From: Staphylococcus debuckii
GTDB lineage: Bacteria > Bacillota > Bacilli > Staphylococcales > Staphylococcaceae
Direction: 5' to 3'
NCBI RefSeq assembly: GCF_003718735.1
Contig: NZ_CP033460.1
Coordinates: 124,001-188,000 of the forward strand
DNA length: 64,000 bases
Below the pieces are notes generated by a model. It was not told the origin of the DNA. It saw only the letters and a list, made by a program, of their open reading frames with translations, and searched no databases. This document shows positions 1 to 64,000 of the stretch, in pieces. The position numbers and the translations under genes are program-made. The first letter of the stretch is position 1, and the number at the start of each line of letters is the position of its first letter.

Positions 1-98
1 AATTTCCACATGGCACCGAGTCCGATTGCGGAGCCCGCGCTCGCTAAAATAAAGCCAGTTGACGTTTTCCATTGTGATTGTTTAGACACTTCGTTCAT
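1..98 (-). CDS. Sodium-dependent transporter (NSS/SNF family), N-terminal fragment
   Basis: Only the first 32 codons are present; the rest lies beyond the left edge. The translation runs MNEVSKQSQWKTSTGF and then ILASAGSAIGLGAMWK. The GFILASAGSAIGLGAMWKF stretch is the hallmark first membrane helix of bacterial neurotransmitter:sodium symporters, where backbone atoms near the unwound AIGLG segment bind sodium and substrate. Members import amino acids or related solutes using the sodium gradient. The ATG at 98 follows a purine-rich GAGAGAAAAGG site. The substrate cannot be told from this fragment. Confidence 0.85.
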   Translation of the reverse strand, partial: MNEVSKQSQWKTSTGFILASAGSAIGLGAMWK

Positions 99-267
99 CC
101 TTTTCTCTCTGTATGTTATATCGCATTAGAGTTGAATTAATACTAGAATTAAACCGTTCTAATTGTGAATTGCATAATTTTAAAAAGTTAAATGAGTAAT
201 GTTTTTGATGTTTACTTTAAAGCGTTAAAGCGTTTAAGTAATTAAGTAAACTATATCACAATTTCAG

Positions 268-393
268 CTATTCAGCAACTGCGCTTTTCGCTTCTGTGTC
301 CTCTTTCTTCCTGTCATCACAGGGTTCAAACAAAATAAAAGAGATTGCGCCGTAGTATTCGGCCAACCTCCATGTGCTTAATCTATATGAAAT
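268..393 (-). pseudogene. Possible C-terminal remnant of a membrane protein
   Basis: Downstream of the TetR gene, on the same strand, an open stretch without a start codon ends at a TAG (268-270). It reads ...LAEYYGAISFILFEP and then DDRKKEDTEAKSAVAE, a hydrophobic segment followed by a charged tail like the end of a transporter. GC content is higher than in the surrounding intergenic DNA. I infer a decayed 3' end, possibly of an efflux pump once controlled by the adjacent TetR protein. It could also be chance; there is no start codon or ribosome site. Confidence 0.25.
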
Positions 394-405
394 TAATACT
401 CTGTT

Positions 406-996
406 TTATTGATTATCTTTTACAGTTTCATTCAATTCAAATAATAAATCTAACATGTTTGCGACGTCTAATTTTAAAGTTTTACGACGATAGCTGAGTT
501 CATCGAAATAATTAATAAACGTTGTACGGATAAATCCGCTTTCCATGACGCCCAATACTAATTCACGATATTCTTTAAAGGAAACTTCAATGTCATTTGT
601 TTCATAGTAACGTTTAAAAACGTCATCTAATTTCTCATGCAAACCTGAAACGCCTTCATATAACTCTTCTTTAAATTCATCTGGCGCTTGCGTAAATTGC
701 AAATACAAACGTAAATAATTAATATCTGTTTTAAATACAGTATCCAAGATAAATTGTTTTAAATTACCTAAAGTCAATGTGGAAGCGCTTTTATTTTTCT
801 GTACTTTAATCACGCGGTCGAAATAATCAATACAACGTTGGGTACACTCACGATAAATTGCGGCTTTACTCGGGAAATAATAATATAAGCTTGCTTTCTT
901 TATATCTACACTTTTAGCTAATTCATCTAATGTACAGCCGAAATAACTTTTCTGTGCAAACAATTCAATTGCATTATCTATAATTTCAGTTCTCAA
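406..996 (-). CDS. TetR/AcrR-family transcriptional regulator, IcaR-like
   Basis: The 196-residue product has an N-terminal TetR helix-turn-helix: IIDNAIELFAQKSYFGCTLDELA followed by the recognition-helix signature KKASLYYYFPSK. The remainder is a helical ligand/dimer domain. Overall sequence and length (IcaR is about 185 residues) recall staphylococcal IcaR, repressor of the ica adhesin operon, but no icaADBC genes are in the window, so the target is unknown. I chose the TTG at 996 because GGGGGAAG lies 6 bases upstream; the longer ATG form starting at 1065 would add 23 residues before the HTH and has no ribosome site. Divergent from nothing on its 5' side; the next gene upstream is transcribed the same way. 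Confidence 0.85.
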   Translation of the reverse strand: MRTEIIDNAIELFAQKSYFGCTLDELAKSVDIKKASLYYYFPSKAAIYRECTQRCIDYFDRVIKVQKNKSASTLTLGNLKQFILDTVFKTDINYLRLYLQFTQAPDEFKEELYEGVSGLHEKLDDVFKRYYETNDIEVSFKEYRELVLGVMESGFIRTTFINYFDELSYRRKTLKLDVANMLDLLFELNETVKDNQ

Positions 997-1267
997 TACG
1001 GACTTCCCCCACTCTTCTTTCGATTTCGAAATGACACTTGTCTCAATTCTATCATGTTTACACAAAAATATTACTATTATTATAAAAATTCCATTAAAAT
1101 ACGAAATTCTTTATTCATTCATTAACTTAACTCAATAATTTTGTAACTACGACTTCACATTGAATAACGACATAAATTAAATGTATCTAAAAAATAGATT
1201 GTTTATCACTATTTTTATATATATTACGCTATTTAGAGTATCCTTGTAAATTATTTTTACGCAATTA

Positions 1268-2002
1268 TTACGCTTTACACATAAAATCCACAATTCTTTC
1301 AATAATAGCTGTTTTATCTGGGCTGTGTGGCATAAGATGTCCTGCATTTTCAAAGCATTCGACCGTTTTATCTTGCACGTTTGACAATTGCGCTTCTATT
1401 TTAAAGGCACTCTCACGATAAGACGGTTCATCTTTTCCGCCGTATAATAATAACGCCGGTGCATGAATCTTATCTAATTGCTGCATCGTTTGATCCGTAA
1501 ATCCTTCAAACCGAATTGCTCCCGAACGATACTCCGGCACATGCGCCATTTCTTCAGCCTGTTCTTCTGCTGTACATAAAATATAATGCTGCAAACGCTC
1601 GCCATAAGCAGTCAAACGTTCCAACACACCCGCTTCTTTCTTCTCATAAGGAATAGACATGCCTACTACTCGACCGATTTCGAACCGCTCAGCCAATTTC
1701 AGAGAAAAGATACCGCCTAACGACACACCGATTGCATCAATCTGCTCATAACCTTCATTGCGCAAAAACTGATACGCTGCCTCAACGTCCTTCCACCAAT
1801 CCAAAATATCATGGCGCACAAATTCAGACACCGGTAAACCATGCCCCGAATAACAAGGCGCATAACACGTAAAGCCTTCCTCATTTAAAGTTTCAGCAAT
1901 CGCTTTGATATCCTGGACCGTACCCGTAAACGAATGCAACAGCAACACCGCACGTTCGTCGCCCTTCAAATAAAGATCCTTTGGTGCTTTGACATTCAAC
2001 AT
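1268..2002 (-). CDS. Alpha/beta-hydrolase, carboxylesterase (Est30-like)
   Basis: A 244-residue cytoplasmic serine hydrolase that probably cleaves short-chain carboxylic esters. The fold markers are in order: oxyanion loop LLLHSFTGT near residue 25, DWWKDVEAAYQFL, nucleophile elbow GVSLGG (Ser near residue 93), acid in GGKDEP and catalytic His in AGHLMPH close to the end. The arrangement closely follows Geobacillus Est30. The ATG at 2002 has GGGAGTGG 8 bases upstream, so the longer form beginning at 2071 is rejected. Monocistronic by appearance; no neighbour suggests a physiological substrate. Confidence 0.87.
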   Translation of the reverse strand: MLNVKAPKDLYLKGDERAVLLLHSFTGTVQDIKAIAETLNEEGFTCYAPCYSGHGLPVSEFVRHDILDWWKDVEAAYQFLRNEGYEQIDAIGVSLGGIFSLKLAERFEIGRVVGMSIPYEKKEAGVLERLTAYGERLQHYILCTAEEQAEEMAHVPEYRSGAIRFEGFTDQTMQQLDKIHAPALLLYGGKDEPSYRESAFKIEAQLSNVQDKTVECFENAGHLMPHSPDKTAIIERIVDFMCKA

Positions 2003-2186
2003 AAAAATCCACTCCCGAGTATTCTTATCTGTTATTGTACAACCTTTTCGGAAGTTCCACCAACCTGCCACCTTACAATCTTTTTTCAGAAAAAGAGTAC
2101 TTGAAAGCGACTGACCACTTAAAAGATACTCTTAACTTTAATATGGATGCGACATCGCCTGTTCTTCCTGGCGAATGCGTAGATAT

Positions 2187-2235
2187 AAAATAAAAAAACC
2201 GTATGTATTTATGAGGACAGGGATATGATCATCAT
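2187..2235 (-). terminator. Long hairpin and T-tract, minus strand
   Basis: Read on the minus strand, CCGTATG pairs with CATACGG around an inner imperfect stem (CTTATGATGA with TCCTCATAA), followed directly by TTTTTTT. No annotated minus-strand gene lies upstream for some 20 kb of the same transcript direction before the DJ-1 gene on the other strand, so it probably ends a small RNA. Confidence 0.6.
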
Positions 2236-2600
2236 AAGAGCATACGGCAAAGAATTGAGAAATTTCGAAGTGACGTCTTGGGAGTTGTACGAGTCATTCT
2301 CAATTTTATTTAACTGAGAGAGATATTATTCTATTAGGAGAATATTGTGACTGTTATCAAGCGATGCTCGATATTCTTTATGAAGTGAAGGAATAATATC
2401 TACCTGTGAAAAACTTACGCTGTCGATAATACGCTTAATCTCTGATACAGATGAAAATACTGAGGTGGTTTCTAGATGAGAAGTTGATTCAATAGATGTA
2501 ATAACTGTTCTGTTGCAAGACTATGATGTAAGTTCTTGATGATTTCTGTGTATACGGATGTTCAACTTTGTTTATCAACACCATTTATTTTACTCGCAAT
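2187..2600 (-). ncRNA. Candidate small RNA in the 2.0-2.8 kb intergenic region
   Basis: The 780-base gap between the esterase and the DJ-1 gene holds no convincing ORF. On the minus strand it ends in a strong intrinsic terminator and contains further stem-forming stretches (e.g. CTCAGTTAAATAAAATTGAG near 2315-2335). The 5' end is unknown and I cannot place a good promoter. Family unknown; it does not show tmRNA, RNase P or RsaE signatures that I can recognise. The AT-rich block 2620-2690 with repeated AAGTTAA-type words may hold promoters or operators. Confidence 0.3.
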
Positions 2601-2784
2601 TCTCATCGATGCCCATTAATTAAAGTTAAATAAAAAATTAAATATAGTTAATAATTTAAATTTAAAGTTAACTAAACCGAGTGGATTAATATCCTTTTGA
2701 AACTGCAGAAGTGCATATCACATAGGTTTGAGGGTAAGAATACTATATAATGAATATACTTATTGAAAGTATGGAGGGATGACC

Positions 2785-3477
2785 GTGGTTAAGAAAGTTT
2801 TAATCGTTAATACAAGTACGGATCACTTTGCAGATTCAGATGTTCCAACAGGATTATGGTTAGGAGAACTTGTCCACTTCTATGATCTATTGCACCAAAA
2901 CCACGTACAAATTGATATCGTGAATACAAAAGGTGGTTTAACACCGATTGATCCCGTGAGTACGTCACGTTTTATGTTAGATAAACTTACTAAGAAATAT
3001 TTAAATGATGATACATTTATGACACTATTGAAAAATTCACCTTCTATTAAAGAAGTCGCACCTACCGATTATAATGCGGTTTATTTCACAGGCGGTCATG
3101 GTGTAATGTATGATTTCCCAGGAAATCCAGATATTCAGCGCGTTATTGCAGCTGTCAGAGAAAATGGCGGCGTTGTTTCAGCTGTATGTCATGGTATTTG
3201 TGCTTTTCTCGACTTCAAAGGCCGTGATGGACGTTACTATGTCGATGGCAAACGTTTAACAGGCTTCTCTAATATAGAAGAAAAATTAGCAAACCGTAAA
3301 AAATTAGTACCTTTTATGTTAGAAACTAAATTAAAAAATGAAGCCGCAGACTACAGTAGAGGTTTCTTGCCGTTTCGTCCTTACGTCGTGCAAGACGGCC
3401 ACCTTGTTACAGGTCAAAATCCACAATCGCCTAAAGGGGTCGCTGAAAAAGTATTAGAATTACTGAATGTGAAATAA
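2785..3477 (+). CDS. DJ-1/PfpI-family protein, Hsp31-like glyoxalase III/chaperone
   Basis: A 230-residue type 1 glutamine-amidotransferase-like protein. The nucleophile elbow AVCHGICAF carries the reactive cysteine (near residue 136), the acidic residue sits in the early P-W-x-x-E region as TGLWLGE, and the FTGGHGVMYDFP loop is typical of Hsp31/HchA. These proteins convert methylglyoxal to lactate and protect proteins from glycation or heat. The GTG at 2785 is preferred: GGAGGG ends 6 bases before it, whereas the ATG at 2779 abuts the ribosome site. It is followed by a strong terminator, so it is a single-gene unit. Confidence 0.85.
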   Translation: MVKKVLIVNTSTDHFADSDVPTGLWLGELVHFYDLLHQNHVQIDIVNTKGGLTPIDPVSTSRFMLDKLTKKYLNDDTFMTLLKNSPSIKEVAPTDYNAVYFTGGHGVMYDFPGNPDIQRVIAAVRENGGVVSAVCHGICAFLDFKGRDGRYYVDGKRLTGFSNIEEKLANRKKLVPFMLETKLKNEAADYSRGFLPFRPYVVQDGHLVTGQNPQSPKGVAEKVLELLNVK

Positions 3478-3502
3478 GTAACCTTAAAAATAAAAACCGC
3501 GC

Positions 3503-3545
3503 CGGCAGGGCTCAAAACTTTCGTTTTGAGCCCTGCCGTTTTTTT
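3503..3545 (+). terminator. Rho-independent terminator after the DJ-1 gene
   Basis: Perfect 16-bp stem CGGCAGGGCTCAAAAC / GTTTTGAGCCCTGCCG with a TTTC loop, followed by seven T. Confidence 0.95.
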
Positions 3546-3634
3546 ATCATCGAAAATCTTCACAAAACCTCTGAAAAAAATATCCTCTCAAGCTTGTGCC
3601 CACTCTCCCATCTTTTCTTTTTCAAAAATGAAGA

Positions 3635-3669
3635 GGCTTTAAAACACGTTGTCCTAGGGGCCAACGTGT
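3635..3669 (+). promoter_or_regulatory. Leader hairpin upstream of a small ORF
   Basis: ACACGTTG pairs with CAACGTGT around a 10-base CCTAGGGG-containing loop, followed by CCGGCC and, 20 bases on, AAGGAGG. It could be a leader structure influencing the small ORF or the operon from 3863. No known riboswitch class is recognised. Confidence 0.3.
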
Positions 3670-3708
3670 AGATCCGGCCACGAATTTAAATAAGGAGGTC
3701 GGTTGGAC

Positions 3709-3852
3709 ATGAGATGTCTTTATCGAAAGAAAAATTTAAAAGTAAATTGTTTGAAACCCTATTGCAATAAGTATTATAGCGAATTTCAAAATTCTCGCCA
3801 AAGTGACGCTTCGTGCCTATATCTCTTTTGTATCATAGTGTTAGCGGATTGA
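3709..3852 (+). CDS. Possible 47-residue Cys-containing small protein
   Basis: The ATG lies 10 bases after a perfect AAGGAGG. The peptide begins MRCLYRKKNLKVNCLKPYCN, has five cysteines and ends in a short hydrophobic run before TGA, directly upstream of the regulator gene at 3863. It resembles no family I know and could be a translated leader peptide of the downstream operon. The ribosome site is the only real support; composition is not clearly coding. Confidence 0.3.
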   Translation: MRCLYRKKNLKVNCLKPYCNKYYSEFQNSRQSDASCLYLFCIIVLAD

Positions 3853-3862
3853 GGTGAGGATT

Positions 3863-4387
3863 ATGGAACAGGCATATCGCATTTTAAATATTTACACAAG
3901 GCTGGTGCAGCGTCAGACGGTGAATAAATCTGATTTGGCTGAACGCTTTGATGTGAATAAACGTACAATTCAACGTGATATTGATAATTTAAGGAATTAT
4001 TTGTATGAGAATGGATCTTGGCAGACGCAGATTTTATATGATGCTAAAGCTGAGAGTTATTATCTCAATCGTCCTGATTTAATTAATCCTAAAACCTTTC
4101 GTCATTATCCTAAAATCTCTGTCACCTTTGAAATGACATTGGAAGTTTTTGATAAACTCCGCCCTTATTACACCTCAGAACTATTACAACAAGAAGCAGA
4201 CGATGTAGTTCTTGTTCGGATGCAGATACCCGAACCGAACGCACTTTCTCTCGTCTTTATTTACCATTCTCGCATTCGAGTTATTGAACCTGCTTCTCTG
4301 CTTCATAAGGTCATCGACGCGATGTTAGAGATGCAAAAAACGTATTTAAATCAAGAAATCAAAACAAATTCAGGAGGCACAACTTGA
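3863..4387 (+). CDS. HTH (DeoR/YafY-type) regulator lacking the WYL domain
   Basis: The 174-residue protein starts with a winged HTH of the HTH_11 type: AYRILNIYTRLVQRQTVNKS, then DLAERFDVNKRTIQRDIDNL. After residue 70 it goes straight to a region (PKISVTFEMTLEVFDKLRPYY ... SRIRVIEPASLLHKVIDAMLEMQKTY) that looks like the C-terminal WCX extension of WYL regulators. The ligand-sensing WYL domain that normally lies between, in proteins of about 300 residues, is absent. ATG at 3863 follows GAGGTGAGG. It overlaps the next gene by 4 bases, so it probably controls this operon. Confidence 0.7.
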   Translation: MEQAYRILNIYTRLVQRQTVNKSDLAERFDVNKRTIQRDIDNLRNYLYENGSWQTQILYDAKAESYYLNRPDLINPKTFRHYPKISVTFEMTLEVFDKLRPYYTSELLQQEADDVVLVRMQIPEPNALSLVFIYHSRIRVIEPASLLHKVIDAMLEMQKTYLNQEIKTNSGGTT

Positions 4388-5241
4388 AAAAATTAATCCC
4401 TGCACTTTTGATTGCAGCTCCGCTTCTTATAGCGGGTTGTGGTCAAAGTAATAGTGACGAAAATGACCAAAAGCACAGTGACAAATCAACTACTGCAACT
4501 ACTTCTGATTCTGAAAATAAGAGTGAACAAACAACCCAGAAGCATTATAAAGAAATTACACTTTCAGATATATTTGCAGATGGGAAACCGCACATTCTCT
4601 ATCGAGCAAGTCCTGGAGTCGAAACAGGCGGAGAAGATGATAAACATCAACCAGTTAAAGTAAACACTAATTCACTCAATGAGGCTTCAGTCAGCCAAGT
4701 GATTTACGTAAAGAATAACCAAGCACGTCAATTTTTCGTCTATAGTAATGATGATTTAAGACTAGGAAAGTTCTTAAAAACCAGTCCTGATGAAGTATTA
4801 AAGAAAATGGATCATTTAGCTGAAATAGAGAAAAAAGACAGCGATAATATGAATCCTTTAGTGACTACCATTGACAATTTTACTAAGATTGAAAAATTTA
4901 TCTATCAAAAAAATCATAAAGTCGAGGGGAACGGTTATAACTTCTCACCAGCAACAGACGGCACCTTAGAAATGGAACCGGAAAATCCTAATTTAAAATT
5001 ACGCACTAAAGAATTCAAACCTGATTTCACAGCTAAAGTTAAGCCTTTTGAATATAAAGGCAAAACTTATGCAGGTATCTCTCCATACGATGGTGAAATT
5101 TTGATAACTGAAGTACCTGCAGACACTGAAATAGAGTTAGAAACTAAAAAAGATAAAGAAATGCATGTCATTGATTATAAAGATTCTGAAAGCGGAAAAA
5201 TGGAAGCTGATGAAAAAGAAAAAGAATTCGATAACTTATAA
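4384..5241 (+). CDS. Putative cell-envelope lipoprotein
   Basis: A 285-residue lipoprotein with signal peptide MKKLIPALLIAAPLLIAGC; the lipobox cysteine is residue 19. A Ser/Thr/Glu/Lys-rich linker (20-60) precedes a globular domain. The domain segment DIFADGKPHILYRASPGVET and SQVIYVKNNQARQFF parallels DIINDEHEHVIWATGGGGEH and SQIIFTKNGKIKSIP in the lipoprotein at 5795, so the two are paralogues. TTG start, with GGAGG 6 bases upstream and a 4-base overlap with the regulator. Function unknown; the operon suggests an envelope-stress or surface role. Confidence 0.75.
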   Translation: MKKLIPALLIAAPLLIAGCGQSNSDENDQKHSDKSTTATTSDSENKSEQTTQKHYKEITLSDIFADGKPHILYRASPGVETGGEDDKHQPVKVNTNSLNEASVSQVIYVKNNQARQFFVYSNDDLRLGKFLKTSPDEVLKKMDHLAEIEKKDSDNMNPLVTTIDNFTKIEKFIYQKNHKVEGNGYNFSPATDGTLEMEPENPNLKLRTKEFKPDFTAKVKPFEYKGKTYAGISPYDGEILITEVPADTEIELETKKDKEMHVIDYKDSESGKMEADEKEKEFDNL

Positions 5242-5255
5242 GGAGGTTACTCATC

Positions 5256-5798
5256 ATGTATTGCAATAAATGCGGAGCTAAATTAAATTCAAATGATGCC
5301 TTTTGCGCTCGGTGTGGAGCGCCAATCGCATCTAATAAACAAACGGCAACATCTTCTGTTTCTTCTGAACTAAATATTTGGCAGAATTACCAAGCTTTTT
5401 GGCGAAATTTTATTAATTTTAAAGGCTACACAAAACGAACACCTTTTTGGGTGAGTACGATTATAAATATCCTGATTACAACTCTATTAATGATTCTCGG
5501 TATTACTGGAAGAGACGAATTAACCGGGCAAGCGTCTCCGATATTATATGTAGCGATTTTCTTTATCATCGCAACCCTCTGTCCCCAACTCGCAATCACA
5601 TTTCGACGTTTCAACGATGTAAAGAAACGCAAATGGAGCATTTGGGTAAGTCTTATTTTACCTATTGAGCCATTTTTTGAAGTATCTAGCGGTGCAGGAA
5701 ACCCTATCGCATCGCTGCTCTTATTAGTAACAATCGGTTTATTTATCTACAATTTCACCATTTTAATTTCACCATCAAAGGAGCGTGCTCAACAATGA
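5256..5798 (+). CDS. Zinc-ribbon plus DUF805-like membrane protein
   Basis: The 180-residue protein opens with a zinc ribbon, MYCNKCGAKLNSNDAFCARC (two CxxC pairs). A soluble linker leads to a domain that looks like DUF805: NFINFKGYTKRTPFWVSTII, two to three more hydrophobic helices and the characteristic TFRRFNDVKKRKWSIWVSLI. Such proteins sit in the membrane with the zinc ribbon probably in the cytoplasm; no biochemical role is known. It has a good GGAGG site, follows the lipoprotein by 14 bases and overlaps the next ATG by 4 (ATGA). Confidence 0.8.
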   Translation: MYCNKCGAKLNSNDAFCARCGAPIASNKQTATSSVSSELNIWQNYQAFWRNFINFKGYTKRTPFWVSTIINILITTLLMILGITGRDELTGQASPILYVAIFFIIATLCPQLAITFRRFNDVKKRKWSIWVSLILPIEPFFEVSSGAGNPIASLLLLVTIGLFIYNFTILISPSKERAQQ

Positions 5799-6499
5799 AA
5801 AAGATATTTATGATTCTATTTGCACTTGTTTTAATTACGACTTTAACAGGGTGTGAAAAAGATTTTAAAGATAAAAAAGAAGTTTCGATTAAAGATATTA
5901 TCAACGATGAACACGAACATGTGATTTGGGCAACAGGCGGTGGCGGCGAGCATTCTGGATATGTTTCGCAAATTATTTTTACAAAGAACGGCAAAATCAA
6001 ATCCATTCCAATTAATCAATCAGCTGAAATGCCCACAACCTTCCTTGAAAGTAATACCCCTTCTGAATTAGAAGATAAATTGAAAAAAGAAGACGCTTCT
6101 AAGTATAAAGAAGCCAAATGGCAAGACCCCGCCTACATCGTGATTGAAAACAGCGACAATAAACCTCTTGTCACTATGATAATTAGCAATAAAAAAGGAA
6201 TGAAGGACCACGACACAAAATCCGTAGACCGTGTTATGGAAGATTTAAGTAACAACGAGGGTCACTTAATGTACACGGAAACGAGCAGCAGCGGTACTCA
6301 ATACCCTACAGACAAACCTAAAACTTATGGAACATTTACCTTCGATCCTTCTGTCGTGACTGGCAGTGATGATGCTGATAAATCATTAAGTTTCACTACT
6401 TTATTAGAAAAAGATCAGAAATTGGTTCCATTATCTAAAGACGATTTGAAAAACGATAAGAATGTCTATAACTTTAGTAGAAGCGAGCTTGAAAATTAA
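5795..6499 (+). CDS. Putative lipoprotein, paralogue of the 4384 product
   Basis: A 234-residue lipoprotein: MKKIFMILFALVLITTLTGC is the signal sequence with lipobox cysteine 20. The mature domain begins KDKKEVSIKDIINDEHEHVI and contains short segments matching the lipoprotein at 4384. The ATG overlaps the DUF805 stop (ATGA), implying translational coupling, and a terminator follows at once. Thus regulator, two related lipoproteins and a zinc-ribbon membrane protein form one transcript. No catalytic motif is visible. Confidence 0.75.
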   Translation: MKKIFMILFALVLITTLTGCEKDFKDKKEVSIKDIINDEHEHVIWATGGGGEHSGYVSQIIFTKNGKIKSIPINQSAEMPTTFLESNTPSELEDKLKKEDASKYKEAKWQDPAYIVIENSDNKPLVTMIISNKKGMKDHDTKSVDRVMEDLSNNEGHLMYTETSSSGTQYPTDKPKTYGTFTFDPSVVTGSDDADKSLSFTTLLEKDQKLVPLSKDDLKNDKNVYNFSRSELEN

Positions 6500-6515
6500 T
6501 ATATTAAATACAAAC

Positions 6516-6572
6516 AACCTAGGTAAAGTGGAATTTCAATTATTTCTCCACTCTCCTAGGTTTCTTTTTTTA
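6516..6572 (+). terminator. Operon terminator
   Basis: AACCTAGG ... AGTGGA / TCCACT ... CCTAGGTT long stem, then TTCTTTTTTT. It closes the 3863-6499 operon. Confidence 0.85.
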
Positions 6573-6594
6573 GGTGTACAAATTTTGCCACCTC

Positions 6595-7146
6595 TTAATC
6601 ATCGTGTTTAATTGCGGATGCTTGTACAAATTGCAATTCGTAAGTCGGATTTTCTGAGAAGTGGTTAAACATGTCTATTTTTCCGAATAATTCTAGATAT
6701 TTATATTTCTTACTTAAATTGTGTTTGTATTCCAATTCTACTTTCAAATCCGCTTCATAACCATTTTGTTTAATCGTTTCTGATAACTCATGAAATACTT
6801 CGTCGTTAATCGGCACTAAATACCATTCTTTGCTTGGCAAGATACTGACATATTTCTTTTGTAATACTTTATTCTCTGCCATGTGCTTGATTGTGATAAT
6901 GACTTCTTTAGCTGATCCGCCGCCTAAGTTATACAGTTTCAGGTAACGATTGCTTTCTTCACCATTAGTACTGATATTATAAAATTTCAAACGGCCGTCA
7001 TCTCTTTGTAAAAGGATTTGGTTGAAGCCGAGTGCTGGCACGAATGAAATGCGCATTTGATAGAGTTGTATTGAAACGGAAATGAGATAGAAACAAGCCA
7101 TAATGAAGGTACCGATTGAGCCCACTGCAGATATAATGTTAATCAT
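6595..7146 (-). CDS. Uncharacterised single-pass membrane protein
   Basis: The 183-residue protein has one N-terminal membrane segment (IISAVGSIGTFIMACFYLISVSI, residues 3-25) and then a mixed alpha/beta soluble part with segments such as YNLGGGSAKEVIITIKHMAE. A short N-terminal anchor with a short outside part suggests a cytoplasmic C-terminal domain. ATG at 7146 has GAGAGG 5 bases upstream. I do not recognise a named family. It converges on the lipoprotein operon and stands alone. Confidence 0.7.
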   Translation of the reverse strand: MINIISAVGSIGTFIMACFYLISVSIQLYQMRISFVPALGFNQILLQRDDGRLKFYNISTNGEESNRYLKLYNLGGGSAKEVIITIKHMAENKVLQKKYVSILPSKEWYLVPINDEVFHELSETIKQNGYEADLKVELEYKHNLSKKYKYLELFGKIDMFNHFSENPTYELQFVQASAIKHDD

Positions 7147-7267
7147 CCAATCCTCTCTTTCTAATGAGTTAAGGATTGTTATTGTAACGCATCTTTAAAT
7201 ACAGACAAAGTTATTAAATTTGAAATTAAAATAAATATTAATTTCATATAATTACAATTTTGTACTA

Positions 7268-7302
7268 CAAAAAAAGAAACGGGACATTATTTCGTCCCGC
7301 TT
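7268..7302 (-). terminator. Terminator of the PadR-HAAS-DUF4097 operon
   Basis: Minus strand: CGGGAC ... GTCCCG stem followed by TTTCTTTTTTT, just after the DUF4097 stop. Confidence 0.85.
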
Positions 7303-7314
7303 CTGTCATTAATA

Positions 7315-8130
7315 TTAATTAATTTCTACATAACCCGTATCTGTATCTACCTCAACTTTATATTTGCCTTGTCCATATTTTTCAGCTTTCAATTGAGGTT
7401 GGTTCACCCTTACTTCACTACCATTATCTTCATCAGTGTGGTTAATGAGTTTCGTATTTTGAGGAGGTTCTGTGTAATTCAATTCAATATCGCCAGTATC
7501 TGAGTCTGCTTTAATATTAGCATCTCCCTTAATTGAATTAATAGTAATGTCGCCAGTGTCACTTTCAGCTGTCACATCTTTGAAATGCGTTTTAGCCAAA
7601 TCGATATCTCCTGTATCATTGACTAGGTTCAACTGATTGATGTCACTATTTCTAAATTCAATATCTCCTGTACTTGCGTTAGCGGTGGCTTGTTTAGCTT
7701 TCAATCCTTTTACAGTAATGTCAGTTGAATCATTATATAATTCTACTGTTTCCAACATGCGGTCCGGCACTGTAATCGTAATGTCTGAAGCCTTGATATC
7801 ACCAATGTTGAAATTGATATTTGAGCCTTTATGTTTTTCTTTGACAATCAATGTACCATCTTTAATTTCACTTGTTACTTCTGTTTTCTTTTTATCTCCG
7901 CCTGCTGCTTCAACCTTAAAATGTTTACCACGTTGCACTTCAACATCAGCCAACTGACTATTTACTTTCAACTTTTTAATTGCAGCATCTTCTTTTTGAT
8001 AATCCTTTACGTAGTGGAGAGGCGTTCTTGGTTGATTTGCAATCTTTTTAGCTTCAAAAAAGGTTGCTGAGCCAAATCCGATGAACATGAGCAGCCCGAC
8101 TGTAAACAAAATGATTAATATTTTTTTCAT
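7315..8130 (-). CDS. DUF4097 beta-strand repeat protein, membrane anchored
   Basis: The 271-residue protein has an N-terminal membrane helix (MKKILIILFTVGLLMFIGFG) and an extracellular right-handed beta-helix-like domain. Short repeats of the type TGDIxLxxxxxxxVTAESDTGDITI recur from about residue 150 to 235, which is diagnostic of DUF4097 (YvlB/LiaG-like). Such proteins act in envelope-stress modules. The ATG at 8130 overlaps the upstream gene's stop (ATGA), indicating coupled translation; the longer ORF start is rejected. Confidence 0.85.
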   Translation of the reverse strand: MKKILIILFTVGLLMFIGFGSATFFEAKKIANQPRTPLHYVKDYQKEDAAIKKLKVNSQLADVEVQRGKHFKVEAAGGDKKKTEVTSEIKDGTLIVKEKHKGSNINFNIGDIKASDITITVPDRMLETVELYNDSTDITVKGLKAKQATANASTGDIEFRNSDINQLNLVNDTGDIDLAKTHFKDVTAESDTGDITINSIKGDANIKADSDTGDIELNYTEPPQNTKLINHTDEDNGSEVRVNQPQLKAEKYGQGKYKVEVDTDTGYVEIN

Positions 8131-8687
8131 GAGCGTGCACTTCCCTTCACAACATCGATATTCCATCTGAGATATTTCATGAATAAGATGAAGCTCCACT
8201 TACAAGCTAAGTACGTAATGACTAGAAGCATTAATCCGACACCGAATAAAGCAAAGACTGAGTAGATATCCAAAGGAATGATGGTACCGAATCCGTCTAT
8301 GAAACCTTTCACTAAGAGTAAAACAGGTGAAACCAGGAGGGTGGCAGTTGCTGTGATTAGTCCAAAAAGGAGGCCAATCAATGTAGTCAGTACCACTATG
8401 ACTACAAAGAAGTTAAGAATGCTAAGGCCCATAACTGCTAGTACAGCATTAGTCACATGATTAGGATTTTTAGAGCTCTCTGCTTTATCCATTGCTGCTG
8501 TGGCACTCATTTCGCGACCGATATATTTAGGATTACCGAGTTCTTTAGCAATTTCATCTTCTGATTTGCCCGCTTCTTTACCGCTGATAAAATGTGTTTC
8601 GTACTCGTCTAAAATATCGCGTCGCTCTTCTGGAGTGACTCTTGTTAAATAACGATCTAATAATCTCAAATATTCTTGTTTACTCAT
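8127..8687 (-). CDS. HAAS-domain (DUF1700) membrane protein
   Basis: A 186-residue protein. Residues 1-60 form the HAAS module (SKQEYLRLLDRYLTRVTPEE, then DEYETHFISGKEAGKSEDEI and ELGNPKYIGREM), which normally partners with PadR regulators. Two or three membrane helices follow (NAVLAVMGLSILNFFVVIVV, a glycine-rich second, YSVFALFGVGLMLLVITYLA). The ATG at 8687 is chosen: AGGAG lies 9 bases upstream, and it overlaps the PadR stop by 8 bases. It probably transmits an envelope signal together with the DUF4097 protein. Confidence 0.85.
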   Translation of the reverse strand: MSKQEYLRLLDRYLTRVTPEERRDILDEYETHFISGKEAGKSEDEIAKELGNPKYIGREMSATAAMDKAESSKNPNHVTNAVLAVMGLSILNFFVVIVVLTTLIGLLFGLITATATLLVSPVLLLVKGFIDGFGTIIPLDIYSVFALFGVGLMLLVITYLACKWSFILFMKYLRWNIDVVKGSARS

Positions 8688-9003
8688 CGGCTTCACTCTC
8701 CTTTATAAATAAATTGACAGCGTGGGTGAAATCTTTCCATTCTGCTAATAGCGACTGAAGACGCTCTCTACCTTCTTCAGTGATTTTATAATACTTACGT
8801 GCAGGGCCTTCTGTAGACGGCTTGAAATAAGTGGTTAAATAACCTTCTTTTACCAGGCGGCGCATAAGCGGGTAAACCGTACCTTCCGCGATTGCGATGC
8901 GAGGTGTAATCTTTTGGACTAAGGAATATCCGTACTGATCTTCACCTTTAATGATGAGTAATACTAGAAATTCCAATGCACCTTTTTTAAATTGTACATT
9001 CAT
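8680..9003 (-). CDS. PadR-family transcriptional regulator
   Basis: The 107-residue protein is a short (subfamily-2) PadR winged helix: GALEFLVLLIIKGEDQYGYS, recognition region IAEGTVYPLMRRLVKEGYL, the wing PSTEGPARKYYKITEEGRER and a C-terminal dimer helix. PadR proteins usually repress their own operon until a ligand or partner relieves them. ATG at 9003 has GGAGGT 6 bases upstream. First gene of PadR-HAAS-DUF4097; a 24-bp inverted repeat just upstream is the likely operator. Confidence 0.9.
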   Translation of the reverse strand: MNVQFKKGALEFLVLLIIKGEDQYGYSLVQKITPRIAIAEGTVYPLMRRLVKEGYLTTYFKPSTEGPARKYYKITEEGRERLQSLLAEWKDFTHAVNLFIKESEADE

Positions 9004-9020
9004 CGCATTACCTCCAATAT

Positions 9021-9044
9021 ACATTACTTAGTACTGTGTAATGT
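9021..9044. promoter_or_regulatory. Probable PadR operator
   Basis: Perfect inverted repeat ACATTAC-N10-GTAATGT, just downstream of the promoter and 18 bases upstream of the PadR start codon. It has the ATGT/ACAT arms reported for PadR boxes. A further ACATTAC half-site lies at 9083-9089. Confidence 0.65.
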
Positions 9045-9062
9045 TCACTAGTTGTTATCTAT

Positions 9063-9091
9063 AATATAGCATGAGGTATTAAACATTACAA
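9063..9091 (-). promoter_or_regulatory. Sigma-A promoter of the padR operon
   Basis: Minus strand TTGTAA (9086-9091), 17-base spacer, TATATT (9063-9068). Confidence 0.65.
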
Positions 9092-9173
9092 GGTACTGGT
9101 TAATAAATATATGTATAAGTTGTGTCAGATTTTCTATCTAAGCCATCAACACTGCTATTAAAGCTTTCTACGC

Positions 9174-9212
9174 ATAAAAAAACGTTGCTTCGGCGTACCC
9201 AAAACAACGATT
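9174..9212 (-). terminator. Terminator of the MetE-like gene
   Basis: Minus strand CGTTG ... CAACG hairpin followed by TTTTTTT, downstream of the stop at 9228. Confidence 0.75.
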
Positions 9213-9227
9213 TCTTTCTTATTCTAT

Positions 9228-10355
9228 TTATCCTTCAACTTTTTCAGTATTCCACACTTCTTCAGCAATACTTTTCACTAAACGAATCTTAGCCCATTGC
9301 TCTTCTTCCGTGAGATTATTGCCTTCTTCTGTAGAGGCAAATCCGCATTGAGTACTCAAAGCTAAATTTTCTAATGGAATATATTGGCTTGCTTCTTTAA
9401 TTCGTGCAATGACTTCATCGCGATCTTCGAGTTGGCCGTCTTTCGAAGTAATTAATCCTAGCACCACATTTTTACCTTCTGACACATATTTTAACGGTTC
9501 GAACCCTCCTGAACGGTCTGTATCATATTCTAAAAGGTAATTATCTACGTTTTCTCTATCAAAAAGCGGAGTAGCAACGGAATCATAAGCGCCTTCAGCA
9601 AACCATGTTGAACGGTAATTTCCGCGACATACATGTGTTTGTACCGTTAAATCTTCAGGCAATCCTTCGATGGCTTTGTTGTTCGCTTTAACAAATACTT
9701 CTTTCAATCGTTCTTTCTCTTTCGCATCTCCACTTTTACCGTTAATTTCTGTTTGATCTCCTACTAATCTGCCCCAAGTTGTGTCATCGAATTGGATAGT
9801 CCGTAATCCTTCGTCGTATAAATCTTGGATGACAGTTTGATAAGCTTGTGCAATCGCATCAATCAACGCGTCATCTGTGGGATAAAATTTTCTAGTCGCT
9901 TCAATATTTTCTTTACGTGTCAGTTCCGAGAATAAACGGGCTGGTGCCGGTACAGTTTGGCGGGCTTCAATGCCTTCTGGTGTGTGTGCTTTTAAAAATT
10001 TGTAGTGCTCAACGAATGGATGACGTTCTCCGTTTATGTAATTACTTAATCTTGCCGTTTCAAAGCGAGATTGTACATTCGCAAATTCAAATCCGCCTGC
10101 ATCTTTAATCGCTTCTACACCATTTAGTCCCCAAAAGAAATCTAAGTGCCACCAGCTGCGACGAAATTCACCGTCCGTAATGGATTTCAAGCCATTTTCT
10201 ACTTGTTTTTTAATGAGTTGCTTAATCTCTGCATCTTCTACCGCTGAAAGTGCGGCTTGGTCGATTTCACCTGCTTCAAATTGAGCACGTGCTGTTTTCA
10301 ATGCTTCCGGTCTTAAAAAACTTCCTACAATGTCATATCTTAATAATTCACTCAT
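9228..10355 (-). CDS. MetE C-terminal-domain-like methyltransferase (YxjG/YxjH type)
   Basis: The 375-residue protein matches the catalytic half of cobalamin-independent methionine synthase. N-terminal SELLRYDIVGSFLRPEALKTA, the TDGEFRRSWWHLDFFWGLNG segment, zinc-ligand candidates in QTHVCRGNYRS (His, Cys) and STQCGFASTEEGN (Cys) are all present. Full MetE is about 750 residues; short forms use other methyl donors such as S-methylmethionine or methylcobamide-type substrates, unproven here. ATG at 10355 follows GGGGG at 7 bases. A methionine T-box upstream supports a role in methionine supply. Confidence 0.87.
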   Translation of the reverse strand: MSELLRYDIVGSFLRPEALKTARAQFEAGEIDQAALSAVEDAEIKQLIKKQVENGLKSITDGEFRRSWWHLDFFWGLNGVEAIKDAGGFEFANVQSRFETARLSNYINGERHPFVEHYKFLKAHTPEGIEARQTVPAPARLFSELTRKENIEATRKFYPTDDALIDAIAQAYQTVIQDLYDEGLRTIQFDDTTWGRLVGDQTEINGKSGDAKEKERLKEVFVKANNKAIEGLPEDLTVQTHVCRGNYRSTWFAEGAYDSVATPLFDRENVDNYLLEYDTDRSGGFEPLKYVSEGKNVVLGLITSKDGQLEDRDEVIARIKEASQYIPLENLALSTQCGFASTEEGNNLTEEEQWAKIRLVKSIAEEVWNTEKVEG

Positions 10356-10395
10356 ATTAAATCCCCCTGTTTTTTTTATCTTGTCCAAATAACAC

Positions 10396-10683
10396 GAAAA
10401 AACCCCTATAAAGCTAAAGCTCTATAGGGGCGAAGAATCTATTTCCACGCGGTACCACCCGAATTTGTATGCATCGTAGCACACCTCTGAAAAAGCACTA
10501 TTCAATATTAGTACTTCCGGCAATTATAACGCGCGCCACTACGTGTCAACTTAATCATTCAGCCGACAGATTCAGAGTCCATTTTCTATATTCTCAAATC
10601 GCTTTTTCACACCATCCAAAAGCTCTCTGCAGATTTTTAAATATATACTTTACTCATCTTTATCTTTTCGAATTATTTGATTA
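10396..10683 (-). promoter_or_regulatory. T-box leader, probably tRNA-Met
   Basis: Minus strand: the T-box core GGTGGTACCGCG (10449-10460) is followed by the leader terminator CCCCTATAGAGC / GCTTTATAGGGG and TTTTTT (10396-10430). Upstream is a Stem-I region with AAAATGGACTCTG, where ATG is the likely specifier codon, the same context as in the metI leader. Uncharged tRNA-Met should pair and stabilise the antiterminator, switching on the MetE-like gene in methionine starvation. Confidence 0.92.
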
Positions 10684-10689
10684 ATGCTC

Positions 10690-10718
10690 ATTGTATATTT
10701 AAAAGAATATTCTGTCAA
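10690..10718 (-). promoter_or_regulatory. Promoter of the T-box leader
   Basis: Consensus TTGACA (10713-10718), 17-base spacer, TACAAT (10690-10695) on the minus strand. Confidence 0.88.
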
Positions 10719-10744
10719 CTTTAGTTATTAAATGTGTTAGTGGA

Positions 10745-10784
10745 ACAGAAAGCAAGAGCTAGGATACCTTAATACCCCAGCTCT
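10745..10784 (-). terminator. Terminator of the DUF5067 lipoprotein pair
   Basis: Minus strand AGAGCTGGGGTA / TATCCTAGCTCT stem with a TAAG loop and a modest TGCTTTCTGTT tail. Confidence 0.55.
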
Positions 10785-10791
10785 CAATCCA

Positions 10792-11439
10792 TTATAATTC
10801 AGTTGTTTTTTCTTTTTTATCATCTTTTTTACTTTTTTCTGTTTTAGCATCTTTAATATTTACTTTGATTGTACCGATATGATTATCGCCCTCATAAATA
10901 TCTCTGTCTCTTGCTTTTAATAACACTGGATCTGTTTCATTTTTAAGTTCATAGATTTCCATTGTCTCAATGGTAGCGCCTTTTTTAATATTATCATCTT
11001 GTTTATCTTCAGCAGCTTGAAACTTATCTCCACTTAAAAATTCAGTATCCAATTTTTGTTCTGAATCTTTTTGATCTTGATATACTTCAAAAGTACGTCT
11101 CCATGACATACCTGCTTTAACATCTTCACCCTCAGTTGAGTTGTTAGTTACTGCGTATTTCACAATGATTACTGGTTTCTCTTGAAACTTTTCAGTGCCT
11201 GCCGGTAATACTTCAGTAGATAAGACTTTAATTTTTACACCCTTAATTTCTACTGCATTGTTTTTTAACTCAGGTTTTTTCTTTTTTTCTGCTTTCTTAG
11301 CATCTAAACTTGATGATACTTTATCGTCTGAACTGCTCTTTTCGCTTGAGCTGCTAGATGATGTCTCTTTACTTTCTTTGTCTCCACATGCCGCCAATAA
11401 AATTGCCAGGGCACTTATTAATACTGCTAGTTTTTTCAT
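10792..11439 (-). CDS. DUF5067-type lipoprotein, copy 1
   Basis: A 215-residue secreted lipoprotein: signal MKKLAVLISALAILLAAC (lipid cysteine 18), a Ser/Lys-rich linker to about residue 55, then a beta-sandwich-like domain (NNAVEIKGVKIKVLSTEVLP, VIIVKYAVTNNSTEGEDVKA, VYQDQKDSEQKLDTE, KKGATIETMEIYELKN) that fits DUF5067, and a Lys-rich tail. Cargo or partner unknown. AGGAGG lies 6 bases before ATG. It is the downstream member of a tandem duplication; the sister starts 735 bases upstream. Confidence 0.8.
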   Translation of the reverse strand: MKKLAVLISALAILLAACGDKESKETSSSSSSEKSSSDDKVSSSLDAKKAEKKKKPELKNNAVEIKGVKIKVLSTEVLPAGTEKFQEKPVIIVKYAVTNNSTEGEDVKAGMSWRRTFEVYQDQKDSEQKLDTEFLSGDKFQAAEDKQDDNIKKGATIETMEIYELKNETDPVLLKARDRDIYEGDNHIGTIKVNIKDAKTEKSKKDDKKEKTTEL

Positions 11440-11502
11440 TGGTGTCCTCCTGAATAATAAGCATTGTGCTTCTAAATCGAAAATTTTAATGTACTTTTAT
11501 AT

Positions 11503-12174
11503 TTATAATTCAGTTGTTTCTTCTTTATCTTTATTTGGCTTCTCTTTTTTAGCATCTTTGATATTTATTTTAATGGTACCAATCTTATTATCTCCAGTAT
11601 AATCCTCATGATTAATTATTTTTAACAATACTGGATCTTCCATATTTTTTAATTCATAAAATTCCATCGTCTCAACTGTAGCGCCTTTTTTAATGTTGTC
11701 GTATCGACTATCTGTATACTTATCATATTTATCGCCAAATAAGAAGCCTGGATTTAAATGTTGCTCTGAGTCGTTTTGATCTTGATAAGCTTCAAATGCA
11801 TACAATGCTTCTCCTGGCTTTACTTCTTTATCTTTAGTTGAATTGTTAGTGATAGCAAATTTGACTGCAAGTAAATCTTTTCTTTGATAATCTTCAGTGC
11901 CTGCCGGTAATACTTCTGTAGATAAGACTTTAGTTTTAACGCCATTGATTTCAACAGCATTATCTTTCAACTCAGGTTTTTTCTTTTTTTCTGCTTTTTT
12001 CGCATTCATACTTGATGATACTTTATCATCTGAACTGCTGTTATCATTTGAGCTGCTGCTTTCGCTTGAGCTGTTGCTTTCGTTTTTACTTGATGTCTCC
12101 TCCTTACTTTCTTTACTTCCGCATGCCGCCAATAAAATTGCTAAGGCACTTATTAATACTGCTAGTTTTTTCAT
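11503..12174 (-). CDS. DUF5067-type lipoprotein, copy 2
   Basis: A 223-residue paralogue of the gene at 10792. The first 18 residues are identical, as are long stretches of DNA (for example around 11195-11230 and 11897-11930). It differs in a longer Ser/Asn linker and in a divergent centre (YQRKDLLAVKFAITNNSTKD, FGDKYDKYTDSRYDN). Both share the KKGATxETMExYELKN block near residue 165. Only 63 bases separate the genes and I see no terminator between them, so they are probably co-transcribed. Divergence in the middle suggests different ligands. Confidence 0.8.
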   Translation of the reverse strand: MKKLAVLISALAILLAACGSKESKEETSSKNESNSSSESSSSNDNSSSDDKVSSSMNAKKAEKKKKPELKDNAVEINGVKTKVLSTEVLPAGTEDYQRKDLLAVKFAITNNSTKDKEVKPGEALYAFEAYQDQNDSEQHLNPGFLFGDKYDKYTDSRYDNIKKGATVETMEFYELKNMEDPVLLKIINHEDYTGDNKIGTIKINIKDAKKEKPNKDKEETTEL

Positions 12175-12267
12175 TGGTGTCCCTCCGATTAATAAATTAC
12201 GTCTCTCTATATTTAATTAATATTATACACTATAATGCACTGTTTAATAATAATAATTTTTAAACGT

Positions 12268-12300
12268 TGAAAACACACCAACTCATTATTAAGCTGATGT
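12268..12300 (-). terminator. Terminator after the SAM-riboswitch microprotein
   Basis: Minus strand CACATCAGCT / AGTTGGTGTG stem (10 pairs with G-T wobbles) followed by TTTTC. It isolates the small gene from the lipoproteins downstream. Confidence 0.65.
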
Positions 12301-12339
12301 GTCTTTGTATTAATATATTTTTTTGTAATACCTAACCCT

Positions 12340-12519
12340 TTATTCCTTCAACCATTCTTTAATCACTTCAATAGGCATCATCCCTCTGATTGAAGCTTTA
12401 AGATTGTTGATTTGTGCTTTTCTTCCCATACTGCTCGCCATATTCATGGGTTTATAATTTTCCCAGTGTTCAAGTTCGTCCATCTTTTCTCTAATTTGTT
12501 GTTTGCTGAATTGTTTCAT
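12340..12519 (-). CDS. Methionine-rich 59-residue protein under SAM riboswitch control
   Basis: The product begins MKQFSKQQIREKMDELEHWE and ends VIKEWLKE; it looks helical and soluble, with no cysteine or membrane segment. Seven of 59 residues are methionine, including PMNMASSM and GMM. I do not recognise a family. ATG at 12519 has AGGTGG 8 bases upstream. It is the only gene between a SAM-I riboswitch and a terminator, so it should be expressed when SAM is scarce. A role in methionine/SAM homeostasis is inferred from that alone. Confidence 0.7.
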   Translation of the reverse strand: MKQFSKQQIREKMDELEHWENYKPMNMASSMGRKAQINNLKASIRGMMPIEVIKEWLKE

Positions 12520-12546
12520 TTTATTTACCACCTTTATTGTTTTTGG

Positions 12547-12700
12547 ATAAATAAAATAGCCCTCCTTACAAGAAGAAGCGCTTCAACACATCTTCTTATC
12601 TTTCAAGTCATCAACTTGTTGGATTTAGCACGATACCGTAAAACGGTTGCTGCTGGAGTTTCACAGGGCCAAGTCCCTCCACTCACTCTTAATAAGAACT
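12547..12700 (-). promoter_or_regulatory. SAM-I (S-box) riboswitch
   Basis: Minus strand aptamer 12593-12698: closing strands TTCTTAT ... ATAAGAA, the GTGGAGGGACTTGGCCCTGTG core with GAAACTCCAGCAGCAACC, the CGTGCTAAATCCAACAAG segment and GATGACTTGAAAGATAAGA. These are the conserved S-box elements. The expression platform AGCGCTTCTT / AAGGAGGGCT followed by ATTTTATTTAT (about 12547-12577) is a terminator whose 5' arm can instead pair with upstream AAGAAG sequence. Confidence 0.93.
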
Positions 12701-12716
12701 ATTTTATTCAATTATA

Positions 12717-12744
12717 ATCATACCGTATTCCTGTACTTTTTCAA
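12717..12744 (-). promoter_or_regulatory. Promoter of the SAM riboswitch transcript
   Basis: Minus strand TTGAAA (12739-12744), 16-base spacer, TATGAT (12717-12722). Confidence 0.7.
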
Positions 12745-12863
12745 CTTATTCACTACAAAAAATAAGGTAAAGTCGAAAATTTCATTTATAAACCATCTAA
12801 ACTATTTATTGTACAAAATTATGTTAAACTTCAAATATGTTCAAATAAAGGGAGATGTTTGAA

Positions 12864-13337
12864 ATGAGTACAATTTATACATACGAAGATAAGGTCCATC
12901 CGTCTTGGATTGATCATAATCAACATTTACATGATGCGCAATATTTCTCTATATTCAGCGATGCTGTAGTAGGCTTCTTTGCAAGTTTAGGATTCTCGAT
13001 TGATTATCGTCAAAATCACGATACAACTATTTTTAATTTAGAAGCACATATTACTTTCATGAAAGAAATGGTCTTAGACGAAGAATTTAAAGTGGAGGTA
13101 TATGTTTATGACTTCGACCATAAACGTGTGCACTTCTTCTTAAAAATGTTCAATCAAGATGGTGTACAAACAGCGGCTTATGAAGTCATTATGATGTGCA
13201 TTAATAACGAAGAACGTCGCAGTGCTGAGTTCCCTGAGTTCGTGTACGGAAATATTGAAAAATATTATCAAGAACAAGGAGATTTTGAAACGCCGAAACA
13301 ACTAGGACATCAAATTGGAATTAGACGTAAAAAATAA
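12864..13337 (+). CDS. Hotdog-fold acyl-CoA thioesterase family protein
   Basis: The 157-residue protein has the 4-hydroxybenzoyl-CoA-thioesterase-like start HPSWIDHNQHLHDAQYFSIF, with Asp and His in the usual active-site region, followed by a long helix and the antiparallel sheet (FNLEAHITFMKEMVLDEEFK, VHFFLKMFNQDGVQTAAYEV). Members hydrolyse acyl-CoA thioesters; betainyl-CoA is one known substrate of close relatives, but nothing here fixes it. ATG at 12864 is chosen with GGGAG 9 bases upstream rather than the overlapping ATG at 12855. Single gene, divergent from the SAM riboswitch transcript. Confidence 0.8.
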   Translation: MSTIYTYEDKVHPSWIDHNQHLHDAQYFSIFSDAVVGFFASLGFSIDYRQNHDTTIFNLEAHITFMKEMVLDEEFKVEVYVYDFDHKRVHFFLKMFNQDGVQTAAYEVIMMCINNEERRSAEFPEFVYGNIEKYYQEQGDFETPKQLGHQIGIRRKK

Positions 13338-13404
13338 GGGAGCAGAATAGAAAAGAGCTCGGAACAAGCCCACTTTCTGTTCAGATAGCTACTTCCATTT
13401 GAAA

Positions 13405-13440
13405 ATGAAGAGCTGAGACATTATAATGTCCCAGCTCGTT
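13405..13440. terminator. Shared terminator between thioesterase and butA
   Basis: GAGCTGAGACATTATAATGTCCCAGCTC hairpin between convergent genes; the T-rich side on the minus strand is TTCATTTT. Confidence 0.7.
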
Positions 13441-13454
13441 TCATCTTATATTGC

Positions 13455-14279
<825 letters not shown>

Positions 14280-14321
14280 TTATATTATAGTTTATTTTCT
14301 GAATAATCTCAAAACAATCTA

Positions 14322-14362
14322 TAAAAATAAGCACATACAGTCCCTCATTACTGTATGTGCTT
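14322..14362 (-). terminator. Terminator of the cys cluster
   Basis: Twelve-bp stem AAGCACATACAG / CTGTATGTGCTT with a 10-base loop; on the minus strand followed by ATTTTTA. It lies just after the cysC stop. Confidence 0.85.
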
Positions 14363-14375
14363 CTCATTTAAAAAA

Positions 14376-14975
14376 TTATATTACTTTTTGGTCTTCTAAA
14401 TATCGGATAATTTGTTCTACCGCTTCTTCTACCGAATTTTCTTCTGTATCTACGATGATTTCTGGGTGTTCAGGAGCTTCATATGGAGCATCAATACCCG
14501 TAAAGTTTTTAATTTCTCCTGCACGCGCTTTTTTATACAATTGCTTAGGATCTCTTTCTTCACAAGCTGCTACACTTGCTTTGGTATAAACTTCTACAAA
14601 CTCGCCATCTTCTAAGATTTCACGTACATGGTCACGATCTTCTCTATAAGGCGAAATAAACGCTGTTAAAGTGATTAATCCTGCATCTGCTAGAAGTTTG
14701 CTCACTTCTCCGATACGTCGGATATTCTCTTTACGGTCTTCAGGACTGAATCCTAAATTATTATTCAGTCCATGACGGATATTATCACCATCTAAGCGAT
14801 AAGAACGCACGCCGCGTTCAAATAATGCTTTTTCTAAAGCTACACTGATAGTAGACTTCCCAGAGCCTGATAAGCCAGTAAACCAGAGCACCACACTCTT
14901 ATGGCCATTCTTTTCTTGGCGTTCTTTTTTTGTCACTTCTGAATCATGCCAAGTAATATTTTGTGATTTCACCAT
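14376..14975 (-). CDS. cysC: Adenylylsulfate (APS) kinase
   Basis: The 199-residue enzyme phosphorylates APS to PAPS. The P-loop GLSGSGKST is at residues 34-42, then [19 protein letters not shown] (APS-binding region), the ISPYREDRD lid and the [13 protein letters not shown] segment typical of CysC. Length is normal. It is the last gene of the sulfate-assimilation cluster, 5 bases after sat, so ATP sulfurylase product is handed directly to it. Confidence 0.95.
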
Positions 14976-14980
14976 TTACT

Positions 14981-16180
14981 TTACGCCTCCCCATTTTGTT
15001 CTCTATGTCTGCGTAAACCACGAATCAGCACTTCTGCTACTTCAGGTCTTGAGAATTCTTTCGGCAATGGCTCACCGTTACGTAATTTCTCACGTACTTT
15101 TGTACCGCTTAAATGTACATGATATTTTTTATCATGCGGACAAGTTTTTGCAGTTGCCATATTTTCACATTTCGTGCAGTAGAAAGCATGTTCAAATTTC
15201 ATAATATTAATGCCAAGTTCATCTTCGTATTGACTGATGAGTTCTTGAGCTTCGTATGTACCATAGTAATCACCGACACCCGCATGATCACGGCCGACAA
15301 TGAAATGCGTACAACCGTAATTTAAACGTACAATGGCATGTAAGATAGCTTCACGTGGTCCTGCATAACGCATTGCGGCTGGATAAATTGCTAAACGCGC
15401 TCTATTTTCCGGGAAATAATGCTTCAAAATAACTTGATAGCTTTCCATACGTACGTCTGCTGGAATATCATCCGCTTTCGTTTCACCTACTAAAGGATTT
15501 AATAATAATCCATCTACTGTTTCTAAAGCCGCTTTCTGAATATATTCATGCGCACGATGCACTGGGTTGCGTGTTTGGAAACCGACTACTGTTTTCCAGC
15601 CTATATCATGGAACATGTGTCGGACTTCAATCGGATCTAATTCGAATTCTTCAAACTCGCTATGGTCAGGACGGTTCACTAATTGAATCGGACCTGCTAA
15701 ATAAACGTTACCTTTTTCATAAACTTTTTTCACGCCTGGATGTGCTTCTTCAGTTGTTCCATAAACATTCTGCGCTTCTTTTTCTTTATCGTAAGTAAAT
15801 TTTTCTTGTAATTCTAATACTCCATAAAGTTTGTTATCTTCCCCATACAAAGCAATTTTGTCACCTACTTGATAAGTCTCAGCTTGTGCTTCAGTTACAG
15901 GTAAAGTAATAGGAATACTCCATAAGGTGCCGTCAGCTAAATGCAAGTTCTCCACCACATTCGTATAATCCGCTTCTCCCATAAATCCTGTTAAGGGACT
16001 GAATCCGCCGATTGCAATTAATTCCAAGTCAGATAAACTCCATGCGTTCAACGTCAATTTCTTGAAAGAAGCAGCTTCCTTAATAAGCTCTTCTCTTTCT
16101 GAACCTTCAAGTTGACGGTTAATCAGTTCTCCACCATGAGGGGTACTTGTATCCTTAATAATTTGAGTTGCTGTTGCCAT
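14981..16180 (-). CDS. sat: Sulfate adenylyltransferase (ATP sulfurylase)
   Basis: The 399-residue monofunctional enzyme makes APS from sulfate and ATP. Signature segments are [20 protein letters not shown] (catalytic QxRN and HxxH), [31 protein letters not shown] and a C-terminal zinc-type cluster [21 protein letters not shown] at 16180 is preferred, with GGGAG 9 bases upstream, over the ATG at 16189. It sits between the TSUP transporter gene and cysC in one transcript. Confidence 0.95.
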
Positions 16181-16198
16181 TTTATCCATCTCCCTTGT

Positions 16199-17101
16199 TT
16201 AATTTTTTTCTACTTTGTGTGTTTGCTTTTTCTGAAAATAGTTGGGCAATTTGCCAGCTTTATTCAAGGTGTAAACTAAAAGTACTAACCATGCGACTAC
16301 TACTGTAATTCTTACAACTGCTGCGACCGCTGCATCAGCTCCGAAAGCATTCATCAACGTGTTACTATTAGTAAATATAATTAAACCGCCGACAAAGATA
16401 CCCAGGACTTCTACAGGAATCACCTTTACCATCCATGCAGCAAATGGCGCGGCTGCCACGCCTCCGATACTCAGTGCTGCTACTAATCCCCAATTAATTT
16501 GATCTAATCTTAGGAAAATTAAGAAACTGATTGAAGCAGCGATTGTAACAAAGAATTCGCTGACTGAAACACTGCCGATGACGTGACGTACGTTCGCATT
16601 ACGTCTTGAAACTAATACCGATGTATTCACCGGTCCCCAACCTCCGCCGCCGACAGCTGTTAAGAATCCTGCCAAAGAACTAAGCGGAATTAACAGCTTA
16701 TTACTTGGTGGAGGACCATCGCTGTAGCTTTTCTTACCTTTAAATGCAAATTGATACAGAATATATATTCCAATCGAAATCAGGAACAAAGCAACGGCCG
16801 GTTTGACTAATCCAGCATGCAGATGACTGACTAAGGCTGCGCCGATGAAAGCGAACATGGATCCCGGCACCGCCAATCTTAGAATGAGTTTCTTATCTGC
16901 ATTTGCAAATGACATATGTGAAATACCTGATGCTGCGGTAGTTGCAATTTCAGAAAAATGAATTGTCGCTGAAACAATGGCAGGAGTAAGTCCGAGTGTT
17001 AATAAGATAGAGGATGAAGTAACACCGAACCCCATGCCGAGAGACCCGTCAATCAGTTGTGCAAAGAAACCGACAAAAGCGATTATTATTAATTTTTTCA
17101 T
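16199..17101 (-). CDS. TSUP (TauE/SafE) family transporter, likely sulfate or sulfite
   Basis: A 300-residue integral membrane protein with about eight helices. The TSUP duplicated motif is visible: GFFAQLIDGSLGMGFGVTSS at the N-terminus and LAGFLTAVGGGGWGPVNTS in the second half. Family members move sulfate, sulfite or sulfonates. Lying between sumT and sat in the sulfate-reduction cluster, it probably imports sulfate, or exports excess sulfite; the sequence does not settle which. Confidence 0.85.
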   Translation of the reverse strand: MKKLIIIAFVGFFAQLIDGSLGMGFGVTSSSILLTLGLTPAIVSATIHFSEIATTAASGISHMSFANADKKLILRLAVPGSMFAFIGAALVSHLHAGLVKPAVALFLISIGIYILYQFAFKGKKSYSDGPPPSNKLLIPLSSLAGFLTAVGGGGWGPVNTSVLVSRRNANVRHVIGSVSVSEFFVTIAASISFLIFLRLDQINWGLVAALSIGGVAAAPFAAWMVKVIPVEVLGIFVGGLIIFTNSNTLMNAFGADAAVAAVVRITVVVAWLVLLVYTLNKAGKLPNYFQKKQTHKVEKN

Positions 17102-17253
17102 TGTCTCTGCTCCTTTCTTCGAGTAGATATTTTCAAAATTTTCAATTTATTTAAACTGACTTTTCAGTCAATAATTTTACTATTCCTATGTGTTTACAAG
17201 GATTTATAGTCGAAAGAATTTCGCTTTCTTCATGTATGACGCACATTAACTTA

Positions 17254-18033
17254 TTACGATTGCGCCGCTGCTGCTTCTGTTTCTTGCTGATGTTGTGCAT
17301 ATTCTTGGAACCAGTTGATTTTACTGTTCATACGTACAACTTCTCCAACGACAATCATCGAAGGATTCTTAAAATCTTTCGCATCTTCTACAATCGTTTC
17401 TAACGTTCCAATCGCTGTTTGTTGTACATCAGACGTGCCTTGATAAACCAATGCTGCGGGTGTATCTGCAGCTCTGCCATTTTCAATCAGCAAACGACTG
17501 ATTTCAGGCAAACGGCTGACCCCCATATAAATACACAAAGTTTCAGGTCCACGTGCTAAATGTTTCCAATAGTCTTGTTTAAAGGTTTGCGATTTATTGA
17601 CGCCTGTTACAAACGCTACAGAAGAACTGTAATCGCGATGTGTTACAGGTATTCCTGCATAGGCAGGTGCTGCAATACCGGAAGTGATGCCCGGCACAAT
17701 TTCAAATGGCAAATGATGGTCTGCCAATACTTCTGCTTCTTCTGCCCCTCTGCCAAACAAGAAAGGATCTCCGCCTTTAAGACGTGTGACGGTATGTCCT
17801 TTGCTTGCTAAGCTGACCAATAAATGATTGATCTCTGATTGAGGGATAGAAGGCCCATTCGGATCTTTGCCGCAATAAATAAATCGTGTGTTAGGTTTAG
17901 CGTATTCTAATAATGTTTTATTAACAAGGCGATCATATAGAATCACATCGGCGCTCTCAATGGCCTTCATGCCCTTGACGGTGATTAAATCCGGATCGCC
18001 CGGGCCTGCTCCAACTATATATACTTTTCCCAT
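17254..18033 (-). CDS. cobA: Uroporphyrinogen-III C-methyltransferase
   Basis: The 259-residue SAM-dependent enzyme (SUMT, also called cobA/sumT) makes precorrin-2, the first step to the siroheme that sulfite reductase needs. It shows VYIVGAGPGDPDLITVKGMK at the N-terminus, LYDRLV, the TRLKGGDPFLFGRGAEEAE block and PAYAGIPVTHRDYSSS. ATG at 18033 is taken because GAGGTGA precedes it; the longer start lies inside cysI. A 28-base gap after cysI shows co-transcription. No separate ferrochelatase gene is visible in the cluster. Confidence 0.93.
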   Translation of the reverse strand: MGKVYIVGAGPGDPDLITVKGMKAIESADVILYDRLVNKTLLEYAKPNTRFIYCGKDPNGPSIPQSEINHLLVSLASKGHTVTRLKGGDPFLFGRGAEEAEVLADHHLPFEIVPGITSGIAAPAYAGIPVTHRDYSSSVAFVTGVNKSQTFKQDYWKHLARGPETLCIYMGVSRLPEISRLLIENGRAADTPAALVYQGTSDVQQTAIGTLETIVEDAKDFKNPSMIVVGEVVRMNSKINWFQEYAQHQQETEAAAAQS

Positions 18034-18061
18034 CTGATCACCTCGTTTGTTTTTTAAAAAA

Positions 18062-19771
18062 TTAACCGCGGAAATCGCGTCCATCTGTTACTTTATCTAC
18101 AATGCCTTTGCGTACTACGAAGTCGCCGAAATGTTCGCCTTGTTCGCGTTCTTTACTATATTGTTCTAGAATCGGACGCAGACTTTCTAAGATTTCTTTT
18201 TCAGCAATATTTTCTTTATATAATTTGTTCAAACGGTCGCCTTTGAAACTGCCGCCTAGGTAGAAATTATATTTACCCGGTGCTTTACCGATAAATGAAA
18301 TTTCAGCTAAAGCCGGACGTGCACATCCATTTGGACAACCTGTCATACGAATTGTAATTTCTTCTTCGCTTAAACCGAATTCATCTAATAAATCTTCAAT
18401 TTTACTCACTAATGAAGGTAAATAGCGTTCTGATTCCGCCATAGCAAGTCCGCAAGTCGGGAAGGCCACACATGCCATAGAGTTACGGCGTAAACCGCTG
18501 TAATTCTTGCCATCTGTTAAACCATACTCATCAATAATCTGTTGAATTTCTGGTTTATCCTTTTCATCTACGTTAGCAATAATCAAATTCTGGTTCGGTG
18601 TCATTCTGAAGTCACCTTTATGAACTTCCGCCAAGGCTTTAATTGCGGATTTCAACTTGTAATCTTCAGTGTCTTTGATACGGCCATTTTGAATGAAAAG
18701 TGTGTAATGATGTTTGCCTGAACCTTCTGTCCAACCTAAGCGATCTCCGTTATCTTCAAATTCAAACGGTTTCGCTTCTTCTAACTCCCATCCTAAACGG
18801 TCATTCAATTCTTGCTTAATCCAATCTAGACCTTTACGGTCAACTGTGTATTTAAATCGAGCTTGTGCACGATCTGAACGATCGCCGTAGTCACGTTGGA
18901 TAGTTAAGATTTTTTCACAAACTTCTTCCGCTTTATCTTTAGGAATAAATCCAATCACTTTACCGACTTGAGGATAAGTTCTCAAATCATCATGTTTCAT
19001 TCCCATACCACCGCCGACAGAGACGTTATAGCCAATCAATTCGTCGTTCTCTACGATACCGATTAAACCGATATCTTGTGAATACACATCGATATCATTT
19101 GAAGGCGGTACTGCGATGCCGATTTTAAATTTACGTGGCAAGTAAGTTTTGCCGTACATCGGTTCATGGTCTTCTTTTTTAGTATCTACAATCTTCTCGC
19201 CATCCAGCCAGATTTCATGGTAAGCCGTTGTTTTCGGCAGTAAATGTTCACTGATACTATCTGCTGCGCGATTGACTTCTGCGTAAATGTCAGACTGATA
19301 AGGGTTCGGGTTGCACATCACGTTACGTGTAACGTCGCCGCAAGCTGCAATCGAATCTAATACAGCATCATGAATACTCTGCATAGATTTTTTTAAATTG
19401 CGTTTTAAAATACCGTGGTATTGTAAGGTTTGTCGTGTTGTTAAACGAATTTGTTCTCCCGCATAATTATCTGCTAATGCATCAAGTTTCAACCATTGGT
19501 CTGTTGAAACTTTACCGCCAGGGATTCGTACGCGAATCATGAAAGCGTAGAGTGGTTCTAACTTTTGTTTACGGCGTTCTTGACGCAAGTCTCGATCATC
19601 TTGCATGTAGCTGCCGTGGAACTTCAACAGTTTAGTATCCGCATCTGCAATGGCACCTGTGACAGGGTTGTTCAACCCTTCCACGATAGTGCCGCGCAGA
19701 TAATTACTTTCTCCTTTTATACGCTCTAAATCATCTAAGCCTTTGTATAACTCATTATCATTTTTCGCCAT
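18062..19771 (-). CDS. cysI: Sulfite reductase, hemoprotein (beta) subunit
   Basis: The 569-residue subunit reduces sulfite to sulfide with six electrons. The siroheme/4Fe-4S ligands are present: C434-x5-C440 in ACVAFPTCG and C479-x3-C483 in [10 protein letters not shown]. Two ferredoxin-like half domains (e.g. [15 protein letters not shown] and [13 protein letters not shown]) flank them. GGGGGGA precedes the ATG. It directly follows cysJ, its flavoprotein partner. Confidence 0.96.
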
Positions 19772-19794
19772 CTTGGACTGTCCCCCCTTAAATA

Positions 19795-21645
19795 TTAATA
19801 AACGTCACGTTGATAGCGTTTGTCTTTTTTCAATTCTGCTAAATAATTCTCTGATTCTTCTTCAGTCAAGCCGCCTTCTTTTTCTAAAACATGGACAATT
19901 GCTTGGTGTACATCTTTAGCCATGTTTTTTTCATCGCCGCAGACAAAGACAGCTGCGCCATTTCTTAACCAGTCGTAGAATGATTCGCTATTTTCATCAA
20001 TTAAATGTTGAACATAACGTTTTTCTTCTTGGTCTCTTGAGAAGGCCAAATCTACTTTTTCCAAGACACCACTATCTAACCATTCTTGAATTTCAGTTTG
20101 ATATAAGAAATCTGTTGTAAAATGTGGGTTTCCGAAGAATAACCAGGTTTTACCTGTTAAATCCAACTCTTCACGTTCTTGTAAAACAGCACGGAATGGC
20201 GCAATACCTGTTCCTGGTCCAATCATGATAACAGGTGTGGTTTCATCAAACGGGAATTTGAAATTAGGATTTTTCTTCAAGTACACTTTCAATTTATCGC
20301 CAGGTTCTACTCGTTCTGCTAATTGCACACTGCAGACGCCTGAACGTTCGCGGTCGTGTGCTTCGTAGCGGACCGCGCAAACTGTGATGTGGACTTCGTC
20401 CGGATTTGCCTGGTTACTGCTGGAAATAGAATAGCTGCGTGCCGGAATTTTTCTCAAGAATTGATATAACTGATCAGGTTGCAATGATTCAGTCGGGAAA
20501 TCATCCAATAAATCCAGTAAATCGCGACCGTAAATATATTCTTTCACCCATTCGTTATCTGAAAGACGATCCATCAATTCTTCGTTATCAAAAATTTGAG
20601 CTGCGCCTTCCAGTAACGGTTTCGTTAATTTGGTGATTTCGAAATAAGAAGTCAATGCATCTGATAAAGTCATTGTTCCGCCTTGTGTATCGACTTCAAT
20701 TTCTTGTTCAGAATCCCAATCTTGCATTTCGATTAATTCGCTGACGAGAGCTGGGTCATTTTCAGGTAAGATATTTATCGAATCTCCTGGCGCATATTCG
20801 TCACCGTAACCTTCTAATGAAAGTTCAAGATGGCGCACTTCTTTGTCAGAACCGCGTCCTGTAATATTGATATTTTCTAACACTTCCGCTTCATACGGAT
20901 TCGTGCGTGAATAAACAGGTGCAGCTATATCATTTTGAATCGGTTCACTTTGCGCATCTTGAACGACTTGCTTTACCTCTTGGTCACCTAATTCGTTGAT
21001 GATGTTATCAATCCATTCATTCGCTAATTCTTCAAAATCAATATCACAATCTACACGCGGCAAGATACGATCTGCCCCTAATTCCTCTAAGCGTGCATCG
21101 AAATCTTTACCTGTTTGACAGAAGAATTCATAAGATTGGTCACCGAGTGCTAATACGGAGAAGCGCGCACCTTCTAAGTTAGGCGCTTTGCGTCCATATA
21201 AGAAATCATAGAATGAAATTGCGTTATCCGGCGGGTCCCCTTCACCATGTGTGGAAGTTACAATCAATAAATCTTCTACTTTTTTCAGTTCTTTTGTTTT
21301 GTATTGATCCATTTCAGATAATGTAACATCGAAATCATTTTCTTTTAATTTACTTTCTAATAGTTCAGCCACCCATTGTGCATTACCAGACTCAGAGCCG
21401 AATAATACTGTGATTTTTCTAGGCTCGATGACTTGCGGTTGTGCTGCTTGTGCACCTTGTGTTTCAGGTACTTGTACAGCTCCAGCTGCTGGCGTTGGAA
21501 CTGCGCCTGCTTCGCTGCCTTGCATATTAGCTGTCAAATAACCGCTCAACCAAAGTTTCTGGTCATTGGATAAGGTTGATAAAGCTTGGTTAATAAGTTG
21601 TGCCTGTTCATCGTTGAACGGACTGTTTGTTGATGATAAGTTCAA
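19795..21645 (-). CDS. cysJ: NADPH-sulfite reductase, flavoprotein (alpha) subunit
   Basis: The 616-residue protein passes electrons from NADPH through FAD and FMN to CysI. It has an N-terminal flavodoxin domain from about residue 75 ([33 protein letters not shown]), a linking domain, an FAD-binding RSYSISSS motif, GVCSVQLAE, and the NADPH-binding [18 protein letters not shown] and FFGNPH segments, ending in the conserved C-terminal YQRDVY. It starts 163 bases after cysH with its own candidate promoter. Confidence 0.96.
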
Positions 21646-21731
21646 GTCTCTTCCCCCTATATATTCAATTTATTCTTAGTTTTTTAGTAGGAATTATGCT
21701 TAAAAAAATATATTTTACGGAACCTAAACGC

Positions 21732-21778
21732 TTATCATTATTGCGCTGGTCTAATTCCAATAGGATTACTAAGAATTA
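21732..21778 (-). promoter_or_regulatory. Candidate internal promoter and CymR-like site before cysJ
   Basis: Minus strand TTGGAA (21755-21760), 17-base spacer, TGATAA (21732-21737). The -35 lies inside AATTCTTAGTAATCCTATTGGAATT, which resembles the CymR box of Bacillus and Staphylococcus but is one base off the published spacing as I recall it. CymR represses sulfur genes when cysteine is plentiful. Confidence 0.4.
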
Positions 21779-21808
21779 ACAACAAAATTTTTTTGCCGCG
21801 ACTTAACT

Positions 21809-22534
21809 TTAAGACTTACGGCCTACATGCAGTCCGCATTCGGTCTTCATATTGTTCGACCATCTGCCTTCTCTGGAATCTCCACCTGCTGCCACGGGCG
21901 ATGTACATGGTGCACAGCCGATACTCGGATAATTCTGATCGTGAAGTGCATTGTAGGGTAAATGATTAGATTTAATATAATCCCATACATTATCCCAAGT
22001 CCAATGGATTAATGGACAGACTTTCACAGATTGAAAACGTTCATCTTTATTTAAAAAGTCTGTGTTTGCTCGTGTAGGAGACTGTTCTCTTCTAAGTCCT
22101 GAAACCCAGGCTGTTTGACCTGTCAAAACTTCTTCTAACGGTTTCACCTTACGAATATAACAGCACTGATTAGGATCTCTACGCCATAGATTGTCGCCGT
22201 AATGTTCTGCTTGTTCGTCTACAGTTAAGTCTGGTTTCTTTAATTCAATGTTCAGTTCTGGATACTTTGCTTTAACGCGTTCGATTAAATCATAAGTTTC
22301 TTCAAAATGGAGTCCTGTATCGAGAAATACAATGCGTGCATCTGGTTTCACTTGTGAAATCAAATCAATTAAAACAATGCCCTCAGCTCCGAAACTGCAT
22401 GCATACACAATTTCATCTCCATAGGTATCATAAGCCCATTTCAAGACTTGATACGCACCCTTCGTTTCATCAAAGATATTTAATGAATCAAATGGGTGTG
22501 AGGCGAAGTTTGTATAAGTGATTTTAGAATCCAA
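21809..22534 (-). CDS. cysH: Phospho-/adenylylsulfate reductase
   Basis: The 241-residue enzyme reduces (P)APS to sulfite using thioredoxin. The [16 protein letters not shown]-loop-type start, C124-C125, C207-x2-C210 and the catalytic C233 in ECGLH are present. The CC...CxxC set binds a 4Fe-4S cluster and marks the APS-reducing class, which may also take PAPS. TTG start at 22534 with GGGGAGAG 8 bases upstream. First gene of the sulfate cluster. Confidence 0.95.
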
Positions 22535-22626
22535 ATAAATACTCTCCCCTCATATTATATAAATTTTGCGAGTTACAATTCAAACAGTAACGATGTACGA
22601 ATTGTCTGAAAATAATTATGTTATGA

Positions 22627-22660
22627 ATCATACCGCGTTCTTTTATTCATGTCAATGAAT
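22627..22660 (-). promoter_or_regulatory. cysH promoter with overlapping inverted repeat
   Basis: Minus strand TTGACA (22650-22655), 17-base spacer, TATGAT (22627-22632), close to consensus. The -35 is embedded in the palindrome ATTCAT-TGAC-ATGAAT (22645-22660), a good position for a repressor. Which regulator binds is unknown. Confidence 0.75.
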
Positions 22661-22784
22661 TATCGGAAGATTTACAAAATTAACATCCTATCTCTTTTTA
22701 TGCTAATTTATGCCTCTTTAGAGACCGGTCAGACTCCGGGAAGTATATAATTTTATTTTTAAGACTGCTCTCCCAGTTCTTTTT

Positions 22785-22833
22785 TCAAAAAATAAACTAA
22801 AGAGGAACCAAGTATTAAACTCAGTTCCTCTTT
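22785..22833 (-). terminator. Terminator of the glycosyltransferase gene
   Basis: Minus strand AAGAGGAAC ... GGTTCCTCTTT stem followed by AGTTTATTTTTT. Confidence 0.8.
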
Positions 22834-22845
22834 CAATATCTTAAA

Positions 22846-24744
22846 TTAGATTATCGGCTTTACAAAGTCTCGATTAGCAGTCATATATGTCCCTTTATCT
22901 GTCTTCAAACGCGGCGTGCCATTAGAAGAGAAAACGATTTTAACAATATTTACAACATTACCTTTCGCAAACTTCGCACCCGTTTCCTCTTTAAAGTCAC
23001 GGTCATTATAGGCCTTGCAAACTTTCAGCACTTGCACGCTTGCGGGAACTTCTACTAAATATTGTTCTGCCACTGAATCATCCAAAACAGTAACGAACTT
23101 TTTATTTGCTGTCACAACTGATCCGTCTTCCAAAATGAGACGTGGCGTTCCTTTTTCTGTATATTGAATCTCTTTCACCGCAAACAACTCACCGACCTCA
23201 ATTTCGCGGGCAGCCTCATTTTGAAATTCCACGTCTTCATACACTTTAAATTGCTTAGCCGCATACACTTTACCAGGATTTTCATCATAATACTTACTAG
23301 TATCCACAAATTGCGGTTGATCAGCCGCTTCTTTATAACGCTTATCTTCAAATTCAGCTTTAAATTGTTGCCACTTCAATGCAGGATGCTGGCTAGCACT
23401 TGGCAAATTCATATTAACTGTGCATCGACGATAGTGATTATAGGTGATTTGAATATTAAAGTTGAAATCCGCATCTTCCAACTCTTTCGTCGGAATACGC
23501 AATCGTCCACCCCTGACTTGATATCCAACATCTCTCGTCACCGCTTCATCCCCAAGCTTCACCAACTGCACACGGCTAATTTGGGCAGCCATGCGTTTAT
23601 AGAGATAAATCACCTCATAAAATTGGCCGTCCGCTTCTTCCGTTCCGCCGTACACGGCAAAGAAATCTTCAGAGAGCGGGGCAACTTCTTGTAATTCCTC
23701 TGGCACTGCAAAGTGAACTAAACCGTTTGAAACATAACGTGGCGCACGTTCACCTTTAACCAGAATTTTAATCAGCTTCACAACTTTTTCTTTATCCGAC
23801 TGATTAAGTAATTGGTAGACTTTTTCATATTTATCTTCAGTAAGATAATCTCTAATGTTGAGATGATGGTGGTTTAATACCGTTTCCATTTCCGCGAAAG
23901 CATCATAAAATGCTTGCTTATCCTTACTTTTTAAGAAACGTTTATTAATAAAGAGACGAGATAGATAATCCATCTCTATAATACGGCTAATAGCATTGTG
24001 TCGTGCCGTCTCAGGGATGTCTAGTTCAAATAATTTTTTCAAGATTTCCAGGTTGCAAGTTGTCTTTTCAAAGATATCTGTTTCGCTAATTAACGAGCGG
24101 TTCGCACCATAACGATTTACGTGATAGACTATAGCTTCATTCATTCCTGCAGTTTGTGATTTAGCAATTACTTCAGTGAAGAATAATTTATCTTCACCAT
24201 ACTTCATGTGTTCAAAACTGATATCGTTTTCTTTAATAACGGAGGCCTTTATAATTTTTCCAGGGGGGCCTACTGCTCTGAATATTTTATCTATCTCATA
24301 AGGGATGAGATTAGAGGCTGTTTCATATGAAGAGAAGCGGGCAATTTTACGCACAGAATGATTTTTATGTCGCAAACTTTGTCCAAATAAAATATCATTT
24401 TGTGTACCTAATGCTTGTTGCAGCAGTTTAGGAAAACCTTCTGCATCCAACCAATCATCAGCATCTAAAAAAGTGATGTATTCACTATCAGATGCGTCTA
24501 TTCCTACGTTGCGAGGCATTGCAGGACTTTCCGTATTTTCTTCTAATCGTATTGTCCTCACATATTCATATTCATTTTCATAAGTTTTTATTTTTTCTAA
24601 AGATTGATCTGTAGAGGCATCATCTACAAAAATTACTTCTATCTGAGATTTATCGAGATTTAAGTTATCAATTGAATTCATAGTTTTATCTAAAAATAGT
24701 TCTTTATTGTAAACTGGAACGATGATTGCTAAATCTTTAGTCAC
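22846..24744 (-). CDS. Family-2 glycosyltransferase with two C-terminal DUF5776 repeats
   Basis: A 632-residue protein. Residues 1-330 form a GT-A fold: LAIIVPVYNKELFLDKTMNS, EVIFVDDASTDQS, the DxD motif FLDADDW and the acceptor-side HMKYGEDKLFF. This half and the middle beta-rich part recall the wall-teichoic-acid GlcNAc transferase TarS (573 residues). Unlike TarS it ends in two related about 60-residue units, each finishing in GTPRLxxxxGxxxTANxxFV (near 565 and 620), which look like DUF5776. GTG start with GAGGAGG. Likely decorates a wall polymer; substrate inferred only. Confidence 0.8.
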   Translation of the reverse strand: MTKDLAIIVPVYNKELFLDKTMNSIDNLNLDKSQIEVIFVDDASTDQSLEKIKTYENEYEYVRTIRLEENTESPAMPRNVGIDASDSEYITFLDADDWLDAEGFPKLLQQALGTQNDILFGQSLRHKNHSVRKIARFSSYETASNLIPYEIDKIFRAVGPPGKIIKASVIKENDISFEHMKYGEDKLFFTEVIAKSQTAGMNEAIVYHVNRYGANRSLISETDIFEKTTCNLEILKKLFELDIPETARHNAISRIIEMDYLSRLFINKRFLKSKDKQAFYDAFAEMETVLNHHHLNIRDYLTEDKYEKVYQLLNQSDKEKVVKLIKILVKGERAPRYVSNGLVHFAVPEELQEVAPLSEDFFAVYGGTEEADGQFYEVIYLYKRMAAQISRVQLVKLGDEAVTRDVGYQVRGGRLRIPTKELEDADFNFNIQITYNHYRRCTVNMNLPSASQHPALKWQQFKAEFEDKRYKEAADQPQFVDTSKYYDENPGKVYAAKQFKVYEDVEFQNEAAREIEVGELFAVKEIQYTEKGTPRLILEDGSVVTANKKFVTVLDDSVAEQYLVEVPASVQVLKVCKAYNDRDFKEETGAKFAKGNVVNIVKIVFSSNGTPRLKTDKGTYMTANRDFVKPII

Positions 24745-24891
24745 AAAAGTTCCTCCTCGTCTGCATGGTCTTCTGAAATATTTTATTTACTTTTTACCCG
24801 CTACATAAAAATTCATGTTTACAGATGATAGTCGTCCAATTTTACAGTCAGTTTTATAGATTTTTCGCTGAGTTTTGTCAAAATATATAGT

Positions 24892-24939
24892 AAAAAGCAG
24901 CCTTACTCTATGCAACAATGTACATGAGAAAGACTGCTT
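24892..24939 (-). terminator. Terminator of the secreted helical protein gene
   Basis: Minus strand AGCAGTCTT ... AAGGCTGCT stem followed by TTTTTA. Confidence 0.75.
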
Positions 24940-24951
24940 ATCTTCATTTTA

Positions 24952-25548
24952 TTAACGATGGTTTACGAATGCTTTGTATTGTTCAACGTTTTTAATACCT
25001 TGTTGTACAGTGCTGATTGCATTGACTAATTCATAATCTGGTTGCGCTTGCTTTAATACAGTTTGTGCTTGTTCCACTGTCTTTTTCAATTGTGCTTCAT
25101 CTTGATTCATTAAATGACGACTTTCTGTTAATAAACCGTTTGCTTTAATAATTAAATTTTGTAGTTCTGTCTTTTTACTTTGAACATCTGAACTACCTTT
25201 TTCAGTTTGCAAGTGGATTTGGAAAACTTCGTTATAGACAGCTGATAATCTGTTAATCGCTGTTACAACTTGTGAATCATTTGAAGCATTTTGTTGTTTT
25301 TTAGCAAAGTGCAACTCTTGATTCAATTTATTTTGATAAAATCTTGCCCCTGATTCTTTCGCCATTCCTTTATAATACGAACTTGCATTAAGTAAGTTCT
25401 TTAAGTTTTCTTTCGCTGTTACATTATAGTCACGGAACTCATATGCCCCATAAGAAGCAGCTTCAGCTTGCTTTGAAAATATGTTTGCTCCTGCAGATCC
25501 AAGTAAAGCGACTGCTAATCCTGAGAGTAAAAATTGTTTAAAATTCAT
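24952..25548 (-). CDS. Secreted helical protein of unknown function
   Basis: The 198-residue protein has a Sec signal peptide (MNFKQFLLSGLAVALLGSAG ... KQAEAAS, cleavage probably after AEA near residue 31) and a mature part made almost wholly of amphipathic helices (e.g. VVTAINRLSAVYNEVFQIHL, KTELQNLIIKANGLLTESRH). There is no lipobox, LPXTG or enzyme motif. Predicted helical bundles of this kind occur in staphylococcal secreted adhesins and modulators, but I cannot assign it. Single gene with its own terminator. Confidence 0.75.
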   Translation of the reverse strand: MNFKQFLLSGLAVALLGSAGANIFSKQAEAASYGAYEFRDYNVTAKENLKNLLNASSYYKGMAKESGARFYQNKLNQELHFAKKQQNASNDSQVVTAINRLSAVYNEVFQIHLQTEKGSSDVQSKKTELQNLIIKANGLLTESRHLMNQDEAQLKKTVEQAQTVLKQAQPDYELVNAISTVQQGIKNVEQYKAFVNHR

Positions 25549-25707
25549 GGTTGTAATCTCCTTTAATTTACATACTCAAATTGTAAGTCAGAAATAGCTT
25601 TTATTGAATTAACCAATTATTAAATATTAATTATTTTATTCAAAGAATAGATGAGATAAACTTATAATCATCGGGTATAGGAGAACAGCAATGAAAGGAG
25701 ATTTATA

Positions 25708-26112
25708 ATGCCCCCAAAACATATCGTGTCTGCTTCATGTGTTGTATTAAACGACGAAGATATAATTTTATTAATCAAAAGTCCATTGCGCGGTTGGGAA
25801 ATTCCTGGTGGCCAAATTGAAAACGGAGAAACTATTCGAGAAGGCGTCATCCGTGAAGTCAAAGAAGAATCAGGCGTTGACGTTGAGTTGACTGAGTTCT
25901 GTGGTGTCTTTCAAAATACAGAGCATTCTATTATCAACAACTTGTTTAAAGGTAAATATATCAGTGGTCAACTCACAACGAGTGACGAAAGTTTAGAAGT
26001 CGGTTTCTTTACTTATGCAGAAGTAATGGAAAAAGTAACCTGGGGAAATTTCACTGAACGCATACGTTTGTGCTTTTCTGAGGAAGAGCAACCTTTTTTA
26101 ATTTCGTTTTAA
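25708..26112 (+). CDS. NUDIX hydrolase
   Basis: The 134-residue protein carries a full Nudix box at residues 35-57 (G35-x5-E41-x7-REVKEESGV), which binds Mg and cleaves nucleoside diphosphates linked to other groups. WEIPGGQIENGE is typical. Substrate is not predictable; the size fits house-cleaning or MutT-like enzymes. AAAGGAG precedes the ATG. It stands alone and converges on the PTS IIC-like gene. Confidence 0.9.
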   Translation: MPPKHIVSASCVVLNDEDIILLIKSPLRGWEIPGGQIENGETIREGVIREVKEESGVDVELTEFCGVFQNTEHSIINNLFKGKYISGQLTTSDESLEVGFFTYAEVMEKVTWGNFTERIRLCFSEEEQPFLISF

Positions 26113-26220
26113 ACGCTCAATAAAACAACTTTTTCTAGTCTAAAATATTATTTTCCATATTTTTCACTTTGCAAATTATTCTCTATTATTACTAATAATA
26201 TACTCTCAAGTTTATACACT

Positions 26221-26256
26221 AAAACACAGTAACCCCTAAGAAGATTACTGTGTTTT
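26221..26256. terminator. Bidirectional terminator
   Basis: AAAACACAGTAA / TTACTGTGTTTT stem between the convergent NUDIX and IIC-like genes. Confidence 0.8.
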
Positions 26257-26263
26257 AATTTTC

Positions 26264-27310
26264 TTATACTTTTGTTAGTTCTGGATTTATTTTCGATTGA
26301 TATCCTGTAACTTCACTGTTCCGAATAGGATAATTTCTAAATAAATAAGACATTACGATACCTACAATAAAGCAGATTATTGCAGCAATCGCAGCATATT
26401 TCAACACTTCTAATGCAGGATTGAATCCAAACATCACCAATATACCTGGCGTCGGCGCTGCAGTGCCTGGCGCGTCATTAATTAAACCTGAATAAGCAAT
26501 TACCATTCCAGCCAGTCCGCCGCCTATAAAGTTTGTAACATATATCGGCACAGGATTCGATGATACTAAATCCGCTTTTGATAAAGGTTCAATTGCAATA
26601 GAAATCACAGATTTCAAATTACCGATTTTCAGGCGATGCAAGAGAGTTGTATTCATGAAGCTGGAAGCAAACGCTGTTAGAGCTGCAACTGCCATCGGAG
26701 CGCCTGTCAATCCTAACATCGCTGTAAGTGCCATAGAACTCAACGGTGAGGTACCTACTACTGTGATAATACCGCCAAGTATTAAGCCCATAAGCAATGG
26801 ACTTGCTGCCATCGCCGCATCAATAATACCTCCAATTTTTAGTAACGATCCATCAACTAACGGGGTAAAACCTACTCCTAATAGACGCGCTAATGGAATA
26901 CAGAAAATCACAACTATGATAAAGTCTAATCCATTTGTAATTTTCTTTTCTATCAATCGAATAACAAATGTCATAAGATAAGCTCCGAATAATGCTGGAA
27001 TTAATCCGATTCCTGCAAATGACACAGCAAGCAGAGCTGAATTTTGTGTGTTTATTTTTCTAGACAAAGCAACTAGAAAACCTACAATAACACCACTTAA
27101 TGTCCCTGCTAATTTCCCTGTTTTTTTCAAAAATTCAATATGCAAGATATCTCCCAAAACATATCCTTGAAGTGCTTCAACTAAAAATGTCGCAATTGCT
27201 GCAGTGGCCAAAGCCCCCATTACTGCACGGCCATCTGGTGCATAATATGTAAATAACGTGAAAAAGACTAAGATGAGTAATAATAAGCCAGTACCAATTA
27301 TAATATCTAT
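26264..27310 (-). CDS. PTS_EIIC_2-type membrane permease, apparent ATA start
   Basis: A roughly 348-residue, ten-helix permease resembling the PTS IIC-like Pfam family PTS_EIIC_2 (e.g. LGDILHIEFLKKTGKLAGTL, PLVDGSLLKIGGIIDAAMAA, TTLLHRLKIGNLKSVISIAI). The first ATG (27220) has no ribosome site and would delete the first helix. The frame stays open for 30 more codons upstream, encoding IGTGLLLLILVFFTLFTYYA, up to an ATA codon at 27310 sitting 9 bases after AAGGAG. No ATG, GTG or TTG lies between. I therefore place the start at ATA; an ATT codon 6 bases on is the alternative. Substrate unknown. Confidence 0.65.
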   Translation of the reverse strand: MDIIIGTGLLLLILVFFTLFTYYAPDGRAVMGALATAAIATFLVEALQGYVLGDILHIEFLKKTGKLAGTLSGVIVGFLVALSRKINTQNSALLAVSFAGIGLIPALFGAYLMTFVIRLIEKKITNGLDFIIVVIFCIPLARLLGVGFTPLVDGSLLKIGGIIDAAMAASPLLMGLILGGIITVVGTSPLSSMALTAMLGLTGAPMAVAALTAFASSFMNTTLLHRLKIGNLKSVISIAIEPLSKADLVSSNPVPIYVTNFIGGGLAGMVIAYSGLINDAPGTAAPTPGILVMFGFNPALEVLKYAAIAAIICFIVGIVMSYLFRNYPIRNSEVTGYQSKINPELTKV

Positions 27311-27516
27311 TTTACACAGCTCCTTAAAAAGTATAGTGTCTCAACTTTATCTTTTTTGTAGGAAAATTGCAATGAGTTTTTTGTTTAATTTGAATTCTCT
27401 AAATTGTGATTACAATTTCAGATTGATATTGTTTCAGAAAAGTTTCTCAAGAGTCCATAAACAATCTAATCATGATTTAGACGTTTATAATACGTAGTTA
27501 CACAGTCGCTGATAAT

Positions 27517-27564
27517 CGAAAAAAGAGGCTAGAAAACGCCTTATATCAACGTTTCTAGCCTCTT
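27517..27564 (-). terminator. Terminator of the xpt-pbuX-guaB-guaA operon
   Basis: Minus strand AAGAGGCTAGAAA / TTTCTAGCCTCTT stem, then TTTTCG, 16 bases after the guaA stop. Confidence 0.9.
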
Positions 27565-27579
27565 ATATCAGTTATATTA

Positions 27580-29121
27580 TTATTCCCACTCTATGGTACT
27601 TGGCGGCTTAGAAGTTACATCATAAACAACACGGTTTACGTGATCAACTTCGTTTACGATACGACTTGAGATTTTTTGTAATACTTCCCAATCGATACGC
27701 GCAAAGTCACTTGTCATACCATCGATAGAAGTTACGGCGCGGATACCAATCGTATAATCATAAGTGCGATAGTCACCCATAACACCTACTGAACGCATAC
27801 CTGGTAATACTGTGAAGTATTGCCAAATTTCACGTTCTAATCCTTCTTCACGAATCACTTCACGTAGAATCGCATCAGATTCGCGGACGATTTCTAATTT
27901 TTCTTCAGTGATTTCACCTAGTACACGGATACCAAGTCCTGGACCTGGGAATGGCTGTCTCCAAACTAAGTGTTCAGGAATACCTAATTCAATACCTAAA
28001 GCACGTACTTCATCTTTGAATAAAGTATTGATAGGTTCGATTAATTCAAACTGCATGTCTTCAGGTAATCCACCTACGTTGTGGTGAGATTTAATTGTTT
28101 GTGCAGTTTTAGTACCTGATTCGATAACATCAGTGTAAAGCGTACCTTGTGCAAGGAAGTCTACACCTTTTAATTTAGAAGCTTCGTCATCAAATACATA
28201 AACGAATTCGTTACCGATGATTTTACGTTTTTGTTCTGGATCAGAAACACCTTTTAATTTATCCATGAAACGATCTTTGGCATTTACACGAATAATATTC
28301 ATGTTGAAACCTTCACCGAATTGTTCCATTACCATGTCGCCTTCGCCTTTACGTAACAAACCATGGTCAACGAAGATACAAGTCAATTGGTCGCCGATAG
28401 CTTTATGCAATAATACAGCAACAACGGATGAGTCTACACCGCCGCTCATAGCACATAATACTTTACGGTCGCCGACTTGCTCACGAATTTTTTCGATTTC
28501 TAAATCGATGAAGTTTTCCATAGTCCATTCACCTGTACAGTCACAGATACGACGTACGAAATTACGTAAAATATCGTTACCATATTCTGTATGACGTACT
28601 TCTGGATGGAATTGAACACCGTAAATTCGACGTTCTTTATCTTCAATCGCAGCATATGGCGTACTTGGGCTATCTGCAATGGATTCAAAGCCTTCTGGAA
28701 TTTCAATCACTTTATCAGAATGGCTCATCCATACTGTTTGTTCTTCAGGTAATCCGAAGAATAATTCATCTGCTTTAGCACGAATGATGGCTTTACCATA
28801 TTCTCTTTCGTTTGCACGTTCTACTTTACCGCCTAATAATTTAGTCGTTAATTGCATACCGTAGCAAATACCAAGAACAGGTACGCCTAGATTATAAATT
28901 TCAGGGTCGATTGTGTATGAGCCTTCTTCGTATACTGAGTTAGGACCACCTGACAAGATGATACCTTTTGGGTTCATCTTTTTAATTTCTTCAATAGAAA
29001 TTTCGTGGTCATGCAACTCACTATATACGCCCATTTCACGAATACGACGTGTAATTAATTGGTTGTATTGGCTACCAAAGTCTAATACAAGAATTAACTC
29101 TTGTTCTTTCGCCATTTCCAT
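27580..29121 (-). CDS. guaA: GMP synthase (glutamine-hydrolysing)
   Basis: The 513-residue enzyme converts XMP to GMP. The N-terminal class-I amidotransferase has [11 protein letters not shown] with the nucleophile Cys and [11 protein letters not shown] with the His-Glu pair; the ATP pyrophosphatase P-loop is [11 protein letters not shown] near residue 230; the C-terminal dimer domain ends KPPSTIEWE. It matches the staphylococcal GuaA I know nearly residue for residue, including length. Last gene of the purine operon, 16 bases after guaB. Confidence 0.98.
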
Positions 29122-29137
29122 AAATCAGTTTCTCCTT

Positions 29138-30625
<1,488 letters not shown>

Positions 30626-30637
30626 TTATTAATTACA

Positions 30638-31906
30638 TTATTTCACATTTTCCTCATTTTGTTGATACTTTATACCGTTAAAAAAGAAATTAAGAATGAT
30701 TGCTGAAATTGCACCGAGTACAATTCCATTTTGTGTTAACCAAGCAAACTGTTCTCCCATTGCTTTAAATGCTTCAGGAACAGCACTGATGCCTGTACCG
30801 AGTCCTACTGATACTGCGATTATTAATAAATTGTTTTGGTTCTTGAAGTCGATACCACCTAAGATACTTACACCATAAGCCATTACCATTCCAAACATCG
30901 CAATCATTGCGCCTCCAAGTACAGGAAGTGGTATCACGTTGGCTAAAGCACCTAATTTCGGAATACATCCGCAAATTAAGAGCAGTATGACCATTCCATA
31001 GATGATATTATTCTTTTTCACGCCAGAGAGGGAAACCAAACCGACATTTTGAGAATAAGCAGTGTATGGAAAGGCATTGAAGATGGAACCTAGGATAATC
31101 GCAAGACCTTCGGCAGTGTAACCTCTGCGATAATCTTTACGATTTAATTCTCTGCCAGTGATTTTACTTAATGCTGTGTAAACTCCAGTTGACTCAATCA
31201 AGCTGACAAGTGCAACAATAAAGAATACGAGTGTAGCGCCTATGTCAAAGCCGAAGCCGGAGAAGCGGAAAGGTCTTGGTAATTCAAACCAATGCGCTGT
31301 ACCGATTTGATTTAAATCTACAATCCCGAAGACGCCTGCTAAACAAGTACCTGCAATGAGTCCGAGCAGTATAGCAATAGATTTCAAAAATCCACGCGTA
31401 AAACGTTGTAAAATTAAGATGATCAGCAAAGTTGAAAAGCCTAAGATAATATTTTTCATATCACCATAATCTTTAGCACCCTGGCCTCCAGCTACGTAAT
31501 TCATAGCTACGGGCATCAAATTAATTCCGATAATTGTGACAACACTACCTGTAACAACAGGCGGAAAGAACTTTACTACGTAGGAGAAGACGGGAGCAAT
31601 TAAGACCACTAGGATACCAGAAAGGAACAAGGAGCCGTAAAGGACGCCCAATCCTTTGGTTTGTCCTATTAATATCATCGGGGCAACCGCCGTAAAGGTA
31701 CAACCTAAGACAATCGGCAAGCCTGTACCTGTAATCTTGTTTGCTTCTAAAAATGTTGCAACCCCGCACATGAAGATATCTGCTGTGACTAAATAAGCAA
31801 TTTCTTCTGGGGTAAATTTGAGACTTGTCCCGACGATAATTGGAACAAGTATAGCACCTGCATACATGGCAAGTAAATGTTGTAGACTTAAAATGAAATT
31901 CTTCAT
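30638..31906 (-). CDS. pbuX: Xanthine permease
   Basis: A 422-residue NCS2-family proton symporter with about 14 membrane helices. It has LSLQHLLAMYAGAILVPIIV at the N-terminus, the QNVGLVSLSGVKKNNIIYGM region and the NCS2 signature PLPVLGGAMIAMFGMV. It imports xanthine, which Xpt converts to XMP, bypassing IMP. A single base separates it from xpt, and guaB follows, so uptake and conversion are made together. Confidence 0.95.
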   Translation of the reverse strand: MKNFILSLQHLLAMYAGAILVPIIVGTSLKFTPEEIAYLVTADIFMCGVATFLEANKITGTGLPIVLGCTFTAVAPMILIGQTKGLGVLYGSLFLSGILVVLIAPVFSYVVKFFPPVVTGSVVTIIGINLMPVAMNYVAGGQGAKDYGDMKNIILGFSTLLIILILQRFTRGFLKSIAILLGLIAGTCLAGVFGIVDLNQIGTAHWFELPRPFRFSGFGFDIGATLVFFIVALVSLIESTGVYTALSKITGRELNRKDYRRGYTAEGLAIILGSIFNAFPYTAYSQNVGLVSLSGVKKNNIIYGMVILLLICGCIPKLGALANVIPLPVLGGAMIAMFGMVMAYGVSILGGIDFKNQNNLLIIAVSVGLGTGISAVPEAFKAMGEQFAWLTQNGIVLGAISAIILNFFFNGIKYQQNEENVK

Positions 31907-31907
31907 A

Positions 31908-32486
31908 TTATTCTTCTCCGACCAAAGTCACTTTATTACCGGCAAGAGAAGCTACTTCACATAAAGAAGATACTTTTAAGCCAGCTTCTTCTAATCTTGT
32001 ACGGCCTTGTTGGAAACTTTTTTCTACTACAATACCGATACCGACTGTTTCTGCGCCTGCTTGATGAACTAAACGGTTCAACCCAAGGGATGCATCTCCA
32101 TTCGCTAAGAAATCATCAATAATCAATACGCGATCATTTTCATCTAAGAATTCTTCCGAAATAATGACACTGTTCGTTTTATTTTTTGTAAAGGAATGAA
32201 TATCTGTTTGATAGAAACCTTTATTCAAAGTGTTAGGTTTTGCTTTTTTCGCAAATAAGCAAGGCACTCCGAATTTGTAAGCAACCATAATTGCAGGTGC
32301 AATACCTGAAGCTTCTACAGTTAGAATTTTAGTCACCTTTTGATCTTTAAATTGGTCATAAAATGTTTCGCCGATTTCATACATAAGCTGTGCATCAATT
32401 TGATGATTTAAAAAACCGTCAACTTTCAAAATCTTTTCTCCGATGACTACACCATCTTCTTTAACTTTCTGTCTCAACGCTTCCAC
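31908..32486 (-). CDS. xpt: Xanthine phosphoribosyltransferase
   Basis: The 192-residue salvage enzyme joins xanthine and PRPP to XMP. The PRPP-binding motif VLIIDDFLANGDASLG is near residue 125, preceded by TVEASGIAPAIMVAYKFGVP. Length equals that of Firmicute Xpt. The start codon is GTG at 32486, 10 bases after GAGGAGG. First gene of the operon, directly behind the riboswitch terminator. Confidence 0.96.
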   Translation of the reverse strand: MEALRQKVKEDGVVIGEKILKVDGFLNHQIDAQLMYEIGETFYDQFKDQKVTKILTVEASGIAPAIMVAYKFGVPCLFAKKAKPNTLNKGFYQTDIHSFTKNKTNSVIISEEFLDENDRVLIIDDFLANGDASLGLNRLVHQAGAETVGIGIVVEKSFQQGRTRLEEAGLKVSSLCEVASLAGNKVTLVGEE

Positions 32487-32510
32487 GTAAAAACAACCTC
32501 CTCAATTTGT

Positions 32511-32548
32511 GTATAAAAAAATCCCAAACTACTAACTTAGTTTCAGGA
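32511..32548 (-). terminator. Riboswitch-controlled attenuator before xpt
   Basis: Minus strand ATCCTGAAACTA / TAGTAGTTTGGGAT stem followed by TTTTTTT. Just upstream is ACTCATAG (32550-32557), which is complementary to the 3' P1 strand CTATGAGT of the aptamer 340 bases away. Confidence 0.85.
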
Positions 32549-32589
32549 TCTATGAGTGGCATAAGCAATACATATCATTTTATTATTTG

Positions 32590-32681
32590 CTTGGAATAAG
32601 GAGGTTATGAAAATGATAACCGACTTTATCGCTCCATATAAATTAACAGCTGCTGAGGCTGTTGTTTCATATCAGCTCTAG
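32590..32681 (+). CDS. Possible mini-ORF opposite the xpt leader
   Basis: On the plus strand AAGGAGG is followed after 3 and 9 bases by two in-frame ATGs. The peptide of 22-24 residues reads MITDFIAPYKLTAAEAVVSY and two more residues before TAG. The IAP...SY layout loosely recalls Fst/PepA1-type type I toxins, but the usual WL and basic tail are missing. It may be a decayed toxin or chance. Confidence 0.2.
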
Positions 32682-32895
32682 CCAAAAACCCCTTATAGCT
32701 AGGTGCCAAAGCAAAAATATGAAAGATGATGGTTTGAGAAACTAGAATGTTTCCATTTCGCAAATAGAAATGTATCATCCTGCAAGCAATGAAGTATATG
32801 TCCCATTTCCCCAAATAGTCCTCACATATAAATCGCTGCACTGCATGCACTTCCCGCATTTCTAAAAAGCACCATTGTGTTGTATTGTTTAAGTG

Positions 32896-32964
32896 ACTCA
32901 TAGTCATGTCGTTAAGGCGACATGGTAGAAACTTCTAAAGCCTGATTCTCTAGATTATATGAGT
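32896..32964 (-). promoter_or_regulatory. Guanine-type purine riboswitch aptamer
   Basis: Minus strand: ACTCATATAATC opening, AGTTTCTACC, the paired loops, and GACTATGAGT closing P1. The C in GACTATG (position 74 equivalent) specifies guanine/hypoxanthine over adenine. Binding should favour the terminator before xpt and shut the operon when guanine is abundant. The aptamer and terminator are about 350 bases apart, much farther than normal. Confidence 0.93.
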
Positions 32965-32982
32965 TAGTTAAATTATTTACTG

Positions 32983-33012
32983 ATAATACCACATTTTGAG
33001 GCTATTTTTCAA
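32983..33012 (-). promoter_or_regulatory. Promoter of the purine operon
   Basis: Minus strand TTGAAA (33007-33012), 18-base spacer, TATTAT (32983-32988), shortly upstream of the aptamer. Confidence 0.65.
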
Positions 33013-33153
33013 TATTCCTTAAATAGATATTCTAATTTTCTAGGAATTCTATTTTCATTGTAAATAACTATAAAAGACGGTTTCTTTTTTCAGAATTTTC
33101 AACTTTATCTTCTTGAAAACCTCTAAAATTAGACGTACCATAATAATTGAACC

Positions 33154-33179
33154 GTTTACATTATTATCAGATAGGGTAA
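33154..33179 (+). promoter_or_regulatory. Sigma-B promoter
   Basis: GTTTAC (33154-33159), 14-base spacer, GGGTAA (33174-33179), matching the sigma-B consensus GTTTAA-N12-15-GGGTAT, 43 bases before the stress-protein start. Confidence 0.8.
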
Positions 33180-33221
33180 ATAGTTTTATATTAGTAATAA
33201 TTTCGGAGGGGGAGCTTTACT

Positions 33222-33602
33222 ATGGCAGATATTCTTATTCTTACATCACAAGATGAAATTTTCGACGCATTAAAACGTAAATTAGATGAGGGTTACACAA
33301 AAGAGGAGCTATCGGTAATTAGTAAAAACAAACTGCATATCGGCAGCGTTGAAAGTACAGACGTAAAAGTGCAATCAACGAGCGGTACATTCAGTGACCG
33401 AGTAGCCCGCCTCCTTACTGGAGAAGATGGAGAAGCAGCAGTATTAGGTCATTACGATTTAACAGACACAGAAAAACAAGTGTGCAAACGCGAAATCTTG
33501 AATGGCAATATTGTAATTTTAGCTGACAAATATGCGCACAGCAGAAAAGAATTCAAATCAGAGCACGATGAAAAAAAGCCTGAGAAAGAGTATGAAATTT
33601 AA
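33222..33602 (+). CDS. General stress protein (YflT/GSP17M family)
   Basis: The 126-residue cytoplasmic protein belongs to the heat-induced stress protein YflT family: the opening beta-alpha segment (ILTSQDEIFDALKRKLDEGY) precedes ELSVISKNKLHIGSV, then a glycine/Asp-rich turn and a Lys/Glu-rich tail. In Bacillus relatives are sigma-B dependent, and a sigma-B-type promoter is present here. Molecular function is unknown. GGAGGGGGAGC lies before ATG. Ends at its own terminator. Confidence 0.85.
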   Translation: MADILILTSQDEIFDALKRKLDEGYTKEELSVISKNKLHIGSVESTDVKVQSTSGTFSDRVARLLTGEDGEAAVLGHYDLTDTEKQVCKREILNGNIVILADKYAHSRKEFKSEHDEKKPEKEYEI

Positions 33603-33619
33603 TACTTAGTTGAGTGATG

Positions 33620-33648
33620 AAATCGGCAGTATTTCTGCCGATTTTTTT
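33620..33648 (+). terminator. Terminator of the stress gene
   Basis: AAATCGGCAG / CTGCCGATTT stem and TTTTT. Confidence 0.92.
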
Positions 33649-33710
33649 ATTTCTTAATCATTATTTCCGCTATGCTATAATGAAAAGAAAAATGCGGGAG
33701 GGCAATCTTT

Positions 33711-34376
33711 ATGGAATTTAAACTAGTAAAACAAACATCTGATCCGTTGTATGAAACTGCCTTAAACTTATATGATACCTACCAATTCGGCAATGTAATG
33801 CAGCAACATCACGTCTTCAAACAATCTCTTGAAAATAAAAGGACTAAAAATGATTACGTCTTTTTAGTAGGTTTAGATAAAGGAGAGGTTGTGAGTTTAG
33901 CAACTGCTCATTATGAGGCCACTACCAATGCTGCATTTATTATTTATCTCGTAGCTGTAGATACACCTGAACGTGAACAATATTTGACCGATACACTCGC
34001 ACAAGTTCAAAATGAATTAGATCATTTGGCTCAACGCGTTCATAATCGCGAAGTGAATTTCTTTATGATGGAAGCCTTACCGTTACCTGATTCAATGGAC
34101 GAGAAAGATGCTGACCTACTCTTTAAACGCCATCGCTTTTTGAATGATCACGGCTTTGAAGAACAAACTGAAATTGATTATAAGCGTCCAGGGTTGGAAA
34201 AAGATGCACCGCCTATCCCGTTAAATTTATTCCTGCACACTCGAATTCCTCTTACGAAAGATATTTATGCTACAAGTGTGAAGTCATGTTATATCTTAAA
34301 ATATGTTTTTGCGAATCACCTTTCACGAAAAAGAGTGTATCCTCTGTTAGAAGAAATGGACTTACGAAAATCTTAA
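33711..34376 (+). CDS. GNAT-like conserved hypothetical protein
   Basis: The 221-residue protein has the feel of an N-acetyltransferase fold: a helix-rich start, a strand pair DYVFLVGLDKGEVVSLATAH and NAAFIIYLVAVDTPEREQYL where GNAT proteins carry the acetyl-CoA strand, and a C-terminal RFLNDHGFEEQTEIDY. The canonical Q/RxxGxG/A pyrophosphate loop is not obvious, so activity is uncertain. It appears in staphylococci as an unnamed neighbour of this region. GGGAGGG precedes ATG; TATAAT lies about 30 bases upstream (near 33678). Confidence 0.6.
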   Translation: MEFKLVKQTSDPLYETALNLYDTYQFGNVMQQHHVFKQSLENKRTKNDYVFLVGLDKGEVVSLATAHYEATTNAAFIIYLVAVDTPEREQYLTDTLAQVQNELDHLAQRVHNREVNFFMMEALPLPDSMDEKDADLLFKRHRFLNDHGFEEQTEIDYKRPGLEKDAPPIPLNLFLHTRIPLTKDIYATSVKSCYILKYVFANHLSRKRVYPLLEEMDLRKS

Positions 34377-34494
34377 GACAACTTGAAATATTGCAGCAAT
34401 CACGGTAAACTAGCATAGAGGTTAGACTGACGTTTGTGTGCCGGAAGACAGACGTCTCACTAAAACAATATAGAAGTGAAAGGATACTGATCAG

Positions 34495-35469
34495 ATGCTA
34501 ACAAAAGAATTTGCCCAACGCGTTGAATTGAGCGAGAAACAAGTACGTAAAATCGTTCAACATTTAGAAGAACGCGGTTACCATTTAAATAAAACAGAAT
34601 ACCGCGGCCGTGAAGCGACTGACTTCCAAGAAGAGGATATTGAACTATTTAAAGAAATAGCGGAGAAAGTTAAAAAAACCAACAGCTACGAATTAGCTTT
34701 TGAAGAATTAGAAAAAGAAAACGACTTCTTGCAAATTGTCGTTAAAGAAGACGAAGAAAATCTTCCAAGCGACCAAAACTTTGCGAAGATTTTAAACGAC
34801 TTGCATAATGACATTGCAAAAATGCGCGAAGAACGTCAAATGCTCGGTCAAATGATTTCTCAAGTGCATCAGCAACAAAAGGACTTGCAAACATTGCAAC
34901 AACAAATGACTGATAAGCTAGATCAACATGCTGAAACATTGAAAGCAATCGAGACAGCGCAGCAAGAACACGCTAAAGCGGTGGCAGATAACACTAAAGC
35001 TGTAGAATCAAATACAGCTAAAGTATTGTCTCAACCGCAAGAAGCTAAACAAGAAACTAAACCTGAAGCATCAAAATCAACTACCGCTTCTTCCACTAAA
35101 GCGGAACCTGCTAAAGCAGCATCTCAAAATGAAAAACCAAATTCTACAGCAGACTTCAAAGGCGTTGCCGTTTCAGCACAACCTGAGAAAAAAGAAGAAA
35201 GCAAAACAACTGCTTCTGCTTCATCTGAAGATCAACCTAAAGCGACTGCTGCTTCTACTGACAAAGAAGATAAGCCTAAAACTGAAAATCAATCTTCTTC
35301 AAAACAAAAAGATTCAAACAGTGTACCTGAATCTGAAGTACAAGGCACACCTAAAACAACAACACCTGAGCCAGAAGTTCCTGTGGATGCACCACGTAAT
35401 GAACACCAACCATCTGCTCACCATAAACAAGAGAAGAAAGGTTTCTTCGCTCGTTTATTCGGAATGTAA
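34495..35469 (+). CDS. MerR-like HTH / coiled-coil protein with amphipathic C-terminus
   Basis: The 324-residue protein has an N-terminal MerR-like helix-turn-helix (MLTKEFAQRVELSEKQVRKI, then RGREATDFQEEDIELFKEIA), a coiled coil from about 95 to 175 (Gln/Glu/Leu-rich heptads), a long Lys/Ser/Thr/Pro-rich disordered stretch (180-305) and the last residues KKGFFARLFGM. The layout recalls RacA, which ties DNA to the cell pole. The tail resembles amphipathic membrane-targeting helices. DNA-to-membrane tethering is my inference. A stem-loop (around GACGT...ACGTC, 34427-34457) precedes the gene. Confidence 0.7.
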   Translation: MLTKEFAQRVELSEKQVRKIVQHLEERGYHLNKTEYRGREATDFQEEDIELFKEIAEKVKKTNSYELAFEELEKENDFLQIVVKEDEENLPSDQNFAKILNDLHNDIAKMREERQMLGQMISQVHQQQKDLQTLQQQMTDKLDQHAETLKAIETAQQEHAKAVADNTKAVESNTAKVLSQPQEAKQETKPEASKSTTASSTKAEPAKAASQNEKPNSTADFKGVAVSAQPEKKEESKTTASASSEDQPKATAASTDKEDKPKTENQSSSKQKDSNSVPESEVQGTPKTTTPEPEVPVDAPRNEHQPSAHHKQEKKGFFARLFGM

Positions 35470-35484
35470 CTAATTAGAATATAC

Positions 35485-35520
35485 AGAACTGAGCCTTCAA
35501 TAAAAGGCTCAGTTCTTTTT
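35485..35520 (+). terminator. Terminator of the HTH/coiled-coil gene
   Basis: AACTGAGCC / GGCTCAGTT stem followed by CTTTTT. Confidence 0.85.
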
Positions 35521-35616
35521 CTATATACCAGCCTTTACTCACAGTTAGTCCTCTTCCTTCTCCTTATCAAAACCGCCATTGACCCGTGTTGATAAATACG
35601 ATATATTTACTAAGGA

Positions 35617-35736
35617 TTTAAATAGCATTAATAATTATTTAATAATAGATATCTACTCTTAATTTGTCTTTTGTAATTATTCATGTCTACAATTAAGCTA
35701 GGGATATGTGAACTTTCTACATAAATGCTATTTAAA
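35617..35736 (+). repeat. Perfect 13-bp inverted repeat in the tcyP leader
   Basis: TTTAAATAGCATT (35617-35629) and its exact complement AATGCTATTTAAA (35724-35736) are 94 bases apart, ending 60 bases before the tcyP start. It may be a long-range leader stem or two operator half-sites that loop DNA. No known riboswitch core is seen between the arms. Confidence 0.55.
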
Positions 35737-35795
35737 ACTCATAATTGTGCTTCTTACAATATCAAATTATCAGAAGAAAGGAAGTTTCGATTCGA

Positions 35796-37181
35796 TTGGG
35801 TTTTATCATTCTTAACATCATTGTATTTTTACTTCTCATCATAGGGTTATTTTTCATGGCGAAGAAACACGTGGCTTTCTCTAAGCGCGTCTTCGCAGCA
35901 CTAGGCATCGGAATTGTATTAGGGGCAATTCTACATCTCGCTTACGGATCAGATTCAAAGATCACTACCACAACTACAGACTGGTTCAGTATTGTCGGAG
36001 ATGGTTACGTCGCCTTATTACAAATGATTGTCATGCCTTTGATTTTCATCAGTATCGTTTCAGCATTCACTAAGATTCAATTAGGTGAAAAATTTGCGAA
36101 AATCGGTTTCTTCATTTTCGTCTTTCTCATCGGTACAGTCGCTGTAGCCGCTATTATCGGTATCATTTCAGCACTAGTATTCGGCTTAGATGCTTCATCT
36201 ATTGATTTAGGAAGCGCTGAACATGCACGCGGAACAGAAATTACTCAAAAAGCTAAAGAAATGACTGCAAGTACCTTGCCGCAACAAATCTTAGAATTAT
36301 TACCTACTAATCCATTCTTAGATTTCACAGGTCAACGTACAACTTCTACCATTGCAGTAGTTATCTTTGCAACATTTATTGGCTTTGCCTACTTACGTGT
36401 TGCACGTAAACAACCAGACAATGGTCATATTATTAAACGCGGTATTGAAGCCGTTTATTCATTAATCATGTCTATCGTTACTTTCGTCTTGCGCTTAACG
36501 CCGTACGGAATCTTAGCGATTATGGCTTCTACCATTGCTACAAGTGATTTCGGCGCGATTTGGACACTCGGAAAATTCGTTCTTGCTTCTTATGCAGCCT
36601 TAATCACCATGTTCATCATTCACTTGATTATTGTAGGAGTGCTTGGATTAAATCCTTGGCGTTATTTAAGAAAGACAGCAGAAGTTCTTATTTTCGCCTT
36701 TACTTCACGTTCAAGTGCAGGCGCATTACCATTAAACGTGCAAACGCAGAAATCCCGTTTAGGTGTGCCAGAAGGTATTGCGAACTTATCCGCTTCATTC
36801 GGTCTTTCCATCGGCCAAAACGGTTGCGCAGGTATCTACCCTGCTATGCTTGCCGTAATGGTTGCACCCGTAGCACACGTACAAGTCGACTTCCAATTCA
36901 TCATTACGTTGGTGGCAGTAGTAGTTATCTGTTCATTCGGTGTAGCTGGAGTCGGAGGCGGCGCAACTTTCGCAGCCATCTTAGTTTTATCAACATTGAA
37001 CTTGCCAGTCGCACTTGCAGGGGTCCTAATTTCAGTTGAACCCTTAATCGATATGGGACGTACAGCGTTGAATGTAAATGACTCTATGTTAGCAGGCACA
37101 GGTACAGCAAAACTTACACATAATCTAGACAAAGAAAAATTCAATTCAAACCAATATGGTGATTTAAGCACAGATTATTAA
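35796..37181 (+). CDS. tcyP: L-cystine sodium symporter
   Basis: The 461-residue membrane protein belongs to the dicarboxylate/amino-acid:cation symporter family. It has eight or more helices, the helix-loop motif SRSSAGALPLNVQTQ (serine-rich hairpin 1), a matching NDSMLAGTGTAKLTH near the end, and VGGGATFAAILVLS. Length and order match Bacillus TcyP (463). It imports cystine as a sulfur source. The TTG at 35796 fits best, with AAAGGAAG 11 bases upstream; no ATG is suitable. In staphylococci it is a CymR target, though I see no clear box. Confidence 0.9.
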   Translation: MGFIILNIIVFLLLIIGLFFMAKKHVAFSKRVFAALGIGIVLGAILHLAYGSDSKITTTTTDWFSIVGDGYVALLQMIVMPLIFISIVSAFTKIQLGEKFAKIGFFIFVFLIGTVAVAAIIGIISALVFGLDASSIDLGSAEHARGTEITQKAKEMTASTLPQQILELLPTNPFLDFTGQRTTSTIAVVIFATFIGFAYLRVARKQPDNGHIIKRGIEAVYSLIMSIVTFVLRLTPYGILAIMASTIATSDFGAIWTLGKFVLASYAALITMFIIHLIIVGVLGLNPWRYLRKTAEVLIFAFTSRSSAGALPLNVQTQKSRLGVPEGIANLSASFGLSIGQNGCAGIYPAMLAVMVAPVAHVQVDFQFIITLVAVVVICSFGVAGVGGGATFAAILVLSTLNLPVALAGVLISVEPLIDMGRTALNVNDSMLAGTGTAKLTHNLDKEKFNSNQYGDLSTDY

Positions 37182-37195
37182 GATAATCAGAATTA

Positions 37196-37240
37196 GAGTA
37201 CTGACTGAGGTTCCAACCTTTCCGTCAGTACTTTTCTTTT
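37196..37240 (+). terminator. Terminator of tcyP
   Basis: AGTACTGAC ... GTCAGTACT stem, then TTTCTTTTT. Confidence 0.85.
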
Positions 37241-37249
37241 TGAAAAAAA

Positions 37250-37290
37250 TAAAAAAAGAGCAGAATCCTCTTCAAGAGAACCCCACTCCT
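37250..37290 (-). terminator. Terminator of nfrA
   Basis: Minus strand GTTCTCTTGAAGAGGATTC-centred hairpin with GAG/CTC base, followed by TTTTTTTATTTTTTT. Confidence 0.7.
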
Positions 37291-37300
37291 TAATAAGTAC

Positions 37301-38056
37301 TTATCTTTCAATAAATCCAGATTTATGCAATTCATCCAACATGTCTGCACGTTGTTTAGAACCTAAGAAACCAGCAATTTGTTGTGACCAAGTTTCACTA
37401 CGTTGTCCGCCAGTACGTTTTTTATAATATTCACTGACTTCTGTATCAAATTCTTTCAAGTAAGCTAATTGATCTGCTTTATCTTGATTGTATTCATTTT
37501 CATGGAAGACACTTTCAAATGGTAGACGCGGTTTCGGTGCACCATTTTCATCATCAGCCGGCTCTCCTACTGCCATACCAAATAATGGGAAAGTGTACTC
37601 AGGCAATTTCAAAAGTTCTTTAACACGAGCTACATCGTTTCTCATTGAACCTAAGTAAACGATGCCTAATCCTAAACTTTCAGCTGCTACCGCCATATTT
37701 TGTGCTAATAATGCAACATCAATGGTTCCTACAAGCAATCCTTCAGCAGATTGGAATGATTTTTCCATGTCTCCATCAATTTGTTCATTAATCAATTCAT
37801 GACGATGATAATCCATTACAAACATAAATAAGTAACCATTTTCTTCTACATAAGCTTGTCCAGAAACTTCACGCAACGCTTTTTTAATCTCAGGATCAGT
37901 GATACCGATAACTGAGTATGTTTGCAAATAACTAGAAGTTGAAGCGCTTTGTCCCGCTTGTACCAACTGTTTTACAGTTTCTTTACTTAATGGTTCTTGT
38001 TTGAATTTTCTTACTGAATGATGTCGATTCATTAATTGTTCGATTACATCTGACAT
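37301..38056 (-). CDS. nfrA: NADPH-dependent oxidoreductase / nitroreductase
   Basis: The 251-residue FMN flavoprotein reduces nitro compounds, flavins or disulfides with NADPH. It has RHHSVRKFKQEPLS (FMN phosphate site), AGQSASTSSYLQTYSVIGI, GLGIVYLGSMRND and the C-terminal PKPRLPFESVFHEN segment, closely following S. aureus NfrA over its whole length. ATG at 38056 is chosen from that alignment and its GGAGG site; an ATG at 38062 is alternative. Next to tcyP, it may handle disulfide or oxidative stress. Confidence 0.9.
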   Translation of the reverse strand: MSDVIEQLMNRHHSVRKFKQEPLSKETVKQLVQAGQSASTSSYLQTYSVIGITDPEIKKALREVSGQAYVEENGYLFMFVMDYHRHELINEQIDGDMEKSFQSAEGLLVGTIDVALLAQNMAVAAESLGLGIVYLGSMRNDVARVKELLKLPEYTFPLFGMAVGEPADDENGAPKPRLPFESVFHENEYNQDKADQLAYLKEFDTEVSEYYKKRTGGQRSETWSQQIAGFLGSKQRADMLDELHKSGFIER

Positions 38057-38218
38057 AAACATTCCGCCTCCAATTTATTAGCTTTAAATAGTTAAAGTTA
38101 TAATACTGTTCCCTATTCTACCTTCTCTTCAATCAAATATAAAAATAAACGCTTTGAAAGTTTTTTCAATTAAAGTTATTCTAATAATAGTAATATTCTG
38201 ATAAAAGGAGTGATTTTT

Positions 38219-38998
38219 GTGACTCAACACAAAAAAGAAATCGTCAATACCTTATTCAAAGCGCAACAAAATCATGAACCCGTAGAATTTATCTCTAAAA
38301 CTTACGAGGTAGAAGAGCCTGTCGCTTATCAAATTCAAGACGAACTGATTTCCGAACTGAAAAAAGCTGATAACAGTGAAATTGCCGGCTATAAAGTGAG
38401 TATGACTAGTGCTGAAACACAGGCCTATGCAAATACAAACGAACCTGCTTATGGCACTATCTTATCTAATAAAGTAGTCAAATCCAGAGATACAGTAGCT
38501 TTATCTAAACTATTCGCACCGTTAATTGAACCTGAATTAGTCTTTGTCTTGACTGAAGATTTAACTGTCAGTGCTTCAGATGAAGAAATTTTACAAAGTG
38601 TTAAAGTAGCACCTGGCATTGAAATACCTGATGCACGTTATATCGACTGGTTCCCTAACTTTACTTTAGGCGATCTAATTTCAGATAACACCGCTTCTGG
38701 ATTAGTAGCACTCGGTGAAGCAGCAGACCCCGTTTCTTATGAAGACTTTGCAAAGATTACGTTAAAACTTTCTCATAATGATGAAGAAATTGCGACAGGC
38801 GTGTCTTCCGATGTCTTGGATAATCCGATTGAAGCATTGAAATGGTTAATTCGCAAACTTGATGAACAAGGCAAACGCCTCCACAAAGGAGAAATCGTAT
38901 CATCAGGTACCTTTGTACCGCCTGTCCCTGCCAAAGAAGGCACTTATACAGCTGAATATAGTTATCCTGGCGCTATCCAAGTTACTTTTGAAAAATAA
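38219..38998 (+). CDS. 2-keto-4-pentenoate hydratase family protein (MhpD-like)
   Basis: The 259-residue protein fits the fumarylacetoacetate-hydrolase-like MhpD family: IAGYKVSMTSAETQAYANTN, the metal-ligand stretch IEPELVFVLTEDL, ALEIPDARY-like IEIPDARYIDWF, and the lid GEIVSSGTFVPPVPAKEGT. Relatives hydrate 2-oxopent-4-enoate in aromatic catabolism, but no such pathway is nearby, so the substrate is open. GTG start at 38219 with AAAGGAG 8 bases upstream. Confidence 0.82.
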   Translation: MTQHKKEIVNTLFKAQQNHEPVEFISKTYEVEEPVAYQIQDELISELKKADNSEIAGYKVSMTSAETQAYANTNEPAYGTILSNKVVKSRDTVALSKLFAPLIEPELVFVLTEDLTVSASDEEILQSVKVAPGIEIPDARYIDWFPNFTLGDLISDNTASGLVALGEAADPVSYEDFAKITLKLSHNDEEIATGVSSDVLDNPIEALKWLIRKLDEQGKRLHKGEIVSSGTFVPPVPAKEGTYTAEYSYPGAIQVTFEK

Positions 38999-39260
38999 AC
39001 ACAAAGACAAGACGGTTTATTGAAGTTTTCTCACTGCACATACACTGGTGTTAAGTGGGTATAATGATAATGGAAATGTGATTGCGATTAATAATCACTA
39101 TTCTTTATTGAGAAAATGAAACGCTAATTGATATTACGAAGCACGTATCAATCTCTAAGAAATCTTATTTCACGCAGATAAGCACGAAAGGTCTAAAAAC
39201 CTTTATAAATCAAGAGATTCGCCTTAAAAATAAAGGTATTCTCAAATTGAGTTTCTTATA
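38999..39260. other. Intergenic stretch upstream of the ahp promoter
   Basis: No ORF with a ribosome site. A TGGGTATAATG extended -10-like element lies near 39055-39065, GTGATT-N9-AATCAC is an inverted repeat near 39077-39097, and AATCTCT/AGAGATT plus AAAGGT/ACCTTT could form stems. A small transcript is possible but I see no proper terminator. Confidence 0.3.
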
Positions 39261-39289
39261 TTGACTATTTATAACGTAAATGTGATAAT
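39261..39289 (+). promoter_or_regulatory. ahpCF promoter
   Basis: TTGACT (39261-39266), 17-base spacer, GATAAT (39284-39289). Confidence 0.75.
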
Positions 39290-39303
39290 AGGTTTCGAAG
39301 AGA

Positions 39304-39318
39304 TTAGAATTATTATAA
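39304..39318 (+). promoter_or_regulatory. PerR box
   Basis: TTAGAATTATTATAA differs from the PerR consensus TTATAATNATTATAA at one position. It sits just after the expected start point, where bound PerR would block ahpCF until peroxide oxidises it. Confidence 0.85.
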
Positions 39319-39399
39319 TTAAATAATTAAGACAATGTAGCTTTCTTAATTGAGTTCTAATCTAAATTAACTACTTATATTTCTAGGAGGATGTATTTT

Positions 39400-39969
39400 A
39401 TGTCATTGATTAACAAAGAAATTTTACCATTCACAGCAGACGCATATAACCCTAAAGAAGATGAATTTATCGAAGTTTCAGATGAAACATTACGCGGTTC
39501 TTGGAACGTTGTAGTATTCTATCCAGCTGACTTCTCATTCGTTTGCCCAACTGAATTAGAAGACGTTCAAGGTCAATATGATGAATTACAAAAATTAGGT
39601 GTGAATGTTTATTCAGTATCAACTGATACTCATTTCGTACACAAAGCTTGGCATGACCATTCAGATGCAATCAGCAAATTGCAATATACAATGATTGGTG
39701 ATCCTTCTCAAACAATCACTCGTAACTTCGACGTATTAGACGAAGAAAAAGGCTTAGCTCAACGCGGTACTTTCATCGTTGACCCAGACGGCGTAGTACA
39801 AGCTGCTGAAATCAACGCTGACGGAATCGGCCGTGATGCAAGCACATTAGTACACAAAATCAAAGCTGCTCAATATGTACGTCAACACCCAGGTGAAGTT
39901 TGCCCTGCTAAATGGGAAGAAGGCGGAGAAACTTTAGAACCAGGTCTTGACTTAGTGGGTAAAATTTAA
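39400..39969 (+). CDS. ahpC: Alkyl hydroperoxide reductase subunit C (peroxiredoxin)
   Basis: The 189-residue 2-Cys peroxiredoxin reduces hydrogen and organic peroxides and peroxynitrite. The peroxidatic Cys49 is in FSFVCPTE and the resolving Cys in GEVCPAKW near residue 168. Length equals S. aureus AhpC. ATG at 39400 follows AGGAGG by 9 bases; the ATG at 39391 abuts the site. AhpF, its reductase, begins 16 bases after the stop. Confidence 0.98.
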
Positions 39970-39985
39970 GGAGGCATTCATTTAA

Positions 39986-41509
39986 ATGCTGAAAAAAGAG
40001 TTAAAATCACAATTATCCCAACTTCTTAAATTAATGGAAGGCGACGTGGTTTTAACAGCGAGCTATGATGACAGCGAAAAATCTAAAGAGTTGAAAGACC
40101 TGTTAGATGAAATTGCTGATATGTCATCTCATATCACTGTTAAAGAGGATACACTAGAACGCACACCAAGTTTTAGTGTAGACCGTCCTGATGAGCGCAC
40201 TGGTATTGTATTTGCCGGTGTGCCGTTAGGTCATGAATTCAACTCACTCGTTCTGGCTTTATTACAAGTCAGCGGCCGCCCTCCTAAAGAAGAACAAAGT
40301 GTTATCGATCAAATTAAAGCGCTAGATCAACCGCTTCATTTTGAAACATTTATCAGCTTAAGCTGTCATAAATGTCCTGATGTGGTTCAAGCGTTGAACT
40401 TAATGAGTGTGCTCAATCCGAACATTTCACACACAATGATTGATGGCGCAGTATTCAAAGAAGAGTCTGAAGATATCATGGCAGTACCTGCTGTGTTCTT
40501 AAATGGCGAAGAATTTGGTAATGGCCGTATGAGTATTTCTGACATTCTAAACATGTTAGGAAGCAAAGCAGACCCAGCTGAATATGATAATAAAGAACCT
40601 TACGATGTATTAGTTGTCGGAGGAGGTCCTGCAAGCGGTACAGCTGCAATCTATACTGCTCGTAAAGGACTGCGTACTGGTATCGTTGCAGATCGTATCG
40701 GCGGTCAAGTCAACGAAACTGCAGGTATTGAAAACTTTATTACCGTCAAAGAAACAACAGGTCCAGAATTCTCATCTGCTTTAGAAGCACATATTAATGA
40801 ATACGATATCGACGTAATGGAAGGTATGCGTGCTTCTCATATCGAGAAAACTGAAGACGGTATTGTTGTAACTTTAGATAATGATGCGAAACTAAAAAGT
40901 AAAACAGTGATTATTTCTACAGGTGCACGTTTCCGCAATCTGAATATTCCTGGTGAAGATGAATTGCGAAACAAAGGTGTAGCTTACTGCCCTCACTGTG
41001 ACGGCCCTCTATTTGAAGGTAAAAATGTAGCAGTAGTCGGCGGCGGCAACTCTGGTGCTGAAGCAGCCATCGACTTAGCAGGAATTGTAAAACACGTCAC
41101 ACTTGTGGAATACAAAGACTTTTTACGTGCAGATGAAATTCTGCAAAAACGTTTACATGAATTACCAAATGTTGAAATCTTGAAAAACGCGCAATCTTCA
41201 GAGATTCTTGGTAAAGATCATGTAACTGGACTTAAATATACAGATAATAAAACTGGCGAAACGAACCAAATCGATGTTGAAGGTGTATTCGTTCAAATCG
41301 GCTTATTACCAAACACTGAATGGTTAGAAGGCGCTATTGATACGAATAATCAAGGCGAAATCATAGTCGACCGTAAACAAGAAACAAGTATGCCAGGTGT
41401 ATTCGCTGCAGGCGATGTAACAGACGATCGCTTCAAACAAATTATTATTGCAATGGGTTCAGGTGCAGATGCTGCACTGAATGCATTCGACTATATTATC
41501 CGTAACTAA
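39986..41509 (+). CDS. ahpF: Alkyl hydroperoxide reductase subunit F
   Basis: The 507-residue FAD disulfide reductase recycles AhpC with NAD(P)H. It has an N-terminal double thioredoxin-like domain with CHKC (near residue 129), a thioredoxin-reductase core with FAD motif [19 protein letters not shown], the redox pair CPHC in [11 protein letters not shown], the NAD motif [19 protein letters not shown] and the C-terminal [24 protein letters not shown] precedes ATG. Co-transcribed with ahpC under PerR. Confidence 0.98.
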
Positions 41510-41545
41510 TCTCTCCCTATCATTTTGATTACTACGGAAAGTAGA

Positions 41546-41588
41546 GAAACGGAATTCCTACATTATAGAGGATTCCGTTTCTTTTTTT
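41546..41588 (+). terminator. ahpCF terminator
   Basis: GAAACGGAAT / ATTCCGTTTC stem and seven T. Confidence 0.92.
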
Positions 41589-41654
41589 GTGTTTTAATTA
41601 TGTTAGAATATATATTGTTACTCTATTTTATAGCTAAAGGAGCTTGCACTTATT

Positions 41655-41981
41655 ATGCTCTTACTACTGGTTTCACTCATTCATATCAACCAAGCTTCCA
41701 GCGCCTCCGCTAATACGCGAAATCTTTTCCTTGGATTCAACTCTCATCACACCTTGCAACATATCGATTGGCGCGAAATTCAACACTACTACCAATTACT
41801 CGAATTAAAGTATTTCAAATGTCTTTTATATCTCAGCTTTCCATGTATAATTATTGATATTTTCACTTTAGTGAAGTTTCATAATGCCTGGTTGATTTTG
41901 GCAGAGTTGGTGATTTATTTACTTTCTCTGACTCTCATTTCTAAAAAGGTAAAGCGCCATATCAATCAAATAGACGAATAA
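41655..41981 (+). CDS. Small membrane protein of unknown function
   Basis: The 108-residue protein has hydrophobic stretches at about 1-12, 56-74 (FKCLLYLSFPCIIIDIFTLV) and 80-97, with an amphipathic His/Gln-rich middle and a basic tail (SKKVKRHINQ). AAAGGAG lies 12 bases before the ATG, a little far, and a TATATAT-rich -10 is upstream. No family recognised; coding status is likely rather than certain because no overlapping frame is better. Confidence 0.5.
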   Translation: MLLLLVSLIHINQASSASANTRNLFLGFNSHHTLQHIDWREIQHYYQLLELKYFKCLLYLSFPCIIIDIFTLVKFHNAWLILAELVIYLLSLTLISKKVKRHINQIDE

Positions 41982-42090
41982 GTCGAATTCTATTAAAAAT
42001 AAAAGCGTGAGTTCGTTCCAAAGTAGGATGGCAGCAGGCGTTCTATCCGCTATAATTTAAGTTATTAATTCAGAAAGTCAGGTTTTTAAT

Positions 42091-42720
42091 ATGTCAGCAA
42101 TCCACAGAAAATATATTGCTTCCACTTTAATTATCTTAATTGCTTTAATGATGCTCGTGAAAACGAATCTCATCCTTTTCATAGACGAACCTGTTTATCA
42201 TTTAGTGAGATTGCTCCATTACATACCTTATGCGCATACATTTCTGACCTTCTACTCAGAGATATTTGCGCCTTGGCATATGGTCGGTGTAATGGCCGTC
42301 ATCATTCTTATTCTCTTATTTAAAGATCGACAAGTCGCATATATTACTTCTATATTTGCGACTTGTACTCTATTGTTAGGGATCGGCTTGAAATATTTTA
42401 TTCATCGACCTAGACCGGTAGAATATATTTCAGGTTACAGCTTCCCAAGTTTGCATACATTGACAATAGCCGTAGCAGGTGTAGTATTCTTAATGTTGTT
42501 CCGCCGATTTTATTGGCACATTATCGTGTATATTATGGTATTCATCATGATGATTTCGCGCATTTACTTACACGCGCATTATTTTTCAGACACAGTCGCA
42601 AGTCTAGTATTTGAATTTTTATGTTTACAAGTTGCGCATCATTATTTAGTGAAGTACCATTTAGATGTCCCATTTACGACTTATTTACGTCATCCAAGAC
42701 GTAAGAATTTCGACACTTAA
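42091..42720 (+). CDS. PAP2-superfamily membrane phosphatase
   Basis: A 209-residue protein with five to six helices and the three phosphatase signature motifs: KYFIHRPRP (KxxxxxxRP), PSLHT (PSGH in most members, here with Leu for Gly), and SRIYLHAHYFSD (SRxxxxxHxxxD). It probably dephosphorylates a lipid phosphate such as undecaprenyl pyrophosphate or phosphatidylglycerol phosphate on the outer face. It stands alone between the small membrane protein and a lipoprotein gene. Confidence 0.88.
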   Translation: MSAIHRKYIASTLIILIALMMLVKTNLILFIDEPVYHLVRLLHYIPYAHTFLTFYSEIFAPWHMVGVMAVIILILLFKDRQVAYITSIFATCTLLLGIGLKYFIHRPRPVEYISGYSFPSLHTLTIAVAGVVFLMLFRRFYWHIIVYIMVFIMMISRIYLHAHYFSDTVASLVFEFLCLQVAHHYLVKYHLDVPFTTYLRHPRRKNFDT

Positions 42721-42788
42721 GGTCTGATACAGAGATAGGCTATAATGGATGATAAGAGCAAGCAGATTATTAAAGGAGTTTCAATCCC

Positions 42789-43412
42789 ATGAAATTAAAG
42801 TATCTCATAAGTATTACACTAGCTTTGGTGCTAACAGTTGTATTAAGTGCATGCGGCCAGAATCCAGATAACTCACAACACCACAATGCAAAATACGCGC
42901 CTAAAAATGCCACACCGCTTTCGAAAATTCAAATTTTCAAATCAGACGAAAAAGGTAAACAACTGACTGAAAAGGAAATGAATGAAAAATTGAAAGCATA
43001 CTTAAAAGCTAACAACGATATCATCGATAACAAGTATGTGCTGCAACACCAACTCGATGAACAATATGACGGTAATCAGAAAGTCTCTAAAAAGTTAGAT
43101 TCTGATTTACGTGATCTTGCCAATATCGCTACTAAGAATCAGATGAACTTCGAAAATTATATTAAAGATAATAAAGTGCCTGCAAATGAAAAAGAAGATA
43201 TTAAACGTATTGAGAAATATTTCAAAGCGGTTAACCATAAAGCAGCACAAGCAGATCAGCAACTTGAGGAATTAAGTTACAGTCCAAATAATACAGTCAA
43301 TGTAGTAGACGTTCCAACTAACTATGCTGGTGACGTCAATAATAAACAGCAAAAGAAAATTAAAGCTTTCTTGAAGGCGCATAATCTAGAAACCAAAGCA
43401 ATAGATAAATAA
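42789..43412 (+). CDS. Putative lipoprotein (possibly NDxxF-motif type)
   Basis: A 207-residue lipoprotein: signal peptide ending LTVVLSAC with lipid cysteine 22. The mature part is charged and helical (TEKEMNEKLKAYLKANNDII, NQMNFENYIKDNKVPANEKE). The layout reminds me of staphylococcal lipoproteins named for an NDxxF motif, here NQMNF; that identity is tentative. AAGGAG precedes ATG. A terminator follows directly. Confidence 0.7.
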   Translation: MKLKYLISITLALVLTVVLSACGQNPDNSQHHNAKYAPKNATPLSKIQIFKSDEKGKQLTEKEMNEKLKAYLKANNDIIDNKYVLQHQLDEQYDGNQKVSKKLDSDLRDLANIATKNQMNFENYIKDNKVPANEKEDIKRIEKYFKAVNHKAAQADQQLEELSYSPNNTVNVVDVPTNYAGDVNNKQQKKIKAFLKAHNLETKAIDK

Positions 43413-43421
43413 AATGTATGA

Positions 43422-43459
43422 CCGCTTCACTCTGAGGATAAGTGAAGCGGGCTTTTATT
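43422..43459 (+). terminator. Terminator after the lipoprotein gene
   Basis: CCGCTTCACT / AGTGAAGCGG stem, then GCTTTTATT. Confidence 0.88.
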
Positions 43460-43655
43460 ATTCCGATTTCATCCATCCCTTTTCTCTTAAGACGTACTTT
43501 CAATGATTTTATTTCTCTCATAGTCCGTCTTTTATACCAAAGGAAAATACACTATTTAATGTTCGTGTTTAGTGTGTTGAGTGATTTGTTTGAATTATGT
43601 GATTTCGGAACATACTATTATATATAAGTATAAATAAGATGAGGGGATGTTGATT

Positions 43656-44822
43656 ATGGGAAAATTAAGTACAGATGAGAAGATTAAAATTTTAGCTGAT
43701 TTAGTAGGTATTGAATCTGTAAATGATAATGAATTAGAAGTCGCTGAATATTTAAAGTCGTTATTGGCGCAACATGATATTCAGTCAACGATTATTAAAG
43801 TTACTGATTCACGTGCTAACTTAGTAGCAGAAATCGGAAGCGGAACGCCTGTCTTAGCTGTCTCTGGACATATGGATGTTGTTTCACCGGGCGATCCTTC
43901 GAAATGGCAGACGCCTCCCTTTAAATTGACAGAAGATAACGAAGGACGGTTGCACGGTCGCGGCTCTGCCGATATGAAGTCAGGCTTAGCAGCGTTTGTC
44001 ATTAGTATGATTGAATTGCATGAGCAAGGCTTGCCGAAAAATGGAACGATTCGTTTATTGGCTACAGTTGGGGAAGAAATCGAAGGTCATGGCGCAAAAG
44101 CTTTTTATAAAAAGGGTTATATGAACGACGTAGATGCGTTAGTCATTGCAGAACCTTCGCAAGATAAAATTATTTATGCGCACAAAGGCTCTATGGATAT
44201 TCGCGTCGCTTCAAATGGTAAATCTGTTCACAGTTCTATGCCGGACTTAGGTTATAACGCAATCAATCCTTTAGCGGACTTTATCAACCGCATTAACCAG
44301 GCTTATAACTCCATTAAAGATAGCAATGAATTACTAGGCGATTCTGTCGTAAACGCGACTATCATTAACGGCGGCTCACAGGTCAACTCTATACCTGATT
44401 ATGCAGAGGCAGAATTCAATGTGAGAACGATACCCGAAGCCAACAATGAGAGCTATCAGAAATTGTTCGAGCAAATTGCTAAAAATGTGAAAGTAGATGC
44501 TCCAGATAGCGATTTGCAAATTGATACGTATATGTCACGCCCTCCTGTATTTACTACTGGCGATAATCGTTTAGTGGAAACAGCTCAAGCGTTGAGCAAA
44601 CAATATTTAGGAAAAGAAGTTCCTAAGAAAGCTTCTCCAGGCGTTACGGATGCTTCTGATTTGGTAGTAGACAAAGGAGAAGACTTCCCATTTATCATGT
44701 TTGGTCCTGGAGAAACGAGCCAAGCACATGTTATTGATGAATATGTAAAGAAAGAAGATTATCTCAATTTCATCGACTTATTCGAAGCCTTGTTTATAGA
44801 ATATCTCGACCATCAGAAATAA
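43656..44822 (+). CDS. M20 metallopeptidase (ArgE/DapE family)
   Basis: The 388-residue enzyme has the two-zinc M20 layout: SGHMDVVSPG with the first His and catalytic Asp, GRGSADMKSG with the bridging Asp, GEEIEGHGAK with the general-base Glu, an inserted dimer domain (HKGSMDIRVASNGKSVHSSM), and the final ligand in the AHVIDEYV segment. It hydrolyses an N-acyl amino acid; annotated in staphylococci as succinyl-diaminopimelate desuccinylase or deacylase, but specificity is unproven. ATG at 43656 with GAGGGG 9 bases upstream. Confidence 0.88.
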   Translation: MGKLSTDEKIKILADLVGIESVNDNELEVAEYLKSLLAQHDIQSTIIKVTDSRANLVAEIGSGTPVLAVSGHMDVVSPGDPSKWQTPPFKLTEDNEGRLHGRGSADMKSGLAAFVISMIELHEQGLPKNGTIRLLATVGEEIEGHGAKAFYKKGYMNDVDALVIAEPSQDKIIYAHKGSMDIRVASNGKSVHSSMPDLGYNAINPLADFINRINQAYNSIKDSNELLGDSVVNATIINGGSQVNSIPDYAEAEFNVRTIPEANNESYQKLFEQIAKNVKVDAPDSDLQIDTYMSRPPVFTTGDNRLVETAQALSKQYLGKEVPKKASPGVTDASDLVVDKGEDFPFIMFGPGETSQAHVIDEYVKKEDYLNFIDLFEALFIEYLDHQK

Positions 44823-44828
44823 TAATAT

Positions 44829-44869
44829 AGGGGAGCGGAACAGAAATTATCTCGCTCCCCCTCTTTTTT
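44829..44869 (+). terminator. Terminator of the M20 peptidase gene
   Basis: GGGGAGCG / CGCTCCCC stem with 15-base loop, then TCTTTTTT. Confidence 0.88.
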
Positions 44870-44880
44870 GTCTTAATATA

Positions 44881-45474
44881 TCAATAAATTGCCTGATCTG
44901 TATTCACTAAAATCGGTGTAGTATTCTTAATCTTTTTATTAAATAATTCTTCTTCAGTGATGATACCTAAATAGAATAAGCAACAACGAATCCAAATTAA
45001 ATGCGCTACAATCACTACTACGCTATCTTTCTTATCAAATAGTTCAGAGAAAAATTCATCCACTCTAGCCAATACATCATTGTAATTATCGCCGCCCGGT
45101 GCACGTTGTGTGAAGCTATGGCGAAAATCTGACATGAGCGGATTTTCAAAATAAGGACGATATTCAGATTGCTTTATTAACGCTTCCTTAGAATGTCCTT
45201 CAAACTTTCCTAAAGAGCGCTCTCTTAATAATGCTGTAAACGTAACTGGAATAGAAGGGTCAAATCCATTACGATAAGTTTGTACGGTTCTTTTTAAATC
45301 TGATACATAAATATGATCGATATGTATGTCCGAAAAATATGCTTTCAAGCTTTCTGCTGATTTAATACCTACTTCGGTCAAATCCACATCCAGCTGACCG
45401 CAAAAGTAATGCTTCCCATTTCTATTATCATAATTTGTTGTTGATTCTCCGTGTCGAATTAAATAAATCTCCAT
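44881..45474 (-). CDS. Histidine phosphatase family protein
   Basis: The 197-residue protein has the phosphohistidine motif YLIRHGEST at residues 4-12, ERSLGKFEGHSKE, and the second catalytic His in VVIVAHLIWIR. It belongs to the cofactor-dependent phosphoglycerate-mutase-like superfamily but is more likely a phosphatase of small metabolites or phosphoproteins. Single gene, convergent with the M20 peptidase. Confidence 0.88.
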   Translation of the reverse strand: MEIYLIRHGESTTNYDNRNGKHYFCGQLDVDLTEVGIKSAESLKAYFSDIHIDHIYVSDLKRTVQTYRNGFDPSIPVTFTALLRERSLGKFEGHSKEALIKQSEYRPYFENPLMSDFRHSFTQRAPGGDNYNDVLARVDEFFSELFDKKDSVVVIVAHLIWIRCCLFYLGIITEEELFNKKIKNTTPILVNTDQAIY

Positions 45475-45655
45475 GTTGTCTCACTCCAATTATCACTTTC
45501 ATGGCCGGCCACTCTATTACTCTGTGTTGCCAGTAACAAAGTTGTAGGCACTAATGTATGTTTTACCCCATAATATGATAACATGAATTTATTCAATTTT
45601 ATTATCGTTTTGTCATTTTGTTATGTAACTTTAATATTTTCTAAATCTTCTCGAA

Positions 45656-45689
45656 AATAAAAAAGCTGAGTGCCTATACACCCAACTTT
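45656..45689 (-). terminator. Terminator of the 45699 gene
   Basis: Minus strand AAGTTGGGTG / GCACTCAGCTT stem (wobbles included) and TTTTTT. Confidence 0.75.
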
Positions 45690-45698
45690 AAAGTTTGC

Positions 45699-46292
45699 TT
45701 AAAGCAAATTTAATTTATTATTTTTCATTAAGATCAGTAAAAATTCACGTTCATCTTTTAATAAGTGAACATAGTCATCTGACATGACTTCTTTAGCTAA
45801 TTCAATATTTTTCTTAGAAATAAAGTCAATCAACTTTTCATTTTCTTCATTGTCACCGTATTCATCTTTTGCTTTCGAAAGTAATGAATCTTCACATACT
45901 AGAATAAATGCTCGACCATAAGTCATATCCACTTTGCCACGTTGGTAATAAGATTCTAAGAATTTTTCAGCTTCATCAAAGTTGTCGGTATGTTCAAATA
46001 TACCAAATACTTGATCCGTTACTTTTTCTGATATATTAGATAATCTTTCTTTTTCAGGGATATTATCAGGTTTCACTCTATCTTTGACTAGCATCTTTTG
46101 TTTTTTAATTTCTTCTTCAATTATGTCCAATTCTTTAGTACGTTCTTCTTTATTCCATTTATCACGATTATCTTTGTATTCTTGAAGTAAACTTTCTACT
46201 CTATGCAAGTCGAAATGACTTTCATCGTGTTCGCTTTGATCTAAATGGTCATAGTAATTTTGGTCATTTTTTTTAATATCTTCTTTGCTCAT
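45699..46292 (-). CDS. Uncharacterised acidic helical protein
   Basis: The 197-residue soluble protein is rich in Asp, Glu and Lys, with predicted helices such as RVESLLQEYKDNRDKWNKEE and DIIEEEIKKQKMLVKDRVK, and a more hydrophobic C-terminal half (VDMTYGRAFILVCEDSLLSK). I recognise no family, signal or catalytic motif. ATG at 46292 has AAGGAG 9 bases upstream, so the longer start at 46313 is rejected. It lies next to the PSM-like gene on the other strand in an accessory-looking stretch. Confidence 0.7.
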   Translation of the reverse strand: MSKEDIKKNDQNYYDHLDQSEHDESHFDLHRVESLLQEYKDNRDKWNKEERTKELDIIEEEIKKQKMLVKDRVKPDNIPEKERLSNISEKVTDQVFGIFEHTDNFDEAEKFLESYYQRGKVDMTYGRAFILVCEDSLLSKAKDEYGDNEENEKLIDFISKKNIELAKEVMSDDYVHLLKDEREFLLILMKNNKLNLL

Positions 46293-46432
46293 AATTAAAA
46301 CTCCTTCATCCACCGAGTTTATTCAGTTGTCCAATGTACTTGGATACATCTCAAGAAAAGTATACCCATGCACAGTCGTGCTAAACACGGTTCACAATAT
46401 AATTGACAACTATCATTTGAAAAGTAACGATT

Positions 46433-46465
46433 ACAGTTAGGAATCTTAACTGTTATTCAAGATTC
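46433..46465 (+). promoter_or_regulatory. Overlapping inverted repeats upstream of the PSM-like gene
   Basis: ACAGTTA-N7-TAACTGT (46433-46453) and GAATCTT-N11-AAGATTC (46441-46465) are both perfect and cannot form together. TTGACA lies at 46403-46408 but the matching -10 is weak. They could be operator sites or alternative leader folds. Confidence 0.35.
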
Positions 46466-46573
46466 GTTTCACAACACTTTGGGACATATCACGTCGAGTT
46501 AAGGAATATTCGCCAAAACTTTCTCAAAATCTTGTACGATGAAATCAAGATAAAACGAAGGAGGTTACTTATC

Positions 46574-46651
46574 ATGATGGTAGCAGATATTATCGGCGGT
46601 ATTATCAAATTAATCGTGAACTTAGTAGACACTTTCAAACCTAAAAAATAG
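46574..46651 (+). CDS. Phenol-soluble-modulin-like peptide
   Basis: A 25-residue peptide (24 from the second ATG) beginning MMVADIIGGIIKLIVNLVDT and ending FKPKK. One face is Ile/Leu/Val, the other Asp/Lys/Asn, and the C-terminus is basic, as in alpha-type PSMs and delta-toxin. There is no signal peptide, also as in PSMs, which leave by the Pmt ABC exporter. AAGGAGG lies 9 bases before ATG and a terminator 30 bases after the stop. Expected roles are surfactant, biofilm and membrane-lytic activity. Too short for most gene finders. Confidence 0.82.
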   Translation: MMVADIIGGIIKLIVNLVDTFKPKK

Positions 46652-46679
46652 TAATAAGTTAAATATGGCTGCAGAAAGG

Positions 46680-46714
46680 AGCGGGGACATTATTATTATG
46701 TCCCGGCCTTTTTT
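46680..46714 (+). terminator. Terminator of the PSM-like gene
   Basis: GGGGACAT / ATGTCCCG stem, then GCCTTTTTTC. Confidence 0.88.
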
Positions 46715-46796
46715 CATTTTCTTTTTAAAGAAAAAAGAGTACCACAGAGAAACCTCGATATGAAATAATCTTATCCGCATCATTTGCGACTATTAA

Positions 46797-46834
46797 TAAA
46801 ATAGGGAGCGAGACCCTATTTTGTCCCGCTCCTT
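46797..46834 (-). terminator. Terminator of the 46843 gene
   Basis: Minus strand GGAGCGGGAC / GTCTCGCTCC stem followed by CTATTTTATT. Confidence 0.75.
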
Positions 46835-46842
46835 TCCCTAAT

Positions 46843-47061
46843 TTATTTGCCGTGTTCATTCACAAATTTCTTTCCTTCATCTGTGACTTGCCATGAATTA
46901 ATTTCCCCATCTATATAATCAATATCTACATATCCCTCGTGGCTTAAAGTGATAATATCATCCTTTAATTCTTCAAGTTGCTTTTGTGAAGTTGTTTCAC
47001 TATCATCCTCAGTAGGTCGTAAAAACATTTTCAATAACTCATATCTTCTTTCATCATTCAT
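46843..47061 (-). CDS. Small hypothetical protein
   Basis: The 72-residue acidic protein reads like a small winged-helix or C-terminal HTH fragment: KQLEELKDDIITLSHEGYVD, then DGEINSWQVTDEGKKFVNEH, where the LSHEGYV...WQVTDEGKKFV layout is that of the wing end of many HTH proteins. No recognised family. AAGGAG lies about 10 bases before ATG. Has its own terminator. Confidence 0.62.
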   Translation of the reverse strand: MNDERRYELLKMFLRPTEDDSETTSQKQLEELKDDIITLSHEGYVDIDYIDGEINSWQVTDEGKKFVNEHGK

Positions 47062-47274
47062 ATCTGTTCATCTCCTTGATATTAGATACGCTAACGAGAT
47101 AATTTAATTTTAATAATCCTATTAATAGTTGAATTACCTTTATGTATAGCGAGTCAAACATTTAAAAGAGCGCGCATATGCCTGTTTAGTAGTTATTTCT
47201 TTTATATCGCTTCCCCATATTTCAAAATAAGTCACATATTGCTACTATATTGTTAAAATTATAATAATATTTTA

Positions 47275-47304
47275 TTGACGAGCAGTATTTAAATTTAGTA
47301 TTAT
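47275..47304 (+). promoter_or_regulatory. Candidate promoter for an intergenic RNA
   Basis: TTGACG (47275-47280), 18-base spacer, TATTAT (47299-47304), with no coding gene downstream. Confidence 0.5.
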
Positions 47305-47309
47305 ATTTG

Positions 47310-47500
47310 TATCAACTCGTTAAATAGATTTTCTAATTTTAATAGGGCCCTTTATGTAGGAATTTATTTACTTGTTGAGCTTTGTTTCTAACAGATTGTT
47401 ACATTCAGAAAGTTTGGTGGATTTATTTTGCCAGAAATAAGTATAATAAATAAAGCGTCTCTTCTATACTTTAAATGCAGTAGGAAGAGACGCTTTTATT
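47310..47500 (+). ncRNA. Candidate small RNA, about 190 nt
   Basis: Between the promoter at 47275 and a strong terminator (AAGCGTCTCTTC / GAAGAGACGCTT, 47453-47495, then TTTATT) there is no ORF of note. The unit looks like a complete small-RNA gene. It is AT-rich; I recognise no known family. Confidence 0.45.
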
Positions 47501-47582
47501 GAGTTGAAAGAATTTTATAGAACTAGCTTATGATTAGAGCGATACATTTATTGATATTATTAAAATCGTTATGAAGATATCG

Positions 47583-47742
47583 GATATGTTGCTCTCGTTC
47601 TTGGCCAATATATCTGTTTATTGGACACGTTGCTCTCGTTCTTGGCCGATATAACCATTTATTGGACACGTTGCATCGGATCTTGGCCAATATATCTGTT
47701 TATTGGACACGTTGCTCTCGTTCTTGGCCAATATACCCACTT
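47583..47742 (+). repeat. 41-bp tandem repeat array, about four copies
   Basis: Units start at 47583, 47624, 47665 and 47706, exactly 41 bases apart. Each begins GACACGTTGCTCTCGTTCTT (first copy GATATG, third with ATCGGA) and contains TTGGCCAATA and TATTGGAC, so CCAATA and TATTGG can form a hairpin in every unit. There are no unique spacers, so it is not a CRISPR. No ORF with a ribosome site covers it. Confidence 0.9.
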
Positions 47743-47847
47743 AACACTTAACAATCATATTTATGCAATTCCGATTTCAATTTGTCTTTCCTCATCGTTC
47801 TCCTACCATCTCTGCCCTTTTTCCGCCCTTTCCACAATATTTTAGAC

Positions 47848-47883
47848 ATAAAGAAACCCCGTAAGCCTATGCCTACGGGGTTT
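47848..47883 (-). terminator. Terminator of rpsF-ssb-rpsR
   Basis: Minus strand AAACCCCGTA / TACGGGGTTT stem followed by CTTTATG. Confidence 0.85.
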
Positions 47884-47899
47884 ATCTATAAGTTCTATC

Positions 47900-48142
47900 T
47901 TAGTTTTCTTCTTTAACATATGGTAATAAAGCCATATGACGAGCACGTTTGATAGCTGTAGTCAACATACGTTGATATTTAGCTGAAGTGCCAGTTACAC
48001 GACGTGGTAAAATTTTACCGCGTTCTGAGATAAAACGTTTTAATAAGTCAGTATCTTTATAGTCGATGTGTGTAATTCCGTTCGCTGTGAAATAGCAAAC
48101 TTTTTTACGACGACGTCCGCCTCTTCTTGGTCCACCTGCCAT
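47900..48142 (-). CDS. rpsR: 30S ribosomal protein S18
   Basis: The 80-residue protein binds 16S rRNA with S6 in the platform. It has the basic N-terminus [36 protein letters not shown], and the diagnostic [20 protein letters not shown] ending near [10 protein letters not shown]. Third gene of rpsF-ssb-rpsR; AAGGAGG before the ATG. Confidence 0.98.
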
Positions 48143-48198
48143 GGTTAACTGCCTCCTTTAATTGATATTTTCAAATTTCTACGTTCATTACACGTTGA

Positions 48199-48717
48199 TT
48201 AGAATGGTAAATCATCATCACTGATATCAATCGGGCCGTTTGCATTTGCAAATGGGTTATCAGATTGTCCAGATTTTGATGAATTTTGATAAGATGACGT
48301 ATTTTGACCTTGTTGTTGTCCACCGTAACTTTGACCATAATCTTGGAATTGGTTATTACCGCCTCCAGATTGTTGACCGCCGTGACGTTGATTTTGTGAT
48401 TTAGGTTCAAGGAATTGAACACTATCACATACAACTTCTGTCACAAAAATACGACGTCCTTCTTGGTTTTCGTAACTGCGTGATTGTAAGCGACCATCAA
48501 CGCCGGCTAGACTACCTTTAAACAAATAATTGTTTACATTTTCTGCTTGTTTTCTAAAAACAACACAGTTAATGAAGTCTGCTTCACGTTCCCCTTGCGC
48601 ATTCGTAAACGTACGATTAACCGCTAAGGTAAAAGTCGCTACACTTACGCCTGAGGGTGTCGTTCTGTATTCAGGATCTCTTGTTAAACGTCCTACTAAT
48701 ACAACTCTGTTAAGCAT
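48199..48717 (-). CDS. ssb: Single-stranded DNA-binding protein
   Basis: The 172-residue tetrameric SSB protects single-stranded DNA in replication and repair. The OB fold ([40 protein letters not shown], then [13 protein letters not shown]) covers residues 1-110. A Gly/Gln-rich linker follows, and the acidic tip DISDDDLPF recruits partner enzymes. Located between rpsF and rpsR as usual in Firmicutes. Confidence 0.98.
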
Positions 48718-48738
48718 TTAAACGCCCCCATTCTGTTT

Positions 48739-49035
48739 TTACTTATCTTCGTCTTCGCGGATTACAATGTAGCGAATAATATCGTCATTGATTTTAGCTA
48801 AACGTTGGAATTCATCTGTAGCTTCACTGTCTTCAGTGTTGATACGTACAATGTTGTAGTAACCTTCTTTGAAATCTTCAATTTCGTAAGCAAGGCGACG
48901 TTTGCCCCAATCTTTTTCTTCAATGATTTCAGCACCGTCTTTAGTTAAAATACCGTTGAAACGTTCAACTAATGCTTTTCTAGCTTCGTCTTCAATGTTA
49001 GGACGAACTACGTACATAATTTCATAAGTTCTCAT
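48739..49035 (-). CDS. rpsF: 30S ribosomal protein S6
   Basis: The 98-residue protein shows [39 protein letters not shown] and the C-terminal [11 protein letters not shown]. It forms a heterodimer with S18 on 16S rRNA. CAAGGAGGTG is well placed. The leader from the promoter at 49121 contains GCCGCATAG and GGAGGTG segments that may be the known S6:S18 autoregulatory RNA element, which I cannot confirm by eye. Confidence 0.97.
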
Positions 49036-49120
49036 TTTATATTTGCACCTCCTTGTGGTCTATGCGGCTTACTATCTGATGTAGCAAGCAAGGAATAATT
49101 TTCATTACTCACAATCAAAA

Positions 49121-49149
49121 ATTATAGCACACGCAATTACTTTTTACAA
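49121..49149 (-). promoter_or_regulatory. rpsF operon promoter
   Basis: Minus strand TTGTAA (49144-49149), 17-base spacer, extended -10 TGCTATAAT (TATAAT at 49121-49126). Confidence 0.8.
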
Positions 49150-49180
49150 TCATTTTTACAGCACTTTTCAACCCAATTTC

Positions 49181-50206
49181 TTAGTTCACTTCACACGCGT
49201 AACCATCTTTGTCACGATCCATTTTAGCTTGATAAGCAGGATGACCTTGCGGAACACCCTCAGGATGCGCTTGTCTTAACGCTGTGCAATTGGCATAACT
49301 TTCACTTGCATTGCTGCTTGGGCTTTGACTCGATGCACCTGTTGCACTACCAGAATTTACACTCCCCTCAGACTGACCCGTTGTCTGCCTTGGAGTTTGT
49401 GCTTCACTAGGCGCACTGGACTGAGCCTCCGTATCAGCAGGCACATCACCACTCCAAATATTCAAATGTTCTTCTTGAGCTAAGCGCTGACTTTCCTTTA
49501 ATTGATCCAAGTACGTAACACTCGGCGGATAAACATAAGCCACCTTCGCTAAACCTTGACGCACCAACGCATCATTAACCATCTGACCATCCGCATAGAC
49601 ATAGGCCAAATAACGTCCATATTTATCCGTCTTGTCTCCCTTATCAAACTCAACTTCAATTTTCGAAGCATTCTCCAACATATTCTTCGTATAAGCCGAA
49701 GCTTCCTTACCATAAGGTTGTACACCCTTCGTAGGATGCTTCGTTTCCGGCGTATCAATCAATAACAAACGAAACACAGCTTCTTTCCCGTCATACATTA
49801 AACGTACCGTGTCACCATCAACCGCCCTGGCATAAGTCGCTTCCTCTCGCACCAAGCCATTTGCTTCCTTCTGAGAATCCTCTTTTTCAGCTTCCTGATG
49901 CTCCTCCTTTGGTGCCTCCTTAGCCTTAGGTTCCTGCGTCGGAGCAGTCTTAAACTCCTTATCCTTTTCATTCTCAACATCCGAATCCTTCTCAGGTGAC
50001 TTTGACTTCTGCGCCGTCTTCTGATCATGAGGCTTAGAAGACTCTTCATTTCCCCCACTCACTGCCGTGAAAAGAATACCTAGAAAGAGGCTGGCCGCAA
50101 TGATTGTCACAGCCGTTTTCTTAGGCTTTCTCGTAGTTGCCAAATAAATAAGTCGAATTAAAAATATAAAAAATACAATAAAACATATTACACTCAAAAA
50201 TTGCAT
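49181..50206 (-). CDS. Membrane-anchored thermonuclease with Excalibur domain
   Basis: A 341-residue protein. Two hydrophobic segments ([20 protein letters not shown] and [15 protein letters not shown]) anchor it, a charged linker spans about 60-120, and a staphylococcal-nuclease domain follows: [21 protein letters not shown], the catalytic [13 protein letters not shown] and [16 protein letters not shown] Ser-rich linker leads to an Excalibur calcium-binding motif ([10 protein letters not shown]). It would cut DNA or RNA at the cell surface. ATG at 50206 with GAGGTG 9 bases upstream. Distinct from secreted Nuc by its anchor and tail. Confidence 0.9.
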
Positions 50207-50361
50207 TATGTAGTACACCTCTGCCATGTCTTTATTTATGACATTATTATACTATAATTTTGATAAATCTATGATTATTTTTTTACTTTGCATTTATAAG
50301 AAGTGAGTGTTCACATTTTATTTGCCACTTAAGTTAAAATAGCCTTAAAGAGGTGTTGAAT

Positions 50362-50619
50362 ATGTCTAAAAACAAAGCACGAATTTTTAAATCTGACGCA
50401 TCACACGCTATAACTCTACCAGATTCAATCATTGAAGAATTAAATTTAAAACCTGGCGATGTCTTAATCCAAGAAGTACACAACAACCAGATTATTTTAA
50501 AAAAAGAAAGCCACCGCAATTTCTCCGAAGAATGGAAGCAATTCTTCGAACAAGGCGGCAGTTATGAAGATTACGAAACTCACCAATGGGGTGAAGCATC
50601 GGAGCGTGAAAAATGGTAG
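50362..50619 (+). CDS. PemI/MazE-type antitoxin
   Basis: The 85-residue protein has an N-terminal AbrB/MazE swapped-hairpin domain (KARIFKSDASHAITLPDSII, NLKPGDVLIQEVHNNQIILK) that binds operator DNA, and an acidic aromatic C-terminus (EEWKQFFEQGGSYEDYETHQ) that should wrap the toxin. GAGGTG precedes the ATG at 50362. It overlaps the toxin start by 7 bases, the standard coupling for such pairs. Confidence 0.85.
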   Translation: MSKNKARIFKSDASHAITLPDSIIEELNLKPGDVLIQEVHNNQIILKKESHRNFSEEWKQFFEQGGSYEDYETHQWGEASEREKW

Positions 50620-50951
50620 AACAATATAAAATTATCGACGTAAATTTAGATCCTATATTAGGGCGAGAAAAAGGAAAATATCGACCTTGTGTTGTCTTAA
50701 GCCGTACAAGCTTTAATGATAAAACAAGTCTCGTGTGGGTTTCACCAATTACTAGCCGTCCCGTTAAATATCCTACTGATGTACCTTTGAAAACCTTAGA
50801 AAATCATATCAAAGGCACAGTTGATGTCGGCCAAATTCGTACACTCGATTTAAGTACTCGCCATTTTCGAATAGTAGACAGCGTTTCTCACGAAGTCATG
50901 CATCAAATTGATGATATTATTACAAATATACTCAGAATAGAATTTCAATAA
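50613..50951 (+). CDS. PemK/MazF-type mRNA interferase toxin
   Basis: The 112-residue endoribonuclease has the PemK-family core LDPILGREKGKYRPCVVLSR, VWVSPITSRPVKYPTDVPL and GTVDVGQIRTLDLSTR, with the active-site Arg and Ser/Thr in place. It would cleave mRNA at short sequence motifs when freed from the antitoxin. The catalytic segments look intact. A chromosomal pair lying between the nuclease and argF. Confidence 0.9.
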   Translation: MVEQYKIIDVNLDPILGREKGKYRPCVVLSRTSFNDKTSLVWVSPITSRPVKYPTDVPLKTLENHIKGTVDVGQIRTLDLSTRHFRIVDSVSHEVMHQIDDIITNILRIEFQ

Positions 50952-51094
50952 GCAGCTTCTGGTATAATTCTTGTTTAAATCTTCTAGGCAGGGTAAACCA
51001 ATAGTGTAAGAGTTAAAAATAAATATTAAAATAGTATATTCTTTGTTAAATTATTGCGTAATTGTGAAAGTTTTGTAGATAAACATGTTTTGAA

Positions 51095-51123
51095 TTGGAT
51101 TTTAAATTGTAAGCGCTTATAAT
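51095..51123 (+). promoter_or_regulatory. argF promoter
   Basis: TTGGAT (51095-51100), 17-base spacer, TATAAT (51118-51123). Confidence 0.65.
51108..51121 (+). promoter_or_regulatory. Catabolite-responsive element (CcpA) on the argF promoter
   Basis: TGTAAGCGCTTATA matches the cre consensus TGWAANCGNTNWCA at 13 of 14 positions and overlaps the -10, a repressing position. Confidence 0.75.
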
Positions 51124-51161
51124 AAAAGTGAAATCAATCACAAAGAGGAGTTGTATGTATA

Positions 51162-52166
51162 ATGCAAAACTTAAGAAACAGAAATTTCCTAACATTATTA
51201 GATTTTTCACAGAAAGAAGTTGAATTCCTACTCAACCTTTCAGAAGATTTGAAACGTGCGAAATACGCAGGTATCGAGCAGCAGACGATGAAAGGAAAAA
51301 ATATTGCATTAATTTTCGAAAAAGACTCAACTCGTACTCGTTGCGCATTTGAAGTTGCCGCTTACGACCAAGGTGCTCACGTGACTTATCTTGGACCTAC
51401 AGGCAGCCAAATGGGCAAAAAAGAAACAGCAGCAGATACTGCTCGCGTACTCGGCGGCATGTATGACGGTATCGAATACCGCGGATTCTCTCAACGTACT
51501 GTTGAAACATTGGCTGAAAAATCAGGTGTTCCGGTATGGAACGGTTTGACAGACGAAGATCACCCTACTCAAGTATTGGCTGACTTCTTGACTGCCAAAG
51601 AAACATTGAAAAAACCTTATCACGAAATCAACTTCACATATGTTGGTGACGGACGCAACAACGTAGCAAACGCATTGATGGCTGGTGCTGCAATTATGGG
51701 TATGCGTTTCCACTTGGTATGTCCAGAAAAATTGAATCCTGCTCCAGAATTATTAAGTCGTTGTAAAGAATTGGCTGAAGAAAACGGCGGCGAAATCTTG
51801 GTAACTGACGACATCGACAAAGGTGTGAAAGGTTCTGACGTACTTTACACAGACGTTTGGGTATCAATGGGCGAACCTGACGAAGTTTGGAAAGAACGTA
51901 TCGAGTTATTGAAACCTTACCAAGTCAACCAAGAAATGATTGAAAAAACAGGTAATCCACGTGTCATCTTCGAACACTGCTTACCTTCATTCCACAACAC
52001 TGATACTAAAATCGGTAAAGAAATTTCTGATAAATACGGCTTGAAAGAAATGGAAGTGACTGACGAAGTCTTCGAAGGCAAACACTCAGTAGTATTCCAA
52101 GAAGCTGAAAACCGTATGCACACAATCAAAGCAGTAATGGTTGCAACTTTAGGAGATATTGGATAA
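51162..52166 (+). CDS. argF: Ornithine carbamoyltransferase
   Basis: The 334-residue enzyme joins ornithine and carbamoyl phosphate to citrulline, or runs in reverse in the arginine deiminase route. Carbamoyl-phosphate site [20 protein letters not shown], the ornithine loop [13 protein letters not shown] (SMG) and HCLPSFHN are intact. It closely follows S. aureus ArgF (333). No arcA, arcC or other arg gene flanks it, so it is a lone copy, and the cre site suggests repression by rich carbon sources. Confidence 0.95.
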
Positions 52167-52184
52167 TAATTTTTAAGTAACTCA

Positions 52185-52233
52185 AAGAGCCGCAACAAGG
52201 CGAGATCGCCTTGTTGCGGCTCTTCTTTTTTTT
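52185..52233 (+). terminator. argF terminator
   Basis: Sixteen-bp perfect stem GAGCCGCAACAAGGCG / CGCCTTGTTGCGGCTC with AGAT loop and a long T tract. Confidence 0.96.
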
Positions 52234-52421
52234 ATACAACCAGAAGTCTTTCTAAATTTCTTATATATTAGAGAACTCTATGAAATTATAATACTATTGA
52301 TCTAGTTAATAGTTTATCCGGAACTCTTACTAAAGCCCTCTAAAAACACGAACGTTATTTAATAACTAAAAATTATACTCCGAACGCCCTAGAACACAAA
52401 TCTAATCTCATTTTTTATAAT

Positions 52422-55400
52422 CTAACGTTCGTCTTTTTTCTTGCGATTAGCTATTATTCCTAAAAATGTTAATCCGAAAATTAGTAATAATCCTCCAGGA
52501 ATCTTACTTCCTTTAGCTAAAACTCCTGTCATTGGTAGTTCTGCTAGATGAGTTTCCTCCGGTTTAGATTGATAAATTGAATTATTTTTCATCTTAGGAT
52601 GTCTCACACCTACTAAATTCTCTTTAATAGTTTTACCATCAGCAAGATCCTTTTCTTCTGATGTAACTGTATTTGGTTCACCTAGTGTGATTCCATGTTT
52701 AGTACCAATCATTAAGTTTTGTGTATCTTGCTTATCCTTATTCAAAATACTACCTTTATTAGAATCAATCCGACACGGTATAGTTACTTTTTCAGATTCG
52801 TCTGTACCTACCGCCTTATTTTCAGTCACTTCATTATTTTCTGGTTCGTTTTCTTTCACAGTAACTGTTTGATTCATAGAGTTTGTTTCTTTTTTCTCTT
52901 CATTAGATTGTTTTTCTTCAACAACTTGTTCTTGTGAATTATGTGTTTCTTCTTCGAAAGATTCCTCTACTTTATTATTTTCAAGATGTTCCTCTTCGAT
53001 TACTTCTTCAATTCCACACTCATTAAATTCTTCTTTTGCTTCGTTCTCTTGGAAACCTTTTTCTACTTCATGATTCTCTTTACTCGGCTCCTCAATTACT
53101 TCCTGCGTTTCATCATTCTTAAGCTCTGCTGATTTTTCATTTTCAGTTTGTTCTTCTTTTGGCAACTCTATATTTTCTTCATTTTTCATAGGTTCTTCTG
53201 GCAGTGATGGCGCTGTTTCTGACTCATTCGGCAGTGGCATCACTATATTTTCTACTATGCTTTCGGCTTTCGAAGATTGGTTACTCGCTTTATCTGCGGC
53301 TGTTACTTTTATCAGAGTGTCACCTTTTAATGACGTGCTTCCATCTAATTCGTATCTCCACTGACCTATATTATCCGCTTCAGTAGTCCACACATTTCCA
53401 TCGGACAGTTCAATTATAATTTGAGAATTCGGTTCGGCTGTCCCCGTCACTTCAGTATCAGTCGATTTTACATTATTGATAGTAGGAAGCTCTGGAGCTA
53501 CCGTATCTTGTACAAGTATAGTTACATTTTCAGAGGAGTTTCCAGCTGAATCTTTAGCTGATACTTCAATAGTTGAACCATAACTTAACTTATTATTGGT
53601 TTCTAATTTCCATTTTCCTTCGTTATCGGCTTCAACTTCTACTGTTGCTTCTCCTGGTATAGTGATAAATACTGAACTATTAGGTTCACTTGTTCCTGTA
53701 ATTTCACTCATTCCCGTTTCAATCGCATTTACATAAGGTGCTGCAGGTCTAATACTATCCTCAACTTTTCCTTTCACTTCATTGCTTGTAGAACCTAATG
53801 CTCCTATTGCTTTAACTAACGTAACATCGTTATGTTCTAAATAGAGTCCTTCTGGAACATTGATTTTCCATTTTCCTTCTGTATCAACCTCAACTGTTGA
53901 AGCAGTTTGGTTTGGAAAAGTGACAACAATAGTGCTTTCCGGTTGTCCTTCTCCAGTTATTGTTGTCGCACTTTTTTCAATGTGATTCACAACAGGTGCT
54001 TTCACATAATATTTTTCAGCAAAAGGTTGTAAGATACCTTCTAATTCATCCTTTAAGGCATCATTAGTATATTTCGTGCCTTGCAGTATGTGAAATAATC
54101 TTGTGCGATAATCTCTATCAGGATGCGCTTTAATATCAACTGCTATTTTATCCACATCTGAAGTAATTGCTGTACTATATCTTCTATTGGCATCAGCTTC
54201 AGTTTCGTTATTTATAATATAGCCTTTATCTGTAAGTGTGTACGTTACGATTTCATTGCTAGCATACGGAAAGACGAGATCTTCATTCGTTTCTTTTCGA
54301 ACAACCTTACGTCTCGCAGCAGGTTCTCGGTGGCGTACTATAATCTTATCTCCATAATCTAAATTAAATGCTTTGATTTTATATGCAAAGTTACGATTTC
54401 CTGCTAGTGATTTATCTAACAAGACGGTGCCATCAGCCTTTTCAATTTTGACATGGGCATACTCATCCGTAAAATAGAGATGCGGTTTGCCGCTATTTTC
54501 TACGAATTCTACTTTTTTCTTGTCTGGATAGTAATCTGCATATGCAAATTCTCTATCGCTTAATCCTCTTAAAGATAACCGTTGTGCAACATTTGATTGT
54601 GTGCCTTTATACGTCGGGTAGTCTAAAACAGCTTGATTATTACCTTTCTCTTTAACAATCAAATATTGGCTTCTAGGTAAGGCATTATCCAAAGTTAAAG
54701 GTGCTTCAATTTGATAAACGCCTGCTCTCAAGTGAGGGAAGACTACCTTACCGTCTTGTACTGTCGCTTGTGCAACTTCTTTTCCATTTTCTAACAAGCT
54801 GACCTTTACGTTTTCAGCTAAAGTCTGGTCATTTAAATTCAGAGTAATTTCAGCGTTTGAATAAACAGAGGTATCTGCTAAATCAGAGGATTTTACTAAT
54901 TCATATTCAGTAGCAAGATTCAACTTCTGTTTAATGCGTTGTAATTCTGCTTTATCTTGAATCAACATTGCAAGCGGATAAGCGAAACTATTATTATAAG
55001 CAGAAAGCTCGTCTTTTAAATTTTGCGATAGCTCAATATTATATAAATCAAAGTAAGCTGTACCGTTTACTCCGTGATTTGCTAACCAATAAGTATTAAT
55101 CCATCGGGGTACATCTTGGTTAAACGGTATGTGCAGTCTATCTGCTACCGCTTCTTCTGCTCTAATTCCTTTCCACATTTCTGTAAAGCCTTCTATTCCA
55201 ATGAGTCTTACCATTTTCGTCATGAAGTCTAAGCGTTCTCTATAACCGATGTTTCCAAATTTAAATGTTCCATGTAAATTGATAATCCGATTATGAATAT
55301 TACGTTGCGTGCTTTCTTGGTGACCTTCGTATAACCAACCATTATCAATCCCCATCACGGTTGTTTGATATTGGTTCGCTAAAATATTATTTTCGACCTC

Positions 55401-56684
55401 CATCAAATTCATCTTTTCATCGTTAACCATGATGCCATCGTATCCATGGCCTACCTCATGTAATGAAAGCCATCCTTTTTCTAAATAGCCATACATTGAT
55501 GGGTTATTTGAGCCCATTAAATTAGATGAATAATAAGCTAGGCCATAACCATGTTTATCAGCAATTGTAAAATATTTTTGAGGCACATTATAATGTATAG
55601 AATTAATATCCTCGTTCAAACCGACCCATTCATCATAATGCTTAATAATATCTTCGTAATAAATAATCATGTCATCCAAATTTTTAAAACTTAAATTCGA
55701 AGGTTTGACGCCGAATTTTTCGATTCTAGGAAGATCAATTTTAGGAATTAAGAAAGCAATTTTATCTCCTTCTACATAACCATACGGCGTTTTTCGTGCC
55801 TTCCAATCATCAATAAATGCTTGTTGATCTCCATTTTTGCGAAAAGTAGGCAAGGTAATGCCTGCATCATCTTCTACGTAATATTCAACAATCGGATTAC
55901 GTTTTAAACCTGTTGGAATACGTAGAAATGCCGCGCTATCTATGCCTGTAGAAACTTCGGTCCATGAGCCATTATTAGAAACTGTTGCGTTCTTAATTTG
56001 TTGATTATCATCTGTCATTAAATCTACACGTAAATTTGCTTCATTACTCCCTTTCCCTTGGCGAATATGAAGTTTTTTATTTTTAGGCACAATGAGGCCA
56101 AGACTTTCACGTGCTTGGTTAATACCACGTTGTTCTTTAGCTGTCTTAGCAGCTTTTGACGCTGGATAAACAGTTACTGATTTTGAATAGACTTGCTCCT
56201 GAATGTCTTTTACAGTTGGAATACTTGTTGCATTAACTTCTGGTGAAGGTGCATGATAATTCGGCTTTTGAGTTTCAGTATGAACAGGGGTTTTCGTAGT
56301 TTCCAGCGATGTAAGCGTCTCAGTTGGTTTATCTTGTGTAACTACTTTATTGTCTAATGTAGCTTGGTTTTCAGTGTGAATAGGTGGTTGATCGGTTGGA
56401 TTTTCTTTTGGCTGCTGATTCTGTAATTGAGAAATTTCAGAGGTTTCAGGTTGCTTATTCTTAGGTGCTTGATCAATATTTTCAGTAAGCGTGGTACTTG
56501 GCTGATTGACCTTTTCTGCTTGAGGAGGAGGAGCTGCTTCTGTTTCAGCTGCTTCAGCAGGATTTGCGTAAACTAAAAATGTTCCAAAGAGAACAGATGC
56601 AAGTCCTACACTGAACTTCCTAATGCGGTAGTGGTTCTTGCTTTGCGGTCGAAAAACGATATTCCTTTTTTGTTGTTTTGTCAT
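52422..56684 (-). CDS. LPXTG-anchored M60-type metallopeptidase surface protein
   Basis: A 1420-residue wall protein. Residue numbers are from the ATG at 56684: YSIRK-type signal (YRIRKFSVGLASVLFG near 20), a Pro/Gln/Thr-rich stretch (50-160), then an enhancin-like M60 peptidase region with zinc motif HEVGH at 409-413 and a downstream Glu in LMEVENN. Beta-sandwich regions follow, then three Ig-like modules (each ITGxxxPxSxIxVxxP...WKxxx, about 880-1130), a Glu-rich spacer, and the sorting signal ELPMTG, hydrophobic helix and KKKDER. M60 enzymes cleave mucin-type glycoproteins. The start is uncertain among 56696, 56693 and 56684. Confidence 0.88.
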   Translation of the reverse strand: MTKQQKRNIVFRPQSKNHYRIRKFSVGLASVLFGTFLVYANPAEAAETEAAPPPQAEKVNQPSTTLTENIDQAPKNKQPETSEISQLQNQQPKENPTDQPPIHTENQATLDNKVVTQDKPTETLTSLETTKTPVHTETQKPNYHAPSPEVNATSIPTVKDIQEQVYSKSVTVYPASKAAKTAKEQRGINQARESLGLIVPKNKKLHIRQGKGSNEANLRVDLMTDDNQQIKNATVSNNGSWTEVSTGIDSAAFLRIPTGLKRNPIVEYYVEDDAGITLPTFRKNGDQQAFIDDWKARKTPYGYVEGDKIAFLIPKIDLPRIEKFGVKPSNLSFKNLDDMIIYYEDIIKHYDEWVGLNEDINSIHYNVPQKYFTIADKHGYGLAYYSSNLMGSNNPSMYGYLEKGWLSLHEVGHGYDGIMVNDEKMNLMEVENNILANQYQTTVMGIDNGWLYEGHQESTQRNIHNRIINLHGTFKFGNIGYRERLDFMTKMVRLIGIEGFTEMWKGIRAEEAVADRLHIPFNQDVPRWINTYWLANHGVNGTAYFDLYNIELSQNLKDELSAYNNSFAYPLAMLIQDKAELQRIKQKLNLATEYELVKSSDLADTSVYSNAEITLNLNDQTLAENVKVSLLENGKEVAQATVQDGKVVFPHLRAGVYQIEAPLTLDNALPRSQYLIVKEKGNNQAVLDYPTYKGTQSNVAQRLSLRGLSDREFAYADYYPDKKKVEFVENSGKPHLYFTDEYAHVKIEKADGTVLLDKSLAGNRNFAYKIKAFNLDYGDKIIVRHREPAARRKVVRKETNEDLVFPYASNEIVTYTLTDKGYIINNETEADANRRYSTAITSDVDKIAVDIKAHPDRDYRTRLFHILQGTKYTNDALKDELEGILQPFAEKYYVKAPVVNHIEKSATTITGEGQPESTIVVTFPNQTASTVEVDTEGKWKINVPEGLYLEHNDVTLVKAIGALGSTSNEVKGKVEDSIRPAAPYVNAIETGMSEITGTSEPNSSVFITIPGEATVEVEADNEGKWKLETNNKLSYGSTIEVSAKDSAGNSSENVTILVQDTVAPELPTINNVKSTDTEVTGTAEPNSQIIIELSDGNVWTTEADNIGQWRYELDGSTSLKGDTLIKVTAADKASNQSSKAESIVENIVMPLPNESETAPSLPEEPMKNEENIELPKEEQTENEKSAELKNDETQEVIEEPSKENHEVEKGFQENEAKEEFNECGIEEVIEEEHLENNKVEESFEEETHNSQEQVVEEKQSNEEKKETNSMNQTVTVKENEPENNEVTENKAVGTDESEKVTIPCRIDSNKGSILNKDKQDTQNLMIGTKHGITLGEPNTVTSEEKDLADGKTIKENLVGVRHPKMKNNSIYQSKPEETHLAELPMTGVLAKGSKIPGGLLLIFGLTFLGIIANRKKKDER

Positions 56685-56824
56685 ATATTTCATCACTTCT
56701 CATGTTGTTATTTACTACTATTATTTTAACATGTTTTTATTGAAATTAGCGAAAATTTTCATGTAAAAAACCTAAAAATTTAAAAATAGGATTGTTAAGT
56801 AACAAAATAACTTTTAAAAGAAGT

Positions 56825-56858
56825 TAAAAAGCAATCGCATCCTTTGGACGATTGCTTA
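56825..56858 (-). terminator. Terminator of the DUF5780 gene
   Basis: Minus strand AAGCAATCG / CGATTGCTT stem and TTTTTAAC. Confidence 0.85.
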
Positions 56859-56864
56859 AATAGA

Positions 56865-57518
56865 TTATTGGTTTTGTTGTTCTTCGTTTTGTTGATTTTC
56901 TTGTTCTTTATAAGTAACTAATTCTTTATATCCTTTAATATCAGACAGCTTTTTATTTTCATATATCTTTTTAAAGTTATCAATTTCTGGATTTTTCCAA
57001 GTTTTCCCGTCAAAATCTTCATATTCTAAAACGATAGGCTTAAAGATTGCAATAGACGTTTCATTATCTAATTCATATCCTGTAGTATAAATATCTGTTG
57101 ACTTAGCCGCCATATTACCATCTTGAACAAGTACTTTTCTTAAATATGCAGGATGAAAGTCTAAGTGTCCTTTCACTTTAACTGGTAAACCATTTTTATC
57201 CCAAGCTACATATCCCATCATGATATTCTTTATATCTTTATCACTATTATTCTTTAAATCTGCTGTTATAGCATCTGGATATAAACTTTTCAATCTTTCA
57301 TCTTTTACCACATAAGCACTATTGACAATTTTTACTGGTTGTTTGTTTAATTCTTCTTCTAATTCTGAAGCAGATTTTGTATTGATTTTTAATAAGCTTC
57401 TGTCCTTTGCGTTTGAATCTGATTGTGGTCCGAACGTTTTGAAAATAAATAAAGAAGTTAAAAAAATTACTATTATTCCCAACCCGATTAATAATGACAC
57501 TTTAGTTTTTTTCTTCAT
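56865..57518 (-). CDS. DUF5780-like membrane-anchored protein
   Basis: The 217-residue protein has one N-terminal membrane helix (VSLLIGLGIIVIFLTSLFIF) and an extracellular beta-rich domain: VNSAYVVKDERLKSLYPDAI, NNSDKDIKNIMMGYVAWDKN and KPIVLEYEDFDGKTWKNPEI, which I associate with DUF5780 of Firmicute surface proteins. A Gln/Glu/Asn tail ends it. Function unknown. AGAGGAG lies shortly before ATG. Confidence 0.7.
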   Translation of the reverse strand: MKKKTKVSLLIGLGIIVIFLTSLFIFKTFGPQSDSNAKDRSLLKINTKSASELEEELNKQPVKIVNSAYVVKDERLKSLYPDAITADLKNNSDKDIKNIMMGYVAWDKNGLPVKVKGHLDFHPAYLRKVLVQDGNMAAKSTDIYTTGYELDNETSIAIFKPIVLEYEDFDGKTWKNPEIDNFKKIYENKKLSDIKGYKELVTYKEQENQQNEEQQNQ

Positions 57519-57540
57519 TTACGCTCCTCTTTCTAAGTTG

Positions 57541-57958
57541 TATTATTAGATATATGGATAAGTTGTAAAGTAAACATGCCATCAGACTGCGCTTTACCCT
57601 CGCCATTTTCAATATTCTTATTATATATTAATTTTTGGTTTTTAACAGCATTATTTCAAACAAAAAATACTTATCCCCAACTTTGCCAAAGGAAAGCATT
57701 ATTTCAACTATAACTTTATTTATTATTTACGCATGAAATCTCGAGTGAGAGTGTAACGAGACTGTTTAAATTTATAATAAAAAGAGTTTAATTAGACTCC
57801 CTTCAGTCTAGTTAAACTCTTTTTTTCGTATATGAGTATTATTACTCTCTTTTCGACCTCTATTATTTGTAATATTTATTTCAGGTGTTACCGTTTATTA
57901 TATAAAAATAAGAAATAGCTTGATTATATTTCTTTTAACTATAATAGGAGGTATTTTG
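57541..57958. other. Gene-free stretch with an orphan terminator
   Basis: No ORF with a ribosome site. It holds a perfect-T terminator at 57780-57826 and the promoter region of the 57959 gene. A CTCGAG...CGAG stem lies near 57748-57770. Confidence 0.4.
57780..57826. terminator. Orphan bidirectional terminator
   Basis: AAAAGAGTTTAATTAGACT / AGTCTAGTTAAACTCTTTT, 18 of 19 pairs plus T runs on both strands. On the plus strand no gene ends here; a short untranslated transcript may. Confidence 0.8.
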
Positions 57959-58669
57959 ATGACTCGACCAAAAATAATTTTGCATATGTCTGAATCAATT
58001 AACGGTAATATCACAGGGCCTTATAATAAAGCTGCCGGAGCAAACTTAGGAAAAGCATATGAATACGCAGATGAAAAAATAAATTCAAATGCAATGATAT
58101 TAGGACGTAAAACTATCGAAGAAAACTTTACAAGTAAAGAAATGCCAAGCTTACCTGAAAATCCTAAATCTTATTCAAGAAATGAGGATTTTGTCGCAAA
58201 TACAGAGTTAGACCATTTTGTCATTTCTATTGACCCCTCTGGTAAAGCTGCTTGGGAACAAAACTATATAGAATACCGTGATCGACCTAAAATGCACGTT
58301 ATTGAAGTACTTTCAGAAAAGGTATCTGATGCCTACCTTGAACATTTAAGAAACCTCGATATTTCTTATGTTTTTGGTGGCCCAGATAAAAAATTAGATT
58401 TAAAATCTGTTGTCTCTAAATTAAATCAATTATTCAACTTAGATAAACTTACCTTATCAGGCGGTGGTGGAGTGAACTGGTCTTTCTTTGAACAAGGACT
58501 AGTTGATGAAATTAGTGTCATCATCGCTCCTGTAGTGGATGATCATTTTAACCGTCCACATTTATTTGATAATCATGAAAAAGATAAAAGTGATGTTATC
58601 CAAAATTATAAAATCGACCACGTTGAACAATTGGATGGCAATATCGTATGGTTGTACTATAAACTTTAA
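57959..58669 (+). CDS. RibD C-terminal / dihydrofolate-reductase-like protein
   Basis: The 236-residue protein fits the RibD C-terminal family: a start like KIILHMSESINGNITGP, NAMILGRKTIEENF, LDISYVFGGPDKKLDLKSVV, LTLSGGGGVNWSFFEQGLVD and the closing DEISVIIAPVVDDH. Members use NADPH to reduce pterin, deazaflavin or other carbonyls; here there is no riboflavin gene nearby, so it is probably a stand-alone oxidoreductase. ATG at 57959 follows GGAGG by 7 bases. Confidence 0.85.
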   Translation: MTRPKIILHMSESINGNITGPYNKAAGANLGKAYEYADEKINSNAMILGRKTIEENFTSKEMPSLPENPKSYSRNEDFVANTELDHFVISIDPSGKAAWEQNYIEYRDRPKMHVIEVLSEKVSDAYLEHLRNLDISYVFGGPDKKLDLKSVVSKLNQLFNLDKLTLSGGGGVNWSFFEQGLVDEISVIIAPVVDDHFNRPHLFDNHEKDKSDVIQNYKIDHVEQLDGNIVWLYYKL

Positions 58670-58680
58670 AATGATATAAA

Positions 58681-58722
58681 AAACGGAAAGGTTCTTAGAT
58701 TAATCTAAGAACCTTTCCGTTT
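58681..58722. terminator. Perfect 42-nt palindromic bidirectional terminator
   Basis: AAACGGAAAGGTTCTTAGATT is followed at once by its exact complement, between the convergent RibD-like and ychF genes, with A/T runs on both sides. Confidence 0.92.
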
Positions 58723-58737
58723 ATTTATTAGCTTTAT

Positions 58738-59835
58738 TTACACGTTAAATCTGAAGTGTACAACGTCGCCGTCTTGCATGATATAGTCTTTACCTTCTAA
58801 ACGCATTTTTCCCGCTTCTTTCGCACCATGTTCCCCATCATTTTCTACATAGTCTTCAAAGCTTGTCACTTCTGCACGAATAAATCCACGTTCGAAGTCT
58901 GTATGAATAATTCCCGCACATTGTGGCGCTGTCATGCCTTTACGGAATGTCCAAGCACGCACCTCTTGAACACCTGCAGTAAAGTAGGTTGCAAGGCCCA
59001 ACAAGTCGTAAGTGCTGCGGATTAAGCGATCCAGACCAGGCTCAGTGATACCTAAGTCTTCTAAGAACATTTCTTTATCTTCTTCATCCAACGTTGCAAT
59101 TTCTTCTTCGATTTTCGCACTGATAACAATTACTTCAGAACCTTCTTTATCAGCGTATTCTTTAATCGTTTGTACCTTTTCATTATCCGCTTCATTAATT
59201 TCATCTTCACCTACGTTAGCGATATAAATCATAGGTTTAGAAGTTAATAACTGCGCTTGTTTGACATATTTAGTGTCTTCTTCATTGAATTCAAGACTGC
59301 GGACAGGGTCCCCGGCCTCTAAAGCTTCTTTAATACGTTCTAAAATACGTACTTCATTAACCGCATCTTTATCTTTTTGACGCGCCATTTTTTCTAAACG
59401 TGGCAAACGTTTATCCACTGATTCTAAATCAGCCAATACAAGTTCCATGTTGATAACTTCAATATCATCTAATGGGTCGACACGTCCAGAAACGTGCGTC
59501 ACATTTTCATCATCAAAGGCACGTACGACTTGGCAAATCGCATCTACTTCACGGATATGTGATAAGAATTTGTTTCCAAGGCCTTCACCTTTTGACGCAC
59601 CTTTTACAATTCCAGCAATATCTGTAAATTCGAAAGTAGTCGGAATGATTTTTTTAGGATTCACAATATCAGAGAGTGCTTTCAAACGAGAATCCGGTAC
59701 TTCTACAATTCCGACGTTAGGATCGATAGTAGCAAAAGGATAGTTTGCCGCAAGCGCACCTGCTTTTGTAATTGCGTTAAATAGTGTAGACTTTCCGACG
59801 TTCGGCAAGCCCACGATACCAGCTGTTAAAGCCAT
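58738..59835 (-). CDS. ychF: Redox-regulated ATPase/GTPase YchF
   Basis: The 365-residue Obg-related P-loop protein binds ribosomes and hydrolyses ATP in preference to GTP. It has VGLPNVGKSTLFNAIT, the switch DIAGIVKGASKGEGLG, the altered G4 NVGED-type region, and the C-terminal TGS-like part ending MRLEGKDYIMQDGDVVHFRF. Near-universal length. Its ATG overlaps the DUF951 stop by one base (TAATG), so the two are coupled. Confidence 0.97.
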   Translation of the reverse strand: MALTAGIVGLPNVGKSTLFNAITKAGALAANYPFATIDPNVGIVEVPDSRLKALSDIVNPKKIIPTTFEFTDIAGIVKGASKGEGLGNKFLSHIREVDAICQVVRAFDDENVTHVSGRVDPLDDIEVINMELVLADLESVDKRLPRLEKMARQKDKDAVNEVRILERIKEALEAGDPVRSLEFNEEDTKYVKQAQLLTSKPMIYIANVGEDEINEADNEKVQTIKEYADKEGSEVIVISAKIEEEIATLDEEDKEMFLEDLGITEPGLDRLIRSTYDLLGLATYFTAGVQEVRAWTFRKGMTAPQCAGIIHTDFERGFIRAEVTSFEDYVENDGEHGAKEAGKMRLEGKDYIMQDGDVVHFRFNV

Positions 59836-60047
59836 TATTCATTCTCCTTCTCATTTGTATCATTGGATACAAGTACTTTTTTTAATTTTTTGTTGAACTC
59901 TGTACGAGGCATCATAATGCTTCGATGGCACTTCTCGCATTTGATTCTAATATCAGCACCCATGCGTATAATTTTAAAGCGATTTGCACCGCAAGCATGC
60001 GCTTTTTTCATTTCTACAATATCATTGAGACCATACTGTGCTGCCAT
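59835..60047 (-). CDS. DUF951 family protein
   Basis: The 70-residue protein shows NDIVEMKKAHACGANRFKII and CEKCHRSIMMPRTEFNKKL; the Cys-containing CxxC and nearby Cys suggest zinc or nucleic acid binding. It is the usual partner of ychF and mscS in Firmicutes (YyzM in Bacillus). Function unknown. Ends at the ychF start codon. Confidence 0.92.
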   Translation of the reverse strand: MAAQYGLNDIVEMKKAHACGANRFKIIRMGADIRIKCEKCHRSIMMPRTEFNKKLKKVLVSNDTNEKENE

Positions 60048-60065
60048 TTACACAATCCTCCATCA

Positions 60066-60965
60066 TTATGAATTGTCACTTTGCCCGAATTGACCGTTAT
60101 ATTGCATCATAACTGGTGTAGGAGATTTGATTCCTTCTTTATTCAAGAAGTTTGCAATCTCTTTACGCAAAATACGTGAACCTGGCACTGCATTATTCGG
60201 TGTTGTTTCAGCCGCAACTTTAAGAATATAAGCATTTCCTGTCAAATCCTCAATTCCTAGAATTTCAGGCTTCGACACAAAAATATAATAACTTGAATGT
60301 AAAGTAGCTAAGAAATCATTTAATTTCTGTTCAACTTTATCCACATCTTCATCCATTGCAATCGGTACTTCAACTAAGGCTTTTGCGTTTGAGACTGAAA
60401 AGTTGGTAATCTCAGACATCACACTATTCGGCAAAACTGTAAGCTCGCCAGTATAAGCATGAATGCGTGTCGAACGCAGACCAATAGACTGAACTGTTCC
60501 CTCTGTAATCGGAGTTCCGTTCATATTGATTTTAACATAATCTCCAACATCAAATTGATTTTCGAAGATAATAAAGAATCCTGTAATAATATCTTTAACA
60601 ATCGTCTGCGCACCAAAGCCGATTGCCAGACCGACAACTCCAGCTCCAGCTAAGAGACCCGAGACACTAATACCGAATTTACCTAAGATTGTAGTCAATA
60701 CGATAAACCAGACCACATAACGTACAACATTTTTGACCAAAGCAGTCAGTGTAATCGAACGCTTTCTGCCATGACTCGTACGGTTTTGCAATTTAAAAAA
60801 TTGTTCAATTGATTTATTCAAGACTTTAATAACAATGATTGCGACAATAATATAAATCAGGATCATGATGAGCCTATTTAAGATTTCTGCATAGGTTTCA
60901 GACTTCGTAAAAGGTTCAATCAATGAATTGAAGACCCCATTTAAAGTATTCCAAAACGTGTTCAA
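60066..60965 (-). CDS. Small-conductance mechanosensitive channel (MscS family)
   Basis: The 299-residue channel opens under membrane tension to release solutes in hypo-osmotic shock. It has three N-terminal helices, the Gly/Ala-rich pore helix VSGLLAGAGVVGLAIGFGAQ, FENQFDVGDYVKI in the beta domain and RSTRIHAYTGELTVLPNS in the vestibule. TTG start at 60965 with GGAGG upstream. Lies between parB and DUF951 in the same direction. Confidence 0.93.
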   Translation of the reverse strand: MNTFWNTLNGVFNSLIEPFTKSETYAEILNRLIMILIYIIVAIIVIKVLNKSIEQFFKLQNRTSHGRKRSITLTALVKNVVRYVVWFIVLTTILGKFGISVSGLLAGAGVVGLAIGFGAQTIVKDIITGFFIIFENQFDVGDYVKINMNGTPITEGTVQSIGLRSTRIHAYTGELTVLPNSVMSEITNFSVSNAKALVEVPIAMDEDVDKVEQKLNDFLATLHSSYYIFVSKPEILGIEDLTGNAYILKVAAETTPNNAVPGSRILRKEIANFLNKEGIKSPTPVMMQYNGQFGQSDNS

Positions 60966-61054
60966 GCCGTTTTCCTCCAGTCTTACTGCAAGATGTTTTT
61001 AATATCCTATTTTTACATCAAATATATATTTTACCATGAATTGCGCTCAATTTC

Positions 61055-61870
61055 TTACGATTCGCTATTGAAAGCTTCTATTAAGCGTAAGAATTCTTCT
61101 TCAGACGTAAATTCAAATGTAATCTGTCCTTTATTGCGTTTTGTCGTAATAGCGACATTGGTTCCATAACGCTCTTTCAAGCGCCGTTCTTCTCTTTGAA
61201 TCAGGCGCGGCTTTTTAGGAGACGGCTCCTCTTTAGACGGTTTCTTTTCCTCAGAAGTCAATTCACTGACATACTTCTCCAAATAGCGCACACTCCATGC
61301 TTCGCGAATAGCTTGTTTCGCGGTGCGTTTCATCGTCGGCTCATCTTTCAGCACCAATAAAGTCCGGCCATGCGCACCAGACAGTTTGCCCGCTTTAATG
61401 TATCCGGTAATCGCCGGCGGTAAATTCAATAAGCGCAGCATGTTCGCAATGTAAGGCCGCGATTTTCCTAATCTAGTCGCCACTTCCTTTTGCGTCAGCT
61501 TCAAATCATCCATGAGTTTACGGTAACTTTCCGCTTCCTCCACCGCATTCAAATCTTCACGCTGCAAATTCTCGATAATCGCAAGCTCCATCATCTCCGC
61601 TTCCGTCATGTCCTTCACAATCGCCGGAATATGCGTCTTCCCAGCCTTTTGAGAAGCACGAAAACGCCGCTCGCCCACTACGATGTGATAACCACGTACT
61701 GTTTTCCGCAGAATAATCGGCTGCAAGACCCCATGCTCACTAATAGACGCAGCCAAATCCTCTAATTTAGCGGCTTCAAAATGCTTACGTGGCTGATACG
61801 GATTAGGGCGAATCTGATCTAAACTTACCTCTTCAACTTGTGCTTGCGAATCATGCATTTCCTCAGACAC
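61055..61870 (-). CDS. parB: ParB/Spo0J chromosome-partitioning protein
   Basis: The 271-residue CTP-dependent clamp loads at parS sites near the origin and recruits SMC. The N-terminal domain has LDQIRPNPYQPRKHF and the CTP motif GERRFRASQ; the central HTH is LTQKEVATRLGKSRPYIANM; the C-terminal part dimerises. GTG at 61870 fits AGGTGG 8 bases upstream better than the GTG at 61882 inside that site. I found no parS sequence (TGTTNCACGTGAAACA) in this window. No parA accompanies it. Confidence 0.95.
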   Translation of the reverse strand: MSEEMHDSQAQVEEVSLDQIRPNPYQPRKHFEAAKLEDLAASISEHGVLQPIILRKTVRGYHIVVGERRFRASQKAGKTHIPAIVKDMTEAEMMELAIIENLQREDLNAVEEAESYRKLMDDLKLTQKEVATRLGKSRPYIANMLRLLNLPPAITGYIKAGKLSGAHGRTLLVLKDEPTMKRTAKQAIREAWSVRYLEKYVSELTSEEKKPSKEEPSPKKPRLIQREERRLKERYGTNVAITTKRNKGQITFEFTSEEEFLRLIEAFNSES

Positions 61871-62085
61871 ATCGCAGCCCACCTTTCACATTGATACTCC
61901 TCTCTTATTGTATGAAAAATACCGTTCGCAATAAAGCAATTTTTCTTTTTCACTTGGAAAAGAAAGCTCTGGAGAGAAGAATCAAAATAAAAAATTCAAA
62001 AAATTTTGATTCCTTCAATCCCTTGAAGCTGTAAGGATTGAATCGTGTTGTAAAATTTCTTTAACAAATAATTCTGAAAATTCTG

Positions 62086-62115
62086 TTGACAAAGCTATAC
62101 AGAGCAATATACAAT
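62086..62115 (+). promoter_or_regulatory. Promoter of the met operon
   Basis: TTGACA (62086-62091), 18-base spacer, TACAAT (62110-62115). Confidence 0.85.
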
Positions 62116-62122
62116 GTGGTCA

Positions 62123-62545
62123 TCAACAAAAAACAAAACATTTTACACAAAGAAAGATAATTGAATATCGTTCTTAAACACGATAATAAGGAAAGTAGAA
62201 CTTACACTGCTGGCACAGAGAGCCTCCAATTGCTGAAAGGAGGCGCAGAAAGAAAGTTTGAAAATGGCCTTGGAGTGGTGATGTCGATATGAGGCATCAA
62301 CGGGGGCGCCCGTTACAGCGCTACAGTATTAACATTTTTGCACAATGGCGTACTGGATAACGAAACGTTATTTTTTAATAGCGGGCCTTCATTCAGTATC
62401 AGAGCCATCAACAGATTTAGCGTACTGGAAGAGGTTGCTTTAGCAATAAAGCAGCGAATTAAGGTGGTACCGCGAAGCTCAAGCTTTCGTCCTTTACATC
62501 CGATTTTGTTCGGGTTTAAAGGACGGAAGCTTTTTTTCGTGGTCA
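62123..62545 (+). promoter_or_regulatory. T-box leader, tRNA-Met
   Basis: About 420 bases. The T-box core AAGGTGGTACCGCG is at 62461-62474. The terminator is the long stem AAGCTTTCGTCCTTTA / TAAAGGACGGAAGCTT with seven T (62482-62540). A Stem-I region holds GAAAATGGCC with ATG (62264-62266) as likely specifier. Uncharged tRNA-Met should allow read-through into metI. Confidence 0.95.
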
Positions 62546-62614
62546 GCTTTCCTCCTTAGTTCCAGAACTTCCGCAGCCAAAAGCAATCTCAATAACTAAA
62601 GGAGTGTTTATTCT

Positions 62615-63787
62615 ATGTCACTATCATCAGAAACAAATTTAATCAAGCATCACCAATTCCCGCATATCTTAGCAGCCAATCCGCCATTATACGATTCATC
62701 AACTTTTCCGACAGAATTAATCGGTTCAGAAGTTGCTTATGACTACGCCAGATCAGGTCATCCGAATCGTGAAGTATTAGAAGAAAAAATTGCAGCGCTT
62801 GAAGGTGCAGATTACGGCATCGCCTACAATTCCGGCATCGGCGCAATTTCAGCAGTTTTCTTTTTACTAGAAAGCGGAGACCATCTCATTATACCGAATG
62901 ACGTTTATGGCGGAACTTATCGCTTATGTACACAGTTCTTACCAGGGTTGAACATCGAAGTAACTACAGTCGATACTACTAATCCTGCAGAAGTAGAGAA
63001 AGCGATTAAAGATAATACGAAACTAATTCATATTGAAACACCATCTAATCCATTATTTAAAGTGACAGACATCCAAGCGATTGCAGATGTAGCGAAAGCG
63101 CACAACTTGCTGCTTTCAGTAGACAACACTTTCTTAACACCTTTATCACAGAAACCTTTAGAATTAGGCGCTGATATTGTCAGTCACAGTGCTACTAAAT
63201 TCTTAAGTGGCCACAGCGATCTAATCGCAGGCATCGTGGTAACGAACAATGCGGAAGTCGCAGAACAATTAAGATTTATCCAAAATACGTTAGGCAGCGG
63301 TTTATCAGCACAAGATAGCTGGACGCTGACAAAACACCTTAAAACATTGCATGTACGTTGGAATCAATCCGTACACAATACACAAAAAATTGTTGAATTC
63401 TTAAAATCTCGTCCGGAAATTACCGAAGTTTATTACCCAGGAAATGATGAAATCAATCAAAAGCAAGCTGAAAATGGCGGTGCAGTTTTAAGTTTCCGCT
63501 TAAGCGATCCTGAAAAAGTGCCCGAATTCGCAAAGGCTCTGAAAATACCTCAAATTGCAGTCAGCTTAGGCGGTATTCAAACAATTGTTTCTCATCCAGC
63601 TACAATGTCTCACGCTTCAGTTCCTGAAGATGTACGCAATGAACGCGGCATTACCTTCGACTTACTGAGATTAAGTGTTGGATTAGAAGACCCTGACGAA
63701 TTGATTGCAGATTTTGAAGCAGCATTGGAGGAAGCATACTATGAACCGATTTCTACAAACTTTGAAAGAGAACGTCTTAGTAGCTGA
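62615..63787 (+). CDS. metI: Cystathionine gamma-synthase / O-acetylhomoserine thiolyase
   Basis: The 390-residue PLP enzyme couples an activated homoserine with cysteine (or sulfide). The PLP lysine is K195 in SHSATKFLSGHSD; YDYARSGHPNRE, ETPSNPLFKVTDI and the C-terminal SLGGIQTIVSHPATMSH are family signatures. AAGGAG precedes ATG. First gene of the T-box met operon; its last 47 bases overlap the next gene, so the two are tightly coupled. Confidence 0.95.
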   Translation: MSLSSETNLIKHHQFPHILAANPPLYDSSTFPTELIGSEVAYDYARSGHPNREVLEEKIAALEGADYGIAYNSGIGAISAVFFLLESGDHLIIPNDVYGGTYRLCTQFLPGLNIEVTTVDTTNPAEVEKAIKDNTKLIHIETPSNPLFKVTDIQAIADVAKAHNLLLSVDNTFLTPLSQKPLELGADIVSHSATKFLSGHSDLIAGIVVTNNAEVAEQLRFIQNTLGSGLSAQDSWTLTKHLKTLHVRWNQSVHNTQKIVEFLKSRPEITEVYYPGNDEINQKQAENGGAVLSFRLSDPEKVPEFAKALKIPQIAVSLGGIQTIVSHPATMSHASVPEDVRNERGITFDLLRLSVGLEDPDELIADFEAALEEAYYEPISTNFERERLSS

Positions 63788-64000
63788 CGGTGCAATAGGA
63801 ACGATTCTTTACTCCGAAGGGATCGATACTTGTCCCGAAGCTTATAACCTGACACACCCGCATAAAATTGAACGGATTCATCGTTCTTACATTCAAGCAG
63901 GCGCAGATGTCATCCAAACCAATACGTATGGCGCTAATTTTGAGAAGCTCCAAACATTCGGCTTGGAACATCGCGTGAAAGATATCACTCGTGCTGGCGT
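63741..64000 (+). CDS. Homocysteine S-methyltransferase / methylenetetrahydrofolate reductase, N-terminal part
   Basis: Runs off the right edge. The visible 86 codons read MNRFLQTLKENVLVADGAIG and then ILYSEGIDTCPEAYNLTHP, IHRSYIQAGADVIQTNTYGA, typical of the homocysteine-methyltransferase N-terminal domain of YitJ/MetF bifunctional proteins found in staphylococcal met operons. The C-terminal MetF half is expected but not seen. GGAGG lies 9 bases before ATG. It overlaps metI, leaving no room for metC, which I recall as the second gene in S. aureus. Confidence 0.88.
   Translation, partial: MNRFLQTLKENVLVADGAIGTILYSEGIDTCPEAYNLTHPHKIERIHRSYIQAGADVIQTNTYGANFEKLQTFGLEHRVKDITRAG

Follow-up and report, generated by a model that had tools for sequence, protein, structure and literature searches.

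A SAM-I riboswitch accompanies the gene of a small helical protein in Staphylococcus and related bacteria

In the window analysed here, a stretch of 64,000 nucleotides from Staphylococcus debuckii, a full-length SAM-I (S-box) aptamer stands before an open reading frame (ORF) of 59 codons, and the two are kept together in relatives. Searches by protein similarity alone, in which the riboswitch was not used, gave 72 stand-alone relatives in 69 genomes, and in 71 of them an S-box immediately precedes the ORF (70 of the 71 loci scanned with the covariance model, plus G047 by eye). The genomes comprise 34 of Staphylococcus, 28 others of its order and seven of family f6, which belongs to another order; the relatives thus span Staphylococcus, sister genera, two other families of the order and one family outside it. 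A preliminary description had proposed an S-box dedicated to a single tiny gene, which the conserved pairing bears out; it had also considered that homologous loci might keep the riboswitch and lose the ORF, and the outcome favours its proposal. The explanation that we prefer, at somewhat less than an even chance, is that the locus belongs to the SAM (S-box) regulon with a single gene, whose product is a binding protein induced at low SAM and acting in sulfur or methionine metabolism. Expression at low SAM, protein binding and the metabolic partner are the parts of this explanation that we infer. The elements of the locus are the following.

12744-12717, minus strand: promoter-like site TTGAAA-16-TATGAT, 10 of 12 consensus matches, weak candidate
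12698-12593, minus strand: SAM-I (S-box) riboswitch aptamer, full length by covariance model RF00162
12600-12568, minus strand: putative antiterminator, 3' arm of P1 with 5' arm of the terminator, -14.0 kcal/mol by folding
12582-12558, minus strand: predicted terminator hairpin of the expression platform, -9.4 kcal/mol by folding
12557-12549, minus strand: U-tract of that terminator, ATTTTATTT, a T-rich tail 3' of the hairpin
12535-12528, minus strand: ribosome-binding site AAAGGTGG, read from the sequence
12519-12340, minus strand: ORF of 59 codons for a small helical protein, supported by homologues, dN/dS and AlphaFold2
12305-12270, minus strand: terminator-like hairpin behind the ORF, 16-bp stem, UUUU end

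The aptamer matches RF00162 over positions 1-108 of 108 of the model with 82.8 bits and an E-value of 5.1e-18 (curated cut-off 44.4). When pieces of the leader were folded, the platform terminator and the antiterminator were mutually exclusive. The same pairing of P1 with the terminator arm is present in the MFE structure of the leader, the MFE z-score being only -1.79. The complete aptamer with a terminator platform, as first described, is upheld by the full-length match and the alternative hairpins. Among 29 leaders picked across all clades, a hairpin with a T-rich tail was found in every one, ending 32-39 nt 5' of the start codon, as folded without a shuffled control. The antiterminator pairing was recovered in 28 of the 29 from 36-nt pieces folded alone (-4.0 to -14.0 kcal/mol); the piece from L087 folds as the terminator. 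The P1/antiterminator/terminator layout at the locus is that of the usual SAM-I switch, with a response to SAM assigned by analogy. When SAM is plentiful, the aptamer would hold P1, the terminator would form and no full mRNA would be made. When SAM is low, the 3' arm of P1 would pair with the 5' arm of the terminator, transcription would continue, and read-through would yield the 59-residue helix-loop-helix-helix protein. The alternative pairings were computed, and the direction of the response is taken from established SAM-I biology.

The two ends of the proposed transcript are less firmly placed. The promoter had been called good; between positions 10300 and 13000, 13 promoter-like sites are found against a mean of 11.5 in shuffled sequences, and since comparable sites are no rarer after shuffling, the one before the S-box is weak evidence. 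As to the gene being closed by its own terminator, the 16-bp hairpin with its UUUU end is present as a prediction and is not strong. A simple terminator scan of the window listed neither this hairpin nor that of the platform, so that a terminator behind the ORF is plausible only.

Comparison of homologues indicates that the ORF codes for protein and is under purifying selection. Among 21 homologous pairs, two were saturated and the 19 usable ones gave dN/dS values of 0.03-0.30, several of them with dS > 1. Sites similar to AAAGGTGG precede the homologous starts, so that ribosome site and start codon are kept. These data bear on the idea that the RNA matters and the ORF is incidental. SreA and SreB of Listeria are trans-acting riboswitch RNAs, and any terminating S-box, this one included, should give rise to a short terminated riboswitch RNA. 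Nevertheless, the low dN/dS in the 19 usable pairs, the retained translation signals and a protein still recognisable in another order make such a purely RNA-based role very improbable.

The protein and its family are not named by Pfam, NCBIfam, PHROGs, PADLOC or the PDB sequences. A single-protein search of a large database returned six proteins, the window protein included, and the named close relatives are from S. simulans and unclassified Staphylococcus. Database matches to the family as a whole lie in Staphylococcus, Phocicoccus, Macrococcus/Macrococcoides and Mammaliicoccus. With the window protein as query, matches at E ≤ 1 are obtained in 40 of 84 Staphylococcus genomes; profile A1, built from 24 members, also finds 40 of the 84 at E ≤ 0.01, of which 34 at 1e-11 or better form the stand-alone set of this genus. 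A search of 157 genomes across the order with this profile gave matches in 12 genomes belonging to family f4 (E 1e-24 to 5e-18), in a single f2 genome (1e-9) and, at weaker levels, in genera g2, g3 and g4. A class-wide search with the broader profile A3 over 398 genomes drawn added G138 (g2), G156 (g5) and G401, the last belonging to f6, where the ORF is recognisable in a second order. When 151 f6 genomes were searched, nine matches were obtained at E ≤ 0.01, consisting of seven short ORFs and two stretches within long frames. A final class search with the still broader profile A6 added nothing convincing, and its five last-listed rows were left uncounted. No relatives were found on viral contigs or plasmids (single queries with P0001) or on phages (single query with the L031 protein).

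Several candidates were rejected as family members. L127 and the G028 fragment are decayed pieces; L130, L131, L143 and L144 are other frames, two of them inside 868-codon frames; and the match in G097 lies in a 508-codon frame with stops. In a covariance scan, none of five non-family matches (L127, L130, L131, L143, L144) had an S-box.

The same scan placed an S-box directly upstream of the ORF in the window and in 28 of 29 loci L013-L041, 13 of 13 (L072-L084), seven of seven (L085-L091), both L108 and L109, ten of ten (L119-L126, L128 and L129, L127 not being counted as family), three of three (L133-L135) and six of six (L137-L142). The sole exception, L038 in G024, is a decayed copy with a stop inside the ORF. 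Three genomes of genus g2 (G135, G137 and G141; loci L086-L088 with L119, L120 and L126) carry two paralogues each, which differ in their C-termini and lie each behind a separate S-box. The ORF is patchily distributed in Staphylococcus: 45 of 84 genomes lack it, the tree implies at least 15 gains or losses, and it is thus not essential. Decay is also seen in individual copies: the ORF of G014 stops four residues early, and those of G056 and G319 have early stops with the S-box retained.

AlphaFold2, run with 77 sequences, predicts for the window protein three helices (residues 6-21, 27-47 and 50-58) with a pLDDT of 90.5 and a pTM of 0.70, in line with the helical fold suggested beforehand. A 93-residue relative from f6 is predicted with helices 3-15, 21-46 and 49-85 (pLDDT 85.9, pTM 0.44), that is, in the same order although it comes from another bacterial order. 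The predicted fold is a helix-loop-helix-helix in which the tip of the hairpin formed by helices 1 and 2 carries the conserved motif. Conserved positions around this tip are W19, Y22, P24, N26, A28, S29, S30, M31 and R/K33, with the motif Y-x-P-x-N/S-x-A/S-S/G-S-M-x-R/K, and position 33 is basic (R or K) in all 38 diverse members compared. Lengths and C-termini vary widely among members, and this variation at the C-terminus suggests that the tip is the important part. A conserved tip together with the lack of a match to an enzyme family points to a binding protein.

Comparison with solved structures gave nothing above ordinary helical hairpins, a result that says nothing on the fold; TrmK, Gfh1 and DksA2 did not rise above this background. 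Several sequence matches were set aside as chance: Pfam SO_alpha_A3 (E 0.0084 for the window protein, below cut-off, three of 24 members); the PDB profile matches AdcA, seryl-tRNA synthetase and alpha-parvin and the designed SAKe proteins (E down to 0.0018), all over a short or no significant stretch; and 16 PHROGs, each with a single match among 36 members (E no better than 0.0025). The longer relatives gave coiled-coil matches in Pfam, NCBIfam and PADLOC; no match came near a curated cut-off, a value that PADLOC does not provide.

A binding protein of this kind could be an antirepressor or adaptor, which would bind a transcription factor or a protease adaptor and so broadcast low SAM to genes without an S-box. 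Its small size, its helical AlphaFold2 model and the lack of a catalytic family are compatible with such a role, as are the C-termini of one clade (ITIEDIRKYILNKK), which we take to resemble SinI of Bacillus, likewise a small helical protein. That resemblance is a superficial one of the C-terminal helix, and SinI is not among the Pfam families matched at E ≤ 1 by 24 members, a search in which HMMER filters could hide weak matches. There is also no notable PDB sequence match, and no regulator recurs across clades as a neighbour in 54 loci. We therefore regard the antirepressor or adaptor as unlikely.

In these 54 loci, clustering of flanking frames of at least 70 codons revealed no specific neighbour common across clades. 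The widely recurring neighbours belong to families of general occurrence, among them short-chain dehydrogenases and ABC ATPases. That an orphan protein is accompanied by its own S-box and by no constant neighbours indicates that it presumably acts in a role that depends on low SAM. In L013, L016 and L017, another gene, which we assume to belong to the DUF523 type, starts 16-19 nt after the ORF; the two may share a transcript under the S-box. Behind the ORF of the window lie two tandem paralogous genes resembling lipoproteins with serine-rich linkers (12174-11503 and 11439-10792, minus strand), before a gene with a T-box leader.

Seven distant relatives, with the motif EW-x2-Y-x-P-x-N-x-A-A, are found downstream of an S-box at the metY locus. 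They follow metY directly in G001, G015, G029 and G035 (names by reading). In G068 and G057, the distant relative is the last gene, preceded by those of a tautomerase-like protein, a symporter and a flavin monooxygenase, with metY just upstream; in G016, metY, S-box and ORF are spaced alike. Gene order was read in six of these loci, that of G016 being judged from spacing alone. A PfpI-like gene follows in all six loci read, so that the seven probably derive from one locus; G016 and G057 carry a stand-alone copy as well. The S-box operon adjoining metY in L116 (G068), L117 (G057) and L118 (G016, by spacing only), with its flavin-dependent monooxygenase, sodium:solute symporter and tautomerase-like genes, looks in its L116/L117 form like a sulfur-scavenging operon.

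Co-occurrence with MetY, the O-acetylhomoserine sulfhydrylase, was examined further. A MetY-like gene is present in 53 of 84 Staphylococcus genomes. When the ORF is counted in its stand-alone or distant form (39 genomes), 38 of the 84 have both genes, one has the ORF only (G032), 15 have MetY only and 30 have neither (Fisher p 1.5e-10). Shared ancestry was accounted for on a tree of one gene, the NhaC-like transporter (84 rows, quick method), on which the result is marginal. Nine independent pairs differing in the ORF were found, with MetY changing the same way in 6.0 and the opposite way in 0.3 on average (median p 0.031, range 0.016-0.375). Pairs chosen by MetY gave 6.2 and 0.4 of 10, respectively (median p 0.0625, range 0.016-0.219). 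Two controls were uninformative for co-occurrence, since all 84 Staphylococcus genomes have the NhaC-like transporter and 83 have an aminotransferase; in genera g2 and g3, where some genomes carry the ORF, the transporter was not found.

The MetY-like matches fall into two groups by identity to the copy of the window genome, 21 genomes at 76-100% and 32 at 57-61%, and two orthologous groups may thus be mixed in the count. In the 15 genomes with MetY only, no relative of the ORF was seen by eye behind metY. A crude motif search of 16 loci (these 15 and G008) found an S-box before metY in six, all in the 76-100% group, and none in the 57-61% group. With two groups and the S-box seen in one of them only, a single function for all is not certain. 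Outside the genus no link to MetY appears, MetY being present in 20 of the 28 genomes that carry the ORF and in 31 of the 45 that lack it. The ORF is therefore not confined to genomes with MetY: eight of those 28 lack a match at E 1e-60 (G133, G136, G145, G147, G156, G084, G119 and G109, the last only 81% complete).

These data can be read in terms of a dedicated accessory subunit or activator of MetY, serving direct sulfhydrylation and nothing else. The operon of metY and ORF in four genomes, the presence of MetY in all but one of the ORF genomes of the genus and the first pair test speak for it. The eight genomes outside the genus, the 15 within it that have MetY only, the reverse pair test and the two identity groups speak against it, the last two lowering its odds somewhat further, and we consider this role improbable. 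MetY is not an obligate partner of the small protein; it may be one partner, or a marker of a lifestyle, namely sulfur prototrophy. The co-occurrence within the genus and the operon in four genomes favour a regulator or a helper of a methionine enzyme and make MetY a candidate. According to our preferred explanation, the low-SAM-induced protein would bind another protein of sulfur or methionine metabolism and alter its activity in SAM shortage; in Staphylococcus, that partner might conceivably be MetY or another step of its branch.

The methionine content had been taken as the salient property of the protein, which indeed has seven Met among 59 residues and no Cys. Across the 77 members of alignment A4, methionine ranges from 1.1 to 12.7 per 100 residues with a median of 3.6, the window protein being at the high end (11.9). 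Members of its clade have 6-7 Met, against 2-4 in the other full-length Staphylococcus members compared. By this comparison, methionine richness is local to one clade and not the point of the protein. The methionine reservoir or sink that was proposed for it accounts for the seven residues in the window protein; it fails as a family trait, and using up methionine when SAM is low would be poor storage logic, so that we give it almost no credence.

The general view is that S-boxes control enzymes or transporters of methionine and SAM. Seven further S-boxes lie in the genome, and the first gene behind each, as named by reading, looks related to methionine or SAM: MetN (twice), MetQ, an NhaC-like transporter, MetY, MetK and an aminotransferase. 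The locus shares with that regulon its full-length aptamer and the P1/antiterminator/terminator arrangement, and differs in that the target is a small protein unnamed in the libraries searched. The riboswitch itself is ordinary; what is new is a known regulon with a dedicated small-protein output outside the named families. Full-text searches of the open-access literature found no report of an S-box before such a small protein, and supplementary regulon lists may hold an unnamed entry. A functional analogue is provided by SR1P and SR7P of Bacillus subtilis, small proteins that bind the metabolic enzymes GapA and enolase and change their action (PMC8152036). The analogy concerns the manner of working and no sequence relation is claimed; SR1P and SR7P are encoded on dual-function RNAs, unlike the present ORF.

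A more far-reaching proposal, which we hold with less confidence than the preferred explanation, is that of a family of low-SAM alarm microproteins in at least two orders of Bacilli, carried as a free-standing cassette of riboswitch and ORF and adjusting methionine and sulfur enzymes after translation. If it were true, a regulon regarded as one of enzymes and transporters would gain a protein-level output, and the cassette would offer a defined, testable entry to a further layer of methionine control. Association with a riboswitch can reveal families of small proteins that are unnamed in the libraries searched.

Other regulatory RNAs were noted nearby. T-box leaders precede a MetE-like gene (leader 10669-10423, minus strand, 116.3 bits; gene 10388-9228) and a cystathionine-synthase-like gene (leader 62174-62497, plus strand, 121.8 bits; gene 62615-63787), both named by reading, so that the window holds both kinds of control, T-box and S-box. 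In one clade (L022, L031, L032, L035, L039, L040 and L108), the S-box is preceded at about 1 kb by the sRNA sau-13 (RF02385). A Purine riboswitch (32982-32881, minus strand, 71.4 bits) is followed on its 3' side by a run of genes read as phosphoribosyltransferase, permease, IMP dehydrogenase and GMP synthase.
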